From NCBI RefSeq assembly GCF_002117485.1, contig NZ_CP021033.1, positions 434,001 to 498,000 of the forward strand: DNA of 64,000 bases, given 5' to 3'. The DNA is from Rhizobium sp. NXC14. GTDB taxonomy: Bacteria > Pseudomonadota > Alphaproteobacteria > Rhizobiales > Rhizobiaceae. Position numbers and translations under genes: made by a program. This document shows, in pieces, positions 1 through 64,000 of this stretch; position 1 is the first letter of the stretch, and each line of letters opens with the position of its first letter. The notes below the pieces were generated by a model, which was given only the letters and a program-made list of their open reading frames with translations, was not told where the DNA came from and ran no database searches.

Positions 1-806
1 TCCGACCAGGCGGAATCGAGTGCGAAGCCGCCATTGGGCATCGGTCGAATGGCGATGCGCGGGGTGTTGAGCACGGCCTTCAGCGGGTGGCTGATCGGCT
101 TTGTCCTGACAAGAAGGGCGATGGGTGTCGAATCCTCGATCTGCTGGCCAGCCTCAGCAACAATTGCGGGAACCTTGCTGCCTGCAGCAAGTAGCACGGC
201 GTCGGCGTCGTAACGCGCGCCGTCCGCCGTGATTACGCCGTGGGCGCGCCCGTTGCTGACATCGACCGCCGCGCGTCCGGCATCCGTGATGATCTCGCCG
301 CCAAGCGCACGGAATTCTTCCGCAAGCCTGCCGATCAGAGATGGAAGATCGACCCACCCCTCCCCCGGGTTGAAGATTGCGCCTTGCGGCGTCACAGCGC
401 TCGGGTCGACGCCGGGCGTCACCGCAGCGATCTTCTCCGGGGTGAGCCATTGAGCGTGATAGCCGAGGTCACGTTCATGGTCGAAGATTTCGGCGATCTC
501 ATTGCTGGCGTCGTCCGCATCCCAGGTCAGCCCGCCGTCAAAGCGCAGCCATGAGGCATCGGGGTATCGAGCAGCCAGCGTGCGATAGCGGTCAATGCCT
601 GCCAGACGCAGCCGGTGATAGGCATCGGAGCGTTTTCGCGCCGAGTTCAGCCAAGCGAGAGATCGGCCGGAGGCACCGTTGGCAAGCGCGCCGTCATTGA
701 CAAGCAGTGTATCAACCCCGAGTCGAGCCAAATGGAGCGCAGTCGAGACGCCGAAAATCCCGCCGCCGACGACAACGACCTTCGAAGGTTTGGTGTAAGC
801 ATTCAT
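1..806 (-). CDS. FAD-dependent oxidoreductase, DAO family (3' end outside window)
   Basis: The visible 268 residues start at an ATG (804-806) and open with a beta strand and a dinucleotide-binding motif VVVVGGGIFGVS at about residues 10-21, the FAD-binding Rossmann signature of the glycine/D-amino-acid oxidase (DAO) family. Further on, GWVDLPSLIGRLAEE and GVITADGARYDADAVLLAAG match the family pattern of substrate-domain entry and second FAD-contact strand. The C-terminal part runs off the left edge. Such enzymes oxidise amines or N-substituted amino acids with FAD. The neighbouring amino-acid type ABC importer, 65 bp downstream of this start and read the same way, suggests that the enzyme uses the imported compound. 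The exact substrate cannot be told. Confidence 0.85.
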   Translation of the reverse strand, partial: MNAYTKPSKVVVVGGGIFGVSTALHLARLGVDTLLVNDGALANGASGRSLAWLNSARKRSDAYHRLRLAGIDRYRTLAARYPDASWLRFDGGLTWDADDASNEIAEIFDHERDLGYHAQWLTPEKIAAVTPGVDPSAVTPQGAIFNPGEGWVDLPSLIGRLAEEFRALGGEIITDAGRAAVDVSNGRAHGVITADGARYDADAVLLAAGSKVPAIVAEAGQQIEDSTPIALLVRTKPISHPLKAVLNTPRIAIRPMPNGGFALDSAWS

Positions 807-871
807 GTCGGGTACCCTATTCCTGCTCTTGTTTGATCGAACCGAATTGCGCGCGTTGAAGGCCTGGCGCC

Positions 872-2410
872 TCAGAGAACTTCCGCAAGGAAGCGCTTCA
901 GCCGCTCGCTTTGCGGATTGTCGAAAATCTGCTGCGGCGAGCCGGCTTCGATGATACGGCCCTCGTCCATGAAGACCACTTGGTCGGCCACGCGGCGGGC
1001 AAATCCCATCTCATGCGTCACGACGGCCATGGTCATGCCCTGACGGCCGAGCGTCGCCATCAGGTCGAGCACGCCCTTCACCAATTCGGGATCTAGCGCG
1101 CTCGTCACCTCGTCGAACAGGATGACCTCCGGATCCATGGCCAGCGCCCGAGCGATCGCGACGCGCTGCTGCTGCCCGCCGGAAAGGCCCGCCGGCCGGT
1201 GATCTCCGCGCGCGGCCAGACCGACATCGGCCAGGCGCGCCTCGGCGACGCGTCGCGCCTGCTGCCTCGGCATCTTTTTGATCTTCGTCAGCGCAAGCAT
1301 GACGTTTTCGAGAGCGGTGTGATCGGGAAACAGGTTGAAGTGCTGGAACACCATGCCGACCCGGCGACGAAGCTTTTCCGGCCTTATTGTCAGGATGCTT
1401 TCGCCGTCGAGCCGTATGTCGCCACCCTTCGGCTCGACAAGCCTGTTCATGCAACGCAGCAGCGTTGATTTTCCTGAGCCGGAAGGGCCGATGATGCAAG
1501 TGACGGTTCCGGCGGGGATATCGAGATCGACACCCTTGAGTACCTCGAACTCGCCGTAGGACATGCTCAAATCCCGGATTTGCAGGGTACCGCCCCTGAA
1601 ATGCCGGTGATCGCAGCTCGCGACGTCGACGATGGAGTGGGGACCGGCTGCCGCCGCAAGCTCGCTCACCTCGACCAATCCGCTCGCAGGACTGGGACCG
1701 CGCCCCTGCTTACCCAATCGCAGCCTCGCATCGATATAATTGACGAAATGGGTCAGCGGCACGGTGATCACGAGGTAGAAAACGCCTGCCAGCAGCAGCG
1801 GCGACAGATTGCCGGTCACCACCGCCTGGTCTTGCCCAACGCGGAATATCTCCCGCTCGGAGGCGAGCAATCCGAGGAAATAAACGAGGCTCGAATCCTT
1901 GACGTTGCCGATGAACTGGTTGACCAGCGCCGGCAGTACGCGCCTGATGCCCTGCGGTATGACGATCAGGCGCATGCCTTGCCCGTAGCTCATGCTGAGC
2001 GCCCGGCAGGCCTCCATCTGCCCACGCTCGACGCTTTGGATGCCCGAGCGAAAGATTTCGCCGATATAAGCGCCGGCGATCAGGCTGAGCGCAAGAATTC
2101 CCAGCGGGAACGGAGAGGGACCGAAGATATCGCGTCCGATCCGGGCAAAGCCCTGGCCGATGATCAGGATCGTGACGATCGCCGGCAGCCCGCGAAAGAT
2201 ATCTGTATAGATGCGCGCCGGGAGCCGCAGCCACCGAGATTGAGAGATACCCATCACGGCAAGAACCATGCCGATGATGACGCCGAGCACGGTCGAAGCC
2301 GCGGCCAGGATCAAAGTATTCTTCAGGCCGACATTGATCATGCTCGGCAGCACGTCCGCCATCGCCTCCCAGTCGAGGAAGCTGCGGCGCAGATTCTCAA
2401 GCCAATTCAT
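872..2410 (-). CDS. Amino-acid ABC transporter, fused permease and ATPase
   Basis: One 512-residue chain carries both halves of a polar amino-acid uptake transporter. Residues about 20-225 form a HisM-type membrane domain with several hydrophobic segments and an EAA loop (MEACRALSMSYGQGMRLIV). After a linker, the ATPase shows Walker A GPSGSGKST near residue 310, signature LSGGQQQRVAIARAL, Walker B VILFDEVTSALD and the switch histidine in VVTHE. The two parts are usually separate genes of about 220 and 245 residues, so this is a fusion. The ATG at 2410 was chosen because GGGGA lies 6 nt before it; in-frame starts at 2422 and 2449 remain possible. It lies 78 bp downstream of the binding-protein gene and is probably in one operon with it. 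Confidence 0.92.
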   Translation of the reverse strand: MNWLENLRRSFLDWEAMADVLPSMINVGLKNTLILAAASTVLGVIIGMVLAVMGISQSRWLRLPARIYTDIFRGLPAIVTILIIGQGFARIGRDIFGPSPFPLGILALSLIAGAYIGEIFRSGIQSVERGQMEACRALSMSYGQGMRLIVIPQGIRRVLPALVNQFIGNVKDSSLVYFLGLLASEREIFRVGQDQAVVTGNLSPLLLAGVFYLVITVPLTHFVNYIDARLRLGKQGRGPSPASGLVEVSELAAAAGPHSIVDVASCDHRHFRGGTLQIRDLSMSYGEFEVLKGVDLDIPAGTVTCIIGPSGSGKSTLLRCMNRLVEPKGGDIRLDGESILTIRPEKLRRRVGMVFQHFNLFPDHTALENVMLALTKIKKMPRQQARRVAEARLADVGLAARGDHRPAGLSGGQQQRVAIARALAMDPEVILFDEVTSALDPELVKGVLDLMATLGRQGMTMAVVTHEMGFARRVADQVVFMDEGRIIEAGSPQQIFDNPQSERLKRFLAEVL

Positions 2411-2488
2411 AAAAATCCCCATCGAAGCCCTTGCCGGGCGTGCCGCCATCGAGGTCAGCCGCCCGTTTTTGACGGACGGCTCGCGGCC

Positions 2489-3316
2489 TCACTTCTTGGG
2501 GAGATATTGATCCGGCATCGGCGAGCCCGGGAACCACTTCTCATAGAGGGTCTTCCAGGTGCCGTCCTGCATTGCCTCGTGAAGGGCGCCGTTCAGTGCC
2601 GTGCGGAACGTATCGTTGCCCTTCCTGATCACAAAGCCCGCCGGCGCATCGAAGGACGGGATGTTGACGGCGACTTTCAGCGCAGGATAGCGCTCACCAT
2701 ATTGTTTGGCCGCCTCGTAGTCGAGGAAATGCGCATCGATCGTGCCGTTGTTGAGTGCGGCGACGGCGGAATTGTTGTCGGGAAATTTCACGAGATCGGT
2801 CTCGCCAAAATTCTTGGCGGCGTAGACTTCCTGCAAGGTTCCCTGCACGACGCCGAGCCGCTTGCCCTTCAGCCCGGCCGCGTCCTTGATGGCGGCGTCC
2901 GACGTCAGCACCGAGAGATAACCGGCGAGATAGCCGTCGGAGAAGTCGACGGTCTTCTTGCGGGCTTCGGTGGTTCCGATCGCGGCGACGGCAACGTCGA
3001 ACCGCTCGTTGGCAACCGATGGCAGCAGGGCGGAAAATTCCTGGCCGGTGAAAGTCACCTTGTCCTTCGCAAAGCCGAGCCGGGACACGACGTTGAGAAA
3101 CAGTTCGATGTCGAAACCGGTAAACTGGCCATCCGCGGTCGCGAATGTATAGGGCTTGGCATCGCCCATCGTGCCGACGCTAATGACGCCGGGCTCGATC
3201 AGATTGTAGGGATTGTCGGCCGCTGCTGCGAAGCCGACTCCCATCGCCAGAAAGCAGGCCGCGAGACCGGCTTGCAGAGGCGCAATGACTGCCGGAAGTG
3301 ATTCAAAAAACTTCAT
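2489..3316 (-). CDS. Amino-acid ABC transporter substrate-binding protein (SBP family 3)
   Basis: A 275-residue periplasmic binding protein. Residues 1-33 form a signal peptide: a hydrophobic run ([15 protein letters not shown]) ending AAA before ADNPYN. The mature part follows the family-3 pattern: early [12 protein letters not shown] strand, then [19 protein letters not shown], then [24 protein letters not shown], which is the hinge and ligand-site signature of polar amino-acid binding proteins. It should deliver substrate to the fused permease-ATPase encoded next. Its promoter region holds two palindromes that suit the divergent LacI-type regulator. The ligand may be an amino acid or amine derivative, given the neighbouring DAO oxidase. 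Confidence 0.92.
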
Positions 3317-3404
3317 GTTCGTTCTCCGCTCCGAAGGAATGCTCTTGTCGGCATTAGCTGTTTATCCGCACTTGCCGCCGTTCTGCAGCAAGACTGTCCG
3401 CAAA

Positions 3405-3437
3405 GATACCGGTCTCCAATAAAAAGAGACCGGTCTC
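3405..3437. promoter_or_regulatory. Tandem LacI-type operators between transporter operon and regulator
   Basis: A perfect 12-bp palindrome GAGACCGGTCTC lies at 3426-3437 and a one-mismatch copy GATACCGGTCTC at 3405-3416. Their centres are 21 bp apart, two helical turns. The central ACCGGT fits the CG-centred operators usual for LacI-family repressors. They lie between the divergent transporter operon (start 3316) and the lacI-type gene (start 3497). Confidence 0.75.
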
Positions 3438-3496
3438 ACAACAGATTTGATAACTGTCAATTGACCGCCCGTCAACAACTCTTGTAGTGCTGCGGC

Positions 3497-4567
3497 ATGG
3501 AAGATTCCGCTGCTCCGAAACGTTCAGTCACGGTCGCCGACGTCGCGAAAGCGGCACGAGTGTCGAAAGCGACGGCCGCCCGCGTGCTCGGCGGCTACGG
3601 CGTCGTCAGCGGCAAGATCAAGGATCAGGTCATGGCGGCGGCGACGGCTCTCGAATACCGGCCGAACGAACTTGCGCGCAGCATGAGCACCGGCCGGTCC
3701 GGCATCATCGGGATCGTCGTCGGCGATATCGAAAACGCCTTCTTCAGTCTGGCGGTGCGCGGCATCAGCGATGCGGCTCGGCTCGCCGGCTTCGATGTGA
3801 TCATCTCCAATTCGGGCGAGAAGCTCGAATCGGAGAAATCAGCCGTCGACCTCCTGATCGGCAAGCGTGTCGACGGCCTGATCGTGACGCCCGCCCGCTG
3901 TGACAGCTTCGACCATCTCCGACACGTCGGCCGCGCCGGTATGCCGCTGGTCCTCTTCGACCGGAGCATCGCGGAGCTCGATGTCGACGCCGTGACCGGC
4001 GATGATCGCGAGGCCGCCATCGCCGCGGCCCGGTTTATGGTCGACGCAGGACATCGACGTCTCGCTTACGTCTCGGCCATGGACGCTGAGGACGGCGGAG
4101 TGACCGATATCAGCCGGATATCGAATTCTGCCGTGCGTGAACGCGTGGAAGGCTTCATGAGCGTGCTGACGGAAGCGGGCTTGCCCGACCCCGTTCACTA
4201 TGTGAGGCTTGGCGCGACCGATCAACCGCAGACGGACGCCGTGATCAAACGCCTGCTGGCGGACCCATTGCCGCCAACCGCGGTCCTCGCATCGGACAGC
4301 CTGGTGGGGCTGCGCGTCTTCAAGTCGCTGCAATCACTCGGTCTCTCAATTCCCGGCGATATCTCGATGATTTCCTTCCTGGATGCCGATTGGACTAGCG
4401 TGACCGTGCCGCCGATTACCGTCGTCGACCAGCGCGTCTACGAGATGGGCAAACTCGCCGGCGAGCGGCTCGTCTCCCGCATCGAACAGATCCCCCTTGC
4501 CGTTGAACGGCTGCGGGTCAGCACGAGCCTCGTCATCCGCAGCTCGGTCGCAAGGATTGGCGGGTGA
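3497..4567 (+). CDS. LacI-family transcriptional regulator
   Basis: A 356-residue regulator. The N-terminal helix-turn-helix reads TVADVAKAARVSKATAARVLGG (about residues 11-32), followed by the hinge region KIKDQVMAAATALEYRPN. The remainder is a periplasmic-binding-protein-like sensor domain (SGIIGIVVGDIENAFFS, then GKRVDGLIVTPA and a late PPTAVLASDSLVG strand). It is transcribed away from the binding-protein and transporter genes, and the shared intergenic region holds two ACCGGT-centred palindromes, so it probably represses that operon until an effector, perhaps the transported compound, binds. The start ATG sits 60 bp past the second palindrome. Confidence 0.93.
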   Translation: MEDSAAPKRSVTVADVAKAARVSKATAARVLGGYGVVSGKIKDQVMAAATALEYRPNELARSMSTGRSGIIGIVVGDIENAFFSLAVRGISDAARLAGFDVIISNSGEKLESEKSAVDLLIGKRVDGLIVTPARCDSFDHLRHVGRAGMPLVLFDRSIAELDVDAVTGDDREAAIAAARFMVDAGHRRLAYVSAMDAEDGGVTDISRISNSAVRERVEGFMSVLTEAGLPDPVHYVRLGATDQPQTDAVIKRLLADPLPPTAVLASDSLVGLRVFKSLQSLGLSIPGDISMISFLDADWTSVTVPPITVVDQRVYEMGKLAGERLVSRIEQIPLAVERLRVSTSLVIRSSVARIGG

Positions 4568-4597
4568 GCTTGTTCCAAAGCAGGAATGAAGCGGCGT

Positions 4598-4861
4598 CTA
4601 ATCGAAAAGCTCGCCGTGGCCGATCTGCTCCCGCTTCCCCGGCACGTCGCTAATCACGGGATCGTCGGCAGGATCTGGATCTTTTTTATTTGCTTCGGTC
4701 AAAAATCGCGCCGCCTCGAGGAATGCGACCGAGATTTCCTCGGTTCCCCATCCGGCTTCGTTGGCGGCTGCAATCAGCCTCTCCAAAGCGTCGCGCGCAG
4801 CAGCACTTGCTTCTTCGAAGCGCTGAGCGGGAGCCTCGGTTTTCGGCGGTGGAAAGGTCAT
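4598..4861 (-). CDS. Small hypothetical protein
   Basis: An 87-residue soluble protein starting MTFPPPKTEAPAQRF. The ATG at 4861 is preceded by GGAGGGAACGCCG, a good ribosome site; an upstream in-frame ATG at 4921 lacks one. The middle is helical and rich in Ala and Glu (RFEEASAAARDALERLIAAANEAGW, shown only in part by family-type helix spacing), the end is acidic and Pro/Asp-rich. No family recognised. It sits convergent to the LacI gene and at the edge of the island of small genes. Confidence 0.65.
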   Translation of the reverse strand: MTFPPPKTEAPAQRFEEASAAARDALERLIAAANEAGWGTEEISVAFLEAARFLTEANKKDPDPADDPVISDVPGKREQIGHGELFD

Positions 4862-4961
4862 CGGCGTTCCCTCCATAGTCTGACTATCAGAATGAACGCA
4901 TCTCTTCCGAAATGGATGCACGACGAAGACGATTTAGCGGCGGGTGCGCCGGCTTTCTCGA

Positions 4962-5192
4962 TCAGATAACACTCCGCAAAAGGAACGGGGAGCGCTCCAG
5001 CGGACGCTGAGCGAGGATCCTGAGCATCGCCGGCCCCCGTATGCCGGCAGTGGTGCGCGTGCGGCCGTCATGATAGACGACCGTCATGACCTGGTTGAGA
5101 ATATCATAGCGTATCTCTGCGATCGTCCGGGTGTGAACCGGAAATACGCATTCGTCGGGCTCAGATGTCTGCCCGGAGGTTTTCAAAGTCAT
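4962..5192 (-). CDS. Small hypothetical protein, KTSC-like
   Basis: A 76-residue protein starting MTLKTSGQTSEPDE; GGGGCATCGCG precedes the ATG at 5192. An in-frame ATG at 5285 would add 31 residues that look non-coding. The core IAEIRYDILNQVMTVVYHDG resembles the KTSC domain pattern, in which a short strand pair ending in F/Y-x-D/N-G is followed by a helix and an aromatic stretch; that assignment is an inference from pattern only. No function is known. It is one of a run of minus-strand micro-genes. Confidence 0.55.
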   Translation of the reverse strand: MTLKTSGQTSEPDECVFPVHTRTIAEIRYDILNQVMTVVYHDGRTRTTAGIRGPAMLRILAQRPLERSPFLLRSVI

Positions 5193-5395
5193 CGCGATGC
5201 CCCAACGATAACAGCGCTCTGTCCCTCGCCCCCTGTTCAGTGCATCCGGCCGGAAATCATAAGCGCTAGCGGCCCAATCAAGCATATATTGCGCCCATGG
5301 TCGCGTGACATCAGCGTGACATGCAGTTTCGTCTGAGAAAATGCTTAGAAATCAGCAGCTTATGAAAGCGGCAAGTGCCTGTAAAAGTCCCGCAA

Positions 5396-5644
5396 TCAGT
5401 GCAATGTCGTCTGTAATGCGTGGACCCGAGCCACCTCAGGCCAGCGTTCGCTCCTGCGCGCGAGCGACCGGACGGCCTCGTCCACCGCAAGAACCGCGTC
5501 CCTCAGCCGTTCGATCTCATAATCAAGTTCATATCGCTCGACCTCATCAAGATCATGCCTGTCCAGCAGCCCACTCGCCGCTTCGATCAAACGGTCCGTG
5601 CGCCGGACAATATCCAGAGCGCGTCGTATAAGGACGTCAAGCAT
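5396..5644 (-). CDS. Small helical hypothetical protein
   Basis: An 82-residue, charged, fully helical protein (heptad-like spacing in LDVLIRRALDIVRRTDRLIE and LDYEIERLRDAVLAVDEA). AAGGAGGGAATTGC precedes the ATG at 5644, a strong ribosome site. It lies 65 bp downstream of the DUF883-like gene, so it is probably the last gene of the operon that starts at 6423. No family recognised. Confidence 0.65.
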   Translation of the reverse strand: MLDVLIRRALDIVRRTDRLIEAASGLLDRHDLDEVERYELDYEIERLRDAVLAVDEAVRSLARRSERWPEVARVHALQTTLH

Positions 5645-5709
5645 GCAATTCCCTCCTTGCCCGAAAGAGAGTCAGGCAGAATCGGAATGCTGGCAATCCT
5701 CAAATCTTG

Positions 5710-6117
5710 TCAGATCCGCTCGCGCACCCTGTCGTAGAAATCCTTGAGTTCGCGCAAGGCCGACGGCCCACGATGGCGCGGTGGGGAGAGCTGACGCGAG
5801 GCAAGCGCCAACAAACCTCCGACAGCAGCCATGAGGACAAAGGTTGAGAGCGGATAATGTTTCACCAGAGCCCCGGTCTGGCGAACCGCCTTTCCGGCGC
5901 CGCCCTTCGCCGAACGCCCCGCACTGATGACCTGCTGCTGAAGCCTATCAACCTGTTTCCGTAGAGCGCTCAGTTCTGTGCGCAAATCGTCCTCGGCTTG
6001 GCGGGGGACCCCGACAGAGGCGGTGTTGATATCGACGATCGCTTTCGGAATCGGCTCGCCGATCTTGGCACCTTCGGTGTCGAGCGTCGTCCCCACCGTG
6101 TTCTTGCGGCGCGGCAT
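5710..6117 (-). CDS. DUF883/ElaB-like membrane-anchored protein
   Basis: A 135-residue protein with a coiled-coil stretch (DDLRTELSALRKQVDRLQQQ, about residues 42-62), a Gly/Ala/Lys linker, one hydrophobic segment (TFVLMAAVGGLLALAS, about residues 92-107) and a basic C-terminus. That order is the layout of the ElaB/YqjD (DUF883) inner-membrane proteins, which in enterobacteria associate with ribosomes or stress responses; the assignment here is by architecture. GGAGAACTGATC precedes the ATG. It follows the lipoprotein gene by 15 bp and so belongs to the operon led by the EcfG-like promoter at 6465-6489. Confidence 0.7.
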   Translation of the reverse strand: MPRRKNTVGTTLDTEGAKIGEPIPKAIVDINTASVGVPRQAEDDLRTELSALRKQVDRLQQQVISAGRSAKGGAGKAVRQTGALVKHYPLSTFVLMAAVGGLLALASRQLSPPRHRGPSALRELKDFYDRVRERI

Positions 6118-6132
6118 GATCAGTTCTCCTCT

Positions 6133-6423
6133 CTAGTCGTCATCGAGCGAAAAAACCGGTCGGTAATGGCGCTGGGAAATCACCAAGCTTCGGTCGGGCT
6201 GGATAATATAAATCTCCTCGACTTGCCGCCCCCATTGATCCGTGAAGGTGTGCGGAAAGGATGAACCGACCGGGGATTTCGTCAGCTTTGTGCGCGGTTG
6301 CCCCTGATAGGTGATGCTGCCCGGAATGGGCTCAAGTCCCGCCGATGGGTAGCTGCCTGCACTGGTCTTGCAACCCGTCAGCGCGATGGCCATAACCAGC
6401 CCAAGCCCCATGCTCCGCCTCAT
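6133..6423 (-). CDS. Small lipoprotein
   Basis: A 96-residue protein with a lipoprotein signal: MRRSMGLGLVMAIALTGC, Cys at residue 18. GGAGGATTC precedes the ATG at 6423. The mature part includes QWGRQVEEIYIIQPDRSLV, a short strand-rich domain. No family recognised. It is the first gene of a probable operon (next gene 15 bp downstream), with GGAAC-N16-TGTT 41 bp before the start, which suggests control by the general-stress sigma factor EcfG. Confidence 0.72.
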   Translation of the reverse strand: MRRSMGLGLVMAIALTGCKTSAGSYPSAGLEPIPGSITYQGQPRTKLTKSPVGSSFPHTFTDQWGRQVEEIYIIQPDRSLVISQRHYRPVFSLDDD

Positions 6424-6464
6424 CGAATCCTCCGGCTGCTTCGGCATTCGCCTGTCGCACAAAT

Positions 6465-6489
6465 AACAAGGCGCGGCGGACATTGTTCC
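6465..6489 (-). promoter_or_regulatory. EcfG-like promoter of the lipoprotein operon
   Basis: On the minus strand the sequence reads GGAAC, 16 bases, TGTT. This fits the alphaproteobacterial general-stress sigma factor consensus (GGAAC-N16/17-CGTT) with one change. Its -10 side ends 41 bp before the ATG at 6423. Confidence 0.6.
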
Positions 6490-6661
6490 GGAACCCGGTG
6501 GCAGCAGGCAGGAGTTCCTCTTCGAACAGGAACACCGGGGCGGCGGTTATTTCGAAGCGAAGCGCGGCGCTGCGTCGATGCGCTTCGCCGACGCGGAAGC
6601 GCCGAACTGGCGCGCCAACGTTTCATCCAGGCCGCCCATTGCGGCCGGTGTCCTGGCGTAA
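6467..6661 (+). other. Open frame without a usual start, possible gene remnant
   Basis: Between the lipoprotein start and the next gene (about 340 bp) one plus-strand frame stays open from 6467 to a TAA at 6659-6661. It has protein-like composition (QEFLFEQEHRGGGYFEAKRG, then FADAEAPNWRANV) but no ATG, GTG or TTG near its beginning; the first is an internal ATG. It overlaps the promoter of the lipoprotein. It may be a decayed gene end or chance. Confidence 0.2.
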
Positions 6662-6764
6662 AGGCAAGAGAGGCCCCGAAGCGCTCGAATAGCGGCTCCG
6701 TGCGCTAACGCACCAAGGAAACAGGCCGCTTGGTATCAAACGGGGCGGCTACTATCTTGATTAG

Positions 6765-7055
6765 GTGAAGAGCGATGACGTTAACCGGCAATCGTGGCGG
6801 ACTTTCATGGCGATTTTCTACCGACCGATACTCCCGCAGGATTTCAGATGCCTGTCGAAGGCTGTCATGAGCTGGTATCGCCATTTCGGCGTCTCGGTAA
6901 GCGAACACGACAGCCAGATCCTGTGCAGCGCCGCCATCCAGCTCTTCAATGAAGGCAAGACCGATGTCGACGACCTCGCCGCAGGATTGATCGAGATGTT
7001 TCCCGCCCCGGATCTGCTCAAGATCAACGCTCCGACCTCGCAGTCGATCCACTAA
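6765..7055 (+). CDS. Small hypothetical protein
   Basis: A 96-residue protein if the GTG at 6765 is used, or 82 residues from the ATG at 6807 (MAIFYRPILPQDF). Neither has a strong ribosome site. The body looks coding: CLSKAVMSWYRHFGVSVSE, then a helical stretch and an acidic turn before IEMFPAPDLLK. No family recognised. It stands alone between the lipoprotein operon and the EcfG-like micro-gene operon that begins at 7140. Confidence 0.55.
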   Translation: MKSDDVNRQSWRTFMAIFYRPILPQDFRCLSKAVMSWYRHFGVSVSEHDSQILCSAAIQLFNEGKTDVDDLAAGLIEMFPAPDLLKINAPTSQSIH

Positions 7056-7139
7056 CATCTGCTAACCTTTGCTTCGGCGAGCCGAAGTTGCCGCAAACAA
7101 GAGGCGAAGCTCCTCCTTCGCGCGGTGCCACCCACTCTC

Positions 7140-7164
7140 GGAACAGGGTGCGCTTTGCCGCGTT
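7140..7164 (+). promoter_or_regulatory. EcfG-like promoter, exact consensus
   Basis: GGAAC at 7140-7144, 16 bases, CGTT at 7161-7164, which is an exact match to the general-stress ECF promoter pattern of Alphaproteobacteria. It ends 24 bp before the ATG at 7189, with AAGGAGG in between. Confidence 0.72.
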
Positions 7165-7188
7165 CTCACGGTCTGAAGGAGGTGCGTT

Positions 7189-7551
7189 ATGGCCAAGACA
7201 AAGATTCCGAAGAAGATTGCAGGTTACAAGGTGCCGAAAGCCATCCGAAAGAATTCGATACTGAAAACCTTACTGGCGAGCCCCAGCGGTCGTGACACGC
7301 TGGGAAAGGCGCTGATTGCGGGAGCCGGCGCTGCTGCGGCCGTGCTGGTGGAGGACCGCGATGACATTGCCGGCGCCGCAAAATCGAGTACGCGCAAGAG
7401 CGCAAAGACTCTTGGGGTGGTCGGGCAGGCCTTCCATAGTGCGGCCGATGCGGCCATCGATGTTGTGCGTGAGGCCGCCAGTTCGGCGCTTCCGAAGAAT
7501 ATCCGGAAGCAGGCGGAAGAAAACCCTCGGAAGGGCGTCGCCGTGCATTAG
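7189..7551 (+). CDS. Hypothetical Ala/Lys-rich small protein
   Basis: A 120-residue basic protein starting MAKTKIPKKIAGYKVPK with AAGGAGG 7 nt upstream. A glycine/alanine hydrophobic stretch (ALIAGAGAAAAVLVE, about residues 41-55) is followed by helices rich in Ala and Ser and a polar C-terminus. It has no recognised domain. Promoter 7140-7164 is an exact EcfG-type match, so stress induction is likely. The downstream frames at 7599 and 7820 follow closely and may be co-transcribed. Confidence 0.78.
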   Translation: MAKTKIPKKIAGYKVPKAIRKNSILKTLLASPSGRDTLGKALIAGAGAAAAVLVEDRDDIAGAAKSSTRKSAKTLGVVGQAFHSAADAAIDVVREAASSALPKNIRKQAEENPRKGVAVH

Positions 7552-7598
7552 ATGCGACGCCGCCCCGAAAGCATTCGAAGAGAAAGCTGGAATCTCTC

Positions 7599-7823
7599 TT
7601 GCGCAAACGCGCCGATAAAGGCGTCTTGTCTCAGGCCAAAGCGGCCGCGACGGCCAAGGCGCTCGGAAAGCTTGTGCGCAAGCACCCTCTCATCGCGGCC
7701 GAGATTGCCCTGGCGGGAACGGCCAGAGGCATCGCGGTCGCGGCCGAGGAAGTAAAGCATCGCATCCTACCTGATCATGATGTCGAGGAAATCGGAGACA
7801 AGGAGTCCGGGGAAATCGACTGA
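7599..7823 (+). CDS. Small hypothetical protein, start uncertain
   Basis: A 74-residue basic helical protein read from a TTG at 7599; the same frame is open back into the previous gene but offers no ATG or GTG, and no ribosome site precedes the TTG. The body (ALGKLVRKHPLIAAEIALAG, then HDVEEIGDKESGEID) looks coding and its Lys/Ala composition resembles the preceding gene. It may be a TTG-started gene, or the downstream part of the previous gene separated by a frameshift. Confidence 0.45.
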   Translation: MRKRADKGVLSQAKAAATAKALGKLVRKHPLIAAEIALAGTARGIAVAAEEVKHRILPDHDVEEIGDKESGEID

Positions 7824-8054
7824 AAGACCAGGATCTGAAGGAGCCTGGCGAGGCCATTCTGAAGGAAACGCGGGCCAATATCACACCGAAGCAGCTGATC
7901 AAGGCTGTGATGAAATCGCATCCGCAGGCCACCAAGAAAGAAATCGTTTCGTGCGGCCTTCTACGCTTTTATTGCGCATGCCGGCAACGACCCCGAAATG
8001 GCCGGCATCCTTCAGAACTTCGCGATCACCCAGCGCGCCGAGGAAATCGAGTGA
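7820..8054 (+). pseudogene. Frameshifted small gene
   Basis: Two reading frames join into one plausible protein. Frame A (from about 7820) reads DLKEPGEAILKETRANITPK and goes on to QATKKEIV at 7948. Frame B continues RAAFYAFIAHAGNDPEMAGI from 7950 and ends at TGA 8052-8054 with AEEIE. One extra T in the run 7947-7949 separates them. The joined product would be about 77 residues, helical, without a recognised family. There is no usual start codon at the 5' end (CTG at 7820 overlaps the preceding stop). It is either a true frameshift mutation or a sequencing error. Confidence 0.6.
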
Positions 8055-8122
8055 CACTGCGGCGGCCGAAGATATCGGCATCCGAAGCGTGAATGAATCC
8101 TGGCCCGCCGTCAACCGGACAG

Positions 8123-8284
8123 CTAAAGCTCGTCGCTGCGACGCTTTACCGCGTGTTTTACAGCCAGCAAATGTCGGCGGCGTTCGATCATGTAGTCAGC
8201 ATAACCGACGCAGATGTAAAGCAATGTCGGACCGGCGTAGATGACGATGAGAGCCAGTGCAACAAGGATGAATGCGGTCGTCAT
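8123..8284 (-). CDS. 53-residue single-pass membrane protein
   Basis: ATG at 8282-8284 to TAG at 8123-8125. The protein begins MTTAFILVALALIVIYAG, then PTLLYICVGYADYMIERRRH, and ends in a basic tail (KHAVKRRSDEL). One long hydrophobic segment at the N-terminus followed by positive charges predicts an inner-membrane micro-protein with its tail in the cytoplasm. GGAAAAC lies 7 nt before the ATG. It reads the same way as the micro-gene operon 8368-8974 and starts 83 bp after it. Confidence 0.6.
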   Translation of the reverse strand: MTTAFILVALALIVIYAGPTLLYICVGYADYMIERRRHLLAVKHAVKRRSDEL

Positions 8285-8367
8285 GGTCTGTTTTCCGTCA
8301 TGTTGATCATGTAAAGCGGTGGACCTCGTGCCTTGGGCTCATCAGGTCCCACCGCCAGGTCTGTCCC

Positions 8368-8556
8368 TCACTTCTCTCTTGCGTCGTGGGTGTGGTGGCG
8401 ATCATGCTCGCCGCCGCCGCCGGAAACTTTGCTTCGCGTACGTCTATCCGGCTCGGCTGCCGGTTTCGGTATCTCAAGCGGCGACTTGGCGTTTTCGTGG
8501 GATGCGCCTGGGCCGCCCTGGCGGATCGTCGACGGGCTCTTCTTCGAAGTAGACAT
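8368..8556 (-). CDS. Small hydrophilic hypothetical protein
   Basis: A 62-residue protein starting MSTSKKSPSTIRQGG, highly charged and rich in Pro, Glu, Arg and Gly, with a His-rich end (GGGGEHDRHHTHD). It is probably disordered. AGGAGGCATCG precedes the ATG, a strong ribosome site. The gap to the upstream gene is 9 bp, so it is the third gene of the operon from the EcfG-like promoter at 9002-9026. No family recognised. Confidence 0.65.
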   Translation of the reverse strand: MSTSKKSPSTIRQGGPGASHENAKSPLEIPKPAAEPDRRTRSKVSGGGGEHDRHHTHDAREK

Positions 8557-8565
8557 CGATGCCTC

Positions 8566-8748
8566 CTACCTGTCCTGCTGGTAACCCTGATGGGTTGTGT
8601 TGACTTTGGTGTTTCCTTGTTGACCCTTCTTTTCCGGGTTTTCGCTGCCGCCTGTCATCGCGGAATCCTCTGCCTCGGTCCGCGCCGGCTTGCCGGCTCC
8701 CTTGTTGCTGACGTTGTCGGCGGGAATGGGGGGTAATCTGCTGCTCAT
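8566..8748 (-). CDS. Small hydrophilic hypothetical protein
   Basis: A 60-residue protein from ATG 8748 (MSSRLPPIPADNVSNKG). An in-frame GTG directly before it is an alternative start. It is rich in Asn, Gln, Gly and Lys, ending KGQQGNTKVNTTHQGYQQDR, a C-terminal pattern I recall from short uncharacterised rhizobial proteins. It is likely disordered. GAGG lies 8 nt before the ATG. It sits 10 bp after the preceding gene and 9 bp before the next, inside one operon. Confidence 0.68.
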   Translation of the reverse strand: MSSRLPPIPADNVSNKGAGKPARTEAEDSAMTGGSENPEKKGQQGNTKVNTTHQGYQQDR

Positions 8749-8758
8749 CACCTTGTCC

Positions 8759-8974
8759 TCATTTAGGATTCCGATTGGAGCTGTGATCCGAATATTGCTC
8801 GGTCTGAACAGTCTTGCCGTCGAGACCGCGCTCTTTGGAGTGCCGGGTCTTGTCGCGGTTCGAAAGAACCGTGTTTGCGGGAAGCTTTTCCTCGTCGAGA
8901 TTGGTCATCGCGCCGCTTCCGTCGCCCTTCCCCTTCGCGCCCGCGCCAATGTGCTTCCGGTCGGCATGTGCCAT
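8759..8974 (-). CDS. Small hydrophilic hypothetical protein
   Basis: A 71-residue protein (MAHADRKHIGAGAKGKG at the start; SNRDKTRHSKERGLDGK in the middle), strongly polar and likely disordered. AAGGAG lies 6 nt before the ATG. It is the first gene of a three- or four-gene operon of micro-proteins, with GGAAC-N16-TGTT ending 27 bp before its start. This composition resembles hydrophilic desiccation- or stress-related proteins, but that is only an inference. Confidence 0.7.
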   Translation of the reverse strand: MAHADRKHIGAGAKGKGDGSGAMTNLDEEKLPANTVLSNRDKTRHSKERGLDGKTVQTEQYSDHSSNRNPK

Positions 8975-9001
8975 GGTTTTCTCCTTCCATTTATGGACTC
9001 A

Positions 9002-9026
9002 AACACACCAGGCCCATGGAGGTTCC
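9002..9026 (-). promoter_or_regulatory. EcfG-like promoter of the micro-protein operon
   Basis: Minus strand: GGAAC (9026-9022), 16 bases, TGTT (to 9002). It is one base away from the CGTT form of the general-stress promoter. It ends 27 bp before the ATG at 8974. Confidence 0.6.
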
Positions 9027-9077
9027 GGGATGCGAAACTCAAATCGCCTGACGCTCGAGCGGACAAGCCGCGACGCC

Positions 9078-9278
9078 CTAAAGCTTGTCCAGGTGCCGCT
9101 GCAGTTCGTCCTTGGGGATGAAATTGTCGGTGCTGCCCGGCTCATGATCGGGATGCGATACCTTCACGTCGAGATCGTCAGGAAGCGACAATGCCTGCTT
9201 GGCGTTCATGATGCCCAGCGGCACCCGTCCTTCCTCGGTTTCTACGGCAACTTCGACAAGTGGTCTTCTGGCTTTCAT
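9078..9278 (-). CDS. Small hypothetical protein after malQ
   Basis: A 66-residue protein with a short strand-rich start (MKARRPLVEVAVETEEGRVP) and a Pro/Asp-rich second half ending DELQRHLDKL. AAGGAACGCCGAA precedes the ATG. It begins 11 bp after the malQ stop on the same strand, so it may be translated from the treZ-malQ transcript. No family recognised. Confidence 0.65.
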   Translation of the reverse strand: MKARRPLVEVAVETEEGRVPLGIMNAKQALSLPDDLDVKVSHPDHEPGSTDNFIPKDELQRHLDKL

Positions 9279-9289
9279 TTCGGCGTTCC

Positions 9290-11209
9290 TTATCCCTGTC
9301 TAGTCGAAATCCGCCTGCTTCCCGATCGTTCCCTTGCCGCGTGAATCCGTGGCCTTTCTTCCCGCACCGCCGCCGTAATGCTATGCAGCAGAGGGTTCGA
9401 CGCCAGCTCCTCCAACGAGAGCGACAACTTCGGCTTCCAGTTGGGGTAACTGTCGCTCGTGCCAGGGATATTGGTGGGCCTTTTCTCGTCGGTCAGGTCG
9501 GCAAGCCGAACCGCGACGAGAAGCGACGGAGTACGGGCGATGAAGCGGTAGGCGCTGACCGTCAATTCCCTCAAAGTCTCCCGGCCGGCCCTCGCACTAA
9601 GACCTGCCGGCACGTCGATGCCGGCAGCGAGGAGCGCGGCCTTCAGATTTCGTCGCTCGCGCCGGCGGTGCTGGAGATGTTTTGCCGTGAGATCGGGCGG
9701 CACGATGCCGTGGTCGCGGCGATCCTGGATGTCGGCGCTGCGCCACCAGCCGGCAAGCGTCTGGTGGTCGTGCGTCGAAATGCAAGTCAGGCCAAAAACG
9801 GGATAGGCATCCGGCGGCTTGAAGCCTTTCTCGTCCTGTTCATAGGAGAGAATGCGATAGGAGAGGATCTGCGCCGCCGCCAGCTCGTCAGGCAAATCCG
9901 GCGGGATCATTCCCAGCGCTTCGCCGATGACGAGGCATCGATACTTGTCGGACGTCTCGGCCAGGATCTGCAGAAGCCGATGCTGGGGGTAGCGGACATA
10001 GGCGCCGTCTTCCGGCGTGCTGTCGAGTGGCACCAGAAAGAGGCGGCGGAGCGCCGGCGCGTGATCGATACGGATCGCACCAGCATATTGCATCGCGGCG
10101 CTCACCATGCGCCGGTAAGGAGAACTGTCTCCTGCAGCGATGGCGGACGGCAGATATCCGGCGAGATGCCAGTCCTGCCCCTCTACCGCGAACGGATCGG
10201 GAGGGCTGCCGATGGTCGCTTTCGAGATATAGACATCCGGCTCGCTCCATGTCGCCGATCCGTCGACCGCCTCGCCGACGGCGAGATCGAGATAAAGCCC
10301 GATCCGCAGACCAGCTTTTCGCGCCCGGTCCGCTGCCTGCAGCAACTGCCGGTGGGCGAGCCACTGCAGCCACATATGAAAGCGGACCTCGTCCGCATAC
10401 TCACGTTCGAACTCGGCGACGGCGGCGCTGTCGAAGCGCCGGAAATCTGCCGGCCATCCCTGCCAGCCAGCGCCTGCACCGCGTTCCGCCATGGAAAGCG
10501 AAAGACATTCAAAGAGCGCATGGCGCCGCAAGCTGTTGCCGCCTCGGGTGACGAAGGCATCGAAATCAACGGGATTGTAGGCTTCATGGGCGGCACCCGC
10601 CTGCAGCCAGGCGCGCCAGAGATCGCGCAGAGCTCCAAGCTTGGCTCTCGCAACTCCGACATAATCGACGAGGCCCCCCCCGCGAAGTCCCTCCAATTGC
10701 CGTTCGAGTTCGGCACTACTGACAAAACCTGGCAATCTATCGACCGCGATATAGAGCGGGTTGAGATGCTGACGGCTTGAAGGTTCATAGGGGCTGCAGC
10801 GATCGGGATCGGCAAGAAATGGTGCGTGAAGCGGATTGAGACCGATGAAATCAGCGCCAAGCTTCCCCGCCAAGTCGGCCATGTCAGACAGATCCTCGAA
10901 ATCGCCGATGCCCCAGTTTCGCGCCGAACGCAGTTCGTAAAGCTGCAGGCTGATACCCCAGACCCGCGTCTTGAACAGGAAATCCGGCAGAAATGATTTG
11001 GGAATCGCCCTATCCGCCGGCCTCGACTGCTGCTCCAGTCGCGGTGGATAAGTTTGGCGATGGGTGGTTCCCGATAGCTCGACTTCCAGAGCCGAGAGTA
11101 TCTTGCGTTTGGTGTCGGCGGAAATCGCCACCTCGCGATCGTCGGGACTCGGCCTGGTCGGGCTGATCCCGTATCGCCGGGCGAGCTTTTCGAGTTCGGC
11201 GGATTTCAT
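9290..11209 (-). CDS. malQ: 4-alpha-glucanotransferase (GH77)
   Basis: A 639-residue amylomaltase that transfers alpha-1,4-glucan segments between maltooligosaccharides in the cytoplasm. The three GH77 catalytic positions are present: the nucleophile Asp in IRIDHAPALRRLF, the acid/base Glu in VIGEALGMIP and the Asp in CISTHDHQTLAGWW. The family mark SARNWGIGDFEDL and the late LPNWK-like element (YPNWKPKLSLSLEELA) also fit. The start MKSAELEKLARRYGIS (ATG 11209) lies 13 bp after the treZ stop; a GTG or ATG at 11239 would overlap treZ. The coupling to treZ points to joint handling of maltooligosaccharides or glycogen breakdown products. Confidence 0.93.
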   Translation of the reverse strand: MKSAELEKLARRYGISPTRPSPDDREVAISADTKRKILSALEVELSGTTHRQTYPPRLEQQSRPADRAIPKSFLPDFLFKTRVWGISLQLYELRSARNWGIGDFEDLSDMADLAGKLGADFIGLNPLHAPFLADPDRCSPYEPSSRQHLNPLYIAVDRLPGFVSSAELERQLEGLRGGGLVDYVGVARAKLGALRDLWRAWLQAGAAHEAYNPVDFDAFVTRGGNSLRRHALFECLSLSMAERGAGAGWQGWPADFRRFDSAAVAEFEREYADEVRFHMWLQWLAHRQLLQAADRARKAGLRIGLYLDLAVGEAVDGSATWSEPDVYISKATIGSPPDPFAVEGQDWHLAGYLPSAIAAGDSSPYRRMVSAAMQYAGAIRIDHAPALRRLFLVPLDSTPEDGAYVRYPQHRLLQILAETSDKYRCLVIGEALGMIPPDLPDELAAAQILSYRILSYEQDEKGFKPPDAYPVFGLTCISTHDHQTLAGWWRSADIQDRRDHGIVPPDLTAKHLQHRRRERRNLKAALLAAGIDVPAGLSARAGRETLRELTVSAYRFIARTPSLLVAVRLADLTDEKRPTNIPGTSDSYPNWKPKLSLSLEELASNPLLHSITAAVREERPRIHAARERSGSRRISTRQG

Positions 11210-11222
11210 CGTCCGATCGCCT

Positions 11223-13001
11223 TCATGCCATGCCCTCACCTGAGATGCTCCAGATCACCGTCCAGGGCGCCAATTGTCCTCCATCGCGGCCGCCGAGGCG
11301 GAAGATCGTTTCTCCTTCTTCGCGCCGCCGCAGAAGCGGCGCCGCCTCGCCGCCGAGATTGGCATCCAAATGAAGGCGACGGTCGCCGGCTAAAAACCAA
11401 TCCACCGCGAGCGCTGTCCCCTCGGAGTGGTAGGTGGCTTTTCCGCCGCCGGCGCCTTTCAGCAGGGGAACGATCCGTCGATGTCGGAGGTCGAGAAGCG
11501 TCTTGTAGAATTCAAGCATTTCCGATGAGGCGCGTTTTGACCAGTCGAGCTTGGCCGCCGCAAAGGTCGACGGCGCCGTCGGGTCGAGAAGCTCGTCAGC
11601 GTCGAAACCCGGCAGGCGCGAAAGCTCCTCGCGCCTGCCCTTCCTGACCTTTTCGTTCAGATCCTCGTCGAAGTCGCAGAAGAACGGAAAAGGTTCTCGC
11701 GCACCCCATTCCTCGCCCATGAACAGCATCGGTATCTCAGGTGCCAGCAGGTAGATCGATGTGACGGCCTTGACAGCATTCGTCGGGCTCGAAGCCATGA
11801 TCCGCTCCCCCAGCGCCCGGTTGCCGATCTGATCATGGTTCTGGATAAAGGAGACGAAGGCGGTGGGCGGCAGATGGCCGCTCGGCTTACCCCGGCTCCC
11901 GCCGCGGTAGGGCATATGCTCCCCCTGGAACACAAAACCTTCCGCCAGCGTCCGGCCTAGCTTGCCGGCGTCACCGGTATAATCGGCATAGTAGCCGAAG
12001 GTTTCACCCGTGGCGGTAATATGCAGCACATGGTGCATATCGTCGTTCCATTGGGCCGTGAACAGCCTCGCCTCGCCGTCTGCGTCACGTTCCAAAAGGT
12101 CGCTGTCGTTCTCCTCGTTTTCCACGATCAGATGAACATGCCGGTCACCGGCCGCAGCCTTGACGCGGCGGGCCAGCGCGTGAAGAAGATGCTCAGAACT
12201 GTCGTCCTTGATGGCGTGGACGGCGTCGAAGCGAAAACCGTCGAGCCTGAACTCGGTGATCCAATAGATGGCGTTCTCGATGACGAATTCGCGGATCATC
12301 TCAGAGCCGTCCCCGTCATAATTGATGCCGTGGCCCCAGGGGGTCCTGTGATGATCGGTAAAGAGCGGCGCATAAGAGGGGATATAGTTCCCATCGGGTC
12401 CGAAGTGGTTGTAGACCGCGTCGAGGAAGACCGAGATGCCGCGCTCATGCGCCGCATCCACCAGCGCCATCAGATCTTCCGGCCGGCCGTAAGTGCTGTC
12501 GGGTGCATAGGGAAGCACGCCGTCATAGCCCCAGTTGTAGCGGCCGGGGAAGTCGCTGAGCGGCATGATCTGCAGCGCCGTGACGCCAAGCTCCCGCAGA
12601 TTGTCGAGACGCTCGATCGCGGCCTTGAAAGTGCCCTGTGGTGTGAAGCAGCCGATATGCAGTTCGTAGATGACCATCTCCTCCCAAGGCCGGCCGGCCC
12701 ATTCGCGTGTGCTCCAGCGATAGGCGGCAAGGTCGACCACTTCGCTCGGACCATGCACATCCTGCGGCTGGAAGCGCGAAGCAGGATCGGGAATTTGAAG
12801 ACCGTCCGGCAGGATGAAGCGATACTGCGTACCAGGGCCGGCATCCGCGACCGCGCACTTATGCCAGCCATCTTCAGCCGCTTGCATCGGGCGCGGATCA
12901 GAGCCTTCGATTTTCAACGAAACGCTTTCATGCAGTGGAGCCCAAAGGCGAAACAGAACGCCATCTTCGGTGAATGCGGGGCCGAACATCGTTTTGGTCA
13001 A
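11223..13001 (-). CDS. treZ: Malto-oligosyltrehalose trehalohydrolase (GH13)
   Basis: A 592-residue enzyme that releases trehalose from maltooligosyl-trehalose. An N-terminal carbohydrate-binding E-set domain (FGPAFTEDGVLFRLWAPLHE) is followed by the GH13 barrel: DAVYNHFGPDG region, nucleophile Asp in GFRFDAVHAIKDDS, general acid Glu in HLIVENEENDSDLL and the third Asp in FIQNHDQIGNRALGERI. The TreZ-type phrase ENEENDSDLL distinguishes it from branching enzyme. It is followed directly by malQ. The partner TreY (maltooligosyl trehalose synthase) is not in this window and must be elsewhere if this pathway works. Confidence 0.93.
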   Translation of the reverse strand: MTKTMFGPAFTEDGVLFRLWAPLHESVSLKIEGSDPRPMQAAEDGWHKCAVADAGPGTQYRFILPDGLQIPDPASRFQPQDVHGPSEVVDLAAYRWSTREWAGRPWEEMVIYELHIGCFTPQGTFKAAIERLDNLRELGVTALQIMPLSDFPGRYNWGYDGVLPYAPDSTYGRPEDLMALVDAAHERGISVFLDAVYNHFGPDGNYIPSYAPLFTDHHRTPWGHGINYDGDGSEMIREFVIENAIYWITEFRLDGFRFDAVHAIKDDSSEHLLHALARRVKAAAGDRHVHLIVENEENDSDLLERDADGEARLFTAQWNDDMHHVLHITATGETFGYYADYTGDAGKLGRTLAEGFVFQGEHMPYRGGSRGKPSGHLPPTAFVSFIQNHDQIGNRALGERIMASSPTNAVKAVTSIYLLAPEIPMLFMGEEWGAREPFPFFCDFDEDLNEKVRKGRREELSRLPGFDADELLDPTAPSTFAAAKLDWSKRASSEMLEFYKTLLDLRHRRIVPLLKGAGGGKATYHSEGTALAVDWFLAGDRRLHLDANLGGEAAPLLRRREEGETIFRLGGRDGGQLAPWTVIWSISGEGMA

Positions 13002-13296
13002 GGGGAAGCCTTCGGTGAGTGAGGATGGGTTTGAGTAACTTTTAGCAGAGCGAAAAGTTTCACCGGAGTAGAGTACGCGCGACGAGATCTCATCAGCGGG
13101 CGGCGCAAATCCGAATTGGTCGCGGCGTGTTCATGCTGGTTCACGCGGACGAAGAGCAGTTTTCCATGTTAACCGCGCGCCTCATGGGCGGCATCCGCGG
13201 GCACGGCAGCCGATTCCTCCGCCACTCAGGCTGGTGACATAGGGGTTGAAGAAACGTCGATTATGCAGCACCCCCCAACGGCTGCCGCTTCGATCA
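13002..13296. other. Intergenic region upstream of treZ
   Basis: This 295-bp gap holds the treZ promoter side. Reading towards treZ, GAAAC-N17-GTT (13061-13037) is a one-mismatch EcfG-like match. A 34-codon plus-strand frame from an ATG near 13131 (MLVHADEEQFSMLTARLMGG) looks protein-like but has no ribosome site. Nothing else clear is visible. Confidence 0.3.
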
Positions 13297-14970
13297 TCAC
13301 GCCGCCGCGACCGTGGCCCTCAGAGCCTCGTCCATGGCCGCCTGGAGTTGCTCCTGCGTGAACGGTTTCGCCATCCTGAGCATCCGGCCGAGCCCCTGAT
13401 CCTCGGCAAGCTCGACATAGCCGGAAGCGAGGATAACGGGCAGGTTGGGGAAGGCTGAACGAAGATGGCGTGCGAGCTCGGCGCCCGTCATGCCCGGCAT
13501 GGCATGATCGGTGATGACGAGATCACACTCCTGTCCGCCAGCGAGGAATTCCAAAGCTTGGGTAGCGGAAGCCGCTTCCCGCGGCAGGTGCCCGAGATCC
13601 TCCAGCATTGCCACGGTTCCGGTCCTGACAAGCGCATCGTCGTCGACGACGAGGATGGCAAGCGATCGCGAGACTGCTTTCAAGGGTTCGGCGGCCGCAG
13701 GCACGTCCGCCGGCTCTGCCTTTGGAATGCTCTGCGCGACGGGCAGCCAGAGGGAGACGGTCGTGCCCTTCCCTCTTGTGCTCGAAATCTGGATGGAACC
13801 ACCCGACTGCGCTGCCAGGCCGTGCACCATCGACAGGCCGAGACCGGTGCCTTTGCCGATCCCCTTCGTGGTGAAGAAAGGTTCGGCGGCGCGCAGAACC
13901 GTTGCCTCGTCCATTCCTTCGCCGTCGTCCGAGACCGATATCTTGATGTAATTGCCGCCTGCAAGGCCGGCCGGCCGGGTCTCCTCCGCCTCCGCGGCGA
14001 CCGTCACCGCACCACCACTTTCGAGCGCATCCCGTGCATTGACGAAGAGGTTGAGCAGCGCCAGTTCCAGCTGGTTGCTGTCCACCAGCAGCGGCTCCAG
14101 ATCAACAGGGATGCGCTTTCGGATCTCGACCCGCGGTCCAACCGCTTTGGCGAGCAGATCCTCGACATTTTCGAACAGCCGGAGGAAGTCGACCGCCTGC
14201 GGCTTCAGCTCCTGTCGGCGCGCGAAGGCGAGCAGGCGCTGGGTGAGCGCGGTACCGCGTTCGGCCGCCTGGATGGCGTTCGTCACCAGGCGTTCGCTGC
14301 GCTCGTCCGCCGGAAGCCGCTTCTTTAGCAGGCTGAGACTGCCGAGCACCGCCATCAGAAGATTGTTGAAGTCGTGCGCCACGCCGCCTGTCAGATGGCC
14401 GATCGTATCGAGCTTCTGCGCTTCGAAGAGCTGGGCCAGCGCCTCCTCGCGCTCGCGCGTCCTTTGGTCGATGCGATGCTCGAGCTCCTCGTTCAGCTGA
14501 CGCAACTGCGCCGCCGAGGCTTCGAGTTCGGCGGTGCGCTGGTGCACCCTGGCCTCCAGCTCGGCGTTCAGACGTTCGAGTTCCCGCGTCTTCCTGTAGA
14601 GATCCGCAAAGACCCTGACCTTGGCGCGCAGCACCTCGGGCACGATCGGGACGGAGACGTAATCGACGGCGCCCACCGCATAGCCGCGCAACCGGTCTGG
14701 TTCCGCCAGCATCACGGCGGAGACGAATATGATCGGTGTGTTTTGATAGCGCGGATGCTGCCGGATCATGCTGACCAGTTCGAATCCGTCCTGCTCGGGC
14801 ATGCAGACGTCGACGAGGATCACGGCAATTTCCGTGCGCAGCAGGTGCTCGAAGGCTTCGCGCGCCGATTGCGCCTTGATCAGATTTTCCTCGAGCTCTT
14901 CGAGAATGACCTCGTAGCTCAGGAGTTTGGCGGGCTGGTCGTCGACGAGGAGGATGTTGACGGGGTTCAT
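13297..14970 (-). CDS. Hybrid signalling protein: REC, histidine kinase, REC
   Basis: A 557-residue soluble protein. A receiver domain (NILLVDDQPAKLLSYEVILE, phospho-acceptor in ILVDVCMPEQDGFEL) is followed by a coiled coil, a kinase dimerisation domain with the phospho-accepting His in TGGVAHDFNNLLMAV, an ATPase domain (EPFFTTKGIGKGTGLGLSM) and a second receiver (ILVVDDDALVRTG ... VITDHAMPGMTG, Lys in MAKPFT). In the first receiver the usual KP pair reads VP (YVSVPIVPEVL), so its switching may be altered. The ATG at 14970 gives a start directly on the receiver. It begins 10 bp after the multi-HAMP kinase stop and so forms an operon with it. Confidence 0.9.
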   Translation of the reverse strand: MNPVNILLVDDQPAKLLSYEVILEELEENLIKAQSAREAFEHLLRTEIAVILVDVCMPEQDGFELVSMIRQHPRYQNTPIIFVSAVMLAEPDRLRGYAVGAVDYVSVPIVPEVLRAKVRVFADLYRKTRELERLNAELEARVHQRTAELEASAAQLRQLNEELEHRIDQRTREREEALAQLFEAQKLDTIGHLTGGVAHDFNNLLMAVLGSLSLLKKRLPADERSERLVTNAIQAAERGTALTQRLLAFARRQELKPQAVDFLRLFENVEDLLAKAVGPRVEIRKRIPVDLEPLLVDSNQLELALLNLFVNARDALESGGAVTVAAEAEETRPAGLAGGNYIKISVSDDGEGMDEATVLRAAEPFFTTKGIGKGTGLGLSMVHGLAAQSGGSIQISSTRGKGTTVSLWLPVAQSIPKAEPADVPAAAEPLKAVSRSLAILVVDDDALVRTGTVAMLEDLGHLPREAASATQALEFLAGGQECDLVITDHAMPGMTGAELARHLRSAFPNLPVILASGYVELAEDQGLGRMLRMAKPFTQEQLQAAMDEALRATVAAA

Positions 14971-14980
14971 GGCCGGATCC

Positions 14981-17900
14981 TCAGCGGTGCAGCCACATAC
15001 GCAGAGCCGACAGGAGCTGCTCGGTGTTGACGGGCTTTGCCAGGTAGTCCGACGCGCCCGCTTCCAGGCATTTCTCCCGGTCACCCTTCATCGCCTTAGC
15101 TGTCAGCGCCAGGATCGGCAGCCGTCGGAAGCGGGGCTCCGAGCGGATCACCTGCATCGTCTCGTAACCGTCCATCCCGGGCATCATGATATCCATCAGC
15201 ACGATCGCCACCGAGGGCTCGGTGTTGATGACCTCGATCGCCTCGCTGCCTGTGGTGGCAGTCAGCACCTTCATGCCCCGGCGCTCCAGCACGCTGCTCA
15301 GCGCGAAGATGTTGCGGGCGTCGTCGTCGACGAGCAGCACGGTCTCGCCGACCAGATCCTCGTCCGAGCTGTGCAGCTCCTGCAGCGTCGCCTGTTTTGC
15401 GGCCGGCAGGTCGGCGACGACCCGGTGCAGGAAGAGCGCCGTCTCGTCGAGCAGCCGCTCGGGCGACTCCACCCCCTTCACCACGACGCTGCGGGCCATA
15501 CTGTGCAGTGTGGCGTCTTCCTCGGGCGAAAGCTCCCGCCCTGTGAACACGACGACCGGGACTTCAGCGATCTCGGCGTCGTCGCGGATCTGCTCGAGCA
15601 CTTCGAAGCCGGACATGTCAGGCAGCGTGAGGTCGAGCACGACGCAGTCGGCCGAGCCCTGCCGGAGAACCGTGAGCGCCTCCGACCCGGAGCCGACGCT
15701 TGTTATGTCGATGTCGTCGTGCCCAAGAAGGGCGGTGACGCTCATGCGCTCGGCTTCGTTGTCTTCCACCAGCAGCAGCTGTTTGCGGCGCGGCTCGGCA
15801 TAAGCCTTCAGCCGCGACAGCGCCTTGCCGAGACCTTCCGGCGTTGTCGGCTTGCTCATGAAGGCGAAGGCGCCGCGAGTCAGCCCGTGCTGGCGGTCCT
15901 CGTCGAGGCTGATGATCTGCACCGGAATGTGTCGCGTCTGCGAATTCTGTTTGAGCTGGCTCAGCACCGTCCAGCCGAGCATGTCTGGCAGGAAGATGTC
16001 GAGCGAAATCGCCGACGGCCTGTATTCCTGTGCAAGAACAAGCGCATCGCTGCCGCGCATCGCGACCAACACCTTGAAGCCGTTGTCGCGGGCGAGATCG
16101 ACGAGGACGCGGGCATAATGCGCATCGTCTTCGACGACGAGCAGCACGGAGTCGCCGGGCTCGATCCGGTGGCGGTCGTCCGCGACATGTTCGGCGGGTT
16201 TATCAGCCCGGCGGGCAGCCGCCTCGGCGAATTCGACGACATTCGCCGCTGCCGGAGCCGACTTCGGCGCCACCGCGCCGGCGCCGACATAGGTGAGCGG
16301 CAGGTAAAGCACGAAGGTGCTGCCGACACCCGGCGTGCTGCGCAGCTGGATCTCGCCGCCGAGCAGGTTTGCCAGTTCGCGGCTGATGGCGAGCCCCAGG
16401 CCGGTGCCGCCATATTTGCGGCTGGTCGAGGCGTCCGCCTGCTGGAACGCCTCGAAGATGATGCGCTGCTTCTCAGGCGGAATGCCGATACCGGTATCGA
16501 TCACTTCAAAGGCGATGACCGATGGCGCATGCCGGAGCGAGGGATGCTCCGGCGACCAGCCGCTCGCCGCCGAGGCGACGCGAAGTGTGATGCCGCCCTG
16601 CGCCGTGAATTTGAAGGCGTTCGACAGCAGGTTCTTGAGGATCTGCTGCAGCCGCTTCGAATCCGTAATGATGCTCTTCGTCACATCGGCGCCGACCTCG
16701 ATAGCGAAGGACAGGTTGCGGTTTTCCGCCTCGTGCCGGAATGGCCGCGCCATCACTTCGAGCAGATTGCTGACAAAGATCTCCTCGGCGTCGACCGAGA
16801 CCGTACCGGACTCGATCTTCGACAGATCAAGAATATCGCTAATGAGGTTAAGCAGATCGGTGCCGGCGCCGTGGATGGTCTTTGCGAATTCGACCTGCTT
16901 TGCCGAGAGGTTGCCGTCGGGGTTTTCGCCAAGCTGCTGGCCGAGGATAAGGATCGAATTCAACGGCGTGCGCAATTCATGCGACATGTTGGCGAGGAAT
17001 TCGGATTTGTACTTCGAGGTGAGAGCAAGCTCCGTCGCCTTTTCCTCGAGCGCGCGGCGGGCCTGCTCGATTTCCTGGTTCTTCGCCTCGACTTCGACGT
17101 TGCGTTCCTCGAGCTGCTGCGCCTTCTGGCCGAGCTGCTCGTTGGTCTGTTGCAACTCGCGCTGCTGCGTCTGCAGTTCGGCCGCGAGCTGCTGCGACTG
17201 CTTGAGCAGGCCTTCGGTCTGCATGGTCGCTTCGATCGAGTTGAGGACGATGCCGATCGAGGTCGTCAACTGGTCGAGGAAGGAAAGCTGCAGCTCGGTG
17301 AATTCGCCTGCAGAGGCAAGCTCGATCACCGCCTTCACCTGCCCCTCGAAATGCACCGGCAGGACGATCGCGCTTCGCGGCAGCGTCGTGAACACGCCCG
17401 AGCTGATCGGCACGACATTGTCGGGAAGGTCGGTGACGAGGATACGGCGGGCGTCGCTGGCGCATTGGCCGACCAGGCCCTGGCCGAAGTCGAGCCGCAG
17501 CGGATGCGCCGCTTCGACGCCCTGCGCATAAACGGAGAGCAGCGACAGGAACGGCTGCTCTTCGTCGGCGTCCACCTGGTAGATGACGCCCTGATGCGCG
17601 CCGACCAGCGGCGCCAGCTCCGAAAGCAGCATCTTGCCGACCAGCGTCAGGTCGCGCTGGCCCTGCAGCATGTTGGTGAAGCGCGCGAGGTTCGTCTTCA
17701 GCCAGTCCTGCTCGGTGTTGCGCTCCGTCGTCAGGCGCAAGTTGTCGATCATCGTGTTGATGTTGTCCTTGAGCTCGGCCACTTCGCCGCGCGCATCGAC
17801 CTTGATTGATCGCGTCAGGTCACCCTTAGTGACGGCCGTGGCGACTTCGGCAATGGCGCGCACCTGCGTCGTCAGATTGGCGGCAAGCAGGTTGACGTTG

Positions 17901-20900
17901 CCGGTCAGATCCTTCCACGTTCCCGCGGTACCGGGAACGTTCGCCTGGCCGCCAAGGCGGCCTTCGACGCCGACTTCGCGCGCCACCGTGGTCACCTGAT
18001 CGGCGAAGGTCGCAAGCGTGTTCGTCATGTTGTTGATGGTTTCGGCAAGGGCTGCCACCTCGCCCTTCGAGGCGACGGTGAGGTTCTGCTTCAGGTCGCC
18101 GTTTGCGACCGCCGTCACCACCTTGACGATGCCGCGCACCTGTTCGGTGAGGTTGGCGGCCATGACGTTGACGGTGTCGGTCAGATCTTTCCAGGTACCG
18201 GCCACGCCGGGCACCTGCGCCTGGCCGCCGAGCTTGCCTTCGGTGCCGACTTCGCGGGCGACGCGTGTGACTTCGCCGGCGAAGGCGTTCAGCTGGTCCA
18301 CCATCGTATTGATCGTGTTCTTCAGTTCGAGGATTTCCCCCTTCACGTCGACGGTGATCTTGCGCGAGAGGTCGCCGCGCGCCACGGCGGTCGTCACTTC
18401 GGCGATGTTGCGAACCTGCGTCGTCAGATTGGCGGCGAGCAGGTTGACGTTGTCGGTCAGGTCCTTCCAGGTGCCGGCGACGCCGGGAACGACGGCCTGG
18501 CCGCCGAGCCTTCCATCGGTGCCGACTTCGCGGGCGACACGCGTCACTTCGCCGGCGAAGGAGCGAAGCTGGTCGACCATAGTATTCAGCGTGTCCTTCA
18601 AGAGCAGGATCTCGCCGCGCACATCGACGGTGATCTTGCGCGACAGGTCGCCATTGGCGATCGCAGTCGCCACCTCGGCGATGTTGCGCACCTGCGCCGT
18701 CAGGTTGCCCGCCATGGAGTTGACACTGTCGGTCAGATCCTTCCAGGTGCCGGCAACGCCTGGTACCTGCGCCTGGCCGCCGAGTTTGCCTTCGGTGCCG
18801 ACTTCGCGGGCAACACGCGTGACTTCGCCGGCGAAAGCGTTCAGCTGGTCCACCATGGTGTTGATGGTGTTCTTCAGCTCAAGGATTTCCCCCTTCACGT
18901 CGACAGTGATCTTGCGTGAGAGGTCGCCACGCGCCACGGCGGTCGTGACTTCGGCGATGTTGCGCACCTGACCGGTGAGGTTCGAGGCCATGGAGTTGAC
19001 GTTTTCGGTCAGATCCTTCCAGGTCCCGGCCACACCAGGCACCTGCGCCTGGCCGCCGAGCTTGCCTTCGGTGCCGACCTCTCGGGCCACACGCGTCACC
19101 TCGGAGGCGAAGCGGTTCAGCTGATCCACCATGGTGTTCAGCGTTTCCTTGAGCTCGAGGATTTCGCCCGAGACCGACACCGTGATCTTCTTCGACAGGT
19201 CGCCATTGGCGATCGCCGTGGAGACTTCGGCGATGTTGCGCACCTGCGCCGTCAGGTTGCCGGCCATGGAATTGACGCTGTCGGTCAGGTCCTTCCAGGT
19301 GCCGGCCACGCCGAGCACGTTGGCCTGGCCGCCGAGCCGGCCTTCGGTGCCGACTTCACGTGCGACGCGCGTGACCTCGCCGGCAAAGCCGTTCAACTGG
19401 TCGACCATCGTATTGATGGTTTCCTTCAGTTCGAGGATTTCGCCCGACACCGGAACGGTGATCTTCTTCGAAAGGTCGCCCTGGGCGACGGCGGTCGCGA
19501 CTTCTGCGATATTGCGCACTTGGCCGGTCAGGTTGGAGGCCATGGAATTGACGCTGTCGGTCAGGTCCTTCCAGGTGCCGGCCACGCCGCGCACGTTGGC
19601 CTGGCCGCCGAGCCGGCCTTCCGTGCCGACTTCGCGCGCCACGCGCGTCACTTCCGAAGCGAAGGCGTTCAGCTGGTCGACCATCGTGTTGATGGTTTCC
19701 TTCAGTTCGAGAATTTCGCCCTTGACGTCGACGGTGATCTTCTTCGACAGGTCGCCATTGGCGATGGCTGTGGAGACTTCCGCGATATTACGCACCTGCG
19801 CCGTCAGGTTGCCGCCCATCGAGTTGACGTTTTCGGTCAGGTCCTTCCAGGTGCCGGCGACGCCACGTACGTTCGCCTGACCGCCGAGCCGGCCTTCCGT
19901 TCCCACTTCGCGGGCGACACGAGTCACCTCCGAGGCAAAGGCGTTCAGCTGATCGACCATCGTATTAATGGTTTCCTTCAGCTCGAGGATTTCGCCCGAA
20001 ACCGTCACCGTGATCTTCTTCGACAGGTCGCCATTGGCGATCGCGGTGGAAACTTCGGCGATGTTGCGCACCTGCGCCGTCAGATTCGAGGCCATCGAAT
20101 TGACGTTGTCGGTCAGGTCCTTCCAGGTGCCGGCCACGCCAGGCACCTGCGCCTGACCGCCGAGGCGGCCTTCGGTGCCGACTTCACGCGCCACGCGCGT
20201 GACTTCGCCGGCAAAGCCGTTCAACTGATCCACCATCGTATTGATGGTTTCCTTGAGTTCGAGGATTTCGCCCGAGACGTCGACGGTGATCTTGCGCGAG
20301 AGGTCGCCGCGCGCAACCGCCGTCGTCACCTGCGCGATGTTGCGCACCTGGGCTGTGAGGTTGCCGCACATCGCGTTGACCGAGTCGGTCAGGTCCTTCC
20401 AAGTGCCGGCGACGCCCGGCACCAGCGCTTGGCCGCCAAGCTTGCCTTCGGTGCCGACCTCACGGGCGACGCGCGTCACTTCGGAAGCGAAGGAGCGCAG
20501 CTGATCGACCATGGTGTTGATCGCTTCCTTAAGCTGCAGGATCTCGCCGCGCACGTCGACGGTAATCTTCTTGGAGAGGTCGCCGTTAGCGACCGCGATC
20601 GTCACCTCCGCGATGTTGCGCACCTGCGCCGTCAGGTTCGACGCCATCGAGTTGACGCTTTCAGTCAAGTCCTTCCAGACGCCCGTCACCTCGGGCACCT
20701 GCGCCTGCCCACCGAGCTTGCCGTCAGTGCCGACTTCGCGGGCAACGCGCGTCACCTCCGAGGTGAAGACGCTGAGCTGCTTGATCATCGTGTTGACGAT
20801 ATCGGCCGAGCGCAGGAATTCGCCCTTCAGCGCCCGCCCGTCGACATCGAGCGGCACGGTCTGCAAGAGATCGCCTTTGGCGACCGCGGTGATCGTGCGG

Positions 20901-21280
20901 GTGACCGCCGTGGTCGGCCACAGGAGATCGTCGATCAGACCATTGATCGAGCCTTCCATTTCCGACCATGAACCATCCGACAGGCCGAAGCGCACCCTGG
21001 TACTTGTCCGCCCGTCGCGGCCGACGACCTGGCCGACATGTTCGAGTTGCCGGGCCATGCGCTGATTGGCGGCGATGATGTCGTTCAGCGCATCGGCGAC
21101 CTTGCCGGTCACGCCGGTCAGGTCAGAGCGCATCCGCACGGAAAAGTCGCCGCGCCTGACCGCGACCAGCACTTCTAAAAGGGCGCTGGCATCGTCATAC
21201 GCCATGCTTTTGTGGTCGTGCCCGTTGATGCTCTCAGCCGCAGCGCCGTCGCGCGAAAATTCACCGGTTTGCGTGCTCAC
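14981..21280 (-). CDS. Giant soluble hybrid histidine kinase with about 13 HAMP units and three receivers
   Basis: A 2099-residue cytoplasmic sensor kinase. Order: two divergent HAMP-like units (about 35-170); eleven near-identical 92-residue HAMP units (about 170-1182), each with the marks [21 protein letters not shown] and GDLS; GAF domain (about 1213-1350); coiled coil; dimerisation domain with the phospho-accepting His in [15 protein letters not shown] (about 1432); ATPase domain; then three receivers (from about 1710, 1832 and 1978) with [20 protein letters not shown] and [10 protein letters not shown] acceptor sites. No membrane segment is seen. The poly-HAMP layout recalls fungal group III (Nik1-type) osmosensing kinases. 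Start: GTG at 21280 after GGGGGGATTTC; an ATG at 21421 would add 47 odd residues. Confidence 0.9.
17734..20770 (-). repeat. Eleven-copy 276-bp in-gene tandem repeat (HAMP units)
   Basis: Eleven copies, each 276 bp (92 codons), lie head to tail within the kinase gene. Copies are strongly alike at the DNA level, for example the phrase GTGCCGACTTCGCGGGCGAC recurs at 276-bp steps from about 18240. Outer copies diverge more than inner ones, as expected when inner copies homogenise by recombination. Copy number may therefore vary between strains. Confidence 0.88.
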
Positions 21281-21399
21281 GAAATCCCCCCTGTTCGACA
21301 GAGGGTAATTAGTGCTCGACTGGAAAAAGGCTATGGGTGTGCCGCAGGGTTGCGGAGGTAGGCCTAACCCAGTGTCGACGGCCAAACTTTGCCGGCGTG

Positions 21400-21425
21400 G
21401 GAACAGTTTCCCGCTGGCCATCGTT
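21400..21425 (+). promoter_or_regulatory. EcfG-like promoter of the 21449 operon
   Basis: GGAAC at 21400-21404, 17 bases, CGTT at 21422-21425; consensus general-stress promoter. It ends 23 bp before the ATG at 21449, with AAGGAG in between. Confidence 0.68.
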
Positions 21426-21448
21426 TCCGTCCTGACAAGGAGAACGAC

Positions 21449-21901
21449 ATGTCGAACGTCTCAAGGACAGGGAAAGACGAGATCAACAATGCGACCAGCC
21501 CGACGACCTTCGGCAGGTCGGTCGAGAGCCAAGCGCAGATGCAGGATGCCGCGGCGGAGGCATCGTCCGAAACCGGCGGCGAGGTGCTGAACATCTACCG
21601 GCTTGAGCCGATCGCCAAACCCGATGATCCCAGATGGGGCAACGCTCCCAATCACGGCGCCATCGTCGTCGCCGCCCGGACGCCGGGCGATGCCAGAATC
21701 GTTGCCGCGGCACGCGAGCTCGATTTCATGGAAGTCGATGCGGCGCCTGCCGAAGATGTCACCACGGCCAATGCCAGCGCCTTTCGTGACGACAAGCTTT
21801 ACACCGTGATCGAGATCGATCGGGGCAGACGTGATATAAAGCGGGGTATCCTCGACGGCACGGTCTCGGTCGACACAATCCGGCCGGTCGAACAGGACTA
21901 G
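21449..21901 (+). CDS. Hypothetical protein, stress-operon leader
   Basis: A 150-residue soluble protein starting [15 protein letters not shown] with AAGGAG 7 nt upstream. The first 50 residues are polar and probably disordered; the rest is a small alpha/beta domain ([20 protein letters not shown], then [18 protein letters not shown] and [18 protein letters not shown]). No family recognised. It is the first gene behind an EcfG-like promoter; the next genes follow at 27 bp and 2 bp. Confidence 0.78.
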
Positions 21902-21928
21902 AAATCCTTTCTTCACCCGGGAGTTCTC

Positions 21929-22210
21929 ATGAATACCGCCAATCTGCAGCTCAAGGGCCTGATCATGGCAATGGCCTCGATATGCGACGCGATCGTCGAA
22001 AAGGAATTGCTTACGCGCGCGGAAATCGATGCCGCGCTCTCGAAAGCCAAAAAGGCGATCGAGGAGGACGACGACCATGAGCTCTCCGGCGCCAACCTGG
22101 CGGCAATCCTATTTCCAATCCGTGTGCTGCAGCTTGCCGGCGAGGCCGGCAGCAAAGGCGAAGGGGCGACATTTTCGGATTATGCCAAGCTCGTGGGCAA
22201 GCTCAGCTGA
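21929..22210 (+). CDS. Small hypothetical helical protein
   Basis: A 93-residue soluble helical protein (MNTANLQLKGLIMAMASICD at the start; EIDAALSKAKKAIEEDDDHE in the middle). CCCGGGAG lies 8 nt before the ATG. No family recognised. It is the middle gene of an operon: 27 bp after the preceding gene and 2 bp before the alpha/beta hydrolase. Confidence 0.75.
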   Translation: MNTANLQLKGLIMAMASICDAIVEKELLTRAEIDAALSKAKKAIEEDDDHELSGANLAAILFPIRVLQLAGEAGSKGEGATFSDYAKLVGKLS

Positions 22211-22212
22211 CC

Positions 22213-23094
22213 ATGTTCCAAGGCTTTTCTCTCGATTCCGTCGACGTCGGACCAGGTTTGCTTCGCGTCCGACACGGCGGATCAGGACCAGCCGTTCTTC
22301 TCCTCCACGGCCATCCCAGGACGCATATGACCTGGGGGAAAGTGGCTGAGCTGCTGGCGCCCGACTACACGGTCGTCTGCCCCGACCTTCCCGGCTTCGG
22401 CCGCTCCTACCAGCCGGCCGATGCTCCCGACAACAGCAACTCTTCGAAGCGCGCCAAGGCTGAAGCGCTGGTCGCGCTGATGCGGCGACTGGGGCACGAA
22501 AACTTCGCGGTGGTCGGCCACGACCGCGGAAGCCTGACTGCCTTCCGCATGGCGATGGACCATCCCGATCGCGTGCAGAAACTTGTCATCGCAGACGGCA
22601 TCCCCGTGATCGAGCATCTCGAACGCGCCGACTGGAAATTTGCCCGGGACTGGTACCACTGGTTCTTCTTCGCTCAGCCGGAAAAGCCGGAGCGGGCGAT
22701 CATGGCCGATCCCTTGGCATGGTACGACAAACTCTCGCCTGAACTGATGGGAAGGCCGGCCTATGACGACCTTATCGACATTATCCACGATCCAGCCGTG
22801 ATCCACGGGATGATCGAGGATTACCGCGCCGGCCTCAGTATCGACCACCGCCACGACCGCGAGGACCGCGACGCCGGCCGGAAAGTGACCTGCCCCATGC
22901 TGTGCCTCTGGTCGTTGCGCGACGATATGGAACAGATCTATGGCGATCCCGTCGCTATCTGGCGAAACTGGGCCGAGGACGTGCGCGGCTTCGGCATCGA
23001 CAGCGGCCATCACGTGGCCGAGGAGAACCCACAAGCTCTCTCGCAGGCGATCCGGAAGTTTCTCGAAAACAATAGTGATAGTATCTGGACTTAG
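22213..23094 (+). CDS. Alpha/beta hydrolase, haloacetate dehalogenase-like
   Basis: A 293-residue alpha/beta hydrolase. The nucleophile elbow reads VVGHDRGSLTAF with Asp104 as nucleophile, which places it with haloalkanoate dehalogenases and epoxide hydrolases rather than serine esterases. The oxyanion region is LLLHGHPRTHMTW and the catalytic His is in DSGHHVAEEN. Compared with the fluoroacetate dehalogenase pattern HDRGGRTGHRM, the first carboxylate-binding Arg (105) is kept but the second is Leu108; the halide-site His-Trp pair is present in WYHWFFF. So the fold and chemistry are clear, but a haloacid substrate is uncertain. It lies 2 bp after a gene of an EcfG-like operon, which suggests a stress role. 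Confidence 0.85.
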   Translation: MFQGFSLDSVDVGPGLLRVRHGGSGPAVLLLHGHPRTHMTWGKVAELLAPDYTVVCPDLPGFGRSYQPADAPDNSNSSKRAKAEALVALMRRLGHENFAVVGHDRGSLTAFRMAMDHPDRVQKLVIADGIPVIEHLERADWKFARDWYHWFFFAQPEKPERAIMADPLAWYDKLSPELMGRPAYDDLIDIIHDPAVIHGMIEDYRAGLSIDHRHDREDRDAGRKVTCPMLCLWSLRDDMEQIYGDPVAIWRNWAEDVRGFGIDSGHHVAEENPQALSQAIRKFLENNSDSIWT

Positions 23095-23236
23095 GACATG
23101 GTCTGGTAGGCGAGCTAACCGGGCGCAGTGTCCAGCATCGTCGATTTTTGCGATAAGTTGATCCTTTTGGTATTGTTTTCCTGCGCCTCCTGTGGCTATA
23201 CCCCCGCCCACAAACTCACGCACCGGGATTTCTACA

Positions 23237-24262
23237 GTGATCAGCTTTAAATCACTTCTGGCCGCCTGCGGCCTCTCCGCTCTGATCGGCCTTGCCGCGG
23301 CTCCGTCATTCGCCGGCTCGACCACCTACCCGCTGACGCTCGAAAACTGCGGCGCTGAGGTGACCTTCAAGAAGGCGCCCGAGCGGGCGATCGGGCTTGG
23401 CCAGAACAGCGCGGAAATCCTTCTGTTGCTCGGCCTTCAGGAAAAGATGGTCGGCACCGCCTTCTGGCCGAGCAGGGTTCTGCCGCAGCTCGCCGAGGCA
23501 AATGCCAAGGTCAAGCTTCTCACCGTCGAAATGCCGACCTTCGAGTCGATGCTCGCGGAAAATCCCGATTTCGTGGCGGTGGCCTTGCCAAGCCTGGTCG
23601 GCCCCAACAGCAAGATCGCCAAGCGCGAGGATTTCGACAAGGTCGGCGTCCCAAGCTACCTCTCGCCGAGCACCTGCCTCAGCACCAAGGACGTCAAGGA
23701 CCAGTACGGCAGCCGCGGCGAGTTGTGGAACATGGATCTTCTCTACAAGGAGATCGACGAACTCTCTCAGATTTTCGATGTCGCCGATCGGGGCCAGGCG
23801 CTGATCGCCGATTTCAAGGCGCGTGAAGCCAAGCTTCGCGGGAGCGTTGCCAAGGACGGCCAGAACCTGTCCTACGTCTTCTGGTTTTCCAGCCCCAGCC
23901 CGTCGGCCGACGCCTATGTTGGTGGTAAAAACAGCGCCTCCGCCTTCATCGCCGATCTGCTCGGCGGACATAATGCGATCACCGCCGACGCAGAATGGCC
24001 GACTGTCGGCTGGGAAGGCATCATCGCCTCCAACCCCGACGTCATCGTCGTCGCCAGCCTCGACCGCAACCGCTGGGAACTCGACAAACCCGAAGCCAAG
24101 ATCAACTTCCTGAACACAGATCCGGCCGTCAGCCAGATTCCTGCCGTCAAGAATAAGGCGCTCGTCGTGATGGACGGCCAGGCGATGAACCCAACCATCC
24201 GCACGATCTACGGGGCCGAACAGGTGGCCGCGCAGCTGAAGGCCCTCGGTCTCCTGAAGTGA
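23237..24262 (+). CDS. Iron-siderophore type ABC transporter binding protein
   Basis: A 341-residue periplasmic protein of the FecB/BtuF type (class III). GTG at 23237 starts a signal peptide (SFKSLLAACGLSALIGLAAA, cleavage near PSFAG); an upstream GTG at 23192 adds non-signal residues. Family marks: TYPLTLENCGAEVTFKKAPE at the mature N-terminus, then GLGQNSAEILLLLGLQEKMV, and SNPDVIVVASL near the end. It should bind a ferric siderophore or related chelate and hand it to the permease encoded next, whose start overlaps this stop (GTGA). No Fur, RirA or Irr box and no cobalamin riboswitch is evident upstream. Confidence 0.9.
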   Translation: MISFKSLLAACGLSALIGLAAAPSFAGSTTYPLTLENCGAEVTFKKAPERAIGLGQNSAEILLLLGLQEKMVGTAFWPSRVLPQLAEANAKVKLLTVEMPTFESMLAENPDFVAVALPSLVGPNSKIAKREDFDKVGVPSYLSPSTCLSTKDVKDQYGSRGELWNMDLLYKEIDELSQIFDVADRGQALIADFKAREAKLRGSVAKDGQNLSYVFWFSSPSPSADAYVGGKNSASAFIADLLGGHNAITADAEWPTVGWEGIIASNPDVIVVASLDRNRWELDKPEAKINFLNTDPAVSQIPAVKNKALVVMDGQAMNPTIRTIYGAEQVAAQLKALGLLK

Positions 24263-25289
24263 CCCACGCAGGCCGTCTCTTCCGGCAGCTGGGAGCAGTC
24301 ATCGCACTGCTCCTGGAGCTTCCCTTTGCCTCATCGCTGTCGCCATCGGCGTCAGCGTCGGCATCGGCGACCTGCCGATCCCGCTTGCGACCACCTTCTC
24401 GGCCGTTACCAACCGGCTCGGCTGGACCGCTGTCGAGCTGAACCGCATCCATGAGACTGTCATCTGGGATTATCGCCTGAGCCGCGCGCTCGTCGCCGCC
24501 TTCTGCGGCGCGGGACTGGCGCTGTCTGGCGCCATCATGCAGTCGCTGCTGCGCAATCCGCTCGCCGAACCCTATGTGCTCGGCATTTCGGCCGGCGCCT
24601 CCACCGGTGCCGTTGCGATCGTCATTTTAGGCGTCGGCGCGGGCGCCGTATCGCTTTCGGCAGGCGCCTTCGCGGCCTTCTTCTTCGTGGCGCTGCTGTC
24701 GAACGGCACGCGCGGCGGCGCGGACCGCACCATCCTTGCCGGTGTCGCCGCCTCGCAGCTCTTCAATGCTTCGACCTCCTATATCGTCACCACGTCGGCC
24801 AATGCGCAGCAGGCCCGCGACGTGATGTTCTGGCTGCTCGGCAGCTTCAGCGGCGTGCGCTGGCCGGAATTTGCGCTGGTCTCGATCGTCGTCGGCTTCG
24901 GCCTCGCCGCCTGCCTGCTCTACGCCCGCGTGCTCGACGCCTTCGCTTTCGGCGACGAGGCGGCATCCTCGCTCGGCGTCAATGTCAGCCGCGCCAGAAT
25001 GGCGCTCTTCGCACTGACGGCCATGATGACGGCCACGATCGTCAGCATGGTGGGTTCGATCGGCTTCGTCGGCCTCGTCGTGCCGCATGTCGCCCGTTTC
25101 GTCGTCGGGCCGCTTCATATCCGTCTTCTGCCGGCCTGCGCCATATCAGGCGCCATCTTCATGGTGCTCGCCGACATCGCCGCGCGCGCCCTCATTCCCA
25201 ACCAGATCCTGCCGATCGGCGTCGTGACGGCGCTGGTGGGCGTGCCCTTCTTCTCGATCATCCTCTACCGGTTCCAGCGCGCGTCATGA
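24259..25289 (+). pseudogene. FecCD-type ABC permease, apparent frameshift near 24322
   Basis: The gene begins at GTG 24259, overlapping the binding-protein stop, and reads MTHAGRLFRQLGAVIALLLE. The next part of a FecCD permease, LCLIAVAIGVSVGIGDLPIP, lies in the other frame from 24324, and from there the frame stays open to 25289 through YRLSRALVAAFCGAGLALSG, LRNPLAEPYVLGISAG and GSIGFVGLVVPHVARF, all strong FecCD marks. One missing base in the C run at 24322-24324 explains the switch: restoring it gives LLLELPLCLIAV. Either the importer is broken in this strain or the base is a sequencing error. A shortened product from ATG 24537 would lack the first membrane helices. Confidence 0.78.
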
Positions 25290-26047
25290 GCATCAAGGCC
25301 GACAACCTTACCTGGAAAATTGGCAGGAAGACCATTCTGGACGGCGTCTCCATGGAGGCGCAGCCCGGCCGGATGCTCGGCTTGCTCGGGCCGAACGGCT
25401 CGGGCAAGACCTCGCTGCTGCGGCTTCTCGCCGGCCTGAAGCGGCCGCATTCCGGCCGCGTCACACTCGACCGGAGCGATATCGGCACGATCAGCCGCCG
25501 CTCGATCGCCCGGCGTATCGCCTTCGTCGAGCAGCACGCAACGACGAACGCCAATCTCAAGGTCGTCGACGTCGTCAAGCTCGGCCGTTTCCCGCACCGG
25601 TCGATGTTCTCCGGCTGGACGAAGGCCGACGAAGAGGCGGTCGAGGCAGCGCTCGCCCGCGCCGGCATGGCCGAAAAGCGCAACGATCGCTGGCAGAGCC
25701 TATCGGGCGGCGAAAAGCAGCGCACCCACATCGCCAGGGCGCTTGCCCAGTCGCCGCAGGAACTCATCCTCGACGAACCGACAAACCATCTCGACATCCA
25801 GCACCAGATCGGCCTGATGCGGCTCGTTTCCGGCCTGCCGATCACCAGCATCGTCGCCCTGCACGATCTCAACCATGCCGCCATGTTCTGCGACGAGCTT
25901 GCTATCATGCAGCAGGGCCGGATCGTCGCGTCAGGCGCGCCAGAGGATGTGCTGAGCGAGGCGCTGCTGCGCGAGGTCTTTTCGGTCGAAGCCCGCATCG
26001 AAGCCTCCCCCCATCATTCGCGCCCGCATATCCACTATCTCAGGTGA
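25286..26047 (+). CDS. Iron-siderophore type ABC transporter ATPase
   Basis: A 253-residue ABC ATPase of the FepC/FecE group. Walker A GPNGSGKTSLLRLL near residue 36, Q-loop region FVEQHA, signature SLSGGEKQRTHIARAL, Walker B ELILDEPTNHLD and switch His in VALHDLNHA are all present. ATG 25286 overlaps the permease stop by 4 bp (ATGA), so translation is coupled. It should energise import of the ligand bound by the upstream binding protein. It remains intact although the permease frame is broken. Confidence 0.93.
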   Translation: MSIKADNLTWKIGRKTILDGVSMEAQPGRMLGLLGPNGSGKTSLLRLLAGLKRPHSGRVTLDRSDIGTISRRSIARRIAFVEQHATTNANLKVVDVVKLGRFPHRSMFSGWTKADEEAVEAALARAGMAEKRNDRWQSLSGGEKQRTHIARALAQSPQELILDEPTNHLDIQHQIGLMRLVSGLPITSIVALHDLNHAAMFCDELAIMQQGRIVASGAPEDVLSEALLREVFSVEARIEASPHHSRPHIHYLR

Positions 26048-26059
26048 GAACGGCCGCTC

Positions 26060-26527
26060 TCACGCCACGATCTGCAGCGGCAAAGCGGTCGTCTTTTTAA
26101 TCGTCTTGAGGACGATGCTCGATTTGACCGACGCCAGATTGTCGGTGACCCGGATCATTCTTTCGAGAAACTGGCTGAGATGGTCGAGGTCACGCGTCAT
26201 GACCTTCATCAGAAAGTCGGCGTCGCCCGTCTGCGAGTAACATTCCAGGATCTCCGGCGCAGTCTCGATGAAACGATGGAGCCGCTCGTTTCCGCCTTCC
26301 GTATGGGCTCGAAGGCTGACGAGCGTATGTGCGACGACGGTGAAACCCAGTTTCACCGGATTGAGGATAGCGACGACGCTCTGGATATATTGCTCTTTGC
26401 GCAGTCTTTCCAAACGGCGCGCGCATTGAGTGGCGGACAGGTTGACCTTCTGGGACAACTCGCCCTGCGTCATCTCGCTGTTTTGCTGGAGGGCGGCGAG
26501 CAATTTGATATCAAACGGATCAAGCAT
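26060..26527 (-). CDS. Lrp/AsnC-family regulator
   Basis: A 155-residue Lrp/AsnC regulator. N-terminal helix-turn-helix: MLDPFDIKLLAALQQNSEMT followed by GELSQKVNLSATQCARRLER; C-terminal ligand-binding RAM domain (VVAHTLVSLRAHTEGG, then PEILECYSQTGDADFLMKV). The ATG at 26527 has GGAG 8 nt upstream; the ATG two codons earlier is spaced too closely. It is divergent from the aminotransferase gene with about 150 bp between, so it probably controls that gene and the ThDP enzyme in response to an amino acid. Confidence 0.92.
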   Translation of the reverse strand: MLDPFDIKLLAALQQNSEMTQGELSQKVNLSATQCARRLERLRKEQYIQSVVAILNPVKLGFTVVAHTLVSLRAHTEGGNERLHRFIETAPEILECYSQTGDADFLMKVMTRDLDHLSQFLERMIRVTDNLASVKSSIVLKTIKKTTALPLQIVA

Positions 26528-26677
26528 GACCATCACTCCAGACGGTGATTTTCTGCACATTATAGGCCGCCTCCGCCGATTGTCTGCACGATCGCGGACT
26601 CCAGGGGTGAAAATCGCAGAAATTCGCCGTGACAGTTCAGTTAATCTCCAGCCACAATGCAAAAGCGAGGTGGAACT

Positions 26678-27853
26678 GTGTTTGACCAACTGAACAGCCG
26701 GCCGGCCGATAGCCTGCTCGCCCTCATCAAGGCCTTCCAGGCCGACGATCGTCCCGGAAAGATCGACCTCGGCGTCGGCGTCTATCGCGATGGCATGGGA
26801 CGCACGCCCGTCATGCGGGCCGTCAAGGCGGCGGAGCAGTTTCTCCTGGAGACCCAGGGCAGCAAGAAATACCTCGGCCCCGAAGGCGATCTGCAATTCG
26901 TGCGCCTGCTTGAGCCGATCATCTTCGGCAACGCGCCGAAATTCGCCCAACGGCTCGCCGGTATTCAAACGCCCGGCGGCAGCGGCGCGCTCCGTCTCGG
27001 CGCGGAGCTCATTCAAACGGCAAACCCATCAGCAAAGGTTTTTTTGGGAACGCCGAGCTGGCCCAACCATGCACCGATTTTCGCTTCGGCACGCTTGGGC
27101 GTGAAGGAATACGCCTTCGTGGACCTGACTTCACAGCAGGTGACATTCGACAGCGTCGTCTCCGCCTTGTCTTCCGCCGGGGAAGGCGACGTCGTGCTGC
27201 TTCACGGTTGCTGCCATAACCCAACTGGCATCGATTTCACCATCGAGCAGTGGCGAAAGATTACCGACCTCCTCGTCGCGCACAGGCTGGTGCCCTTCAT
27301 CGATCTTGCCTATCAGGGGCTCGGCGACGGCCTCGAACAGGATGCCGCCCCGACACGCATGATCCTCGATGCGGTCGACGAGGCGCTGATCGCCTATTCC
27401 TGCGACAAGAACTTCGGCCTCTATCGCGAACGCGTCGGCGCACTTTATGTCGTGGCTCGCAATGCCGATGACGTCAGAAAGGCGGAAAGCAACATGGCGG
27501 CGCTTGCCCGCGTCAACTGGTCCATGCCGCCGGATCATGGGGCTGCCGTCGTCAGGGCCATTCTCGAAAGCGCAGAAATGACGGCAATGTGGCGCGCCGA
27601 ACTCGAAGAAATGTGCGAGCGCATCAACGGCAATCGCGCGGCGCTGGCTGCTGCCTCGACCGAACTGGCCTTCATCAGCCGGCAGCGCGGCCTGTTTTCC
27701 AATCTCTCCATGCGTAAGGAAACGGCGATCGCGCTCAGGGCAAACCATGGCATCTACATGGCGGATTCCGGCCGCATGAATCTTGCCGGCATGCAGCCCG
27801 CCGATGCCGGCGCCATCGTCGCCGCGCTCAGGGCCGAAGGCTGCCTGAAGTAA
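26678..27853 (+). CDS. Aromatic or aspartate-type aminotransferase (PLP)
   Basis: A 391-residue class I aminotransferase of the AspC/TyrB branch. Marks: IDLGVGVYRDGMGRTPVM near the N-terminus, GVYRDG-type binding loop, VVLLHGCCHNPTGID with the substrate-site Asn, and YSCDKNFGLYRERVGAL with the PLP-linking Lys. The GTG at 26678 follows GAGGTGGAACT; an ATG at 26657 has no ribosome site. It swaps amino groups between an aromatic or acidic amino acid and 2-oxoglutarate. The next gene, a ThDP enzyme 29 bp downstream, could process the 2-oxo acid; the divergent Lrp regulator fits amino-acid control. Confidence 0.9.
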   Translation: MFDQLNSRPADSLLALIKAFQADDRPGKIDLGVGVYRDGMGRTPVMRAVKAAEQFLLETQGSKKYLGPEGDLQFVRLLEPIIFGNAPKFAQRLAGIQTPGGSGALRLGAELIQTANPSAKVFLGTPSWPNHAPIFASARLGVKEYAFVDLTSQQVTFDSVVSALSSAGEGDVVLLHGCCHNPTGIDFTIEQWRKITDLLVAHRLVPFIDLAYQGLGDGLEQDAAPTRMILDAVDEALIAYSCDKNFGLYRERVGALYVVARNADDVRKAESNMAALARVNWSMPPDHGAAVVRAILESAEMTAMWRAELEEMCERINGNRAALAAASTELAFISRQRGLFSNLSMRKETAIALRANHGIYMADSGRMNLAGMQPADAGAIVAALRAEGCLK

Positions 27854-27882
27854 ATAAATCAACACTCCGTTGGAGCCTCCGA

Positions 27883-29508
27883 ATGAGCAGGAAAGAAACG
27901 ACGGGCCAGGCGATCACCCGATCGCTTGTCGCCCATGGGATCGACACGGTCTTCGGCATCCCCGGCGCCCACATGTATGATTTCAACGATGCGCTCTATG
28001 ACGCCGGCGACAAGATCCGATTCATCCATACAAGGCACGAACAGGGTGCGGCCTATATGGCCTACGGCTATGCCAAATCCACCGGCCGGATCGGCGCCTA
28101 TACCGTCGTGCCCGGCCCGGGCGTCCTCAATTCGGGCGCGGCCCTCTGCACCACTTACGGCGCCAACGCGCCGGTGCTCTGCATCACCGGCAATATCATG
28201 TCGCACCTGATTGGCCGAGGCAGAGGACAGTTGCACGAACTGCCGGATCAACTCGCGACAATGCGCGGGATTGCCAAGACGGCGGAACGCATCAATCACC
28301 AGTCCGAAGCCGGTGTCATCATGGCGGGGGTTGTCGCCAAGATGCGCTCCGGCCGCCAGGGCCCGGGAGCGGTTGAAGCCCCTTGGGACGTGTTCGGACA
28401 ATCCGGCCCTGAAGTAGACATTCCCATTGGCGCGAGAGCGCCTCATCCGGCAATCAATCCCGATCAGATCGCCGCCGCGGCGGCGCTGATATCAAGCGCC
28501 AGTAATCCGATGATCATGGTTGGCGGTGGCGCGGCGGATGCCGGCGCGGATATCGCCGCGCTTGCGGAACTGCGGCAGGCACCGGTGACATCGCATCGCT
28601 CCGGCAAGGGCATCGTCCCCGACGACCATCCGAATTATCTGAATTTCGTCGCCGCCTATGAATATTGGAAGAAGGTCGACGTGCTGATCGGGGTCGGCAG
28701 CCGGCTCGAATTGCAGTTCATGCGCTGGAAGTGGCTTCCCAAGGGGCTCAAGATCATCCGCATCGATATCGATCCGACCGAAATGGTCCGCCTCAAGCCG
28801 GATGTCGGTATCGTCGCGGACGCCAGGGATGGAACGAAAGCGCTGATCGATGCGCTGGCCGGTTCCGGCCGCGAGGATCGCACACGTGAATTTGCCGAAC
28901 TCAATGAAGAGGCAAGGTCTCGTTTTTCGGCGGTGCAGCCGCAGCTTGGCTATCTCGAAGCCATTCGCGAGGCCCTGCCGAGAGACGGCTTCTTCGTCGA
29001 GGAAGTCAGCCAGATGGGCTTTACCGCCCGCTTTGCCTTCCCGGCCTACGGTCCTCGTCAATATGTGACATGCGGCTATCAGGATAATCTCGGTTTCGGC
29101 TTCAACACCGCCTTGGGCGTGAAAGTCGCCCATCCCGACAAGGCCGTGATCTCCGTTTCGGGTGATGGCGGCTTCATGTTCGGCGTTCAGGAGCTTGCCA
29201 CCGCCGTACAGCACAGGATCGCCGTCGTCGCCATCGTGTTCAACAATTCCGCCTATGGCAATGTGCTGCGCGACCAGAAGCAGACCTATAAGGGCCGCAC
29301 TCTCGGCTCGCATCTGACCAATCCCGATTTCGTCGCTCTCGGCGAAAGCTTCGGCATCCGATCCTTCAAGGCGACGAGCCCCGACGAATTGCGGGACGTG
29401 CTGGAGAAAGCCCTTGCACTCGACGAGCCCGTCCTCATCGAAGTTCCAGTTGAAAAGGGATCGGAGGCAAGCCCCTGGCCCTTCATCCATCCGGCTCCGC
29501 ACGAATGA
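27883..29508 (+). CDS. ThDP-dependent enzyme, acetolactate synthase-like
   Basis: A 541-residue three-domain thiamine-diphosphate enzyme. The cofactor-activating Glu is in FIHTRHEQGAAYMAYGYA; the ThDP/Mg site is SVSGDGGFMFG followed by VFNNSAYGNVLRD, the GDG...NN motif. The length and the middle domain (AAALISSASNPMIMVGGGA) match the IlvB/benzoylformate decarboxylase group. The specific reaction cannot be read from sequence: acetolactate synthase needs a small subunit that is absent here. Since it follows an aromatic-type aminotransferase, decarboxylation or carboligation of a 2-oxo acid is a reasonable inference. It is convergent to glgB. Confidence 0.87.
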   Translation: MSRKETTGQAITRSLVAHGIDTVFGIPGAHMYDFNDALYDAGDKIRFIHTRHEQGAAYMAYGYAKSTGRIGAYTVVPGPGVLNSGAALCTTYGANAPVLCITGNIMSHLIGRGRGQLHELPDQLATMRGIAKTAERINHQSEAGVIMAGVVAKMRSGRQGPGAVEAPWDVFGQSGPEVDIPIGARAPHPAINPDQIAAAAALISSASNPMIMVGGGAADAGADIAALAELRQAPVTSHRSGKGIVPDDHPNYLNFVAAYEYWKKVDVLIGVGSRLELQFMRWKWLPKGLKIIRIDIDPTEMVRLKPDVGIVADARDGTKALIDALAGSGREDRTREFAELNEEARSRFSAVQPQLGYLEAIREALPRDGFFVEEVSQMGFTARFAFPAYGPRQYVTCGYQDNLGFGFNTALGVKVAHPDKAVISVSGDGGFMFGVQELATAVQHRIAVVAIVFNNSAYGNVLRDQKQTYKGRTLGSHLTNPDFVALGESFGIRSFKATSPDELRDVLEKALALDEPVLIEVPVEKGSEASPWPFIHPAPHE

Positions 29509-29529
29509 CCGGATGGAGGCGAAGCCCTA

Positions 29530-31728
29530 TCAAGGCGACTTGAGAAAGATCGTCGCCAGCGGCGGCAGCGTCAGCGAGAGCGAATGCGGCCTCCCGTGGG
29601 CAGATACTGGTTCGCTCGACACTGCGCCGTTGACGAGGCCCGAGCCGCCATATTCGCCCGCATCCGTCGTGATCCTCTCGATCCAAACGCCATCCTGCGG
29701 CACGCCGATCCTATAGCCATAGCGCGGCACTGGCGTGAAATTCGAGACGACGAGCACCGACGAGGAGCGGTCAGGGGCATACCGCAGCATGCCGAGGACG
29801 GAATTGACTGCGTCATCCGCCGTCGCCCATTCGAAGCCTTGGTGATGGAAATCGCCGAACTGCAATGCCGGCTCGTCTTTGTAGAAGCCGTTCAGATCCT
29901 TGACCAGCCGCTGGATTCCTGCATGCGCGGGCCGATCCAGCACATCCCAGCTCACCGAAGCGTCATGGTTCCACTCGCCGGGTTGAGCGATCTCGCTTCC
30001 CATGAATAACAGCTTCTTGCCGGGATGGCCCCACATGAAGGCGAGGTAACTGCGCAGGTTGGCGAACTTCTGCCACTCGTCGCCGGGCATCTTGCCGAGC
30101 AGCGAGCCCTTTCCGTAGACCACCTCGTCGTGCGAAATCGGAAGAATGAAGCGTTCGGAATAGGCATAGATCATGCCGAAGGTCATCGTGCCGTGGTGGT
30201 AGCTCCGATAGACGGGATCTTTCTCGATATAGCTCAGGCTGTCGTGCATCCAGCCCATGTTCCACTTCATGTCGAAGCCGAGCCCGCCCTCTTCCGGCGG
30301 CTTCGTCACGCCGGGCCAGGCCGTCGATTCCTCGGCGATCGTCATTGCGTGCGGGCAGCGCTCATGGACGATGCTGTTCAGGTGTTTGAAGAACTCCACC
30401 GCTTCCAGATTTTCGCGGCCGCCATAGCGGTTCGGAATCCATTCCCCTTCGTTGCGGCTGTAGTCGCGGTAGAGCATCGAGGCAACGGCATCGACGCGCA
30501 ATCCGTCGATATGGTAGCGTTCGAGCCATTCGAGCGCGCTGGCGATCAGGAAGCCTTTCACCTCATTGCGGCCGAGATTGTAGATCAGCGTGTTCCAGTC
30601 GCGATGAAAGCCCTCGCGCGGGTCCTCGTGCTCGTAGAGCGCGGTGCCGTCGAAGCGGGCGAGCCCCCAGACGTCGGTGGGAAAATGGGCCGGCACCCAA
30701 TCGAGGATGACGCCGATGCCGGCGCCATGGCAGCGGTCGATAAAATAGGCGAGATCCTCGGGCGTGCCATAACGGCCGGTCGGGGCGAAGAGGCCGAGCG
30801 GCTGATATCCCCAGGAGCCGCCGAAGGGGTGCTCCATGATCGGCAGCAGCTCGATGTGGGTGAATCCCATCTCGCGAACATAGGGAACGAGCCGCTGGCT
30901 GAGCTCGACCCAGTCGAGCGACCGTCCGCCATTCTCCCGCAGCCAGGAACCGGCATGCACCTCGTAGACGGAAATCGCCCCTCCCAGTCTTTCCTGTCGC
31001 GACCGGCCCTTCATCCAATCATCGTCCGTCCATCGAAACCGCGTCGACGATGCGACGATCGAAGCGGTGGACGGAGCGGCCTCGCTGGCTCTCGCCACCG
31101 GATCGGCCTTCTGCGGCAAGCAGTGTCCGTGCGCATCGATGATCTCGAACTTGTATCTTTCGCCGGGCGCGAGCCGGGGCACGAACAGCTCCCAGACGCC
31201 CGCCGACTGCCGCAGCCGCATCGGGTTTCGCCGCCCATCCCAGGCGTTGAAATCGCCGACAACCGAAACGCGGCGGGCATTCGGCGCCCAGACGGCGAAG
31301 CGGACGCCCGCGACGTCGTCAACCGACATTTCAACCGCGCCGAGCGTCCGGCTCAGGCTGTAATGGGTGCCCTCGGAGATCAGGTGGAGATCGAGCTCTC
31401 CGAGCAAAAGCCCGAAGCTATAGGGGTCTTCGGTGATCTGCTCGCCATCCGGCCATGTGATCCGCAACCGGTAAGGCATCCTCGATCCCATCGCCGCCGC
31501 ATACAGGCCGGCGGGGTGAGCGATGCTGAAGGGCGTCACCACCTTGCCGCTCGCCGCTTCGATGAGATCGACGCCCTCGGCACCCGGCAAATAGACGCGC
31601 ACGATCGTCATGCCGCCGCTTTCGTGCGGGCCGAGGATCGAGAAGGGATCGCCATGGCGTCCCTCGATCAGGGCCCCGAGGGCATCATGCCCGATGCCGG
31701 CGAGAAGTTCCGAGCGTTCAACATTCAT
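29530..31728 (-). CDS. glgB: 1,4-alpha-glucan branching enzyme (GH13)
   Basis: A 732-residue branching enzyme with two N-terminal carbohydrate-binding domains ([37 protein letters not shown]) and the GH13 catalytic barrel: VPAHFPTD, nucleophile Asp in [19 protein letters not shown], acid/base Glu in [14 protein letters not shown] and Asp in [12 protein letters not shown]. The C-terminal beta domain ends [12 protein letters not shown]. The ATG at 31728 overlaps the treS stop (ATGA). It inserts alpha-1,6 branches into the glucan made by GlgE. It lies last in the glgE-treS-glgB operon. Confidence 0.95.
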
Positions 31729-34700
31729 GCCGTTACCCCCGCTAAGCGCGATACGATTTCGGTAAGGCCGGCAAGCGGGATCGGCAGCCATTTCGGCCTG
31801 TTGCGGGCTTCATAAGCGATTTCGTAGGCGGCTTTTTCAAGAAGAAAGGCATCGAGAACCCTCCGTCGCTGATCAGGCGGCATAGCGAGCGCCGCGGATG
31901 TCGAAACCGCCTGCCAATAAGCGCCGAGAAAGGCCTCCTTGGCCCTTCGGCCGAACCGCGCGATGGCGTCGCGGCGAACCTCGCTCTCATGTTCGGTAAT
32001 GGCGTCGTTTTCGAGCTGGGCGGTGGCGACGAGATAGCTGAGCGATCTTAAAAGTCCGGCGGCATCGCGCAAGGGAACGGTCTTCGCGCGGCGCTCGGCC
32101 AGATTTTTCGCTGGCTCGCCTTCGAAGTCGATAATGACCGCGTCACCCTCGCTGACCAGAATCTGGCCGAGGTGGAAATCGCCATGCGTGCGCGTCATCA
32201 GCGAGCCGCGGGCGCTCTCCGCCAGTCTCGCGCCAAGCTCGATAAGTTCCGATCGCCGATCGAGAAGCGGGCCGGCCAGTTGATCGATCATGGGATCGGC
32301 GTTTTCCTCGCGCTCGGCAAGCCTCGACATGGCATAGGCCACTTCGCCCGACACTGCCTTCTTGATGGCCTCGACCTCATCGTCGCCGGCGACGACAGGA
32401 CTGAACGCCTCGTCTGCGTTTTCTCCAGCAAGCACTGCGTGCAGCTCGCCCAACCTCACGCCGACCATTGCGACGAAGTTGATGAGCGGCTGGAAGACCT
32501 CGTCGTCCGGCTCAAGCGCCGGATCGTTCAAGACGAACTCGTCCGCCGCGCGACGCAGATTGTTCAGCATCCAGTTCCAGGCATCGCCCTGGTTGCGAAT
32601 CGCGCCCTGGACGATGATCAAGGTCGAGCGGCGGCCGCTGGAATCGGTGTGCGCGATCTCGCCGAGCAGTGGCGCGGTGTGGTCGTAACCCGCGCAGGTC
32701 AGAAACCGCGTCATCTCCACCTCCGGATGGACACCCGGGAAGATGTGCCGGATCAGCTTGATCATGGCGACGTCGCCGACGATCAGTGAGCTGTTGGATT
32801 GCTCGGCCGAGAGCCAATGGACCGGCATCTCGTCGGTGATATTGAGGCGGTCGAGCCGTTCGGTTCCGAAAAATTCGAGGGTGCCGGTGCGCCCGGTAAT
32901 GCGCGAACGGTCGGCAAGTCCGCGCAGGATGCCGCGCGCCATCGGCTCGACCGCAAACCCATCCGTCAGGAAGCCGACCCGCCTGCCCTGGCGAACCCGC
33001 CCGAGCGCAAGCTGCTGCGTCAGAGCAGAGGGTTGCGCGTCGTCCCAGGCGATCGCCAACGGCAGCTGATAGGACTCGCTATGATCCGGCAGCTCCACCT
33101 CCAATTCGCCGAGGACGACGCCGTCAGCATAGGGGATCGGCGTCGCCGAGATCAGCCGGGCCGCCTGAAGCGGCTGGTCCTTGGCGCCGAACCAGCGCCG
33201 CTTGGCGAGATAAGCGGGGAGAATTTCGTTGCTGAGGACGCGTCCCAACCGCGGCTCATCGACCAGGTCGAGCAGACCGCGGCGGATCACCATCGTCACG
33301 AGATCGGGAAGCTGTTCGGGTGGAGCAGTGCGCCATGCCGGCGGATCGGCATCGGCCTCCAGCTGAAACCAGAAGAAGCCATAGGGCGGCAGTGTCAGGA
33401 GATAGGTCAGTTGCCCGATCGGTGGAAACGGCGACATGCCCGTTAGTTCGATCGGCACGCGGCCCTCGAAGGCCGAGAGGTCGAGCTCGACCGCCTGGGG
33501 CAGTCGCGAGAGGTTTGCGACGCACATCAGCGTCTCGCCGTTATATTCCCTAAGATAGGCCAGGATCTTGCGGTTCTCAGGCGACAGGAAACGCAGCGAT
33601 CCGCGTCCGAAGGCCGGATGCCGGCCACGCAACGCCAGCATCTTTCGCGTCCAGTTGAGCAGCGAATGCGCGTCGGTGCTCTGGGCTTCGACATTGACGG
33701 CCTCGAAACCGTAGAGCGGATCGGCGATCGGCGGCAGGACGAGCCGCGCCGGATCCGTCCGGGAGAAGCCGCCATTGCGGTCCGGTGACCATTGCATCGG
33801 CGTCCGCACCCCGTCGCGGTCGCCGAGATAGATGTTGTCGCCCATGCCGATCTCATCGCCATAATAGATCACGGGCGTTCCCGGCATTGACAGAAGCAGC
33901 GCGTTCATCAGCTCTATGCGCCGGCGGTCGCGCTCCATCAGAGGCGCCAGGCGCCGCCTGATGCCGAGATTGATGCGGGCGCGCTTGTCGGATGCATAGG
34001 TCTCCCACAGATAGTCCCGCTCCGCGTCGGTGACCATCTCAAGCGTCAGCTCGTCATGATTGCGCAGGAAGATCGCCCACTGGCAATTCTCCGGGATTTC
34101 AGGCGTCTGACGCAGGATGTCGGTGATCGGGAAGCGGTCTTCCTTGGCGATCGCCATATACATGCGCGGCATCAGCGGGAAGTGGAACGCCATGTGGCAT
34201 TCGTCGCCATCGCCGAAATATTCCCGCGTGTCCTCGGGCCACTGATTGGCCTCCGCAAGCAGCATCACGCCGGGATGAGTGGCGTCGAGAGCGGCACGGA
34301 TGCGCTTGAGGATCGCATGGGTCTCGGGAAGATTTTCGTTGATCGTCCCCTCGCGCTCGACGAGGTAGGGAATTGCGTCGAGGCGGAAACCGTCGATGCC
34401 GGTCTCCAGCCAGAAGCGCATCACCTTCAGCAGCTCCTCCATAACCAGCGGGCTGTCGAAATTGAGATCGGGCTGGTGAGAATAGAAGCGGTGCCAATAA
34501 TAGGCGCCGGCGACCGAATCCCACGTCCAGTTCGATTTCTCCGTATCGAGGAAGATGATGCGCGTTTCCGGGAATTTCTGGTCGCTATCTGACCAGACAT
34601 AGAAATCCCGCTCCGGCGATCCCGCAGGTGCATGGCGTGCGCGCTGGAACCAGGGATGCTGGTCGGAGGTATGGTTGATGACGAGCTCGATTATGACGCG

Positions 34701-35006
34701 GATATTTCGCTGATGGGCGGCGTCAACAAAGGCGCGGAAATCCTCCATGGTCCCGTAATCCGGGCTGACATTGCCATAGTCGGCGATGTCGTATCCGTCG
34801 TCGCGGCGCGGTGAGGGAAAGAAAGGCAAAAGCCAGATGGCGTTGACGCCGAGCGCTGCGATGTGATCGAGCTTCTGGTGCAGTCCGGCAAAATCGCCGA
34901 CACCATCGCCATTGGCGTCGTAGAACGACTTGATGTGCAGCTGATAGATGATCGCATCCTTGTACCAGAGCAGCGGGTCGACGCTACCGGAATTCATCGT
35001 GTCCAT
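31725..35006 (-). CDS. treS: Trehalose synthase fused to maltokinase
   Basis: A 1093-residue bifunctional protein. Residues 1-about 560 are a GH13 trehalose synthase that interconverts trehalose and maltose: nucleophile Asp210 in [13 protein letters not shown], Glu252 in [11 protein letters not shown] and Asp318 in FLRNHDELT. Residues about 580-1093 are a Pep2-type maltokinase (WFGAKDQPL at its start; catalytic loop [14 protein letters not shown]; metal site IIDFEGEP), which makes maltose-1-phosphate, the GlgE substrate. The fusion ties both steps together. The ATG abuts the glgE stop with GGAGG 6 nt before it. Confidence 0.95.
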
Positions 35007-38000
35007 TCATGCCTCCGCTGCGCGAACGCGCCAGATCGCAAAGGGCAGGATCTGAGGATTGAAACTCACTCTCTGCCATTTGCCGTTCCACCTGAACCGG
35101 TGCCCCGTGACCAAATCCTCGGCGTCGAGCGCGCCGCCGTCCCCAAGTCCCCATTTCCACAGAGGCAGCTCGACATTGCTCTCCTTAAAATTGTGGGGAT
35201 CGAGGCTGATCGCGATCAGCAGGACATTGTCGCGGGCGCGGCTCGCCTTCTCGAAGAACAGGATATTGTCATTCCACGCGTTCAGCAGCGTCAGCCCGAG
35301 ATGCGAATGCAGCGCGGTGTTTTCGTTCCGGATGCGGTTCAACATCCGGATTTCGGCGATGATGTTGCCTGGCCTGTCGTAATCCCAGGCGCGAATCTCG
35401 TATTTCTCACTGTCGGCATATTCCTTGCGCTTGGCATCGGGACGCCCCTCGCAGAGTTCGAAGCCGTTATAGACACCCCACAGTCCGGAAAGCGTCGCGG
35501 CCAATGCCGCGCGGATCAGGAAGGCCGGGCGCGGCGCGTTCTGGAGGAAATCCGGATTGATGTCATGGGTGTTGACGAAGAAATGCGGGCGGAAGAATTC
35601 CCTCGGCGCCGTCTCGGTCAGCTCCCGCATATATTGCTCGAGCTCCCACTTAGTATTGCGCCAGGTGAAATAGGTATAGGACTGGGAGAAGCCGATCTTC
35701 GCCAACCGGTACATGACCTTCGGCTTGGTGAAGGCTTCCGACAGGAAGACGACCTCGGGATGGCGCGCCCTGATATCGCCGATCAGCCATTCCCAGAACG
35801 GGAAGGGCTTGGTGTGCGGATTGTCGACCCGAAACAGCTTGACGCCCTGGTCGACCCAAAGCTGGACGATATCCCTAAGTTCCACCCAGAGCGAGGGCAG
35901 CGCGTCCTTCGTGTAGAAGTCGACGTTGACGATATCCTCGTATTTCTTCGGCGGATTTTCCGCATATTTGATTGTGCCATCGGGGCGCCAATCGAACCAG
36001 CCGGGATGCTCCGTCAGCCATGGGTGATCGGGCGAGGCCTGGATCGCAAGGTCGAGTGCGATCTCCAGCCCATGCCGGCCCGCCTCCTCGACCAGCCGGC
36101 CGAAATCCTCGAAATCGCCAAGCTCTGGATGAATTGCATCATGGCCGCCCTCCTCGGAGCCGATGGCATAGGGACTTCCCGGATCGCCGGGTGCTGCCTT
36201 CAGGCTGTTGTTGCGCCCCTTCCGGTTGGTCGTTCCAATCGGATGAATCGGCGGGAAATAGAGCACGTCGAAGCCCATGCCGCGGATATCCGGCAGTCTC
36301 GGGATGACGTCGTCAAAGGTCCCGTGCCGGTTCGGATCCCCGCTTTGCGACCGCGGGAAGATCTGGTACCAGCTGGCGAAGGCCGCCGACTTGCGTTCGG
36401 CATCGACGGCGCTTGTCGTGGAGCGAAGCCGGAAAGGCCGCTTATCGGCCCGTTTCATCAACTCGGCTGTCTCGGGGTCGAGCAAGATCGCCGTGCGCTC
36501 GGCATCGGAAGCGTTTTCAAGACTGTCGATGAGCGCCTGCAGCTCAGCGCCGAGTGCCGCCCGCGCTTCGGCTTTCGCGCTGTGGACGAGCTCCAATCCT
36601 TCCTGCAGCTCCAGTTTCAGGTCCAGTCTGGCATCGTGCTTCTTGGTCAACTCGTAGCGGAAGATCGCGAACGGGTTCCTCCACGCTTCGACCGCGAATT
36701 CATAGCGCCCGACGCGTTCCAGCAGGAATTCGGCACGCCAGCGGTCGTTCTCGACCAGTTGCATCTCTGTCTCGTTCCACTCCGCCATGGCATCGAGCGG
36801 CCGCCAGAGCAGCACGGCGGCGAGGGGGTCGTGGCCGTCGGCGAATATATCGGCCTCGACTGTGACGGCTTCGCCGACCACACGCTTTACGGGAAATCGG
36901 CCGTCATCGACCCGAGGCATGATGTTTTCGATGGCAAGCCGCGGCGAAGCGATTGCCTGCTCAACGTCGATAGCTGGCCGGGATGCAATCGGCTCGGGCG
37001 CTTTGGCTTCGATGATCCGCATCTCCCCTGCCTGCAGGCGCAGGACCGCATCGGCGGCGACGGGAAGATAACCGGAGGCAACTTCGCGAAGGGCCGTCAT
37101 CGGTGGGGAAGCGCTTCTCCTGAGGTCCCTGTTAATCAGGACGAACCGCACATTCGATGCGTTGCGAAGATCCTGCTCCTCGGATAGCACAAGCGCCGAA
37201 ACCGGCCCATTGGCGTTGCGGATCAGGCGAAGCGATGGAGCGCGCGCGTGGCCGGACCTGCCGATCTCGGCATTGGCGAGGCGTATTTCGGAGGAGATGT
37301 CGAAGGCGAGATCATGGCGCAGCCTCCTCAGGCCCGAACCATCGCCATGCGTGGGATCGAGCGGCGTCGCCGCACCATATTCGAAACCGATCGGAACCAT
37401 GAGACCACCGCCGAGCGAGGCGGCAAGCCGCAGCGCTCTGACGGCACGCCGCTCGAGGATTTCACGGCTCTCGGTCCCATGCGCGATCCGCCTGGCAAAG
37501 GGCGGCTCGGGAAAGGCAACCTGCCAGCCGAGCGCCTCCTGGACGCGGTGCTCCTCGATGAACCATCTCTCGTCGAGATCCCACCAGGCCATCGATGAAA
37601 AACATCCTGAAAAGCCTACATCGGCGATCGCTCTTCTTACCGCGAAATCGGTGCCGGGCGTCCAGGCGAGAAATTGAGCGTCAGCCTTCTCGCGCACGGC
37701 AGCGATCAGCGATTTGAAAAGCGACGGTGCGGCGCGATCAATCCCGAGCACTCGGTAGCCGGAGAGGCCGAGCCCGGACAGCCGCCATAGCCGTTCGGTC
37801 CACTCTCCCAACAAACGCAATTGCCGCTCGGACCCGATCGTGTTCATCGGCTCCGCCGGATCGAGCGGCGAGCGCCGAGGATCGACCGGACGAAAGACTT
37901 GTGCATCGCCGACTTTCCCGTCGAGCATCAGGTCCATCATCAGGCCGACGCCGCTCTTGTCAGCAGCCTCCACCAAGCGCGATAGCCCATCATCGACCGC

Positions 38001-38228
38001 GCTGCCGAGCTGCAGGTCAGGATCGAGGCGATCGAAATCCCGGGAGGTAAAGACGCTGCAGTCCCCGCCCCGCTCGAAGAGCGGCGCGGTCAGAACATAA
38101 TCAAAGCCGGTATCCGCCGCATGGCCGAAAACCTCACGCCATGCATCGATACCTTGGAGAAGTAGCGGGTTGACATAATAGATCCGGGGTGGGGTGCTGA
38201 AAGCACCCTGCTTCGCAGAGAGTAACAT
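35007..38228 (-). CDS. glgE: Maltose-1-phosphate maltosyltransferase with extra N-terminal domain
   Basis: A 1073-residue GlgE. From about residue 435 it follows the canonical enzyme: N-terminal domain (RVDDGRFPVKRVVGEAV), then the GH13 barrel with nucleophile Asp802 in KLFRVDNPHTKP, Glu831 in FLSEAFTKPKVMY and Asp889 in FVNTHDINPDFLQ. It extends alpha-1,4-glucan with maltose from maltose-1-phosphate. Canonical GlgE is about 660-700 residues; the first 430 here form an additional GH13-like region (PRIYYVNPLLL, GYRVLGID, MVPIGFEYGA) without recognisable catalytic acids. Start ATG 38228 is chosen; an in-frame GTG at 38285 lacks a ribosome site. The stop abuts treS. Confidence 0.93.
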   Translation of the reverse strand: MLLSAKQGAFSTPPRIYYVNPLLLQGIDAWREVFGHAADTGFDYVLTAPLFERGGDCSVFTSRDFDRLDPDLQLGSAVDDGLSRLVEAADKSGVGLMMDLMLDGKVGDAQVFRPVDPRRSPLDPAEPMNTIGSERQLRLLGEWTERLWRLSGLGLSGYRVLGIDRAAPSLFKSLIAAVREKADAQFLAWTPGTDFAVRRAIADVGFSGCFSSMAWWDLDERWFIEEHRVQEALGWQVAFPEPPFARRIAHGTESREILERRAVRALRLAASLGGGLMVPIGFEYGAATPLDPTHGDGSGLRRLRHDLAFDISSEIRLANAEIGRSGHARAPSLRLIRNANGPVSALVLSEEQDLRNASNVRFVLINRDLRRSASPPMTALREVASGYLPVAADAVLRLQAGEMRIIEAKAPEPIASRPAIDVEQAIASPRLAIENIMPRVDDGRFPVKRVVGEAVTVEADIFADGHDPLAAVLLWRPLDAMAEWNETEMQLVENDRWRAEFLLERVGRYEFAVEAWRNPFAIFRYELTKKHDARLDLKLELQEGLELVHSAKAEARAALGAELQALIDSLENASDAERTAILLDPETAELMKRADKRPFRLRSTTSAVDAERKSAAFASWYQIFPRSQSGDPNRHGTFDDVIPRLPDIRGMGFDVLYFPPIHPIGTTNRKGRNNSLKAAPGDPGSPYAIGSEEGGHDAIHPELGDFEDFGRLVEEAGRHGLEIALDLAIQASPDHPWLTEHPGWFDWRPDGTIKYAENPPKKYEDIVNVDFYTKDALPSLWVELRDIVQLWVDQGVKLFRVDNPHTKPFPFWEWLIGDIRARHPEVVFLSEAFTKPKVMYRLAKIGFSQSYTYFTWRNTKWELEQYMRELTETAPREFFRPHFFVNTHDINPDFLQNAPRPAFLIRAALAATLSGLWGVYNGFELCEGRPDAKRKEYADSEKYEIRAWDYDRPGNIIAEIRMLNRIRNENTALHSHLGLTLLNAWNDNILFFEKASRARDNVLLIAISLDPHNFKESNVELPLWKWGLGDGGALDAEDLVTGHRFRWNGKWQRVSFNPQILPFAIWRVRAAEA

Positions 38229-38472
38229 CGGCCGCCGCCTCGAGTTGCTTTTCAGGCAAACTTCCTTTGGCGGAGGTTGTTCCACTCAAACCGTCAATTC
38301 ACGGCTGCATGGGGCATGCGGACGGGAGACGACATCATCAGCCAGGTCGTCGCGCTCAACGAGAGAAGGAAGTCTTGGGATTTGCCGGTAGAGATATTGC
38401 CGCCATGCGCTAAAAGATCCTCTGACTGTTTCCAATCCGGAAATCATAGAGCGGTTGAGAGCCCACCCATCA

Positions 38473-38835
38473 ATGCTTCGATCAATAGTCGTCATTACCG
38501 CCCTCCCGGCTTGCATACCCTTCCTCGCCTCCTGGAGCATCGAGACCGACCGCTCGGCACCTGATAAGCACGGCCTGTTCGAAATCCGCGAGGAGGCCGG
38601 GCGTTTCATCACGCAGGAGATCGCCAGGGGGCACCAGCGCTGGAACGTGCTGGAACCGAACGCGAAGGTGCTGGTTCCCCGATGCGCCGTCCCGCTCCAG
38701 GCGCAATGGACGCCGAAGAACCTCCGCCGCTCGAAGCCCAGCCTAATGGTGATCTGTGCGGTCACTGTGCCGAACGCCGTGATGGAACGGTGGGATGTGC
38801 CAGTGCCCGTGGAGGGGACATCTGGGAGCCCTTAG
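38473..38835 (+). CDS. Small secreted hypothetical protein
   Basis: A 120-residue protein from ATG 38473 (MLRSIVVITALPACIPFLAS), whose first 20 residues look like a signal peptide. The mature part includes GLFEIREEAGRFITQEIARG and NAKVLVPRCAVPLQAQW, with two Cys that could pair, and ends near WDVPVPVEG. Strong third-position G/C bias supports coding. The same frame is open back to a TTG at 38455. No family recognised. It lies in the gap between glgE and the MBL gene; the remaining 244 bp upstream (38229-38472) show no clear gene. Confidence 0.58.
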   Translation: MLRSIVVITALPACIPFLASWSIETDRSAPDKHGLFEIREEAGRFITQEIARGHQRWNVLEPNAKVLVPRCAVPLQAQWTPKNLRRSKPSLMVICAVTVPNAVMERWDVPVPVEGTSGSP

Positions 38836-38904
38836 GGGGCGAGCATCCAAACGAGATTTGATGTAGTAGATGATATCACTGCGGTTGCAATATGGCGGGC
38901 AGAC

Positions 38905-39795
38905 GTGAACCAAGCGGTAGAATTGTGCTCCTATCCCGGTCTTGACGAGCGCATCATTATCCTCCGGGCGGGAGACGAGGTCGATGCCGTGTTTGTGCGG
39001 ACCGAGAGGTTCAATGTCCTGATCGATACGCTCGGCACGCCCGAGCTGTGCCGGATGGCGCTGGATCTGCTTGGCGACAGAGGCGAGGATCGCCCGCTGA
39101 TCGTCGTCAATTCGCATATGGATTGGGATCACTTCTGGGGAAACTCTGCGGTTTCAGGGCGTGCTCCGATCATCGCGCATGCCGCGGCACTCGACCGTCT
39201 GCGTGATGCCTCCACGCAGCAGATCCTGAAGGACAAGGCAAGACTGGAGACGCGGTTTGCGAATGTCGAACTCATCGGCCCGGATATCACCTTCTCCGGC
39301 TCGATGGCCCTGAACGGCGGCGATCTGACGCTCGAACTCATTCATACGCCGGGACACACGCCTGACCATATCGCCGTCTGGATCCCGGAACTCCGGATCT
39401 GCCTGGCCGTCGACGCGGTGGAAACTCCCATTCCCGAAGTCTGGAGCAGGAGTGCCCATGATCTTCGCCAGATCCGCTCCTCACTCACGCGGATCCGTGA
39501 CCTTGATGCGAGACTGGTCATTCCCGCGCACGGCAGATCATCTTCGCCTTCGGCGGTGGATGAGAACCTTGCTTATTTCGAAGCCCTGGCTGTTCGCATC
39601 GGCGGTCTGTGTGAAAGCCAGCTGGCTGACTCTGAACTCGGCATTACAAATGGTTTCCGTCTTGACGACTTCGTCGCCATTCCCGACGGGATGCCTTTGG
39701 GCGCGGCGGCGTTCTACCGGAACTGCCATGAGACGAACCTTGCCGCTACGGTTCAGGCCCATATCGAAAAACTGAAATCTGGAGGCCATGCGTGA
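38905..39795 (+). CDS. MBL-fold metallo-hydrolase
   Basis: A 296-residue metallo-beta-lactamase-fold protein. The metal-binding motif is NSHMDWDHFWGN (the HxDxDH variant of HxHxDH); the second His is in LIHTPGHTPDHIA, an Asp bridges in ICLAVDAVET and the last His in LVIPAHGRSS. These suit a two-metal hydrolase acting on an ester, thioester or similar substrate, which cannot be named. The GTG at 38905 follows GGCGGGC. The next gene starts within this stop (GTGA, 4-bp overlap), so the pair is translationally coupled and probably works on one substrate. Confidence 0.87.
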   Translation: MNQAVELCSYPGLDERIIILRAGDEVDAVFVRTERFNVLIDTLGTPELCRMALDLLGDRGEDRPLIVVNSHMDWDHFWGNSAVSGRAPIIAHAAALDRLRDASTQQILKDKARLETRFANVELIGPDITFSGSMALNGGDLTLELIHTPGHTPDHIAVWIPELRICLAVDAVETPIPEVWSRSAHDLRQIRSSLTRIRDLDARLVIPAHGRSSSPSAVDENLAYFEALAVRIGGLCESQLADSELGITNGFRLDDFVAIPDGMPLGAAAFYRNCHETNLAATVQAHIEKLKSGGHA

Positions 39796-40565
39796 AATTA
39801 TTGGAGGGCGGGCGAACCGGACAGATCTGGCGCGACGGGGATACCGTCATCAGACCATCCGGCGCATGGACGCCGACCACGCACCGGTTCTTGCGCCATC
39901 TCGGAAGGAAAGGCTTTTCGGCAGCTCCGCAGCCCATTCAAATTACCGGCGACGATCAGGAGGTCGTCAGCTACGTCGCCGGGCGCGTCTGTGAAGACCT
40001 CAGTGATCCCATTGTCGGATCGGAGCGCATGCTGATGTCAGCAGCGAGACTTCTGCGCGATCTTCATACTGCATCTCAAGGCTTTCTGGAATCGGATGAC
40101 GATGCTCAGATATGGATGTTGCCGCCGCAGGAGCCACGTGAGATCGTCTGTCACGGAGACTATGCGCCCTATAATGTCGCGGCCGTCAATCAGGAGGCTG
40201 TCGGGATCATCGATTTCGACACTGCCCATCCCGCCCCGCGCCTTTGGGATCTCGCCTATGCGGTCTATCGCTGGGCGCCCCTCTCCGATCCTGCCAACCC
40301 CTCGGTGGCATTCGGTCTGGACGACCAGCTGCGGCGGGCGAAAATCTTCTGCAACGCCTATGGCGCGACGATGGAAGAACGGCGCCAGCTTCCCGAGATG
40401 ATCTGCAGCCGGCTTCAAGCCCTCGTCGATTTCATGTTGGCAAGGGCTGCGGCCGGCGACGAAATCTTCGCGGAAGACGTCGATGCAGGAGACGCCAGGC
40501 TCTATCTGAACGACATCGGCTATATCGGGATACACCGAAATCGGCTGTTGAAAGCGCTGTCCTGA
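39792..40565 (+). CDS. Aminoglycoside phosphotransferase-like kinase
   Basis: A 257-residue member of the APH/choline-kinase fold. Catalytic loop VCHGDYAPYNVAAV (HGDxxxxN) and metal-binding IIDFDTAHPAPRLWDLA are intact. In the N-lobe the usual ATP-contact Lys seems replaced by Arg (TVIRPSGAWT). The substrate is unknown; small alcohols or amino-alcohols are typical for the fold. It overlaps the MBL hydrolase by 4 bp and ends directly next to the convergent corA stop. Confidence 0.82.
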   Translation: MKLLEGGRTGQIWRDGDTVIRPSGAWTPTTHRFLRHLGRKGFSAAPQPIQITGDDQEVVSYVAGRVCEDLSDPIVGSERMLMSAARLLRDLHTASQGFLESDDDAQIWMLPPQEPREIVCHGDYAPYNVAAVNQEAVGIIDFDTAHPAPRLWDLAYAVYRWAPLSDPANPSVAFGLDDQLRRAKIFCNAYGATMEERRQLPEMICSRLQALVDFMLARAAAGDEIFAEDVDAGDARLYLNDIGYIGIHRNRLLKALS

Positions 40566-41609
40566 CTAAAGCCATTTTCGCCGGCGGAAGAAGCCGAAAA
40601 GGCTGAGGCACAGGACAGCGATGACGCCCAATACGACGAAATAGCCATACTGGAATTTCAATTCCGGCATATCGCTGAAATTCATGCCGTAGATGCCGGC
40701 GATCGCGGTGGGAACGGCGAGGATCGCCGCCCAGGCGGCGAGCTTGCGGGCAATCGCCGTCTGCTCCGTCTGGCCGATCATGACGCTGGCCTCGAAGGCG
40801 AAGGCGAGTACCTCGCGCAGCGCGTCGATATCTTCCTGAACCCGGCGCACGTGATCGGTGACATCGCGAAACAGCGACTGCAGTGTCGGATCCATGCCGG
40901 GAAGGTCGATATGCTCGTATCGCCGGCAGACGTCGACAAGCGGCACCACGGCGTTGCGCAGGCGAAGGAGCTTGCGCCGCAGCAGGTAAAGCCGCTCGAT
41001 GTCAGATTTTCCCAACTGTTCGCGCAGCACGAGATCCTCGAGCATCTCGACCTCTTCCTGCACCACCTCGATGACAGGCATGTAGTTGTCGACGATGAAA
41101 TCCAGGATGGAATAGAGAATGTAGTTCTCACCATGGGCAAGCGCTGCCGGCGTCGCCTCGCAACGCTGCCTTACCGCCAGATATGAGGACGACTCCCCAT
41201 GGCGGACCGAAACGACGTAACCGCGGCCGACGAAGAGATGCGTTTCGCCGAAGACGATTTCGCCGTCCTTCATATGGGCGGTGCGGGCGACGATGAACAT
41301 CGCCTCCCCATAAATTTCCAGCTTCGGGCGCTGGTGGGGCTGCGCCGCATCCTCGATCGCCAGCGGATGCAGATTGAACTCGGCCTGGATCTGGTGCAGC
41401 AGCACTTCATCCGGCTCGTGCAGGCCGATCCAGACGATGGCATTTTCCCGGTTCCGCCACTCGCCGGCTTCCTCTATTTTGATGTCGCGAATACGCTGCC
41501 CATGCTCGTAGACGGCGGCAGCTACGACGCCGCGTCGTTCATAAGGAGGCGACGCCGTCCCGCTGCCGACCCGCGCGGAAACACTGTCCAGATCCTTCAG
41601 CCGTTCCAA
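40566..41609 (-). CDS. corA: CorA-family divalent metal transporter
   Basis: A 347-residue CorA-like channel. The C-terminal signature YGMNFSDMPEL contains the GMN selectivity motif at the end of the first pore helix (ILAVPTAIAGI), followed by the second membrane helix (YFVVLGVIAVLCLSLFGFF) and a basic tail RRRKWL. The long helical cytoplasmic domain (EVVQEEVEMLEDLVL, RVQEDIDALREVL) is typical. It carries Mg2+ or Co2+ across the inner membrane. The start is a TTG at 41609 with GGAGGA about 9 nt upstream. No M-box or other riboswitch is evident in the 176 bp upstream. Confidence 0.92.
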   Translation of the reverse strand: MERLKDLDSVSARVGSGTASPPYERRGVVAAAVYEHGQRIRDIKIEEAGEWRNRENAIVWIGLHEPDEVLLHQIQAEFNLHPLAIEDAAQPHQRPKLEIYGEAMFIVARTAHMKDGEIVFGETHLFVGRGYVVSVRHGESSSYLAVRQRCEATPAALAHGENYILYSILDFIVDNYMPVIEVVQEEVEMLEDLVLREQLGKSDIERLYLLRRKLLRLRNAVVPLVDVCRRYEHIDLPGMDPTLQSLFRDVTDHVRRVQEDIDALREVLAFAFEASVMIGQTEQTAIARKLAAWAAILAVPTAIAGIYGMNFSDMPELKFQYGYFVVLGVIAVLCLSLFGFFRRRKWL

Positions 41610-41785
41610 ATCCTGCCGTCCTCCCCGTTCCGCGGCTCACGTATCCGCATCCAACGCCGGTCAAGCGTTGCGCCGATCATAATGCCATTTCGTAAAACAT
41701 GCATCCGCTTCCGCACGGCGACTTGCTAAACCCTCGCTATCGAAAAACGCCCATCCAATAGCCAGAGGGCGGCGCGCCTGCATCT

Positions 41786-42295
41786 CTATCCACCGAGACC
41801 TGAAAGCCATGCACGAATATCCTCCAGTGAGCGAATACGAATCGATGAGTTGTCGCGCGAGGGCATAAAATCCCAGCTCTGCCAGAACCGCTCGGCTTCT
41901 TCATCGATCGCACGGACGACGATGGCCCGTCCGCCGATGATATCGGCTCCGGCAACGCAGCGAAGAAAGGCATCCTTCACGAGTGCCGATCCGATACCTT
42001 TGCCCCTATAGCGGCTATCCACGGCCAATTGCCCGATCAAGAGGCAGGGAATCGGATCGGGCGGACGTCCAGTTCTGATCTTGCGTGATACGACGTTGGG
42101 CTCGATGACCGTCGGTGCGAGGCCGTAATAGCCGATCACCCTATCGTCGTCGCAAACGACAAACGTCCGTGTAAATCCACGTTGCTGGTTCGATGCTGCA
42201 AAGTTCTGTAGCCAAGAATCCAGGGATGGCTTGCCACAGGAAAACCCCTGAAGTCGATGACGCCCGTCAAGAAGCTCGACATTTGACAGCGCCAC
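41786..42295 (-). CDS. GNAT-family toxin of a DUF1778-type TA module
   Basis: A 169-residue acetyltransferase of the TacT/AtaT group, which acetylates aminoacyl-tRNA. The acetyl-CoA loop is GQLAVDSRYRGKGIGSALV, and GYYGLAPTVIEP is the usual third strand. In this group the catalytic Tyr lies in FY-x-x-x-GF; here the segment reads FWQSWDFMPS, so the Tyr position holds Trp and the Gly is Asp. Activity may be weakened or altered. The GTG start lies 3 bp after the antitoxin stop. The toxin-antitoxin reading rests on family and gene order. Confidence 0.86.
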   Translation of the reverse strand: MALSNVELLDGRHRLQGFSCGKPSLDSWLQNFAASNQQRGFTRTFVVCDDDRVIGYYGLAPTVIEPNVVSRKIRTGRPPDPIPCLLIGQLAVDSRYRGKGIGSALVKDAFLRCVAGADIIGGRAIVVRAIDEEAERFWQSWDFMPSRDNSSIRIRSLEDIRAWLSGLGG

Positions 42296-42298
42296 CGG

Positions 42299-42583
42299 TC
42301 AATTTTCCCAAGGCGCCTTGCGCTGCAAGCGTTCCACTACTTTCGGCGATGGCGCGGATGGTGCCGCCTCGATTGCCGTCACAAAGGCATCGAAAGCATC
42401 GGGAGACAGGCGGATGACGCTTTCGTTCAGGATCGCCATCTGCGCCTCATGCACGGCAGCGCGTCGCATAAACTCTGTCCGGGAGAGACCCGTGAGCGCT
42501 GCACCACGGTCAATGACTGCCAGATCATCATCGCGAAAACGCATTGATACGGGTATTTCCTTGCGGGGAGCGGTGTTTGCCAT
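42299..42583 (-). CDS. DUF1778/ribbon-helix-helix antitoxin
   Basis: A 94-residue antitoxin. The N-terminal ribbon-helix-helix part (ISVSMRF-type strand KEIPVSMRFRDDDLAVID, then GLSRTEFMRRAAVHEAQ) binds DNA; the C-terminal tail (SPDAFDAFVTAIEAAP) should wrap the GNAT toxin. GAGGGAAACC precedes the ATG at 42583. The module is likely autoregulated; an inverted repeat (42621-42645) lies upstream. Confidence 0.85.
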   Translation of the reverse strand: MANTAPRKEIPVSMRFRDDDLAVIDRGAALTGLSRTEFMRRAAVHEAQMAILNESVIRLSPDAFDAFVTAIEAAPSAPSPKVVERLQRKAPWEN

Positions 42584-42620
42584 GGTTTCCCTCATGAGGC
42601 ATCGGGAAGGTATATAGGAG

Positions 42621-42645
42621 AATGTAACGCGGAACGCAATACATT
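42621..42645. promoter_or_regulatory. Inverted repeat upstream of the TA module
   Basis: AATGTA (42621-42626) and TACATT (42640-42645) form a perfect 6-bp inverted repeat with 13 bp between, 38 bp before the antitoxin ATG. It could be the autoregulation site of the antitoxin-toxin complex. Confidence 0.4.
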
Positions 42646-42774
42646 AAAAGTGCTTCTGCCTAATTGACGGCGCAATACTCATACGCCGTACGGCCATCCA
42701 TGCAGTGGCGGTACGCCGTTGAACCGGGCGAATGACCGGCTCCCTCCGGCAGCAGGTTTTCCAAACAGGGCATG

Positions 42775-42802
42775 AAGGCGCCCGGCGATGGCCAGGCGCC
42801 TT
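42775..42802 (+). terminator. Hairpin followed by T-rich stretch
   Basis: AAGGCGCC (42775-42782) pairs with GGCGCCTT (42795-42802) around a 12-nt loop and is followed by TATTT on the plus strand. It lies just beyond the NCS1 transporter stop (42810). In the direction of that gene the T run is poor, so function as its terminator is uncertain. Confidence 0.35.
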
Positions 42803-42809
42803 TATTTCG

Positions 42810-44261
42810 TCATGAGGCGAAGGCCGGAGTGCGCCGCGCGCCCATTCTCAGCACGAAATAGATCGCCCCGCCGATGCCGACGCCGAAGAACCAGCCATAG
42901 GTGCCCCACCAGTCCGGCAGGATGGAGGTGAAGGTCGGCAGGATCGACGAGAACAGCGCACCGACCGCAAATGCGATGAAGGCATTGCCGTGCCAGCCGT
43001 TCTGGAACCGGAATTCGCCGTTCTCCTGATAGAGCGCCTCGACGTTCAACTGGCTCTTCCGGATGAGATAGTAGTCGACCATCATGATGCCGAAGATCGG
43101 CCCCATCGTCGAACCGATGAAGTTGACGAAATGCGCCGCACCCGTCTCCCAGGGAGCAAACGGATAGAGCACGAGGGCGATCAAAGCGGCGATATATCCG
43201 CCGCGCTTGAAGTTGATCTGGCGCGGGAAGACATTGGCGAAGTCGAAGGCCGGCGAGACGAAGTTCGCCACGACGTTGATGCCGAGCGTTGCCACCGCGA
43301 ATGTCAGCGCCGCAAGCAGCGCCAGGAACCAGCTGTCGAATTTTGCCGAGATCATTTCCGGATGCAGCAGGACCTCACCGTATACGGTGAAGGCGGCCGT
43401 GGTCGTGACACCTGCGACGAGGCAGAATGCCAGGAGGTTGATCGGCAGGCCCCAGAGATTGCCCTTCCGCAGCGCCTTTTCGCTCGTCGCGTAACGCGAG
43501 AAATCGCAGAAGTTCAGGTAGAGCGCGGCGAAATAGGTGATCCAGGTCGCAGCCACCGCGGCAAGTGCCGCAATCGAGCCGGGCTCGCCCGGCACGCCTG
43601 CGTCCTTGGTCCTATCGATCAGCACGTCGCGCGGGATTTCTGAACCGAACGAGAAGGTGCCTGACTTGACGACCAGATAGACGGCCAGGATCAGCATCAT
43701 GATCCAGACGGCAGGACCCGCCCAATCCTGGAACTTGCGAACCGTTTCCATGCCGCGTTGAATGATCAGCAGCTGCAGCGCCCAGACGATGATGTAGCAG
43801 ATGAGTTCGAGGGTCGAATGCCCGAGCATGTGGCTGTTCTGATGGAAGGCGAGCAGGCTCTCGTTGCGGATCAGCAAGGCAACGATCGCGCCGGATGCCG
43901 CGGCGGTCTGCGCCCCGTACCAGAAGCAGGCGACCACCGCCCGGACCAGCGCCGGAACATTGGCGCCGAACGTGCCGAAGGAGGCACGCGCCAGAACCGG
44001 AAAGGGGACACCGGTACGCACGCCGGCATTGCCGACCAGGCTCATCAGGAAGAAAATGACGAGAGAGCCGATGCCGATGGCGATGACGAAGTTCACGAAG
44101 CTGCCGCAGAGCAGGAACAGGCTTGCCGCCAGATAATAGCCCCAGAGACTATGGACGTCCGACGTCCAGACGTTGAAGATGCTGAATGCACCCCACTTAC
44201 GCTCCTCCGCGGGCGCCAGATCCTCGTTATACAACGAGGGAGACGGATTTTGAATGCTCAT
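42810..44261 (-). CDS. NCS1-family nucleobase/allantoin-type permease
   Basis: A 483-residue inner-membrane permease of the nucleobase-cation-symport-1 family. The start reads NPSPSLYNEDLAPAEERKWG, followed by FNVWTSDVHSLWGYYLAAS, the family's opening motif and first helix; about twelve hydrophobic segments follow (for example FGTFGANVPALVRAVVACFW). Such transporters import purines, pyrimidines, hydantoins or allantoin. Substrate cannot be set from sequence. ATG 44261 follows GGGAGGGCATT; an upstream in-frame ATG at 44354 overlaps the putative operator at 44346-44357. Confidence 0.9.
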   Translation of the reverse strand: MSIQNPSPSLYNEDLAPAEERKWGAFSIFNVWTSDVHSLWGYYLAASLFLLCGSFVNFVIAIGIGSLVIFFLMSLVGNAGVRTGVPFPVLARASFGTFGANVPALVRAVVACFWYGAQTAAASGAIVALLIRNESLLAFHQNSHMLGHSTLELICYIIVWALQLLIIQRGMETVRKFQDWAGPAVWIMMLILAVYLVVKSGTFSFGSEIPRDVLIDRTKDAGVPGEPGSIAALAAVAATWITYFAALYLNFCDFSRYATSEKALRKGNLWGLPINLLAFCLVAGVTTTAAFTVYGEVLLHPEMISAKFDSWFLALLAALTFAVATLGINVVANFVSPAFDFANVFPRQINFKRGGYIAALIALVLYPFAPWETGAAHFVNFIGSTMGPIFGIMMVDYYLIRKSQLNVEALYQENGEFRFQNGWHGNAFIAFAVGALFSSILPTFTSILPDWWGTYGWFFGVGIGGAIYFVLRMGARRTPAFAS

Positions 44262-44345
44262 AATGCCCTCCCATATCCCCAGTGGCCGACTCGGCCACGA
44301 TGGAAGTCTGCGCTTCATTTGGGCATCTGACAATTTAATAGTCAC

Positions 44346-44357
44346 ATTGTACACAAT
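44346..44357. promoter_or_regulatory. GntR-type operator candidate
   Basis: ATTGTACACAAT is an inverted repeat (ATTGT/ACAAT, 2-bp spacer) 84 bp before the NCS1 permease start. It resembles the ATTGTATACAAT-like sites of FadR/FCD-subfamily GntR regulators. No GntR gene is in this window. Confidence 0.45.
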
Positions 44358-44387
44358 CCTGATCGACCAGATGAGCAGGCTATCGGT

Positions 44388-45539
44388 CTATTGCGGGCGA
44401 ACGACACGCCCAGCCAGGCGAAACGGGCTTGCGACTGCAGCGCCTGCGGCATCGAAGACGAAGGCGCCGACATCGCCGGAGGTCGACCGCCTGCCGCTCT
44501 CGAAGGAAGCAAGCTGGGCGCCGAACTTCGCGAGCGATGCGTAGCGGTCGTGGCCCAACCCGTCGGAGGTCTTGATCGAGGTAATGTCGATGACCCGGAG
44601 CCTCGCCTGCAAGGCCGCCTCCTGGATGACGGGATCGTCGATATCGAGGCGGCCGACGCGCGCTCGTTCGCCGGCGATGAAGCTTGAGGCCACAAGAGCC
44701 CGGTCGTCCTTGGAAACCAGAAGGGAGATCGGGTTCGGCATTGGACCGATGTCCTTCAGCTGCGATCGGAAGACATCGACGTCGATGTCTGGAGCAGCGA
44801 GCACCACCGCCAGCTTGCCGATCACGGTGTTGCGATGCTGCAGCTTGAGCTCTCGCACCGTTTCCATCACCAGGAACCCGCCCATGCTGTGCCCGAACAG
44901 GATGATGCGCTTCACCTTGCCCGACGCCGAGAGAGATGTAACGAGAGAATCGAGTTCGCTGCGCGAGGAAAGCGCAGCGTCGCGGTCGGCGACATATCCG
45001 GCGACGGATGCCGCCGAAGGCCAGGAAAACAGGATCAGAGCGCCCGGCATCTTCGCGTCGGCGGCAATCTGCGCGGTGCGGTAAAGTGCCTCCTGATAAC
45101 TGTAATTGTAGCCGTGGACGAAGATGCCGACGGTGCCGTCGGGCTGCACGGAGGCGAGCGCCTGCTGCACGAACGCATCCCTAGGCAGCTGCCTGCGCTT
45201 GACGACGGCAAATTGCCGCTCCGGATCCGGCTTCGACTTGGGATAGATGATAACGGTATCCTTCCTGACGGGAGGAACCGAGAACGCGTATTGCTCATAG
45301 GTCAGCTTCTCGGCCCATGTGCTGTCGAACCCGCCCCGCACGCGATCCGGGGTCCTGTTGGTCGCGACGAGCACGCTCACCCTGTCCGGCGCCGTTTCCG
45401 AACGGGCCGGCACGCTCAGATGAACAGGCGTCAAGACCTCAGCCGATGGCCGCGTGGCGCAGCCGGCGAGCGTCGCCAGGCCGATGGTGACGATGATCGC
45501 GAGCATTGGCTTTGGCAGGCCTCGGAAATGTCGCTGCAT
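44388..45539 (-). CDS. Lipoprotein alpha/beta hydrolase (DUF900-type)
   Basis: A 383-residue protein. The start MQRHFRGLPKPMLAIIVTIG leads to a lipoprotein signal ending LATLAGC, which sets ATG 45539 as the better start. The body is the alpha/beta hydrolase DUF900 type: VGIFVHGYNYSYQEALYRTA, then LILFSWPSA and the nucleophile elbow IILFGHSMGGFLVMETV with Ser in GHSMGG. It is likely an outer-membrane or periplasmic esterase-like enzyme of unknown substrate. A 185-bp gap separates it from the RND pump stop, and nothing is seen in it. Confidence 0.86.
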   Translation of the reverse strand: MQRHFRGLPKPMLAIIVTIGLATLAGCATRPSAEVLTPVHLSVPARSETAPDRVSVLVATNRTPDRVRGGFDSTWAEKLTYEQYAFSVPPVRKDTVIIYPKSKPDPERQFAVVKRRQLPRDAFVQQALASVQPDGTVGIFVHGYNYSYQEALYRTAQIAADAKMPGALILFSWPSAASVAGYVADRDAALSSRSELDSLVTSLSASGKVKRIILFGHSMGGFLVMETVRELKLQHRNTVIGKLAVVLAAPDIDVDVFRSQLKDIGPMPNPISLLVSKDDRALVASSFIAGERARVGRLDIDDPVIQEAALQARLRVIDITSIKTSDGLGHDRYASLAKFGAQLASFESGRRSTSGDVGAFVFDAAGAAVASPFRLAGRVVRPQ

Positions 45540-45724
45540 TATCGATCCGTTTCCCTCAGATCCAGACGCTCTCCGGCGTGTGGTTCTGACCACGTCATCA
45601 TTCGCCATGCCATTCCCGCTCCGGGGTGGGACGGCATCGCCTGCGCCATCCCACCTATTTCGTCGCGGCCCGTGTTGCAGCGGCCGCCGCGGCGGCCGTA
45701 GGCGATGGCCGTCGAAGCCCGGTT

Positions 45725-48700
45725 TCATGCCTCAGCCAAGGCTTCCGCCCGAACACTTTCATCCCTGGGGATCCTGAACCACGCGACATAGAGTGCCGGC
45801 AGGAACAGCAGTGTGAGCGCGGTGCCGATGACGATGCCGCCCATCATGGCGTAGGCCATCGGCCCCCAGAAGATCTCGCGCGAGATCGGGATCAGCGCCA
45901 GGGTTGCCGCCGCCGCCGTCAGCATGATCGGCCGCATGCGGTGTTCGGTCGCCTCGATGACAGCCTGCCATGGCGCCAATCCCTCGGCACGCAGTTGCTC
46001 AATCTGCACCACCAGGATGACGGAGTTGCGGATCAGGATGCCGATCAGCGCCAGAATCCCCAGGATGGCGACGAAGCCCATGGGGGCATTGCTCAGCAGG
46101 AGGGCTGCGACCACGCCGATCAGCGCCGTCGGCGCGACCGCAAAGACCAGGAAGAGGCGGCTGAAGCTCTGCAGCTGGATCATCAGGATCGTCGCCATCG
46201 TAAACAGCATCAGCGGAGCCACCGCCGCAATCGGCCCTTGCGCCTCGGCGCTGGATTCGACGGCGCCGCCGATTTCCACCCTGTATCCGACAGGAAGGTT
46301 CTTCTGGAATTCCTCCACCTTCGGCTTCAGCTGATCGACAATCGTAGCCGGCTGTGTCGAACCGATGACGGCCGCCTTGAGCGTGATGGTGGGCTGCCTG
46401 TCGCGACGCCAGATCGTTGGCTGCTCAAGTTCGAAGCGGAAATTCGCCACGGCCGAGAGCGGCACGACCTTGCCGTTGGAGGTCGAGAGCTGCAGATTCT
46501 CAAGCGTCTGGACGGAATCGCGCTCGGACGCCCTGGCCCGGCCGATGACATTGACCAGGTAAATGTCGTCGCGGATCTGCGTCGCGGTCGAACCTTCGAC
46601 AATACCGTTGAGGGCGGTCGCGATGTCCTCGGAAGAGACGCCGAGCTGGCGCGCCTTGTCCTGCAGCACATCGACCTTCACCACCCGCGAAGGCTCGTTC
46701 CAGTCCAGCACCATGTTCGACAGCAGCGGATGGGTACCGACAACGCCTGCAAACTGCTGGGAAATATCACGTACCTTTTGGATATCCGGGCCGCTGATCC
46801 GGTACTGAACCGGTTTGCCCACCGGCGGGCCGATATCGAGAAGCTTCACGAAGGCGTCGGTGCCGGGGAAGGTCTTCGTCAGATAATCCTGCAGCTCCGC
46901 CCGCACCTTGTCGCGCACGTCGAGACCTTTGGTGACGATAATGGTCTGCCCGAAGGTGACATCGGGCGTCTGCACATCGAAGGACAGGATGAAGCGTGGG
47001 GCGCCCTGGCCGACATAAGTCGTCCAGTGATCGATATCCTTGTTGTCGGCCAGCATCTCCTTTTCGAACTTGCCCATCTGCCTGTTGGTCTCGGCGATCG
47101 AGCTGTTGTGTGGCAGGTTCCAGTCGATCACGAGCTCGGTTCTGTCCGAGTTCGGGAAGAACTGCTGCTGCACCAGCCCCATGCCGCCGACCGAAAGCGC
47201 AAAGACGCCGACCGTCAGCACGATGGTGATCCAGCGCCAGCGCATAGCGAGCGTCAGCAGCCACGAGAAGACGGCGGCGAAACGCCCCTTCTTCTCGTGA
47301 TGCGACTTCATCGTCTTCGGCAGGATAGTGACCCCGAGAAGCGGCGTGAACAGCACGGCGACGATCCAGGAGACCACAAGCGAAACCGCGATGACGACGA
47401 AAAGCGTGAAGGTGAATTCGCCCGCCGCACTGCTGTTGAGACCGACCGGGATGAAGCCCGCGACGGTCACCAGCGTTCCCGTCAGCATCGGAAAGGCCGT
47501 CGATGTGTAGACGTGGGTCGCAGCCTTCCTCAGGTCGTCACCCGCCTCCAGGCGGGCCACCATCATCTCGACGGCGATCATGGCGTCGTCGACGAGCAGC
47601 CCGAGCGCTATAATGAGCGCGCCGAGCGAGATGCGCTGAAGCGAAATGCCGGAATATTCCATTACCACGAAGGTGATGGCGAGCACGAGAGGAATGGAGA
47701 TCGCTACCACCATGCCGGCGCGCAGGCCGAGGCTGATGAAGCTGATGACGAGCACGATGACGATCGCTTCGAAGAGCGCGCGGGTAAAGCCCGAGACGGC
47801 TTCGTCGACGACATGGGGCTGGTCTGAAACGCGGTGGACATCCACCCCGATCGGAAGATCGGCGACCACCTGTTTCATCCGCGCGTCGAGCGCCTCGCCG
47901 AATTCGAGCAGGTTGGCGCCCTGCTTCATGCCGATGGCAAGACCGATCGCCGGCTCTCCATTGAAGCGGAACAGCGCCGAGGGCGGATCGACGTAACCAC
48001 GCTTGATTGTGGCGACATCGGTCAGCGGGAAGAAGCGGTCGTTGATGCGAAGATTGATCGACCTGAGACTCTCCTCGGAGGTGAACTGTCCGCTCACCCT
48101 CAATGCGATGCGCTCCGGACCGGCGTCGACGAAGCCGGACTGCGTGACGGCATTCTGGGCCTGCAGCGTCTGGATGACCGACTGCTGGTCGATGCCGAGT
48201 GCCGCTATCTGGCGTGTGGAGAATTCGAGATAGATTGCCTCGTCCTGGGCGCCGATCACATCGACCTTGCCGACATTCGGGACCGTCAGAACTTCTGAGC
48301 GGGCATTTTCCACGAGATCGCGAAGCTGGCGCTGGGTGAGCCCATCGCTGGTGAAGGCATAGATGTTTCCGAACACGTCGCCGAAGCGGTCGTTGAAGAA
48401 GGGACCGACGACCCCGCTCGGGAAATCCCCCTTGATGTCGGCGATCATGTTGCGGATGCGCAGCCAGGTAGGCGCGACGTCCCTAGCCTTGGTCGTCGGC
48501 AGCAGCTCGACGAAGACGGTCGTCTGGCCGGCGACGGTCTGGCTCTTGGTGTAGTCGAGCGATTCCAGTTCCTGGAGTTTCTTCTCGATCCTGTCGGTCA
48601 CCTGCCGCGTCACCTCCTCGGCGGAGGCGCCGGGCCACTGGGCGGTGATGACCATTGTCTTGATGGTGAAGTTCGGGTCTTCCTCGCGGCCGAGGTTCAG

Positions 48701-48796
48701 ATAGGAGAAGGCGCCTGCGAGAATGAAGACGATCATGAAGTACCAGACGAGCGAACGGTGCTCGAGCGCCCAGTCGGAAAGATTGAAGGACTTCAC
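45725..48796 (-). CDS. RND efflux pump, inner-membrane transporter
   Basis: A 1023-residue AcrB/MexB-type transporter of the HAE family. An N-terminal helix (LVWYFMIVFILAGAFSYLNL), two large periplasmic loops, and twelve membrane helices are visible. The proton-relay Asp pair in helix 4 is in LGLLVDDAMIAVEMMVARLE. Family phrase AQWPGASAEEVTRQVTDRIE follows the first helix. It exports drugs or other small molecules by proton antiport. Its start overlaps the second adaptor gene by 4 bp (ATGA). No outer-membrane channel gene is in this window, so a shared TolC-type channel is expected. Confidence 0.94.
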   Translation of the reverse strand: MKSFNLSDWALEHRSLVWYFMIVFILAGAFSYLNLGREEDPNFTIKTMVITAQWPGASAEEVTRQVTDRIEKKLQELESLDYTKSQTVAGQTTVFVELLPTTKARDVAPTWLRIRNMIADIKGDFPSGVVGPFFNDRFGDVFGNIYAFTSDGLTQRQLRDLVENARSEVLTVPNVGKVDVIGAQDEAIYLEFSTRQIAALGIDQQSVIQTLQAQNAVTQSGFVDAGPERIALRVSGQFTSEESLRSINLRINDRFFPLTDVATIKRGYVDPPSALFRFNGEPAIGLAIGMKQGANLLEFGEALDARMKQVVADLPIGVDVHRVSDQPHVVDEAVSGFTRALFEAIVIVLVISFISLGLRAGMVVAISIPLVLAITFVVMEYSGISLQRISLGALIIALGLLVDDAMIAVEMMVARLEAGDDLRKAATHVYTSTAFPMLTGTLVTVAGFIPVGLNSSAAGEFTFTLFVVIAVSLVVSWIVAVLFTPLLGVTILPKTMKSHHEKKGRFAAVFSWLLTLAMRWRWITIVLTVGVFALSVGGMGLVQQQFFPNSDRTELVIDWNLPHNSSIAETNRQMGKFEKEMLADNKDIDHWTTYVGQGAPRFILSFDVQTPDVTFGQTIIVTKGLDVRDKVRAELQDYLTKTFPGTDAFVKLLDIGPPVGKPVQYRISGPDIQKVRDISQQFAGVVGTHPLLSNMVLDWNEPSRVVKVDVLQDKARQLGVSSEDIATALNGIVEGSTATQIRDDIYLVNVIGRARASERDSVQTLENLQLSTSNGKVVPLSAVANFRFELEQPTIWRRDRQPTITLKAAVIGSTQPATIVDQLKPKVEEFQKNLPVGYRVEIGGAVESSAEAQGPIAAVAPLMLFTMATILMIQLQSFSRLFLVFAVAPTALIGVVAALLLSNAPMGFVAILGILALIGILIRNSVILVVQIEQLRAEGLAPWQAVIEATEHRMRPIMLTAAAATLALIPISREIFWGPMAYAMMGGIVIGTALTLLFLPALYVAWFRIPRDESVRAEALAEA

Positions 48797-49878
48797 TGGC
48801 TGATCTCCTGGTCGATCCTGATGGCTTGGCCATCCTCAAGTTTATGCACGCCTGCCACGACGACCCTCTCTCCGGGAGCGAGCCCTTCGGTGACGCGGAC
48901 GGTGCCGCCGTCAACGACGTCGCCGTCGATCTTCACGCGGCGCAGCGCCACCTTCTTGGCAGGCACATCGACGATCCAGACGCTGGCGCCGTCGCTGCCG
49001 GCAAGGATCGCCGAGGAAGGCAGCACGATCTCGGGGTCGGCGGCGATGGTTGCGGAGGCTGTGATGACCGCGCCGAGCCTGAAGGCTTCAGGCGGATCGG
49101 CAAGTGCGATCTTGGTCCTGCTCGTGCGGGTGGCGGTTTCCGCCTCCGGCGCGATTTCGCGCACGACGCCCGTCGTGCGGATCGAAGGCTCGAGCTGCAG
49201 CGTCACGTCGAAGGGCGCGCCGATCTTCAGTTTCTGGGCAGCGGCCTGAGGCACGTCGACCACCGCATCACGCTTGTTCGGCCGGGCGATGGTGACGACG
49301 GTCTGGCCGGCCGACACGACCTGGCCGACCTCGGCCGATGTCGCCGTGACGACCCCATCAAACTCCGCCTGAAGCTGCGCATAGCCGAGCTGCTCCTTGG
49401 CCTTGTCGAGATTGGCCTGCGCCTTGGCGACGGCGGCCGCGGCCGTCCGTCTCGCTTGCTCGGCTTCTTCGAGCGAGGCTTCCGTGCCCGAGCGCGATTC
49501 CACCAGCGCGCGCTGGCGCTGTTCCGTCGTTACAGCGTTTCGAAGCTGGGCGTCGGTATTCTCGACATCGGACTGGGCGCTGCGCACGGCAAGCTCCAGC
49601 GCCAGCGGATCGATGGCAGCAACCACGTCACCCTTCTTGACGACATCGCCGACATTGACGTTGCGGGCGATCATCCGCCCGAGGATCCGGAAGCCGAGTT
49701 CGGTCTCGATCGTCGGCTCAATCGTGCCGGTCAGGCTGAGGCTTGTGGCGGGCGTCTGCCTGACCGTCATCGACAGCACGGGACGGGGCGCCTCCTGCGT
49801 GCTTTCCTCCGGCTTCGTGCAGGAGGAGATCAGGGCCGTACCCATCATCAGGGCCATTATCTTGGGACGAATACTCAC
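48793..49878 (-). CDS. RND efflux periplasmic adaptor (second)
   Basis: A 361-residue membrane-fusion protein with a lipoprotein-like signal (MSIRPKIMALMMGTALISSC). Mature part: GFRILGRMIARNVNVGDVVK with the lipoyl hairpin half, a helical hairpin rich in Ala/Glu (RALVESRSGTEASLEEAEQA), the second lipoyl half (ATSAEVGQVVSAGQTVVTIA) and beta-barrel strands. It links the pump to the outer-membrane channel. Its start overlaps the first adaptor's end by 4 bp, and its own end overlaps the pump start by 4 bp. Confidence 0.92.
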   Translation of the reverse strand: MSIRPKIMALMMGTALISSCTKPEESTQEAPRPVLSMTVRQTPATSLSLTGTIEPTIETELGFRILGRMIARNVNVGDVVKKGDVVAAIDPLALELAVRSAQSDVENTDAQLRNAVTTEQRQRALVESRSGTEASLEEAEQARRTAAAAVAKAQANLDKAKEQLGYAQLQAEFDGVVTATSAEVGQVVSAGQTVVTIARPNKRDAVVDVPQAAAQKLKIGAPFDVTLQLEPSIRTTGVVREIAPEAETATRTSRTKIALADPPEAFRLGAVITASATIAADPEIVLPSSAILAGSDGASVWIVDVPAKKVALRRVKIDGDVVDGGTVRVTEGLAPGERVVVAGVHKLEDGQAIRIDQEISQ

Positions 49879-50948
49879 TTGGATACTTCCTTCACATAAG
49901 ACACGGTTTCACCGGGCCTGAGGAATTTGGTCCCGTCGGTCACCACGACATCTCCCGCCGACACACCCGATTTGACGACGAAGCTGCCGGTCTCGTAGCT
50001 GGCGACATCGATCGCTCTCATCGAAACCGCTGAGGATGCAGGATCGACGATCCAGACGGCTGGCTTGCCGTCCTTGGAGGACATTGCCGACCAGGGCAGC
50101 TGGATGACGTCCTGGGGGACATAACTGAATTTCCCGACGACGGGAGCGCCGAGCGGAATGGGAGCATCGCTCGTAATGGCGACTTTGACCCTGATGGTGC
50201 CGGTGGAAGAATCGATCGTCGGCGAAATCTCGCGCACCTTCGCCGTGATCTTCTGCAAGGGGTTCGACAGCAGGTTCACAGTGCCGTCGCCTTCGACCGG
50301 ACGCAGGAACGCACTCTCGACAACTTCGAAGACGGCGTCCCGGTCGCCGTCATGGGCAAGGGTGAAGACAACCTGCGCGGCCTGCGCCACCTGCCCGACC
50401 TCGGCATTGCGGGCGGTGATCACGCCATCGGCATCAGCTTTCAGCTCCGTATAGGACAGGGTGTCCTGCGCGGTCTCGAAGAGCGCCTGCGCCGACTTCG
50501 TCGAGGCCTGCGCCGTCAAGAGCGCCTCTTGTGCCTGGTCGAGTGCGGCCCGCGTCGTCACCTGCGTTCGAAACAGGCTCTGCTGACGGTCGAAGGCGAG
50601 CTGTGCCTGGGTCTGCTGGGCTTCAGCCGACTGAAGATTGGCCGCCGCCACATCGAGATCGGCCTTCTGCTCTTCCGGATCGATGCGCGCCAGTACCTGC
50701 CCCGACTTTACTGACTGACCAACTTCCACCAGCCGTTCGATGATCTTGCCGCTGACCCGGAAGGACAGATCGGTCTGGACCCGGGCGCGCACCTCTCCCG
50801 TCAGCGCACCGCCATCACTCAGCGGCTCAGACCTCGCAACGACGACGCCGACCTGGCGCGCGGCAGGTTCGCTCGGCCCGCCAGGCTCACTGCAGGAGAC
50901 GAGACCGATCGTGCATACGATCGCTGTGGCGATCAGAATGGTTCTCAT
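49875..50948 (-). CDS. RND efflux periplasmic adaptor (first)
   Basis: A 357-residue membrane-fusion lipoprotein: signal MRTILIATAIVCTIGLVSC with the lipidated Cys. Lipoyl half-motifs SGKIIERLVEVGQSVKSGQV and ARNAEVGQVAQAAQVVFTLA flank a helical hairpin. ATG 50948 follows AGAGGTCAACT. Two adaptors before one pump is less common than one; they may form a mixed adaptor ring or have different channels. The operon start lies 37 bp from an inverted repeat that suits the divergent TetR regulator. Confidence 0.92.
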   Translation of the reverse strand: MRTILIATAIVCTIGLVSCSEPGGPSEPAARQVGVVVARSEPLSDGGALTGEVRARVQTDLSFRVSGKIIERLVEVGQSVKSGQVLARIDPEEQKADLDVAAANLQSAEAQQTQAQLAFDRQQSLFRTQVTTRAALDQAQEALLTAQASTKSAQALFETAQDTLSYTELKADADGVITARNAEVGQVAQAAQVVFTLAHDGDRDAVFEVVESAFLRPVEGDGTVNLLSNPLQKITAKVREISPTIDSSTGTIRVKVAITSDAPIPLGAPVVGKFSYVPQDVIQLPWSAMSSKDGKPAVWIVDPASSAVSMRAIDVASYETGSFVVKSGVSAGDVVVTDGTKFLRPGETVSYVKEVSK

Positions 50949-50984
50949 AGTTGACCTCTTGCTCTCAACGGCAGCTGCTATATA

Positions 50985-51006
50985 ATTGACTGACGGATTA
51001 GTCAAT
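50985..51006. promoter_or_regulatory. TetR-type operator between RND operon and regulator
   Basis: ATTGACT (50985-50991) and AGTCAAT (51000-51006) form a perfect 7-bp inverted repeat with an 8-bp spacer. It sits between the RND operon start (50948) and the tetR start (51058). Confidence 0.72.
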
Positions 51007-51057
51007 GAAACTTTTGCCACCGGAACGGCAGCACAAAACAAGGGAGCCGAGGCACGA

Positions 51058-51690
51058 ATGGCAGCTCAGAAGAAACTCACGCGCGCGGAACAGAAGGCGC
51101 TGCGACCCATTCAGATCCTGGATGCCGCATTCGAGGAATTCGTCAGAAACGGGTTCACCGGCGCCCGCGTCGACGACATCGCGGACAGGGTCGGCGTCAC
51201 AAAGGGCACGGTCTACGTCTACTTCGAGACGAAGGAAAAGCTGTTCGAAGCCATGATCAGTCACTTCTCCGTCCCCTTTCAGGAACTGCTTGAAATCACC
51301 GCTGGCCTCAGCGGCACTGCCACCGATAGGTTGACGTCCATTCTCGGTCTACTTTACGACCAAATCGCGGAGGATCGTACAACCCGCGAGTTGACGCGGC
51401 TGGTCATTTCGGAAGGACAGCGCTTCCCCGACCTGATCGATCGCCACCACGATCAATTCATAGCGCCAATTATCGCCAGGATCGACGCTCTCATCCTGGA
51501 AGGTGTTGCGTTGGGGGAATTTCGCGAAATTCCTGTCGAATTCTCAGACCTCGTGGTCGCGCCGATTCTGACGACGACAGTTCTGCGGCTGATATTCGAT
51601 GATCGCCGCGTGCCGACGCCCAACAAGGACGCCTTCATGCGGGCTTATTTCGATCTGCTGTTCAACGGGCTGCTTGCCGAACGCCGCTGA
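51058..51690 (+). CDS. TetR-family regulator of the RND operon
   Basis: A 210-residue AcrR-type repressor. N-terminal helix-turn-helix: ILDAAFEEFVRNGFTGARVD followed by DIADRVGVTKGTVYVYFETK. The C-terminal part is helical, as expected for ligand binding and dimerisation. ATG 51058 follows GGGAGCCGAGG; earlier in-frame starts would overlap the operator. It is divergent from the RND efflux operon, and the shared region holds a perfect inverted repeat, so local repression is likely. Confidence 0.92.
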   Translation: MAAQKKLTRAEQKALRPIQILDAAFEEFVRNGFTGARVDDIADRVGVTKGTVYVYFETKEKLFEAMISHFSVPFQELLEITAGLSGTATDRLTSILGLLYDQIAEDRTTRELTRLVISEGQRFPDLIDRHHDQFIAPIIARIDALILEGVALGEFREIPVEFSDLVVAPILTTTVLRLIFDDRRVPTPNKDAFMRAYFDLLFNGLLAERR

Positions 51691-51802
51691 TTGCGAATGA
51701 CGAAAATATCGACGCAAGCACATAGCTTTTCTAAAGTCTTTATGTGAAAACATCGAGTTAGCTTATGCTTCGAAGGTACGATCTGAATTCCTGGCGGAAA
51801 AA

Positions 51803-52840
51803 GTGGAACGTAAAGTCAATCTCAAGGATGTCGCGCGCGATGCCGACGTGTCGCTGAGCACGGCCTCGCACGCCCTGAACGGAACTGCGCCGCTCACGAT
51901 CGAGGTGCGGGAAAGAGTGCTGGATTCGGCAAAACGTCTCGGCTATCTCGACCGCCGGAGAAAGAAGGCGACGATCGCCGCATTGCACGTTCTGCTTCTC
52001 GCCATTCCTGACGATGCCGCGCCGGAGAGCGATCTCAACCTGGTGAGCTGGACCATTCTCAACGGTCTTCGCAGGGAATGCGAGCGTCGAGGCGTCCGCA
52101 TCGTACCCTATGTCAGCAGCGGCCGGCGCATCGACGGCGCCGAGGTCAGGAAGATCGCGATAGCAGAACGCGCTGACGGCATCGTGGTGCTGAACGATGA
52201 TCAGCCCGAACTCATCCGCAGCCTCGCCTCGGCTAACATGCCCGTCGTCATCGTCAACGGTGAGGATCCGGCCATGCTGGTCGATACTGTGACGCCTGAA
52301 AACCGCTTCGGCGCACGGCTCGGCATCGAGCACCTCATGGCGCTCGGCCACCGCCGGATCCTGCATCTGACCTGGAAAGGCCGCACGACCATCCAGCGCC
52401 GGTATGACGGTTTTTCCGATGCCTATTTGGCCGCACAGCTTCCGGTGCCGGAGGACATGATCATCGAGGCCGAGGGATATGAGCCCCGGCATGGCGAAGC
52501 GGCCATCAACGCGCTGCTCCATCGCGATCCCACGCTGAAAGGCGCCACCGCCGTCTTCTGCGCGGCCGACAATCTGGCGCTCGGCTGCCTGAAGGCATTG
52601 GCCGATCGCGAGATACGCGTGCCCGACGCGATATCTGTGCTCGGTTTCGACGACATCGTTCCCGGCGAGTTCAGCCGCCCGCCGCTGTCCACCGTGAGCG
52701 TGCCGACCGACCGTCTCGGGGCGGCAGCGCTCGCGCTCATCGAACAGCGGCTGATCGCCAATGATCCGCAACGGCCGGCTCATCGCCTCGAACTCGGCTG
52801 CCATCTCGTCCTGCGGGGCAGCATCGCACCGCCGCGCTGA
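51803..52840 (+). CDS. LacI-family transcriptional regulator
   Basis: A 345-residue regulator. Helix-turn-helix and hinge: NLKDVARDADVSLSTASHAL followed by TIEVRERVLDSAKRLGYLDR. The sensor domain has a sugar-binding-protein fold (RADGIVVLNDDQPELIRSLA, then AVFCAADNLALGCLKALADR and SVLGFDDIVPGEFSRPPLST). The GTG at 51803 follows GGCGGAAAAA. No adjacent operon is obvious: TetR lies upstream and a convergent AraC gene downstream. It could act on a distant target such as the pectin locus operators, but nothing here proves that. Confidence 0.92.
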   Translation: MERKVNLKDVARDADVSLSTASHALNGTAPLTIEVRERVLDSAKRLGYLDRRRKKATIAALHVLLLAIPDDAAPESDLNLVSWTILNGLRRECERRGVRIVPYVSSGRRIDGAEVRKIAIAERADGIVVLNDDQPELIRSLASANMPVVIVNGEDPAMLVDTVTPENRFGARLGIEHLMALGHRRILHLTWKGRTTIQRRYDGFSDAYLAAQLPVPEDMIIEAEGYEPRHGEAAINALLHRDPTLKGATAVFCAADNLALGCLKALADREIRVPDAISVLGFDDIVPGEFSRPPLSTVSVPTDRLGAAALALIEQRLIANDPQRPAHRLELGCHLVLRGSIAPPR

Positions 52841-52881
52841 ACGGCCGGAAGAGCCAGCCTTTCGAAGCTCCGAAGCTCACA

Positions 52882-53910
52882 TCAGCGCAAACGCTCAGCC
52901 CGTAACCGCGTATCCCTCGGGCTTTCACCAAAAGTGCTGCGGTAGATGATGGAGAACCTGCCGGCGTGCGCAAAACCCCAGATCGCGCAGATTTCGCGGA
53001 CGGATTGCTGGTTTGTCGGATCCCGAAGCTGCTCGCGGGCCGCCTGCAGCCGGATCGTGCGGAGGTAGCTGGCCGGTGAGGTTCCCCTGAACGCCTTGAA
53101 GCCCGTTTGCAGCGCCCGAAGCGAAACGCCGACGCCATCGGCAACCATCGTCATAGTGATAGGTTCCGCGATATTGGCATGCATGTAGTCGATAGCGCGT
53201 CGGACATGCCAAGGTGCGATCAACGATACTTTCTTTTTTTCCAGATGATCGGAAAACCGATGCCGGCCAAATCGGATCACGAGGTGAGCAAGAGTTTCGC
53301 TCATCGCGGCTGCGGCAAGAGGCGAAGATAGCAACGGACCGGCGCCGCGCATGCCCTGCACGATCGTCTGGAGCAGATTGCCGATCAGTTGGCCTGACTG
53401 CGTCGCGCGATCGAGAATCGGGTCGAGATCGAACGACTCCGAGAGGGGCTTTTCCACCAGCGAGGCGAGGACCCTTTTCACAACCTTCCAGTCCAGAAAA
53501 AGGGCGTCCGAGCGGTGCGGTCCTCCCTGGACCACACGATCGCCGACTTCGTGATTGTTGGCCATGAGAAAGTAACCGGCGCCGCTTTCGACCGTTCTCT
53601 TTCCTATCGACAGTCGAAAAGAGCCTGTGTGCGGCATGAAAAACGCGAGATGCTGCGGAGAGTCATCAAGCGTCCGAATCGTCCAGGAACTCTGATAGAC
53701 CGAATGAAGCACCGTGAGCGCCTCGGTCCTTCTCAGATCCGCGCCCCAGGCGAATTTTCGGTCATCCTTCAACGGCTGTGCGCCGAAAACGCCGTAACCA
53801 GCCGTAAAGGCCTGAACCATTGATTCGAAGCTGGTGCCTCCATGCGTGGGCTCGAATCCATAACCACGATGCTCGGCAATTGCCATTTTCTCCCGTGTTA
53901 ACGCATCCAT
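52882..53910 (-). CDS. AraC-family transcriptional regulator
   Basis: A 342-residue regulator. The C-terminal AraC/XylS DNA-binding domain is clear: RRAIDYMHANIAEPITMTMV, helix-turn-helix ADGVGVSLRALQTGFKAFRG, then PASYLRTIRLQAAREQLRDP and the second motif VREICAIWGFAHAGRFSIIY. The N-terminal 230 residues are an AraC-binding-domain-2 type region as in oxygenase or choline regulators. ATG 53910 (MDALTREKMAIAEHRGYG) is likely; a start at 54297 would run through the intergenic region. It is divergent from the ROK regulator. Confidence 0.88.
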   Translation of the reverse strand: MDALTREKMAIAEHRGYGFEPTHGGTSFESMVQAFTAGYGVFGAQPLKDDRKFAWGADLRRTEALTVLHSVYQSSWTIRTLDDSPQHLAFFMPHTGSFRLSIGKRTVESGAGYFLMANNHEVGDRVVQGGPHRSDALFLDWKVVKRVLASLVEKPLSESFDLDPILDRATQSGQLIGNLLQTIVQGMRGAGPLLSSPLAAAAMSETLAHLVIRFGRHRFSDHLEKKKVSLIAPWHVRRAIDYMHANIAEPITMTMVADGVGVSLRALQTGFKAFRGTSPASYLRTIRLQAAREQLRDPTNQQSVREICAIWGFAHAGRFSIIYRSTFGESPRDTRLRAERLR

Positions 53911-54046
53911 GCCGCTCGGTTCTTTTCTTCTGCCGCCTGACATCATCGCGACTGGTCTGGCCAATCTTGATGGGTTAAGCAGGACCGGCAAAACCACGGA
54001 TGATTTCGTTGCCCCGCAGAAGCAAAGCGTCCCCTCCACCTGCTTC

Positions 54047-54061
54047 ACACTTACAGTGTAA
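54047..54061. promoter_or_regulatory. Palindrome between AraC and ROK genes
   Basis: ACACT-TAC-AGTGT (54047-54059) and the overlapping perfect TTACAGTGTAA (54051-54061) form a compact palindromic site, 18 bp before the ROK start. It could be an operator for the ROK protein or the AraC protein. Confidence 0.4.
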
Positions 54062-54078
54062 ATCAATATGTTTGGAAA

Positions 54079-55230
54079 ATGAAGTACGCTCCGCTGGACC
54101 ACGTTGCCCCACATTTCCTGCGAGACACAGAGCCCGCGAGAGTAGCCTCCCGTAACGAACGGGACCTTTTGCGGTTGATTTGGAAGTCGCCCGGCATCGA
54201 GCGCTCCAGCCTGACCGACCCACTCGATCTCACTCAGCAATCGCTGCACAGAATCGTCGGCCGGCTTCATGATCGGGGAATGGTCGTCTTTTCCCAATCG
54301 GAAAACCGGCGCGCCGGTCCACCAAGTCCGGAGCTGACACTGCGAAGGGAGTGGTGTCTGACGCTCGGCATCTCCATCAACGTCGGAACGATTGGCCTTT
54401 GCCTCATGGGTTTCGGCGAACCATTGGATAATATGGAAATTCCCCAGGCCGGCTCGTCGCTATCCCTGGAAATGGAGCGGATCGAAGCAGCCGTCGAACA
54501 GATCCTCGCCCGGCGCGGCGCCAAGCGGCGCGACATCCTCGGCGTCGGCCTCGCCGTCTCCGGCCATCGTATGCTGGATACGGCTTTCAATTGTCCCCTG
54601 CCGCTCGCCCACTGGTCGCTGATCGATCTGGCGCCAGTGCTTGGGGAGCGGCTTGGGCTGCCGGTCTGGGCGGACAATGTCGCCAGGACTGCGGCCTTGG
54701 CGGAAGCAATTTTCGGCGTCGGGCGTGACGTTGCCGATTTTGCCTATATCGCCCACCTTCATGGCTATGGCGGCGGCCTTGTCTCCGGCGGCATGCCGTT
54801 TCGCGGCAGTTTCGGAAATGCCGGCGAAATCTCCGTTCTTTTCGGGCGTCAGGACTACGATGATCGCCCCGCTCTCAACCAGCTGCTCGAGCATCTTCGC
54901 GGCAAGGGGCGCAGCGGCCTGACCCTGAGGGATCTGAAGGACGAAAATATGGTGGAGTGGGATGGTGTCGAGGAATGGATCGACCGCGTCACTCCGGCCC
55001 ACAATCGTGCCATCAACGCGATCTGTGCGATCTTCGACCCGGCATTGATCGTGCTTGGCGGCGAGCTTCCACATTCGCTTGCGAGAATGTTGATCGAACG
55101 CACCGAATTCAACAATCTGCCTCGGCATGGCGCCTTGCGCGACATCCCGCAGCTCGCAGTGGCCCAGATCATCGATGCCCCCGGCGCGGTCGGCGCAGCA
55201 TTGATCCCGCTATTCGAGACCGTTTTGTGA
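54079..55230 (+). CDS. ROK-family transcriptional regulator
   Basis: A 383-residue NagC/Mlc-like protein. The N-terminal winged helix reads NERDLLRLIWKSPGIERSSL followed by LTQQSLHRIVGRLHDRGMVV. The ROK domain has an ASKHA fold: ILGVGLAVSGHRM, VWADNVARTAALAEAIFG, HGYGGGLVSGGMPFRGSFGN and AICAIFDPALIVLGGELPHS. The ROK zinc motif CxCGxxGCxE is not seen, which is common in regulator members. It probably senses a sugar; the sugar ABC and pectin operon that follows convergently is a possible target. ATG 54079 has only a weak TTGGAAA site. Confidence 0.9.
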   Translation: MKYAPLDHVAPHFLRDTEPARVASRNERDLLRLIWKSPGIERSSLTDPLDLTQQSLHRIVGRLHDRGMVVFSQSENRRAGPPSPELTLRREWCLTLGISINVGTIGLCLMGFGEPLDNMEIPQAGSSLSLEMERIEAAVEQILARRGAKRRDILGVGLAVSGHRMLDTAFNCPLPLAHWSLIDLAPVLGERLGLPVWADNVARTAALAEAIFGVGRDVADFAYIAHLHGYGGGLVSGGMPFRGSFGNAGEISVLFGRQDYDDRPALNQLLEHLRGKGRSGLTLRDLKDENMVEWDGVEEWIDRVTPAHNRAINAICAIFDPALIVLGGELPHSLARMLIERTEFNNLPRHGALRDIPQLAVAQIIDAPGAVGAALIPLFETVL

Positions 55231-55276
55231 TGGCCTCTGCCAGTCAATCCGGCACGGCTCCCATCTGAATAGGACC

Positions 55277-55312
55277 GAAGCGCACACCGCAGGACCAGTT
55301 GCGGTGCGCTTC
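55277..55312. terminator. Strong stem-loop between convergent ROK and permease genes
   Basis: GAAGCGC then ACCGCA pair with TGCGGT then GCGCTTC (13 bp with a 2-nt bulge, 8-nt loop). It lies between the ROK stop (55230) and the permease stop (55403). There is no clear T run on either side, so it may be a bidirectional terminator or an mRNA 3'-end stabiliser. Confidence 0.5.
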
Positions 55313-55402
55313 AGCTGGCGCGACGAAATTGGAAAGGCAGTCTTAAATTCTTGGAGGTTTCCTCGACCTCGACTCCAATCGGTGCTGTGCGCCAGGATTC
55401 GT

Positions 55403-56449
55403 TCACTTCATTCCTGTACCAGCGATGCCCGTGGTGATGTACTTCTGCAGGAACAGGAACACGATCGTGACGGGCAGTAGGCTGAGGAAGGTCATCGCCA
55501 GGATATAGTGCCACTGCACCGAGAACTCACCTTGGAAGGCATTGAGTCCGACCTGCAGGGTGAAATTCTCGCGGCTGTTGAGGACGATCAGCGGCCAGAG
55601 GAAATCGTTCCAGCGCCAGAGCACGGAAAAGATCGCCAGCACGGCAAGCGCCGGCGCCGTCAGCGGCAGGATGATCCGCCAGAAGATGCAGAATTCGCTC
55701 GCCGCATCGACGCGTGCCGCCTCGATCAGCTCGTCGGGTATGGTCAGCATGTATTGCCGCAGCAGGAACACGGCCGTCGGCGAGGCGACGGTCGGCAGGA
55801 TCACACCCCAGAGATTATCAGCGAGTCCGACCCCGACGATGACGAGATAGGCAGGGACCATGACGACGGCGAGCGGGATCATCAGCGTCGAGATGATGAT
55901 GACGAACACAGTCGTATCGCCCCGAAACTTGTATTTCGACAGCGCAAAGGCAGCCATGGCGTTGACGATAAGCGTCAGCAGCGTGGCAACCACAGTGACG
56001 AAGACCGAGTTCTTCAGGAAGGTCAGGAAGTTGAAGCGCGTCAGAGGATCGGTGTAGTTCTCGGTGGCAACGGTCAGATGCTGGACCGGCGTGATCCCCT
56101 TCACGTCGACACCGAGCGGTTGTCCCGGATTTGCAGGATCGACCATCTGCGCCTTGAGACCGATGCGCCTGATCATGGCCCTTTCACGCTGCTGGCCGTC
56201 AATCGTGACGTTCCAAAGGCTGAGCGGCTTGTCGAATCCGGGCACGGTCTGCTCCACGGCGGCCCGCGGAAGCAGCGACGGCGGAAAGCGGGTGATCTCG
56301 GCCGCCGGTTTCAGCGAGGAGAGGCCTGCCCAGACGACGGGAATGAGCACGGCGAGCGTTCCGCCGATCAGCCAGACCCATGACAAAACATCGGTGATAT
56401 CGATGCGTCCGGCTCGGCGTGTGCGTGAGAGAAAACTGATCGGGTTCAT
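55403..56449 (-). CDS. Sugar ABC transporter permease (MalG-type)
   Basis: A 348-residue inner-membrane permease. After a short cytoplasmic start (MNPISFLSRTRR) and one helix (VWLIGGTLAVLIPVVWAGLS) there is a large periplasmic loop of about 130 residues, then five helices with the EAA loop ELIEAARVDAASEFCIFWRI. The C-terminus ends KYITTGIAGTGMK, as in the MalG group. The large loop recalls maltose-type transporters. The gene starts 1 bp after the other permease's stop, with GGAG 7 nt before the ATG. It belongs to the pectin-oligosaccharide operon. Confidence 0.92.
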   Translation of the reverse strand: MNPISFLSRTRRAGRIDITDVLSWVWLIGGTLAVLIPVVWAGLSSLKPAAEITRFPPSLLPRAAVEQTVPGFDKPLSLWNVTIDGQQRERAMIRRIGLKAQMVDPANPGQPLGVDVKGITPVQHLTVATENYTDPLTRFNFLTFLKNSVFVTVVATLLTLIVNAMAAFALSKYKFRGDTTVFVIIISTLMIPLAVVMVPAYLVIVGVGLADNLWGVILPTVASPTAVFLLRQYMLTIPDELIEAARVDAASEFCIFWRIILPLTAPALAVLAIFSVLWRWNDFLWPLIVLNSRENFTLQVGLNAFQGEFSVQWHYILAMTFLSLLPVTIVFLFLQKYITTGIAGTGMK

Positions 56450-56450
56450 C

Positions 56451-57446
56451 TCAGGACTCCATTCGCTTGCCCAAGCGCAGCTGTATGAGGGTGAGAACCA
56501 GAAGCACCATCCCCATGAGAACCGATGCGGCCGACGCAAGCCCGAAGAGACGGAGATCGCTGCCGAAAGCCATCTGGTAGATATATTGGACGATGAAGCT
56601 GTTGGCCGTGCCCGGACCGCCGCCATTGGTCAGAACCCAGGCTTCGTCAAAGATTTGCACCGACTTGATCATCAGAAGGATGAATACGACAAGCAGGTTC
56701 GGAGCAAGAAGCGGAAGCGTGATCCTGAACAGTGTGCGGCGCGGCGAAGCGGCGTCGATGGACGCGGCCTCGTAAAGATCTTTTGGGATCGCCTGGAGGC
56801 CGGCGAGCAGGATCAGGGTGTAAAAGCCCATATGGAACCAGACCGACACGACCACGACGAAAAAGCGCGACCAGCCGACATCAAGCAGGAAGATCTCAGG
56901 GGGAACGCCAAGCATCTCAAAGAAGGCGTTCAGCAGCCCGTTGCGATCGAGGAACCACTTCCAGATCAGGCCGATCACGACGGGAGACAGCAGAACGGGA
57001 TAGAAGAACATCGCCCGGAAGAAGCCACGCGCGAAGATCGCCCGGTTGAGGATCAGCGCCGTGATCAGCGCCACCAGCAGCGTGGCGACGACATTGCAGG
57101 CCACGAACCAAACTGTGTTCCACACCGCCGTCCAGAACAGCGATTCCTGACAGGTTCCCGGCTGCAGATAATTGCCGCAGGTCAGCAGGGTGCGGAAGTT
57201 GTCAAGACCGACGAACGGCCGCTCCGAAACGAACAGATTGGTGCCGCCGGTGAAGGCGTAGCCGACCGCGATCGCGATGGGAAGGAAGGTGAAGATGGCA
57301 AACAGAATGAGGTTCGGCGCCAGGAACAGCCATGGCATCCGCTTCCGGCCGAACAGACGCTCGATGGCATTCATCGGCGCCTCGACCACCCTCATCGCCG
57401 TTTCGCCTGTCTGGGAAAGCAATGTACCGGCCGTGAGCTCTGCCAT
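56451..57446 (-). CDS. Sugar ABC transporter permease (MalF-type)
   Basis: A 331-residue inner-membrane permease. Six hydrophobic segments (for example WLFLAPNLILFAIFTFLPIA) and the EAA loop DLYEAASIDAASPRRTLFRI are visible. The region ETLFR-like RITLPLLAPNLLVVFILLMI follows the loop, and the motif LTNGGGPGTANSF is typical for the MalF partner. ATG 57446 sits within TGAGATG directly after the ATPase stop, with GGAGG upstream. It pairs with the MalG-type permease encoded next. Confidence 0.92.
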   Translation of the reverse strand: MAELTAGTLLSQTGETAMRVVEAPMNAIERLFGRKRMPWLFLAPNLILFAIFTFLPIAIAVGYAFTGGTNLFVSERPFVGLDNFRTLLTCGNYLQPGTCQESLFWTAVWNTVWFVACNVVATLLVALITALILNRAIFARGFFRAMFFYPVLLSPVVIGLIWKWFLDRNGLLNAFFEMLGVPPEIFLLDVGWSRFFVVVVSVWFHMGFYTLILLAGLQAIPKDLYEAASIDAASPRRTLFRITLPLLAPNLLVVFILLMIKSVQIFDEAWVLTNGGGPGTANSFIVQYIYQMAFGSDLRLFGLASAASVLMGMVLLVLTLIQLRLGKRMES

Positions 57447-57447
57447 C

Positions 57448-58554
57448 TCAGCGCCTCCCCTGCCCTGACCGTCTGCCGAAGGCTAGGCTGCTTTCGGGAT
57501 CGAACAGATGAACGCGGGCTGGATCGGCGTCGATCATGATCCGTTCGCCCGAGACCGGCGCGAAATGGCCGGCTTCATGGATGATGATTTGATCGTCCTG
57601 CCCCGCGAGACTGCCATAGACATAAGTCTCGGTCCCGAGCCCTTCGTGATACTCAGCGACGAATGGCAGGCCCCGCTCGCTGGATCGGGTGAAATGCGCA
57701 GGCCGGATACCGGCAATAACCGACTGACCGACCGCAACGCCGGCGGGATCGACATTGCTGACGATCGTGCCTCCGTTGCCGACATCGACGACGACGCCGC
57801 TTTCGCCGACGCCCGAGACCTTGCCCTTGATGATATTCATGCGCGGCGAGCCGAGGAATCCGGCGACGAAGAGATTGCGCGGATGATCGAAGAGCTCCAG
57901 CGGTGCGCCGACCTGCTCAACCCGACCCGCGCGCAAAACGACGATCTTGTCGGCCATGGTCATCGCCTCGACCTGGTCGTGAGTGACATAGATCATCGTC
58001 GTCTTGATGTCGCGATGGAGCTTGGTGATCTCGGCGCGGGTCTGGACGCGCAGGGCCGCATCGAGGTTCGACAGCGGTTCGTCGAAGAGGAAGATGTCGG
58101 GCTCGCGTACGATCGCCCGTCCGATCGCTACACGCTGGCGCTGGCCGCCGGAAAGCTGCTTCGGACGCCGGTCGAGATAAGGTTCGATCGCCAGCATTCT
58201 GGCCGCCTCGGCAATGCGCGCCTCGATTTCGGCACGCTTGAACTTCAGATTTTCTAGGCCGAAAGCAAGATTCTTGCGTACGCTCATATGCGGATAGAGC
58301 GCATAGGACTGGAAGACCATCGCGATTTTGCGCTCGGCCGGCGACAGCGCGCTGACGTCGCGGCCACCGATCGCGATTGCGCCCGAAGTCACCTCCTCAA
58401 GGCCCGCGATGACCCGCAATAGAGTGGACTTGCCGCACCCCGACGGACCGACGAAGACGACGAACTCGCCGTCCTTGATGTCGAGTTCGACGTCATGCAG
58501 GATTTTGACGGCGCCATATGACTTGTTGACGGTGGAAAGTTTCAGTTCTGCCAT
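57448..58554 (-). CDS. Sugar ABC transporter ATPase (MsmK/UgpC-type)
   Basis: A 368-residue ATPase of the carbohydrate-uptake-1 type. Walker A VGPSGCGKSTLLRVIAGLE, signature LSGGQRQRVAIGRAI, Walker B DIFLFDEPLSNLDAAL and switch His in IYVTHDQVEAMTM are present. A C-terminal TOBE-like region (about 240-350) follows, as in multi-sugar ATPases. The gene overlaps the GH28 gene by 13 bp at its 5' end and touches the first permease at its 3' end. It energises import of oligosaccharide bound by the divergently encoded binding protein. Confidence 0.94.
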   Translation of the reverse strand: MAELKLSTVNKSYGAVKILHDVELDIKDGEFVVFVGPSGCGKSTLLRVIAGLEEVTSGAIAIGGRDVSALSPAERKIAMVFQSYALYPHMSVRKNLAFGLENLKFKRAEIEARIAEAARMLAIEPYLDRRPKQLSGGQRQRVAIGRAIVREPDIFLFDEPLSNLDAALRVQTRAEITKLHRDIKTTMIYVTHDQVEAMTMADKIVVLRAGRVEQVGAPLELFDHPRNLFVAGFLGSPRMNIIKGKVSGVGESGVVVDVGNGGTIVSNVDPAGVAVGQSVIAGIRPAHFTRSSERGLPFVAEYHEGLGTETYVYGSLAGQDDQIIIHEAGHFAPVSGERIMIDADPARVHLFDPESSLAFGRRSGQGRR

Positions 58555-59906
58555 GCCCCACTCCCATCAGGTGCCGCCGTTTCGAAGACGACGTCGTTTT
58601 CGTTCCAGCCTTGCGGCAATGGTGTCGGCCTCGTGATCCGCACCTCTTTCATCAAGATTCCGGCGACATCGACCACATAGACGGCCGGCATCCCCCGGGG
58701 ATAGTCCTGCAGGCCGATCACCCGCCCGTCCGAACCGCGGGTCCAGGCATTGGCACGCCCGCCGCCATCGGCCCTCGGCGCGAGGTCGGCATTCGTCGGG
58801 CGCAGGTCGTAGGTCCGCCCGGTGCCGAGCTCTCCGGGCTGCTGATCGACGGCGATACGGGTCAACGACACGTTCCGGATGCCTGACGGCGCTGCCGCAA
58901 TGATGGTGATCGCGCCTTCCATCCGGCCGGTCACATCTTCGACGATGAGATTTTCGATGGCGCCCGCAGGGCGTTCAGCGATACGGTCGACGACATTGAC
59001 GGTCAGCGCCTCCCCAGAACCCCAGAAACCATCCGGCGTTTCGCGGCACTCTACCGATATTCGGGAAAACCTCACATTCGAGATCCGGCCGCCGTCGCGG
59101 GAGAATATGCCGAGCGCCCGGCTAGAGGACGAGACGCTGCAATCCTCGAACAGAACATTGGTGACATCGCCATGTGTTTCCGTGCCGATCTTCAGCGCGC
59201 AGCTCAAGCTCTGAACGGAGCAGCGGCGCACGAGAATGTTCTCGCACCGGCCAATCGCCAGACCTTCAGGGCCGATGCTCGTCTTCAGGCATATGCCGTC
59301 ATCGGCCGTCGATATGCTGCAATCCTCGATGACGGCGCCGCGGCAGGCGTCGAGCACGATGCCATCCGTATTGGGTAGGCGACGGTCGTTTTCGATGGTG
59401 ACGTTTCGGACCGCGACATCGGTGCAATCGACGAAATGCAGCGTCCACATCGGCGAGCGGCTGATGGTGACGGAACTGATCTCGACCTCGTCGCAGCCTT
59501 CGAAGACGACGACGCGAGGACGGAATTCGGCAGGAATGAAAGTTCCCACCGTCTCGTCGTCGCCAATGATGAAGTTCTCGCAACCGGCTTCGATGCGTCC
59601 TTTTCCCGTCAGGCTGATCCGCCGCGCATCGCTCGCCACGATCATGCCGCGATCCGACTTTTCCGCGATCACCGAAACCGTCGTATGCGCATAAGCGGCA
59701 TAATCGGGAATGGGACGCAGGATCGCACCGGCGGCCAGGTGCAGATCGACGCCGGATCGCAGCCGGAGCCCCCTGCAGAGGTGGATGCCCGCCAGGAGTT
59801 CCAGGCGCCCGCCGCCGGAAGCCGACAGACGGTCGATCGCCGCCTGCAGACGGTCGGTATTGTCGCTGTCGAGCGGCTCAATCGCGACGAGGGAAGGAGC
59901 ACTCAT
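58542..59906 (-). CDS. Polygalacturonase-like GH28 glycosidase, cytoplasmic
   Basis: A 454-residue right-handed beta-helix protein. GH28 marks: RRLPNTDGIVLDACRGAVIE (the NTD motif), then STADDGICLKT (the DD motif) and CALKIGTETHG, which corresponds to the RIK region. The usual G-x-GH motif is not clear. The start MSAPSLVAIEPLDSDNT has no signal peptide, so it probably acts in the cytoplasm as an exo-type enzyme on imported oligogalacturonides. Its ATG overlaps the GH105 stop (ATGA) and its end overlaps the ATPase gene by 13 bp, so it is tightly coupled in the operon. Confidence 0.88.
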   Translation of the reverse strand: MSAPSLVAIEPLDSDNTDRLQAAIDRLSASGGGRLELLAGIHLCRGLRLRSGVDLHLAAGAILRPIPDYAAYAHTTVSVIAEKSDRGMIVASDARRISLTGKGRIEAGCENFIIGDDETVGTFIPAEFRPRVVVFEGCDEVEISSVTISRSPMWTLHFVDCTDVAVRNVTIENDRRLPNTDGIVLDACRGAVIEDCSISTADDGICLKTSIGPEGLAIGRCENILVRRCSVQSLSCALKIGTETHGDVTNVLFEDCSVSSSSRALGIFSRDGGRISNVRFSRISVECRETPDGFWGSGEALTVNVVDRIAERPAGAIENLIVEDVTGRMEGAITIIAAAPSGIRNVSLTRIAVDQQPGELGTGRTYDLRPTNADLAPRADGGGRANAWTRGSDGRVIGLQDYPRGMPAVYVVDVAGILMKEVRITRPTPLPQGWNENDVVFETAAPDGSGAWQN

Positions 59907-60997
59907 TGGCGGCGGCCACTCTCGATAAAGACTTCGGTCAGAAGCAGCATGGTCAGCGCCTGGCCGTAAGGCGTCGGCAGGTTCGGGATGCGCCGGTAGA
60001 AATCGAGATCGCGGCCCATGGGCGTGCCGTCCGAAACGCCGTGGACGACACCTTCGTCATCGATCTGTGCCAGCACGGCCTTGAGCGCACGCTCTGCATA
60101 GACCTTGTCGCTCTTGTCGAGGATGCCGGCATCGATGGCGCGCAATATGCCATAGGCAATACCCGCCGTTGCCGAGGTTTCGAGCGGCGAGGACGGATCG
60201 TCCAGAAGCGTCGTGAACATGCCATCAGGCCGCTGGCAAGCCTTCAGCGTGCGCACCTGGCTCACGAGGACGTTCGAGAGGAAACGCCGATCCTTCTCGC
60301 CGAGCGTCGGCACGAGATCGAAGAGCTCGGGGATCGCAACGGTGATCCAGGCATTGCCCCGCGCCCAGAAGGCGTTGGCGAAATTATGCCGGCCGTTGAA
60401 GGTCCAGCCGTGATACCAGAGGCCGCTCACCGGATCGGAGAGATAGCGGGTGTGGATGATGAACTGATAGACGGCCTCGTCGATCCAGTCATTGCGCTCG
60501 CAGAGGACGCCGGCCTGGGCAAGGAAGAGGCAGGCCATGAACAGTGTGTCGTCCCACAATTCGCCGTCGTTGAGACGCTCCTTGACGACGTGCTGGAAGC
60601 CGCCATCCTCGGTCTTCGGCAATTCCTTGATCAGCCATTCGGCCCAGTCTTCGACGAGGGCGCGGAAATCCGGACGGTCGATGTGCTGGACGAGGATTGC
60701 GAGCGGCAGCATCGGCGCCGTGCTGTTGATCTGGCGTGGCGGAATACCGCGTTCGATCTGGGCGCTGTACCAGGCAACGAGCTCCTCGAGCGCTTTCTGG
60801 TCATTGGCGGAAATCGCACGCCGGAGGAATCCATAAAGGCCGACGCCGACTTCCCAGTCCCATTCGTCGAACTGGATGCCGGAGGCGGCATTGTCCGTCA
60901 CGAGACCTTCCTTGATGCCCTTGAGCCGGCTGAAAGCCGTCGCCACGCGATCGATCGTCGTCTGGAGGGCGGCGATGTCGGCAGATGCTGTGTTCAT
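59903..60997 (-). CDS. Unsaturated galacturonyl hydrolase (GH88/GH105)
   Basis: A 364-residue (alpha/alpha)6-barrel enzyme. Marks: EWDWEVGVGLYGFLR, RIPPRQ-like loop GIPPRQINSTAPMLPLAILV, catalytic Asp in GELWDDTLFMACLFLAQ, HNFANAFWARGNAWI and a second Asp region near SATAGIAYGILRAID. GH105 enzymes hydrolyse the unsaturated uronic acid at the end of rhamnogalacturonan or pectin fragments left by a lyase. There is no signal peptide. It sits between the large unknown protein and GH28, with a 4-bp overlap to GH28 and 16 bp from the unknown gene. Confidence 0.9.
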   Translation of the reverse strand: MNTASADIAALQTTIDRVATAFSRLKGIKEGLVTDNAASGIQFDEWDWEVGVGLYGFLRRAISANDQKALEELVAWYSAQIERGIPPRQINSTAPMLPLAILVQHIDRPDFRALVEDWAEWLIKELPKTEDGGFQHVVKERLNDGELWDDTLFMACLFLAQAGVLCERNDWIDEAVYQFIIHTRYLSDPVSGLWYHGWTFNGRHNFANAFWARGNAWITVAIPELFDLVPTLGEKDRRFLSNVLVSQVRTLKACQRPDGMFTTLLDDPSSPLETSATAGIAYGILRAIDAGILDKSDKVYAERALKAVLAQIDDEGVVHGVSDGTPMGRDLDFYRRIPNLPTPYGQALTMLLLTEVFIESGRRQ

Positions 60998-61013
60998 GCT
61001 GGAAACCTATGTT

Positions 61014-63536
61014 TCAGGAGTAGAAGGGCCCGTCAGTGCCGGCTTGGGACACGGCGCTATCGTGGGTGAGGATCGGATCTGGCTGATCATGCGTGAACGG
61101 CCGGGGCTTACCGGCGATCGAAAGACCGTCGGCATAGGAAAGAGCGATCGCCGGTCCGCCCGGCGGCGTCAGGGAAAGACGCCGAAGCGTGGGATCGAAT
61201 GAAACCGTCGTCTGGCACAGACGCTCGATGAAAGCCTTGAAGGCATCGTCATTGCCGGATGATATGATGGCTCCCCAGCCGCAGAGCGGTCCGTACGAGC
61301 GCACCTCACGATCGGCGGTCGGGCCATCGGTGATCAGTTCCAGGCCGTTCGACGCCCAGAGGGCGGCAAATCCCCTGCCCGATCGGGCGACCAGCCACTT
61401 GCCTTCAATAATGAGATCGTCGAGACCGTCGCGGCCGACATAGGCGTGCGTCCAGGCATGCCGCGCGTCACCCGTATCTTCGATCAAAAGCGCGACGTCG
61501 CGATGCTGGGCGACGCGCGGCAGGATGCCGTTGCCGGCCCAATAGGACGGTCTTTGATTGCCCCAGGGATCGTCTTCACCGGGATGGTTGACCCAGAGCC
61601 TTGCCATCGGGTGGCCGGCCAGCCTGATGTCGAGAACATGCTGCTGATGCCCCTTGCGGCCGGTCTTGTGGTCGACCACCGTCGAAAGCTGCGCGGCCTC
61701 GTTCTTGAACAGCACGAGCTTTCCGCTCTCGAGCCCCTGGCTATAGCGCGCCTCGACGCTTCGTCCTCGCGGAAGTGCGGCAAGCTCGGCAAGATCGGCC
61801 GGCGGCTCATAATCGCCGGCGCAGAACATGGTCAAAGCAGCCACACCGTTGTTCAGCCAGCCCGTTCCGAAGGCGACCTGGGCGAAGGGCGCCAACTCCG
61901 TCAGCGGGCCGGCGCGCAGTTCCTTGTCGTAGGCACGGCCCTGCGATCCCGCGGGAACGCCGGCGAGCGTGTGAAGGGCGATCATGCGGAAGATGAGATC
62001 GATCTGGCCGCGGGCGCGGTCGGCAATCCCGCTCTCGGCCCAGCGCTCGAGCGCCAGCAGGCCGATGAAATCGATCGGGTAGTAGGCGGCCGAGTTCCAC
62101 TCCGCGAGACCATGGGCTTCGACGCTGTCGAACCAGCGCCCGAGGCGCTCGACGGCGAGCGCCGCCTGCTGCCGCCCGGTTCGGCCCGAAGCGGAAAAGA
62201 CCTCGTCGGGCAGAAGAAGCCCGGCCAGAAGCTGGCTCGTGTGGAAGCAGAGCACGTGGTTCTCGCTCCAGAACCACATCGCATCGTTGCCCGGCTCGTC
62301 GACCCAGTAGCGATAGGTGAGAACGGAATGGCGGATGCGGTCGACCGTCGCCCTGGGCATCCGGTCGCCGTAGGCGCCGAGCAGCCAGAGCAGCGGCACC
62401 ATGATGAAATCCGAGCAGTCCTCACGCGCATCGATGGAGGCAAGCGTGGCATTGACGATGCGCTCGAAGCTCTCCCGGTCTTCGTAGCCGGTTTCCATCA
62501 TCGCAATGAGACGACCGGCGCGGTTGGCGCCGAAGCGGGCGCTGTATTGCAGCGCCTGGCGTTTGCGGGCGGAAAGCGATGCCTCGGCCGGCAATGGAGA
62601 AATGGCGCTCATGAAGGCAGCGTCGATGACGCGGGTGACCGAGCCCGGTCCGGAGCCGATCGTCATGTGAATGCCGTGATAACCGTCCGCAATGGCGCAG
62701 ATATCCTCGGCGATCAACCGGTTCTGCTGCGGATGCAGGATCAAATGCACATGGGCGAGGAGCGGCCGTTCGTGACCATGGCCGACGACCTTGATCTCCA
62801 CCGGCAGGTCGCGCTCGGGCGCGGTGTCGAAGATGATTTCCACAGGCTGATTGACGAAGACGTCATGGGCCGGGCGAACGCCGCGCACAAGGCCCTCCAG
62901 CTCGCGAACCTCATCCTGGTCGAGCGCCACCGGCAGCAGCACCGTGAGTGGTTCCTCATCCAGCATTTCAAGTTCGAAGAACCAGGTCGTGTCGCGCTCG
63001 GCAAGATCTTCGGTGTGGACGAGAACCTCGTTGTCGCCGGCTTCGAGCTGCAAGCTGATCTCAGTCGCGCTCTCGACATTGCGCTTGAAGGGCTCGAAGC
63101 GCACCGCCTCCTGCCCGTTCACCCATATGCGCACCCCGCCGCAGGTCTTCAGCGCCAGATTGAGCGTGCGCGGTGCCTCTGTCCTGAACGTGCCCTTCAG
63201 CCATTTCCTGACATGCGTCGGCACATGCCAGAAGCTGGTGAACTCGACGCGGCGGTTCGAGCCGGGGAGATGAAGGCTTGTGGTCGGCCAGGACGCGTCG
63301 GGCAGAAGCGGCCGCCCCACCATGGTCGACCAGAAGGCCTTCCGGCAAGGCAGGTCGCCGACATCGACGAAACCGTTGATGAAACGATAGTTCACGCGAT
63401 CTTCGGCAGGAGCCGGCTCGCCGGGAAAATAGTCGGCGATGAGGCCGGACACGGCCCATGCCGTTATCGTCTCGCCTTTGGCAACGCCATAGGCTGGCGC
63501 CATGTCGTCGGGTTGCTTGACGCTTTCCGCCTGCAC
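61014..63536 (-). CDS. Large multidomain protein of unknown family in pectin locus
   Basis: An 840-residue cytoplasmic protein that I do not recognise. The layout, by composition, is: a beta-rich N-terminal region (about 15-200; AFWSTMVGRPLLP, then GGVRIWVNGQEAVRFEP, like a galactose-binding jelly roll); an Ig-like stretch (about 230-310); a helical part (about 320-610) with FWSENHVLCFHTSQLLAGL and LAEWNSAAYYPIDFIGLLAL, resembling an (alpha/alpha) toroid; and a C-terminal beta region (KLVLFKNEAAQLSTVVDHKT). Toroid plus beta-sandwich is the layout of several polysaccharide-lyase families, so a lyase or hydrolase on pectin fragments is an inference; the Asn-His of SENH and the Tyr of AAYYP are candidate catalytic residues. 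Start: GTG 63536 after GGAGGAGG. It leads the operon. Confidence 0.8.
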   Translation of the reverse strand: MQAESVKQPDDMAPAYGVAKGETITAWAVSGLIADYFPGEPAPAEDRVNYRFINGFVDVGDLPCRKAFWSTMVGRPLLPDASWPTTSLHLPGSNRRVEFTSFWHVPTHVRKWLKGTFRTEAPRTLNLALKTCGGVRIWVNGQEAVRFEPFKRNVESATEISLQLEAGDNEVLVHTEDLAERDTTWFFELEMLDEEPLTVLLPVALDQDEVRELEGLVRGVRPAHDVFVNQPVEIIFDTAPERDLPVEIKVVGHGHERPLLAHVHLILHPQQNRLIAEDICAIADGYHGIHMTIGSGPGSVTRVIDAAFMSAISPLPAEASLSARKRQALQYSARFGANRAGRLIAMMETGYEDRESFERIVNATLASIDAREDCSDFIMVPLLWLLGAYGDRMPRATVDRIRHSVLTYRYWVDEPGNDAMWFWSENHVLCFHTSQLLAGLLLPDEVFSASGRTGRQQAALAVERLGRWFDSVEAHGLAEWNSAAYYPIDFIGLLALERWAESGIADRARGQIDLIFRMIALHTLAGVPAGSQGRAYDKELRAGPLTELAPFAQVAFGTGWLNNGVAALTMFCAGDYEPPADLAELAALPRGRSVEARYSQGLESGKLVLFKNEAAQLSTVVDHKTGRKGHQQHVLDIRLAGHPMARLWVNHPGEDDPWGNQRPSYWAGNGILPRVAQHRDVALLIEDTGDARHAWTHAYVGRDGLDDLIIEGKWLVARSGRGFAALWASNGLELITDGPTADREVRSYGPLCGWGAIISSGNDDAFKAFIERLCQTTVSFDPTLRRLSLTPPGGPAIALSYADGLSIAGKPRPFTHDQPDPILTHDSAVSQAGTDGPFYS

Positions 63537-63558
63537 AGATCGCCTCCTCCGCAATCTT

Positions 63559-63574
63559 ATGAAAATATTTTCAT
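63559..63574. promoter_or_regulatory. Perfect 16-bp palindrome, operator candidate 1
   Basis: ATGAAAATATTTTCAT is a perfect palindrome located 22 bp before the GTG start of the pectin operon (63536). A near copy lies exactly 140 bp away at 63699-63714. The pair is likely bound by one regulator. Confidence 0.75.
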
Positions 63575-63698
63575 TACTTCATTTGTGTGCGGCGTCTTCA
63601 AGAAACCCTCAAAACATCGCAGCAGCGCCAGAAAATAGCTTGACGGGAGGAATGTCAAGTATATGAAATTCACTTATCGATGGCTGAGGCCGCGATTG

Positions 63699-63714
63699 AT
63701 GAAAATGTTTTCAT
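63699..63714. promoter_or_regulatory. 16-bp palindrome, operator candidate 2
   Basis: ATGAAAATGTTTTCAT differs from the first copy by one base at the centre. It directly precedes the GGGAGG ribosome site of the binding-protein gene (start 63727), so a bound protein would cover its 5' leader. Confidence 0.72.
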
Positions 63715-63726
63715 GGGAGGATGAAA

Positions 63727-64000
63727 ATGAAAACCTATCTCTCAGGGGCTTTCGCACTGGCGCTGGCCACCGTTTCCTTCGCCTGGTCGAGCGTCGCCAT
63801 GGCGGAAACCCAGACGATCACCTTTCTCTTCACCGACGACGACCAGGCTTACGTCGAGCGGATGGAAGCACTGAGCAAGGAATTCGAGGCGGCGCATCCC
63901 GACATCAAGGTGAATTTCGTTTCGTCGGGCTATGATGCCGTCGCCAAACAGCTGCCGGTGCAGCTTGCCATCGGCGAAGGGCCCGACGTTGCCAAGATCA
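63727..64000 (+). CDS. Sugar ABC transporter binding protein (3' end outside window)
   Basis: The first 91 residues of a family-1 extracellular solute-binding protein. Signal peptide MKTYLSGAFALALATVSFAW with cleavage near SVAMA; the mature start TQTITFLFTDDDQAYVERME is followed by EFEAAHPDIKVNFVSSGYDA and LPVQLAIGEGPDVAKI, typical of MalE-like proteins. GGAGGATGAAA precedes the ATG. It reads away from the operon with the matching permeases and ATPase, and an operator palindrome sits directly before its ribosome site. It should capture pectin-derived oligosaccharide for that transporter. Confidence 0.9.
   Translation, partial: MKTYLSGAFALALATVSFAWSSVAMAETQTITFLFTDDDQAYVERMEALSKEFEAAHPDIKVNFVSSGYDAVAKQLPVQLAIGEGPDVAKI

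Follow-up and report, generated by a model that had tools for sequence, protein, structure and literature searches.

A putative cytoplasmic carbohydrate lyase encoded beside GH105 in Rhizobium and its relatives

GH105 enzymes act on unsaturated uronyl ends, and the product they release is consumed by KduI and KduD. The rhamnogalacturonan lyases of PL26 are exo-acting enzymes that work with GH105, and Pfam covers their family. Another group of lyases is built from a toroid, and Table 4 of PMC12088678 gives their active site as a Tyr, a neutralising residue that is Asn or similar, and in most cases a His from the beta domain. The distance from the Asn to the Tyr, computed from that table, is 54 for PL35, PL12 and the exo-heparinase of PL15, 57 for PL17, 53 for PL39, 59 for the chondroitin AC lyase of PL8 and 63 for PL23. 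According to the accessible part of PMC11921355, the Tyr of PL15 and PL17 lyases may serve as acid and base alike. As for gene clusters, the accessible text of PMC3870299 predicts a rhamnogalacturonide cluster in Rhizobiales and Erwinia that is regulated by a LacI-type protein (RhiR) and includes an ABC importer and rhamnohydrolases.

The protein discussed here, TORO, is encoded in a window of 64,000 nucleotides (the whole stretch of DNA that was analysed, G000:C4:434001-498000) from the 6.69 Mb genome of Rhizobium sp. NXC14. Its frame lies on the minus strand at 61014..63536 and has 840 codons, from a GTG start at 63536 to a stop that ends at 61014. The sequence GGAGGAGG stands 6 bases upstream of the GTG, close relatives are of equal length and most of them have ATG at the same start position. 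The plus strand of the same interval is broken by stops (frame 1). A first-pass annotation had proposed this gene and had described the product as lacking a signal peptide; both claims hold, the first on the frame and the equally long relatives, the second on hydropathy. Within the first 60 residues the best 15-residue mean is 1.13, compared with 1.83 for the exported binding protein of the operon.

TORO is the first gene of a tightly packed run on the minus strand. It is followed by GH105 (59903..60997; PF07470, NCBIfam NF051900), GH28 (58542..59906; PF00295, NCBIfam PglB model), the ATPase of a sugar ABC importer (57448..58554) and a first permease (56451..57446), all assigned by Pfam and NCBIfam matches, and by a second permease (55403..56449) assigned by Pfam, with its start set by the length of the gene in CIAT 652. 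The spacings are a 16-base gap between TORO and GH105, a 4-base overlap of GH105 with GH28, a 13-base overlap of GH28 with the ATPase and a 1-base gap before the first permease. Facing away from TORO on the plus strand is a gene annotated in relatives as a sugar-binding protein, which begins at 63721 and runs past the window end at 64000 (C4:497721-499013). The gene order had been given correctly before; the minus strand and the divergent gene had not been mentioned. The GH105 gene, for a GH88/GH105 protein, carries the NCBIfam name 'beta-galactosidase BglB' (NF051900), which looks doubtful because its closest solved relatives are the GH105 proteins 3qwt and 4xuv.

Two palindromes lie in the divergent promoter, ATGAAAATATTTTCAT at 63559..63574 upstream of TORO and ATGAAAATGTTTTCAT at 63699..63714 upstream of the binding-protein gene, and both are predicted as probable LacI-type operators. 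The sequence ATGAAAANNTTTTCAT occurs at exactly two sites in the genome, namely these two, and its reversed control pattern at zero. Among the loci sampled (the best 80 of the 587 TORO loci found in named genomes), the 14-base core of the palindrome is in the promoter of 53 and in no other place in those loci. Allowing up to 2 mismatches, the palindrome is absent from 16 kb around KduI and 19 kb around the TORO paralog of the source genome, the rest of which was scanned for the exact 16-mer only. The likely cognate repressor is a LacI-family protein recognised by Pfam (51803..52840, plus strand), and a similar gene is present in 47 of the 80 loci. Judging from these sequences, both divergent promoters are probably under a LacI-type repressor that acts at the two palindromes. 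Genes for ROK and AraC-type regulators (52882-55230) lie between the operon and the LacI gene here and in some relatives. This pair looks inserted, because the LacI gene directly follows the importer in many other relatives.

The sequence family of TORO matches no named family in Pfam, NCBIfam or the PDB, in keeping with the description of the protein as unrecognised. Nothing in Pfam or NCBIfam scored over the cut-off (best in Pfam PF21467, E 0.13, 12.9 bits against 27.3). Searches of PDB sequences by phmmer and with a profile of 85 relatives found no family either; the best match, at E 0.013, was a mitochondrial protein aligned to the N-terminal part of TORO. The heparinase II/III family PF07940 gave no Pfam match to TORO at E<=1. 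A sequence match to it was also sought by hhalign against 28 PF07940 proteins (two of 30 loci dropped) and was not found, the hhalign probability being 1.4%. The family itself is large. At E<=1e-3 there are 544 relatives among 7998 scored candidates, those sharing most words with TORO, and the alignment of 85 sequences from two subfamilies about 30% identical has 70 invariant columns, so we believe the observation goes beyond chance. Of the 544, 120 were listed. Among the matches listed, the named relatives are called 'hypothetical protein', and the few automatic UniRef names include 'Heparinase II/III-like' (P0026, P0058) and PA14 domain-containing. Across the phylum a family member was found in 9 of 398 genomes sampled, the source genome included, and 4 of those 9 belong to another class.

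The source genome has a paralog, 34% identical to TORO, on contig C1 (L004 10526-13045; G000:C1:2178525-2181044), which belongs to the second subfamily, TORO2. Its own search gave 783 relatives, a set that may overlap with the 544. It is accompanied by a separate LacI gene and a separate set of binding protein, permeases and ATPase, with no GH105, GH28 or KduI nearby, and its relatives elsewhere have GH105-KduI in front.

The AlphaFold2 model of TORO is confident (pLDDT 90.8) and has the jelly-roll start, helical middle and beta-rich end that had been read from the sequence. The N-terminal jelly roll is PA14/GH2-like (residues 15-204, 62925..63494, minus strand) and is followed by a second beta domain with approximate boundaries (residues 205-312, 62601..62924, minus strand). 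The model and matches to PDB structures then place a helical toroid at residues 318-590 (61767..62585, minus strand) and a C-terminal beta domain at residues 594-830 (61047..61757, minus strand). A Foldseek search with the whole protein was rejected as a guide to the fold: the jelly roll filled its list with GH2 enzymes and macroglobulins (TM 0.09-0.16), and the toroid and beta part was therefore modelled and searched alone. That search returned 16 PDB chains at E<=0.001, and all 16 are lyases with a toroid and an antiparallel beta domain, as are 46 of the 50 rows listed in a second set of PDB matches. The best matches are the PL15 exo-lyases (1.4e-7). No chains of PL26, PL4, PL11 or PL9 were among the Foldseek matches listed, which is no sign of a difference from those families either. 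The first-pass annotation had named two findings that would speak against it, a fold without an (alpha/alpha) toroid and a confident match to another characterised function. The toroid is there in the model, followed by a C-terminal antiparallel beta domain, and the PDB matches at E<=0.001 are lyases throughout.

The SENH and AAYYP motifs noted earlier are both in the translation. We followed them through 255 sequences, made up of 237 of 242 proteins (five dropped for length) and 18 taken from loci. Asn426 and His427 of SENH (residues 424-427, 62256..62267, minus strand) are identical in all 255, and so is Tyr485 of AAYYP (residues 483-487; Tyr485 at 62082..62084, minus strand). From the sequence, Asn426 and His427 are candidates for the carboxylate neutraliser or base, and Tyr485 for the catalytic acid. 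Altogether 30 of 54 tabulated positions, picked for conservation, are identical throughout, and the invariant ones include Asn426, His427, Tyr485, Arg534, Tyr536, Asn650, Arg662, Trp666 and His697. The candidates for a catalytic His in the beta domain would be His697 (255/255), His651 (243) and His630 and His633 (131). The spacing from Asn426 to Tyr485 is 59, inside the 53-63 range of the lyases tabulated in PMC12088678, as a comparison of sequence positions rather than a superposition.

A link between TORO and GH105 was part of the original proposal, and adjacency, co-occurrence, fusions and KduI/KduD neighbours all bear it out. GH105 directly follows TORO in 77 of the 80 loci and starts 15-120 bases behind it (by tblastn match ends). 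The exceptions are L072, L077 and L074, the last on a contig that ends 549 bases on. Among 121 Rhizobiaceae genomes, TORO is present in 16 and GH105 of the same subfamily in 17 over the cut-off (20 at E<=0.001); both occur in 16, GH105 alone in 1 and neither in 104 (Fisher p 4.8e-19, not corrected for relatedness). By hand count, GH105 is found no further than about 1 kb from 18 of the 21 TORO genes in this set, in one case as a fragment under the cut-off, and the others are the paralog of the source genome, a paralog in G043 and one gene of the draft G478. In 4 of 120 proteins listed TORO is fused to GH105 (P0091, P0098, P0243, P0244; 1189-1201 residues). KduI and KduD belong to the cluster in several lineages, KduI being present in 9 of the 80 loci and KduD in 6. 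NCBIfam equivalog scores confirm both proteins in L076 and L133 and KduI in L142, and the remaining assignments are by tblastn. In three Rhizobiaceae operons of TORO2 (L140-L142) the order is GH105-KduI-TORO2-binding protein, continuing as far as the ATPase; the LacI gene is divergent, and in one of the three KduD comes next. Three further loci (L133-L135) have TORO2, GH105, KduI and KduD all within the stretch examined.

The source genome has its KduI and KduD on contig C3, a single GH105, one GH28 over the cut-off and another just under it (22.6 vs 22.9 bits), and one PF07940 protein on C1; neither PL1 nor PL22 was found in it. Near KduI-KduD on C3 there is also a 1093-residue glycoside-phosphorylase-like protein with SOGP and GH94 domains (L139 1982-5263, G000:C3), together with a GntR-type regulator. 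At another locus, L073, a gene at 6730-7959 between peptide-type ABC ATPases and TORO encodes a 409-residue protein with a weak match to HAD hydrolases (E 8.4e-4, under the cut-off), and a frame in L072 starts similarly.

An undescribed lyase family is probable because the predicted shape and the invariant residues match those of lyases and because GH105 adjoins TORO or is fused to it. We think it likely, from sequence and model, that TORO is a cytoplasmic carbohydrate lyase with an (alpha/alpha) toroid and an antiparallel beta domain, from a family matched to none that is named. The earlier suggestion of an undescribed cytoplasmic lyase or hydrolase that makes the substrate of GH105 from imported fragments is thus supported, and the lyase is the better supported of its two options. 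Acidic pectic oligosaccharides, most likely fragments of rhamnogalacturonan, would enter through the ABC importer, and a uronic acid would be seated between the toroid and the beta domain. Asn426, with His427, would neutralise its carboxylate; His427, Tyr485 or a His of the beta domain would take the C5 proton as base; and Tyr485 would protonate the leaving sugar to give a 4,5-unsaturated uronyl end. GH105 would then hydrolyse this end off to a deoxyketouronate for KduI and KduD, and GH28 would trim ordinary GalA ends.

The likeliest substrate is rhamnogalacturonan oligosaccharides, and provided that TORO is a lyase we lean towards this choice. Two observations count against it: no rhamnose genes were found in 82 TORO loci and the window, and the type of importer differs among TORO loci. 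The lyase could instead make the substrate of GH105 from a uronic acid glycan outside the pectins, such as a glucuronate-bearing arabinogalactan or a bacterial polysaccharide. We consider this unlikely, since 67 of the 80 loci contain GH28, which is a galacturonan family, and the closest solved relatives of the operon's GH28 are 5olp and the exo-polygalacturonosidase 3jur. The one GH105 genome without TORO (G446) also argues against it, with rhamnulokinase, rhamnulose-phosphate aldolase and rhamnose mutarotase over the curated cut-off beside its GH105. A RhaS-like regulator (under the cut-off) and a TRAP-type importer (read by eye) are near the same GH105, and this locus (L144 5849-15476) is possibly a system for ready-made unsaturated GalA-Rha. 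The prediction in PMC3870299, as far as its accessible text goes, likewise ties a similar cluster to rhamnogalacturonides.

A slightly less probable reading is that TORO is a six-hairpin toroid glycoside hydrolase, for example an alpha-L-rhamnosidase or galacturonidase, which trims imported oligosaccharides for GH105 while other organisms make the unsaturated ends outside. PMC3870299, in its accessible text, does speak of 'rhamnohydrolases' in the rhi cluster of Rhizobiales, one relative (P0022) is automatically named 'Alpha-L-rhamnosidase six-hairpin glycosidase' in UniRef, and the family has many invariant acidic residues (Asp413, Glu414, Asp418, Glu425, Glu479, Glu654, Glu744). Toroid hydrolases also appear lower in the match lists (1v7v, 3k11, 6fhn; GH146 and GH92 at E>=0.02). 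However, none of them reaches E<=0.001 with the catalytic part, and the alignments of 1v7v, 3k11 and 6fhn are confined to the toroid (214-241 residues). The Asn-His and Tyr pattern is that of the lyases as Table 4 of PMC12088678 presents them. GH105 acts on unsaturated ends, and a search of the genome for PL1 or PL22 as their source found neither. That TORO breaks no bond at all, and is either an epimerase of uronyl residues with the lyase fold or an inactive protein serving to hold GH105, is very improbable, since the invariance among 255 sequences exceeds what a scaffold needs and KduI and KduD in the clusters point to unsaturated uronates rather than epimers.

The lyase reading has a fuller form, to which we give about an even chance. 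TORO would found a new family of polysaccharide lyases, one that is intracellular, probably acts on rhamnogalacturonan fragments and carries its toroid-sandwich core behind a PA14/GH2-like front. The family would have two deeply split subfamilies, be tied and sometimes fused to GH105, and complete a cytoplasmic route of lyase, GH105, KduI and KduD where no PL1 or PL22 is found. We found no description of the protein as a lyase in the mainly open-access literature searched. If the reading is true, hundreds of proteins in plant-associated bacteria that now go without a name gain a function, the source of substrate for the genome's single GH105 is explained, and the toroid lyases gain one sequence family. 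Since root mucilage and fragments of cell walls feed rhizobia and agrobacteria, a way to use rhamnogalacturonan inside the cytoplasm would matter for colonising roots. According to the accessible part of PMC8581550, maize root exudate induces in R. phaseoli Ch24-10 a GH28 gene, which may or may not correspond to the GH28 of the TORO operon.

The closest known lyases are those of PL15, the exo-lyase Atu3025 (3afl, 3a0o) and the exo-heparinase, which have the toroid and antiparallel-beta core predicted for TORO. In Table 4 of PMC12088678 the exo-heparinase has Asn336, His337 and Tyr390, an Asn-His pair and then a Tyr as in TORO. TORO differs from PL15 in having no sequence match to it, an extra PA14/GH2-like front, and GH105 and GH28 as gene partners. 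The PL35 GAGases (8khv, 8khw) and the PL17/PL39 alginate lyases also lack a sequence match to TORO; their substrates are glycosaminoglycans and alginate, and for their beta-domain His TORO offers candidates rather than one settled equivalent. PF07940 has the fold class in common with TORO but not the sequence. With PL26 the comparison was by sequence models, and no Pfam lyase model matched TORO at E<=1. We have kept TORO out of the existing PL families because no sequence relation was found and its lyase activity is something we infer.

The RhiN/YteR-type GH105 route (RhiT-RhiN, RhaS), as given in the accessible text of PMC3870299, agrees with the one proposed here in its cytoplasmic GH105, its KduI/KduD products and its type of substrate. 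The difference is that secreted lyases make the unsaturated ends in that route, whereas TORO has no leader and adjoins GH105. The 'rhi' cluster with RhiR in the same source has a LacI regulator, an ABC importer and a rhamnogalacturonide theme like the TORO operon, although its accessible text names no lyase. With its LacI gene, palindromes, importer and GH105 the TORO operon fits that predicted cluster, and so does a similar locus carried by two genomes from another class (L136, L137). The TORO operon thus resembles the published 'rhi' cluster and may be the same cluster.
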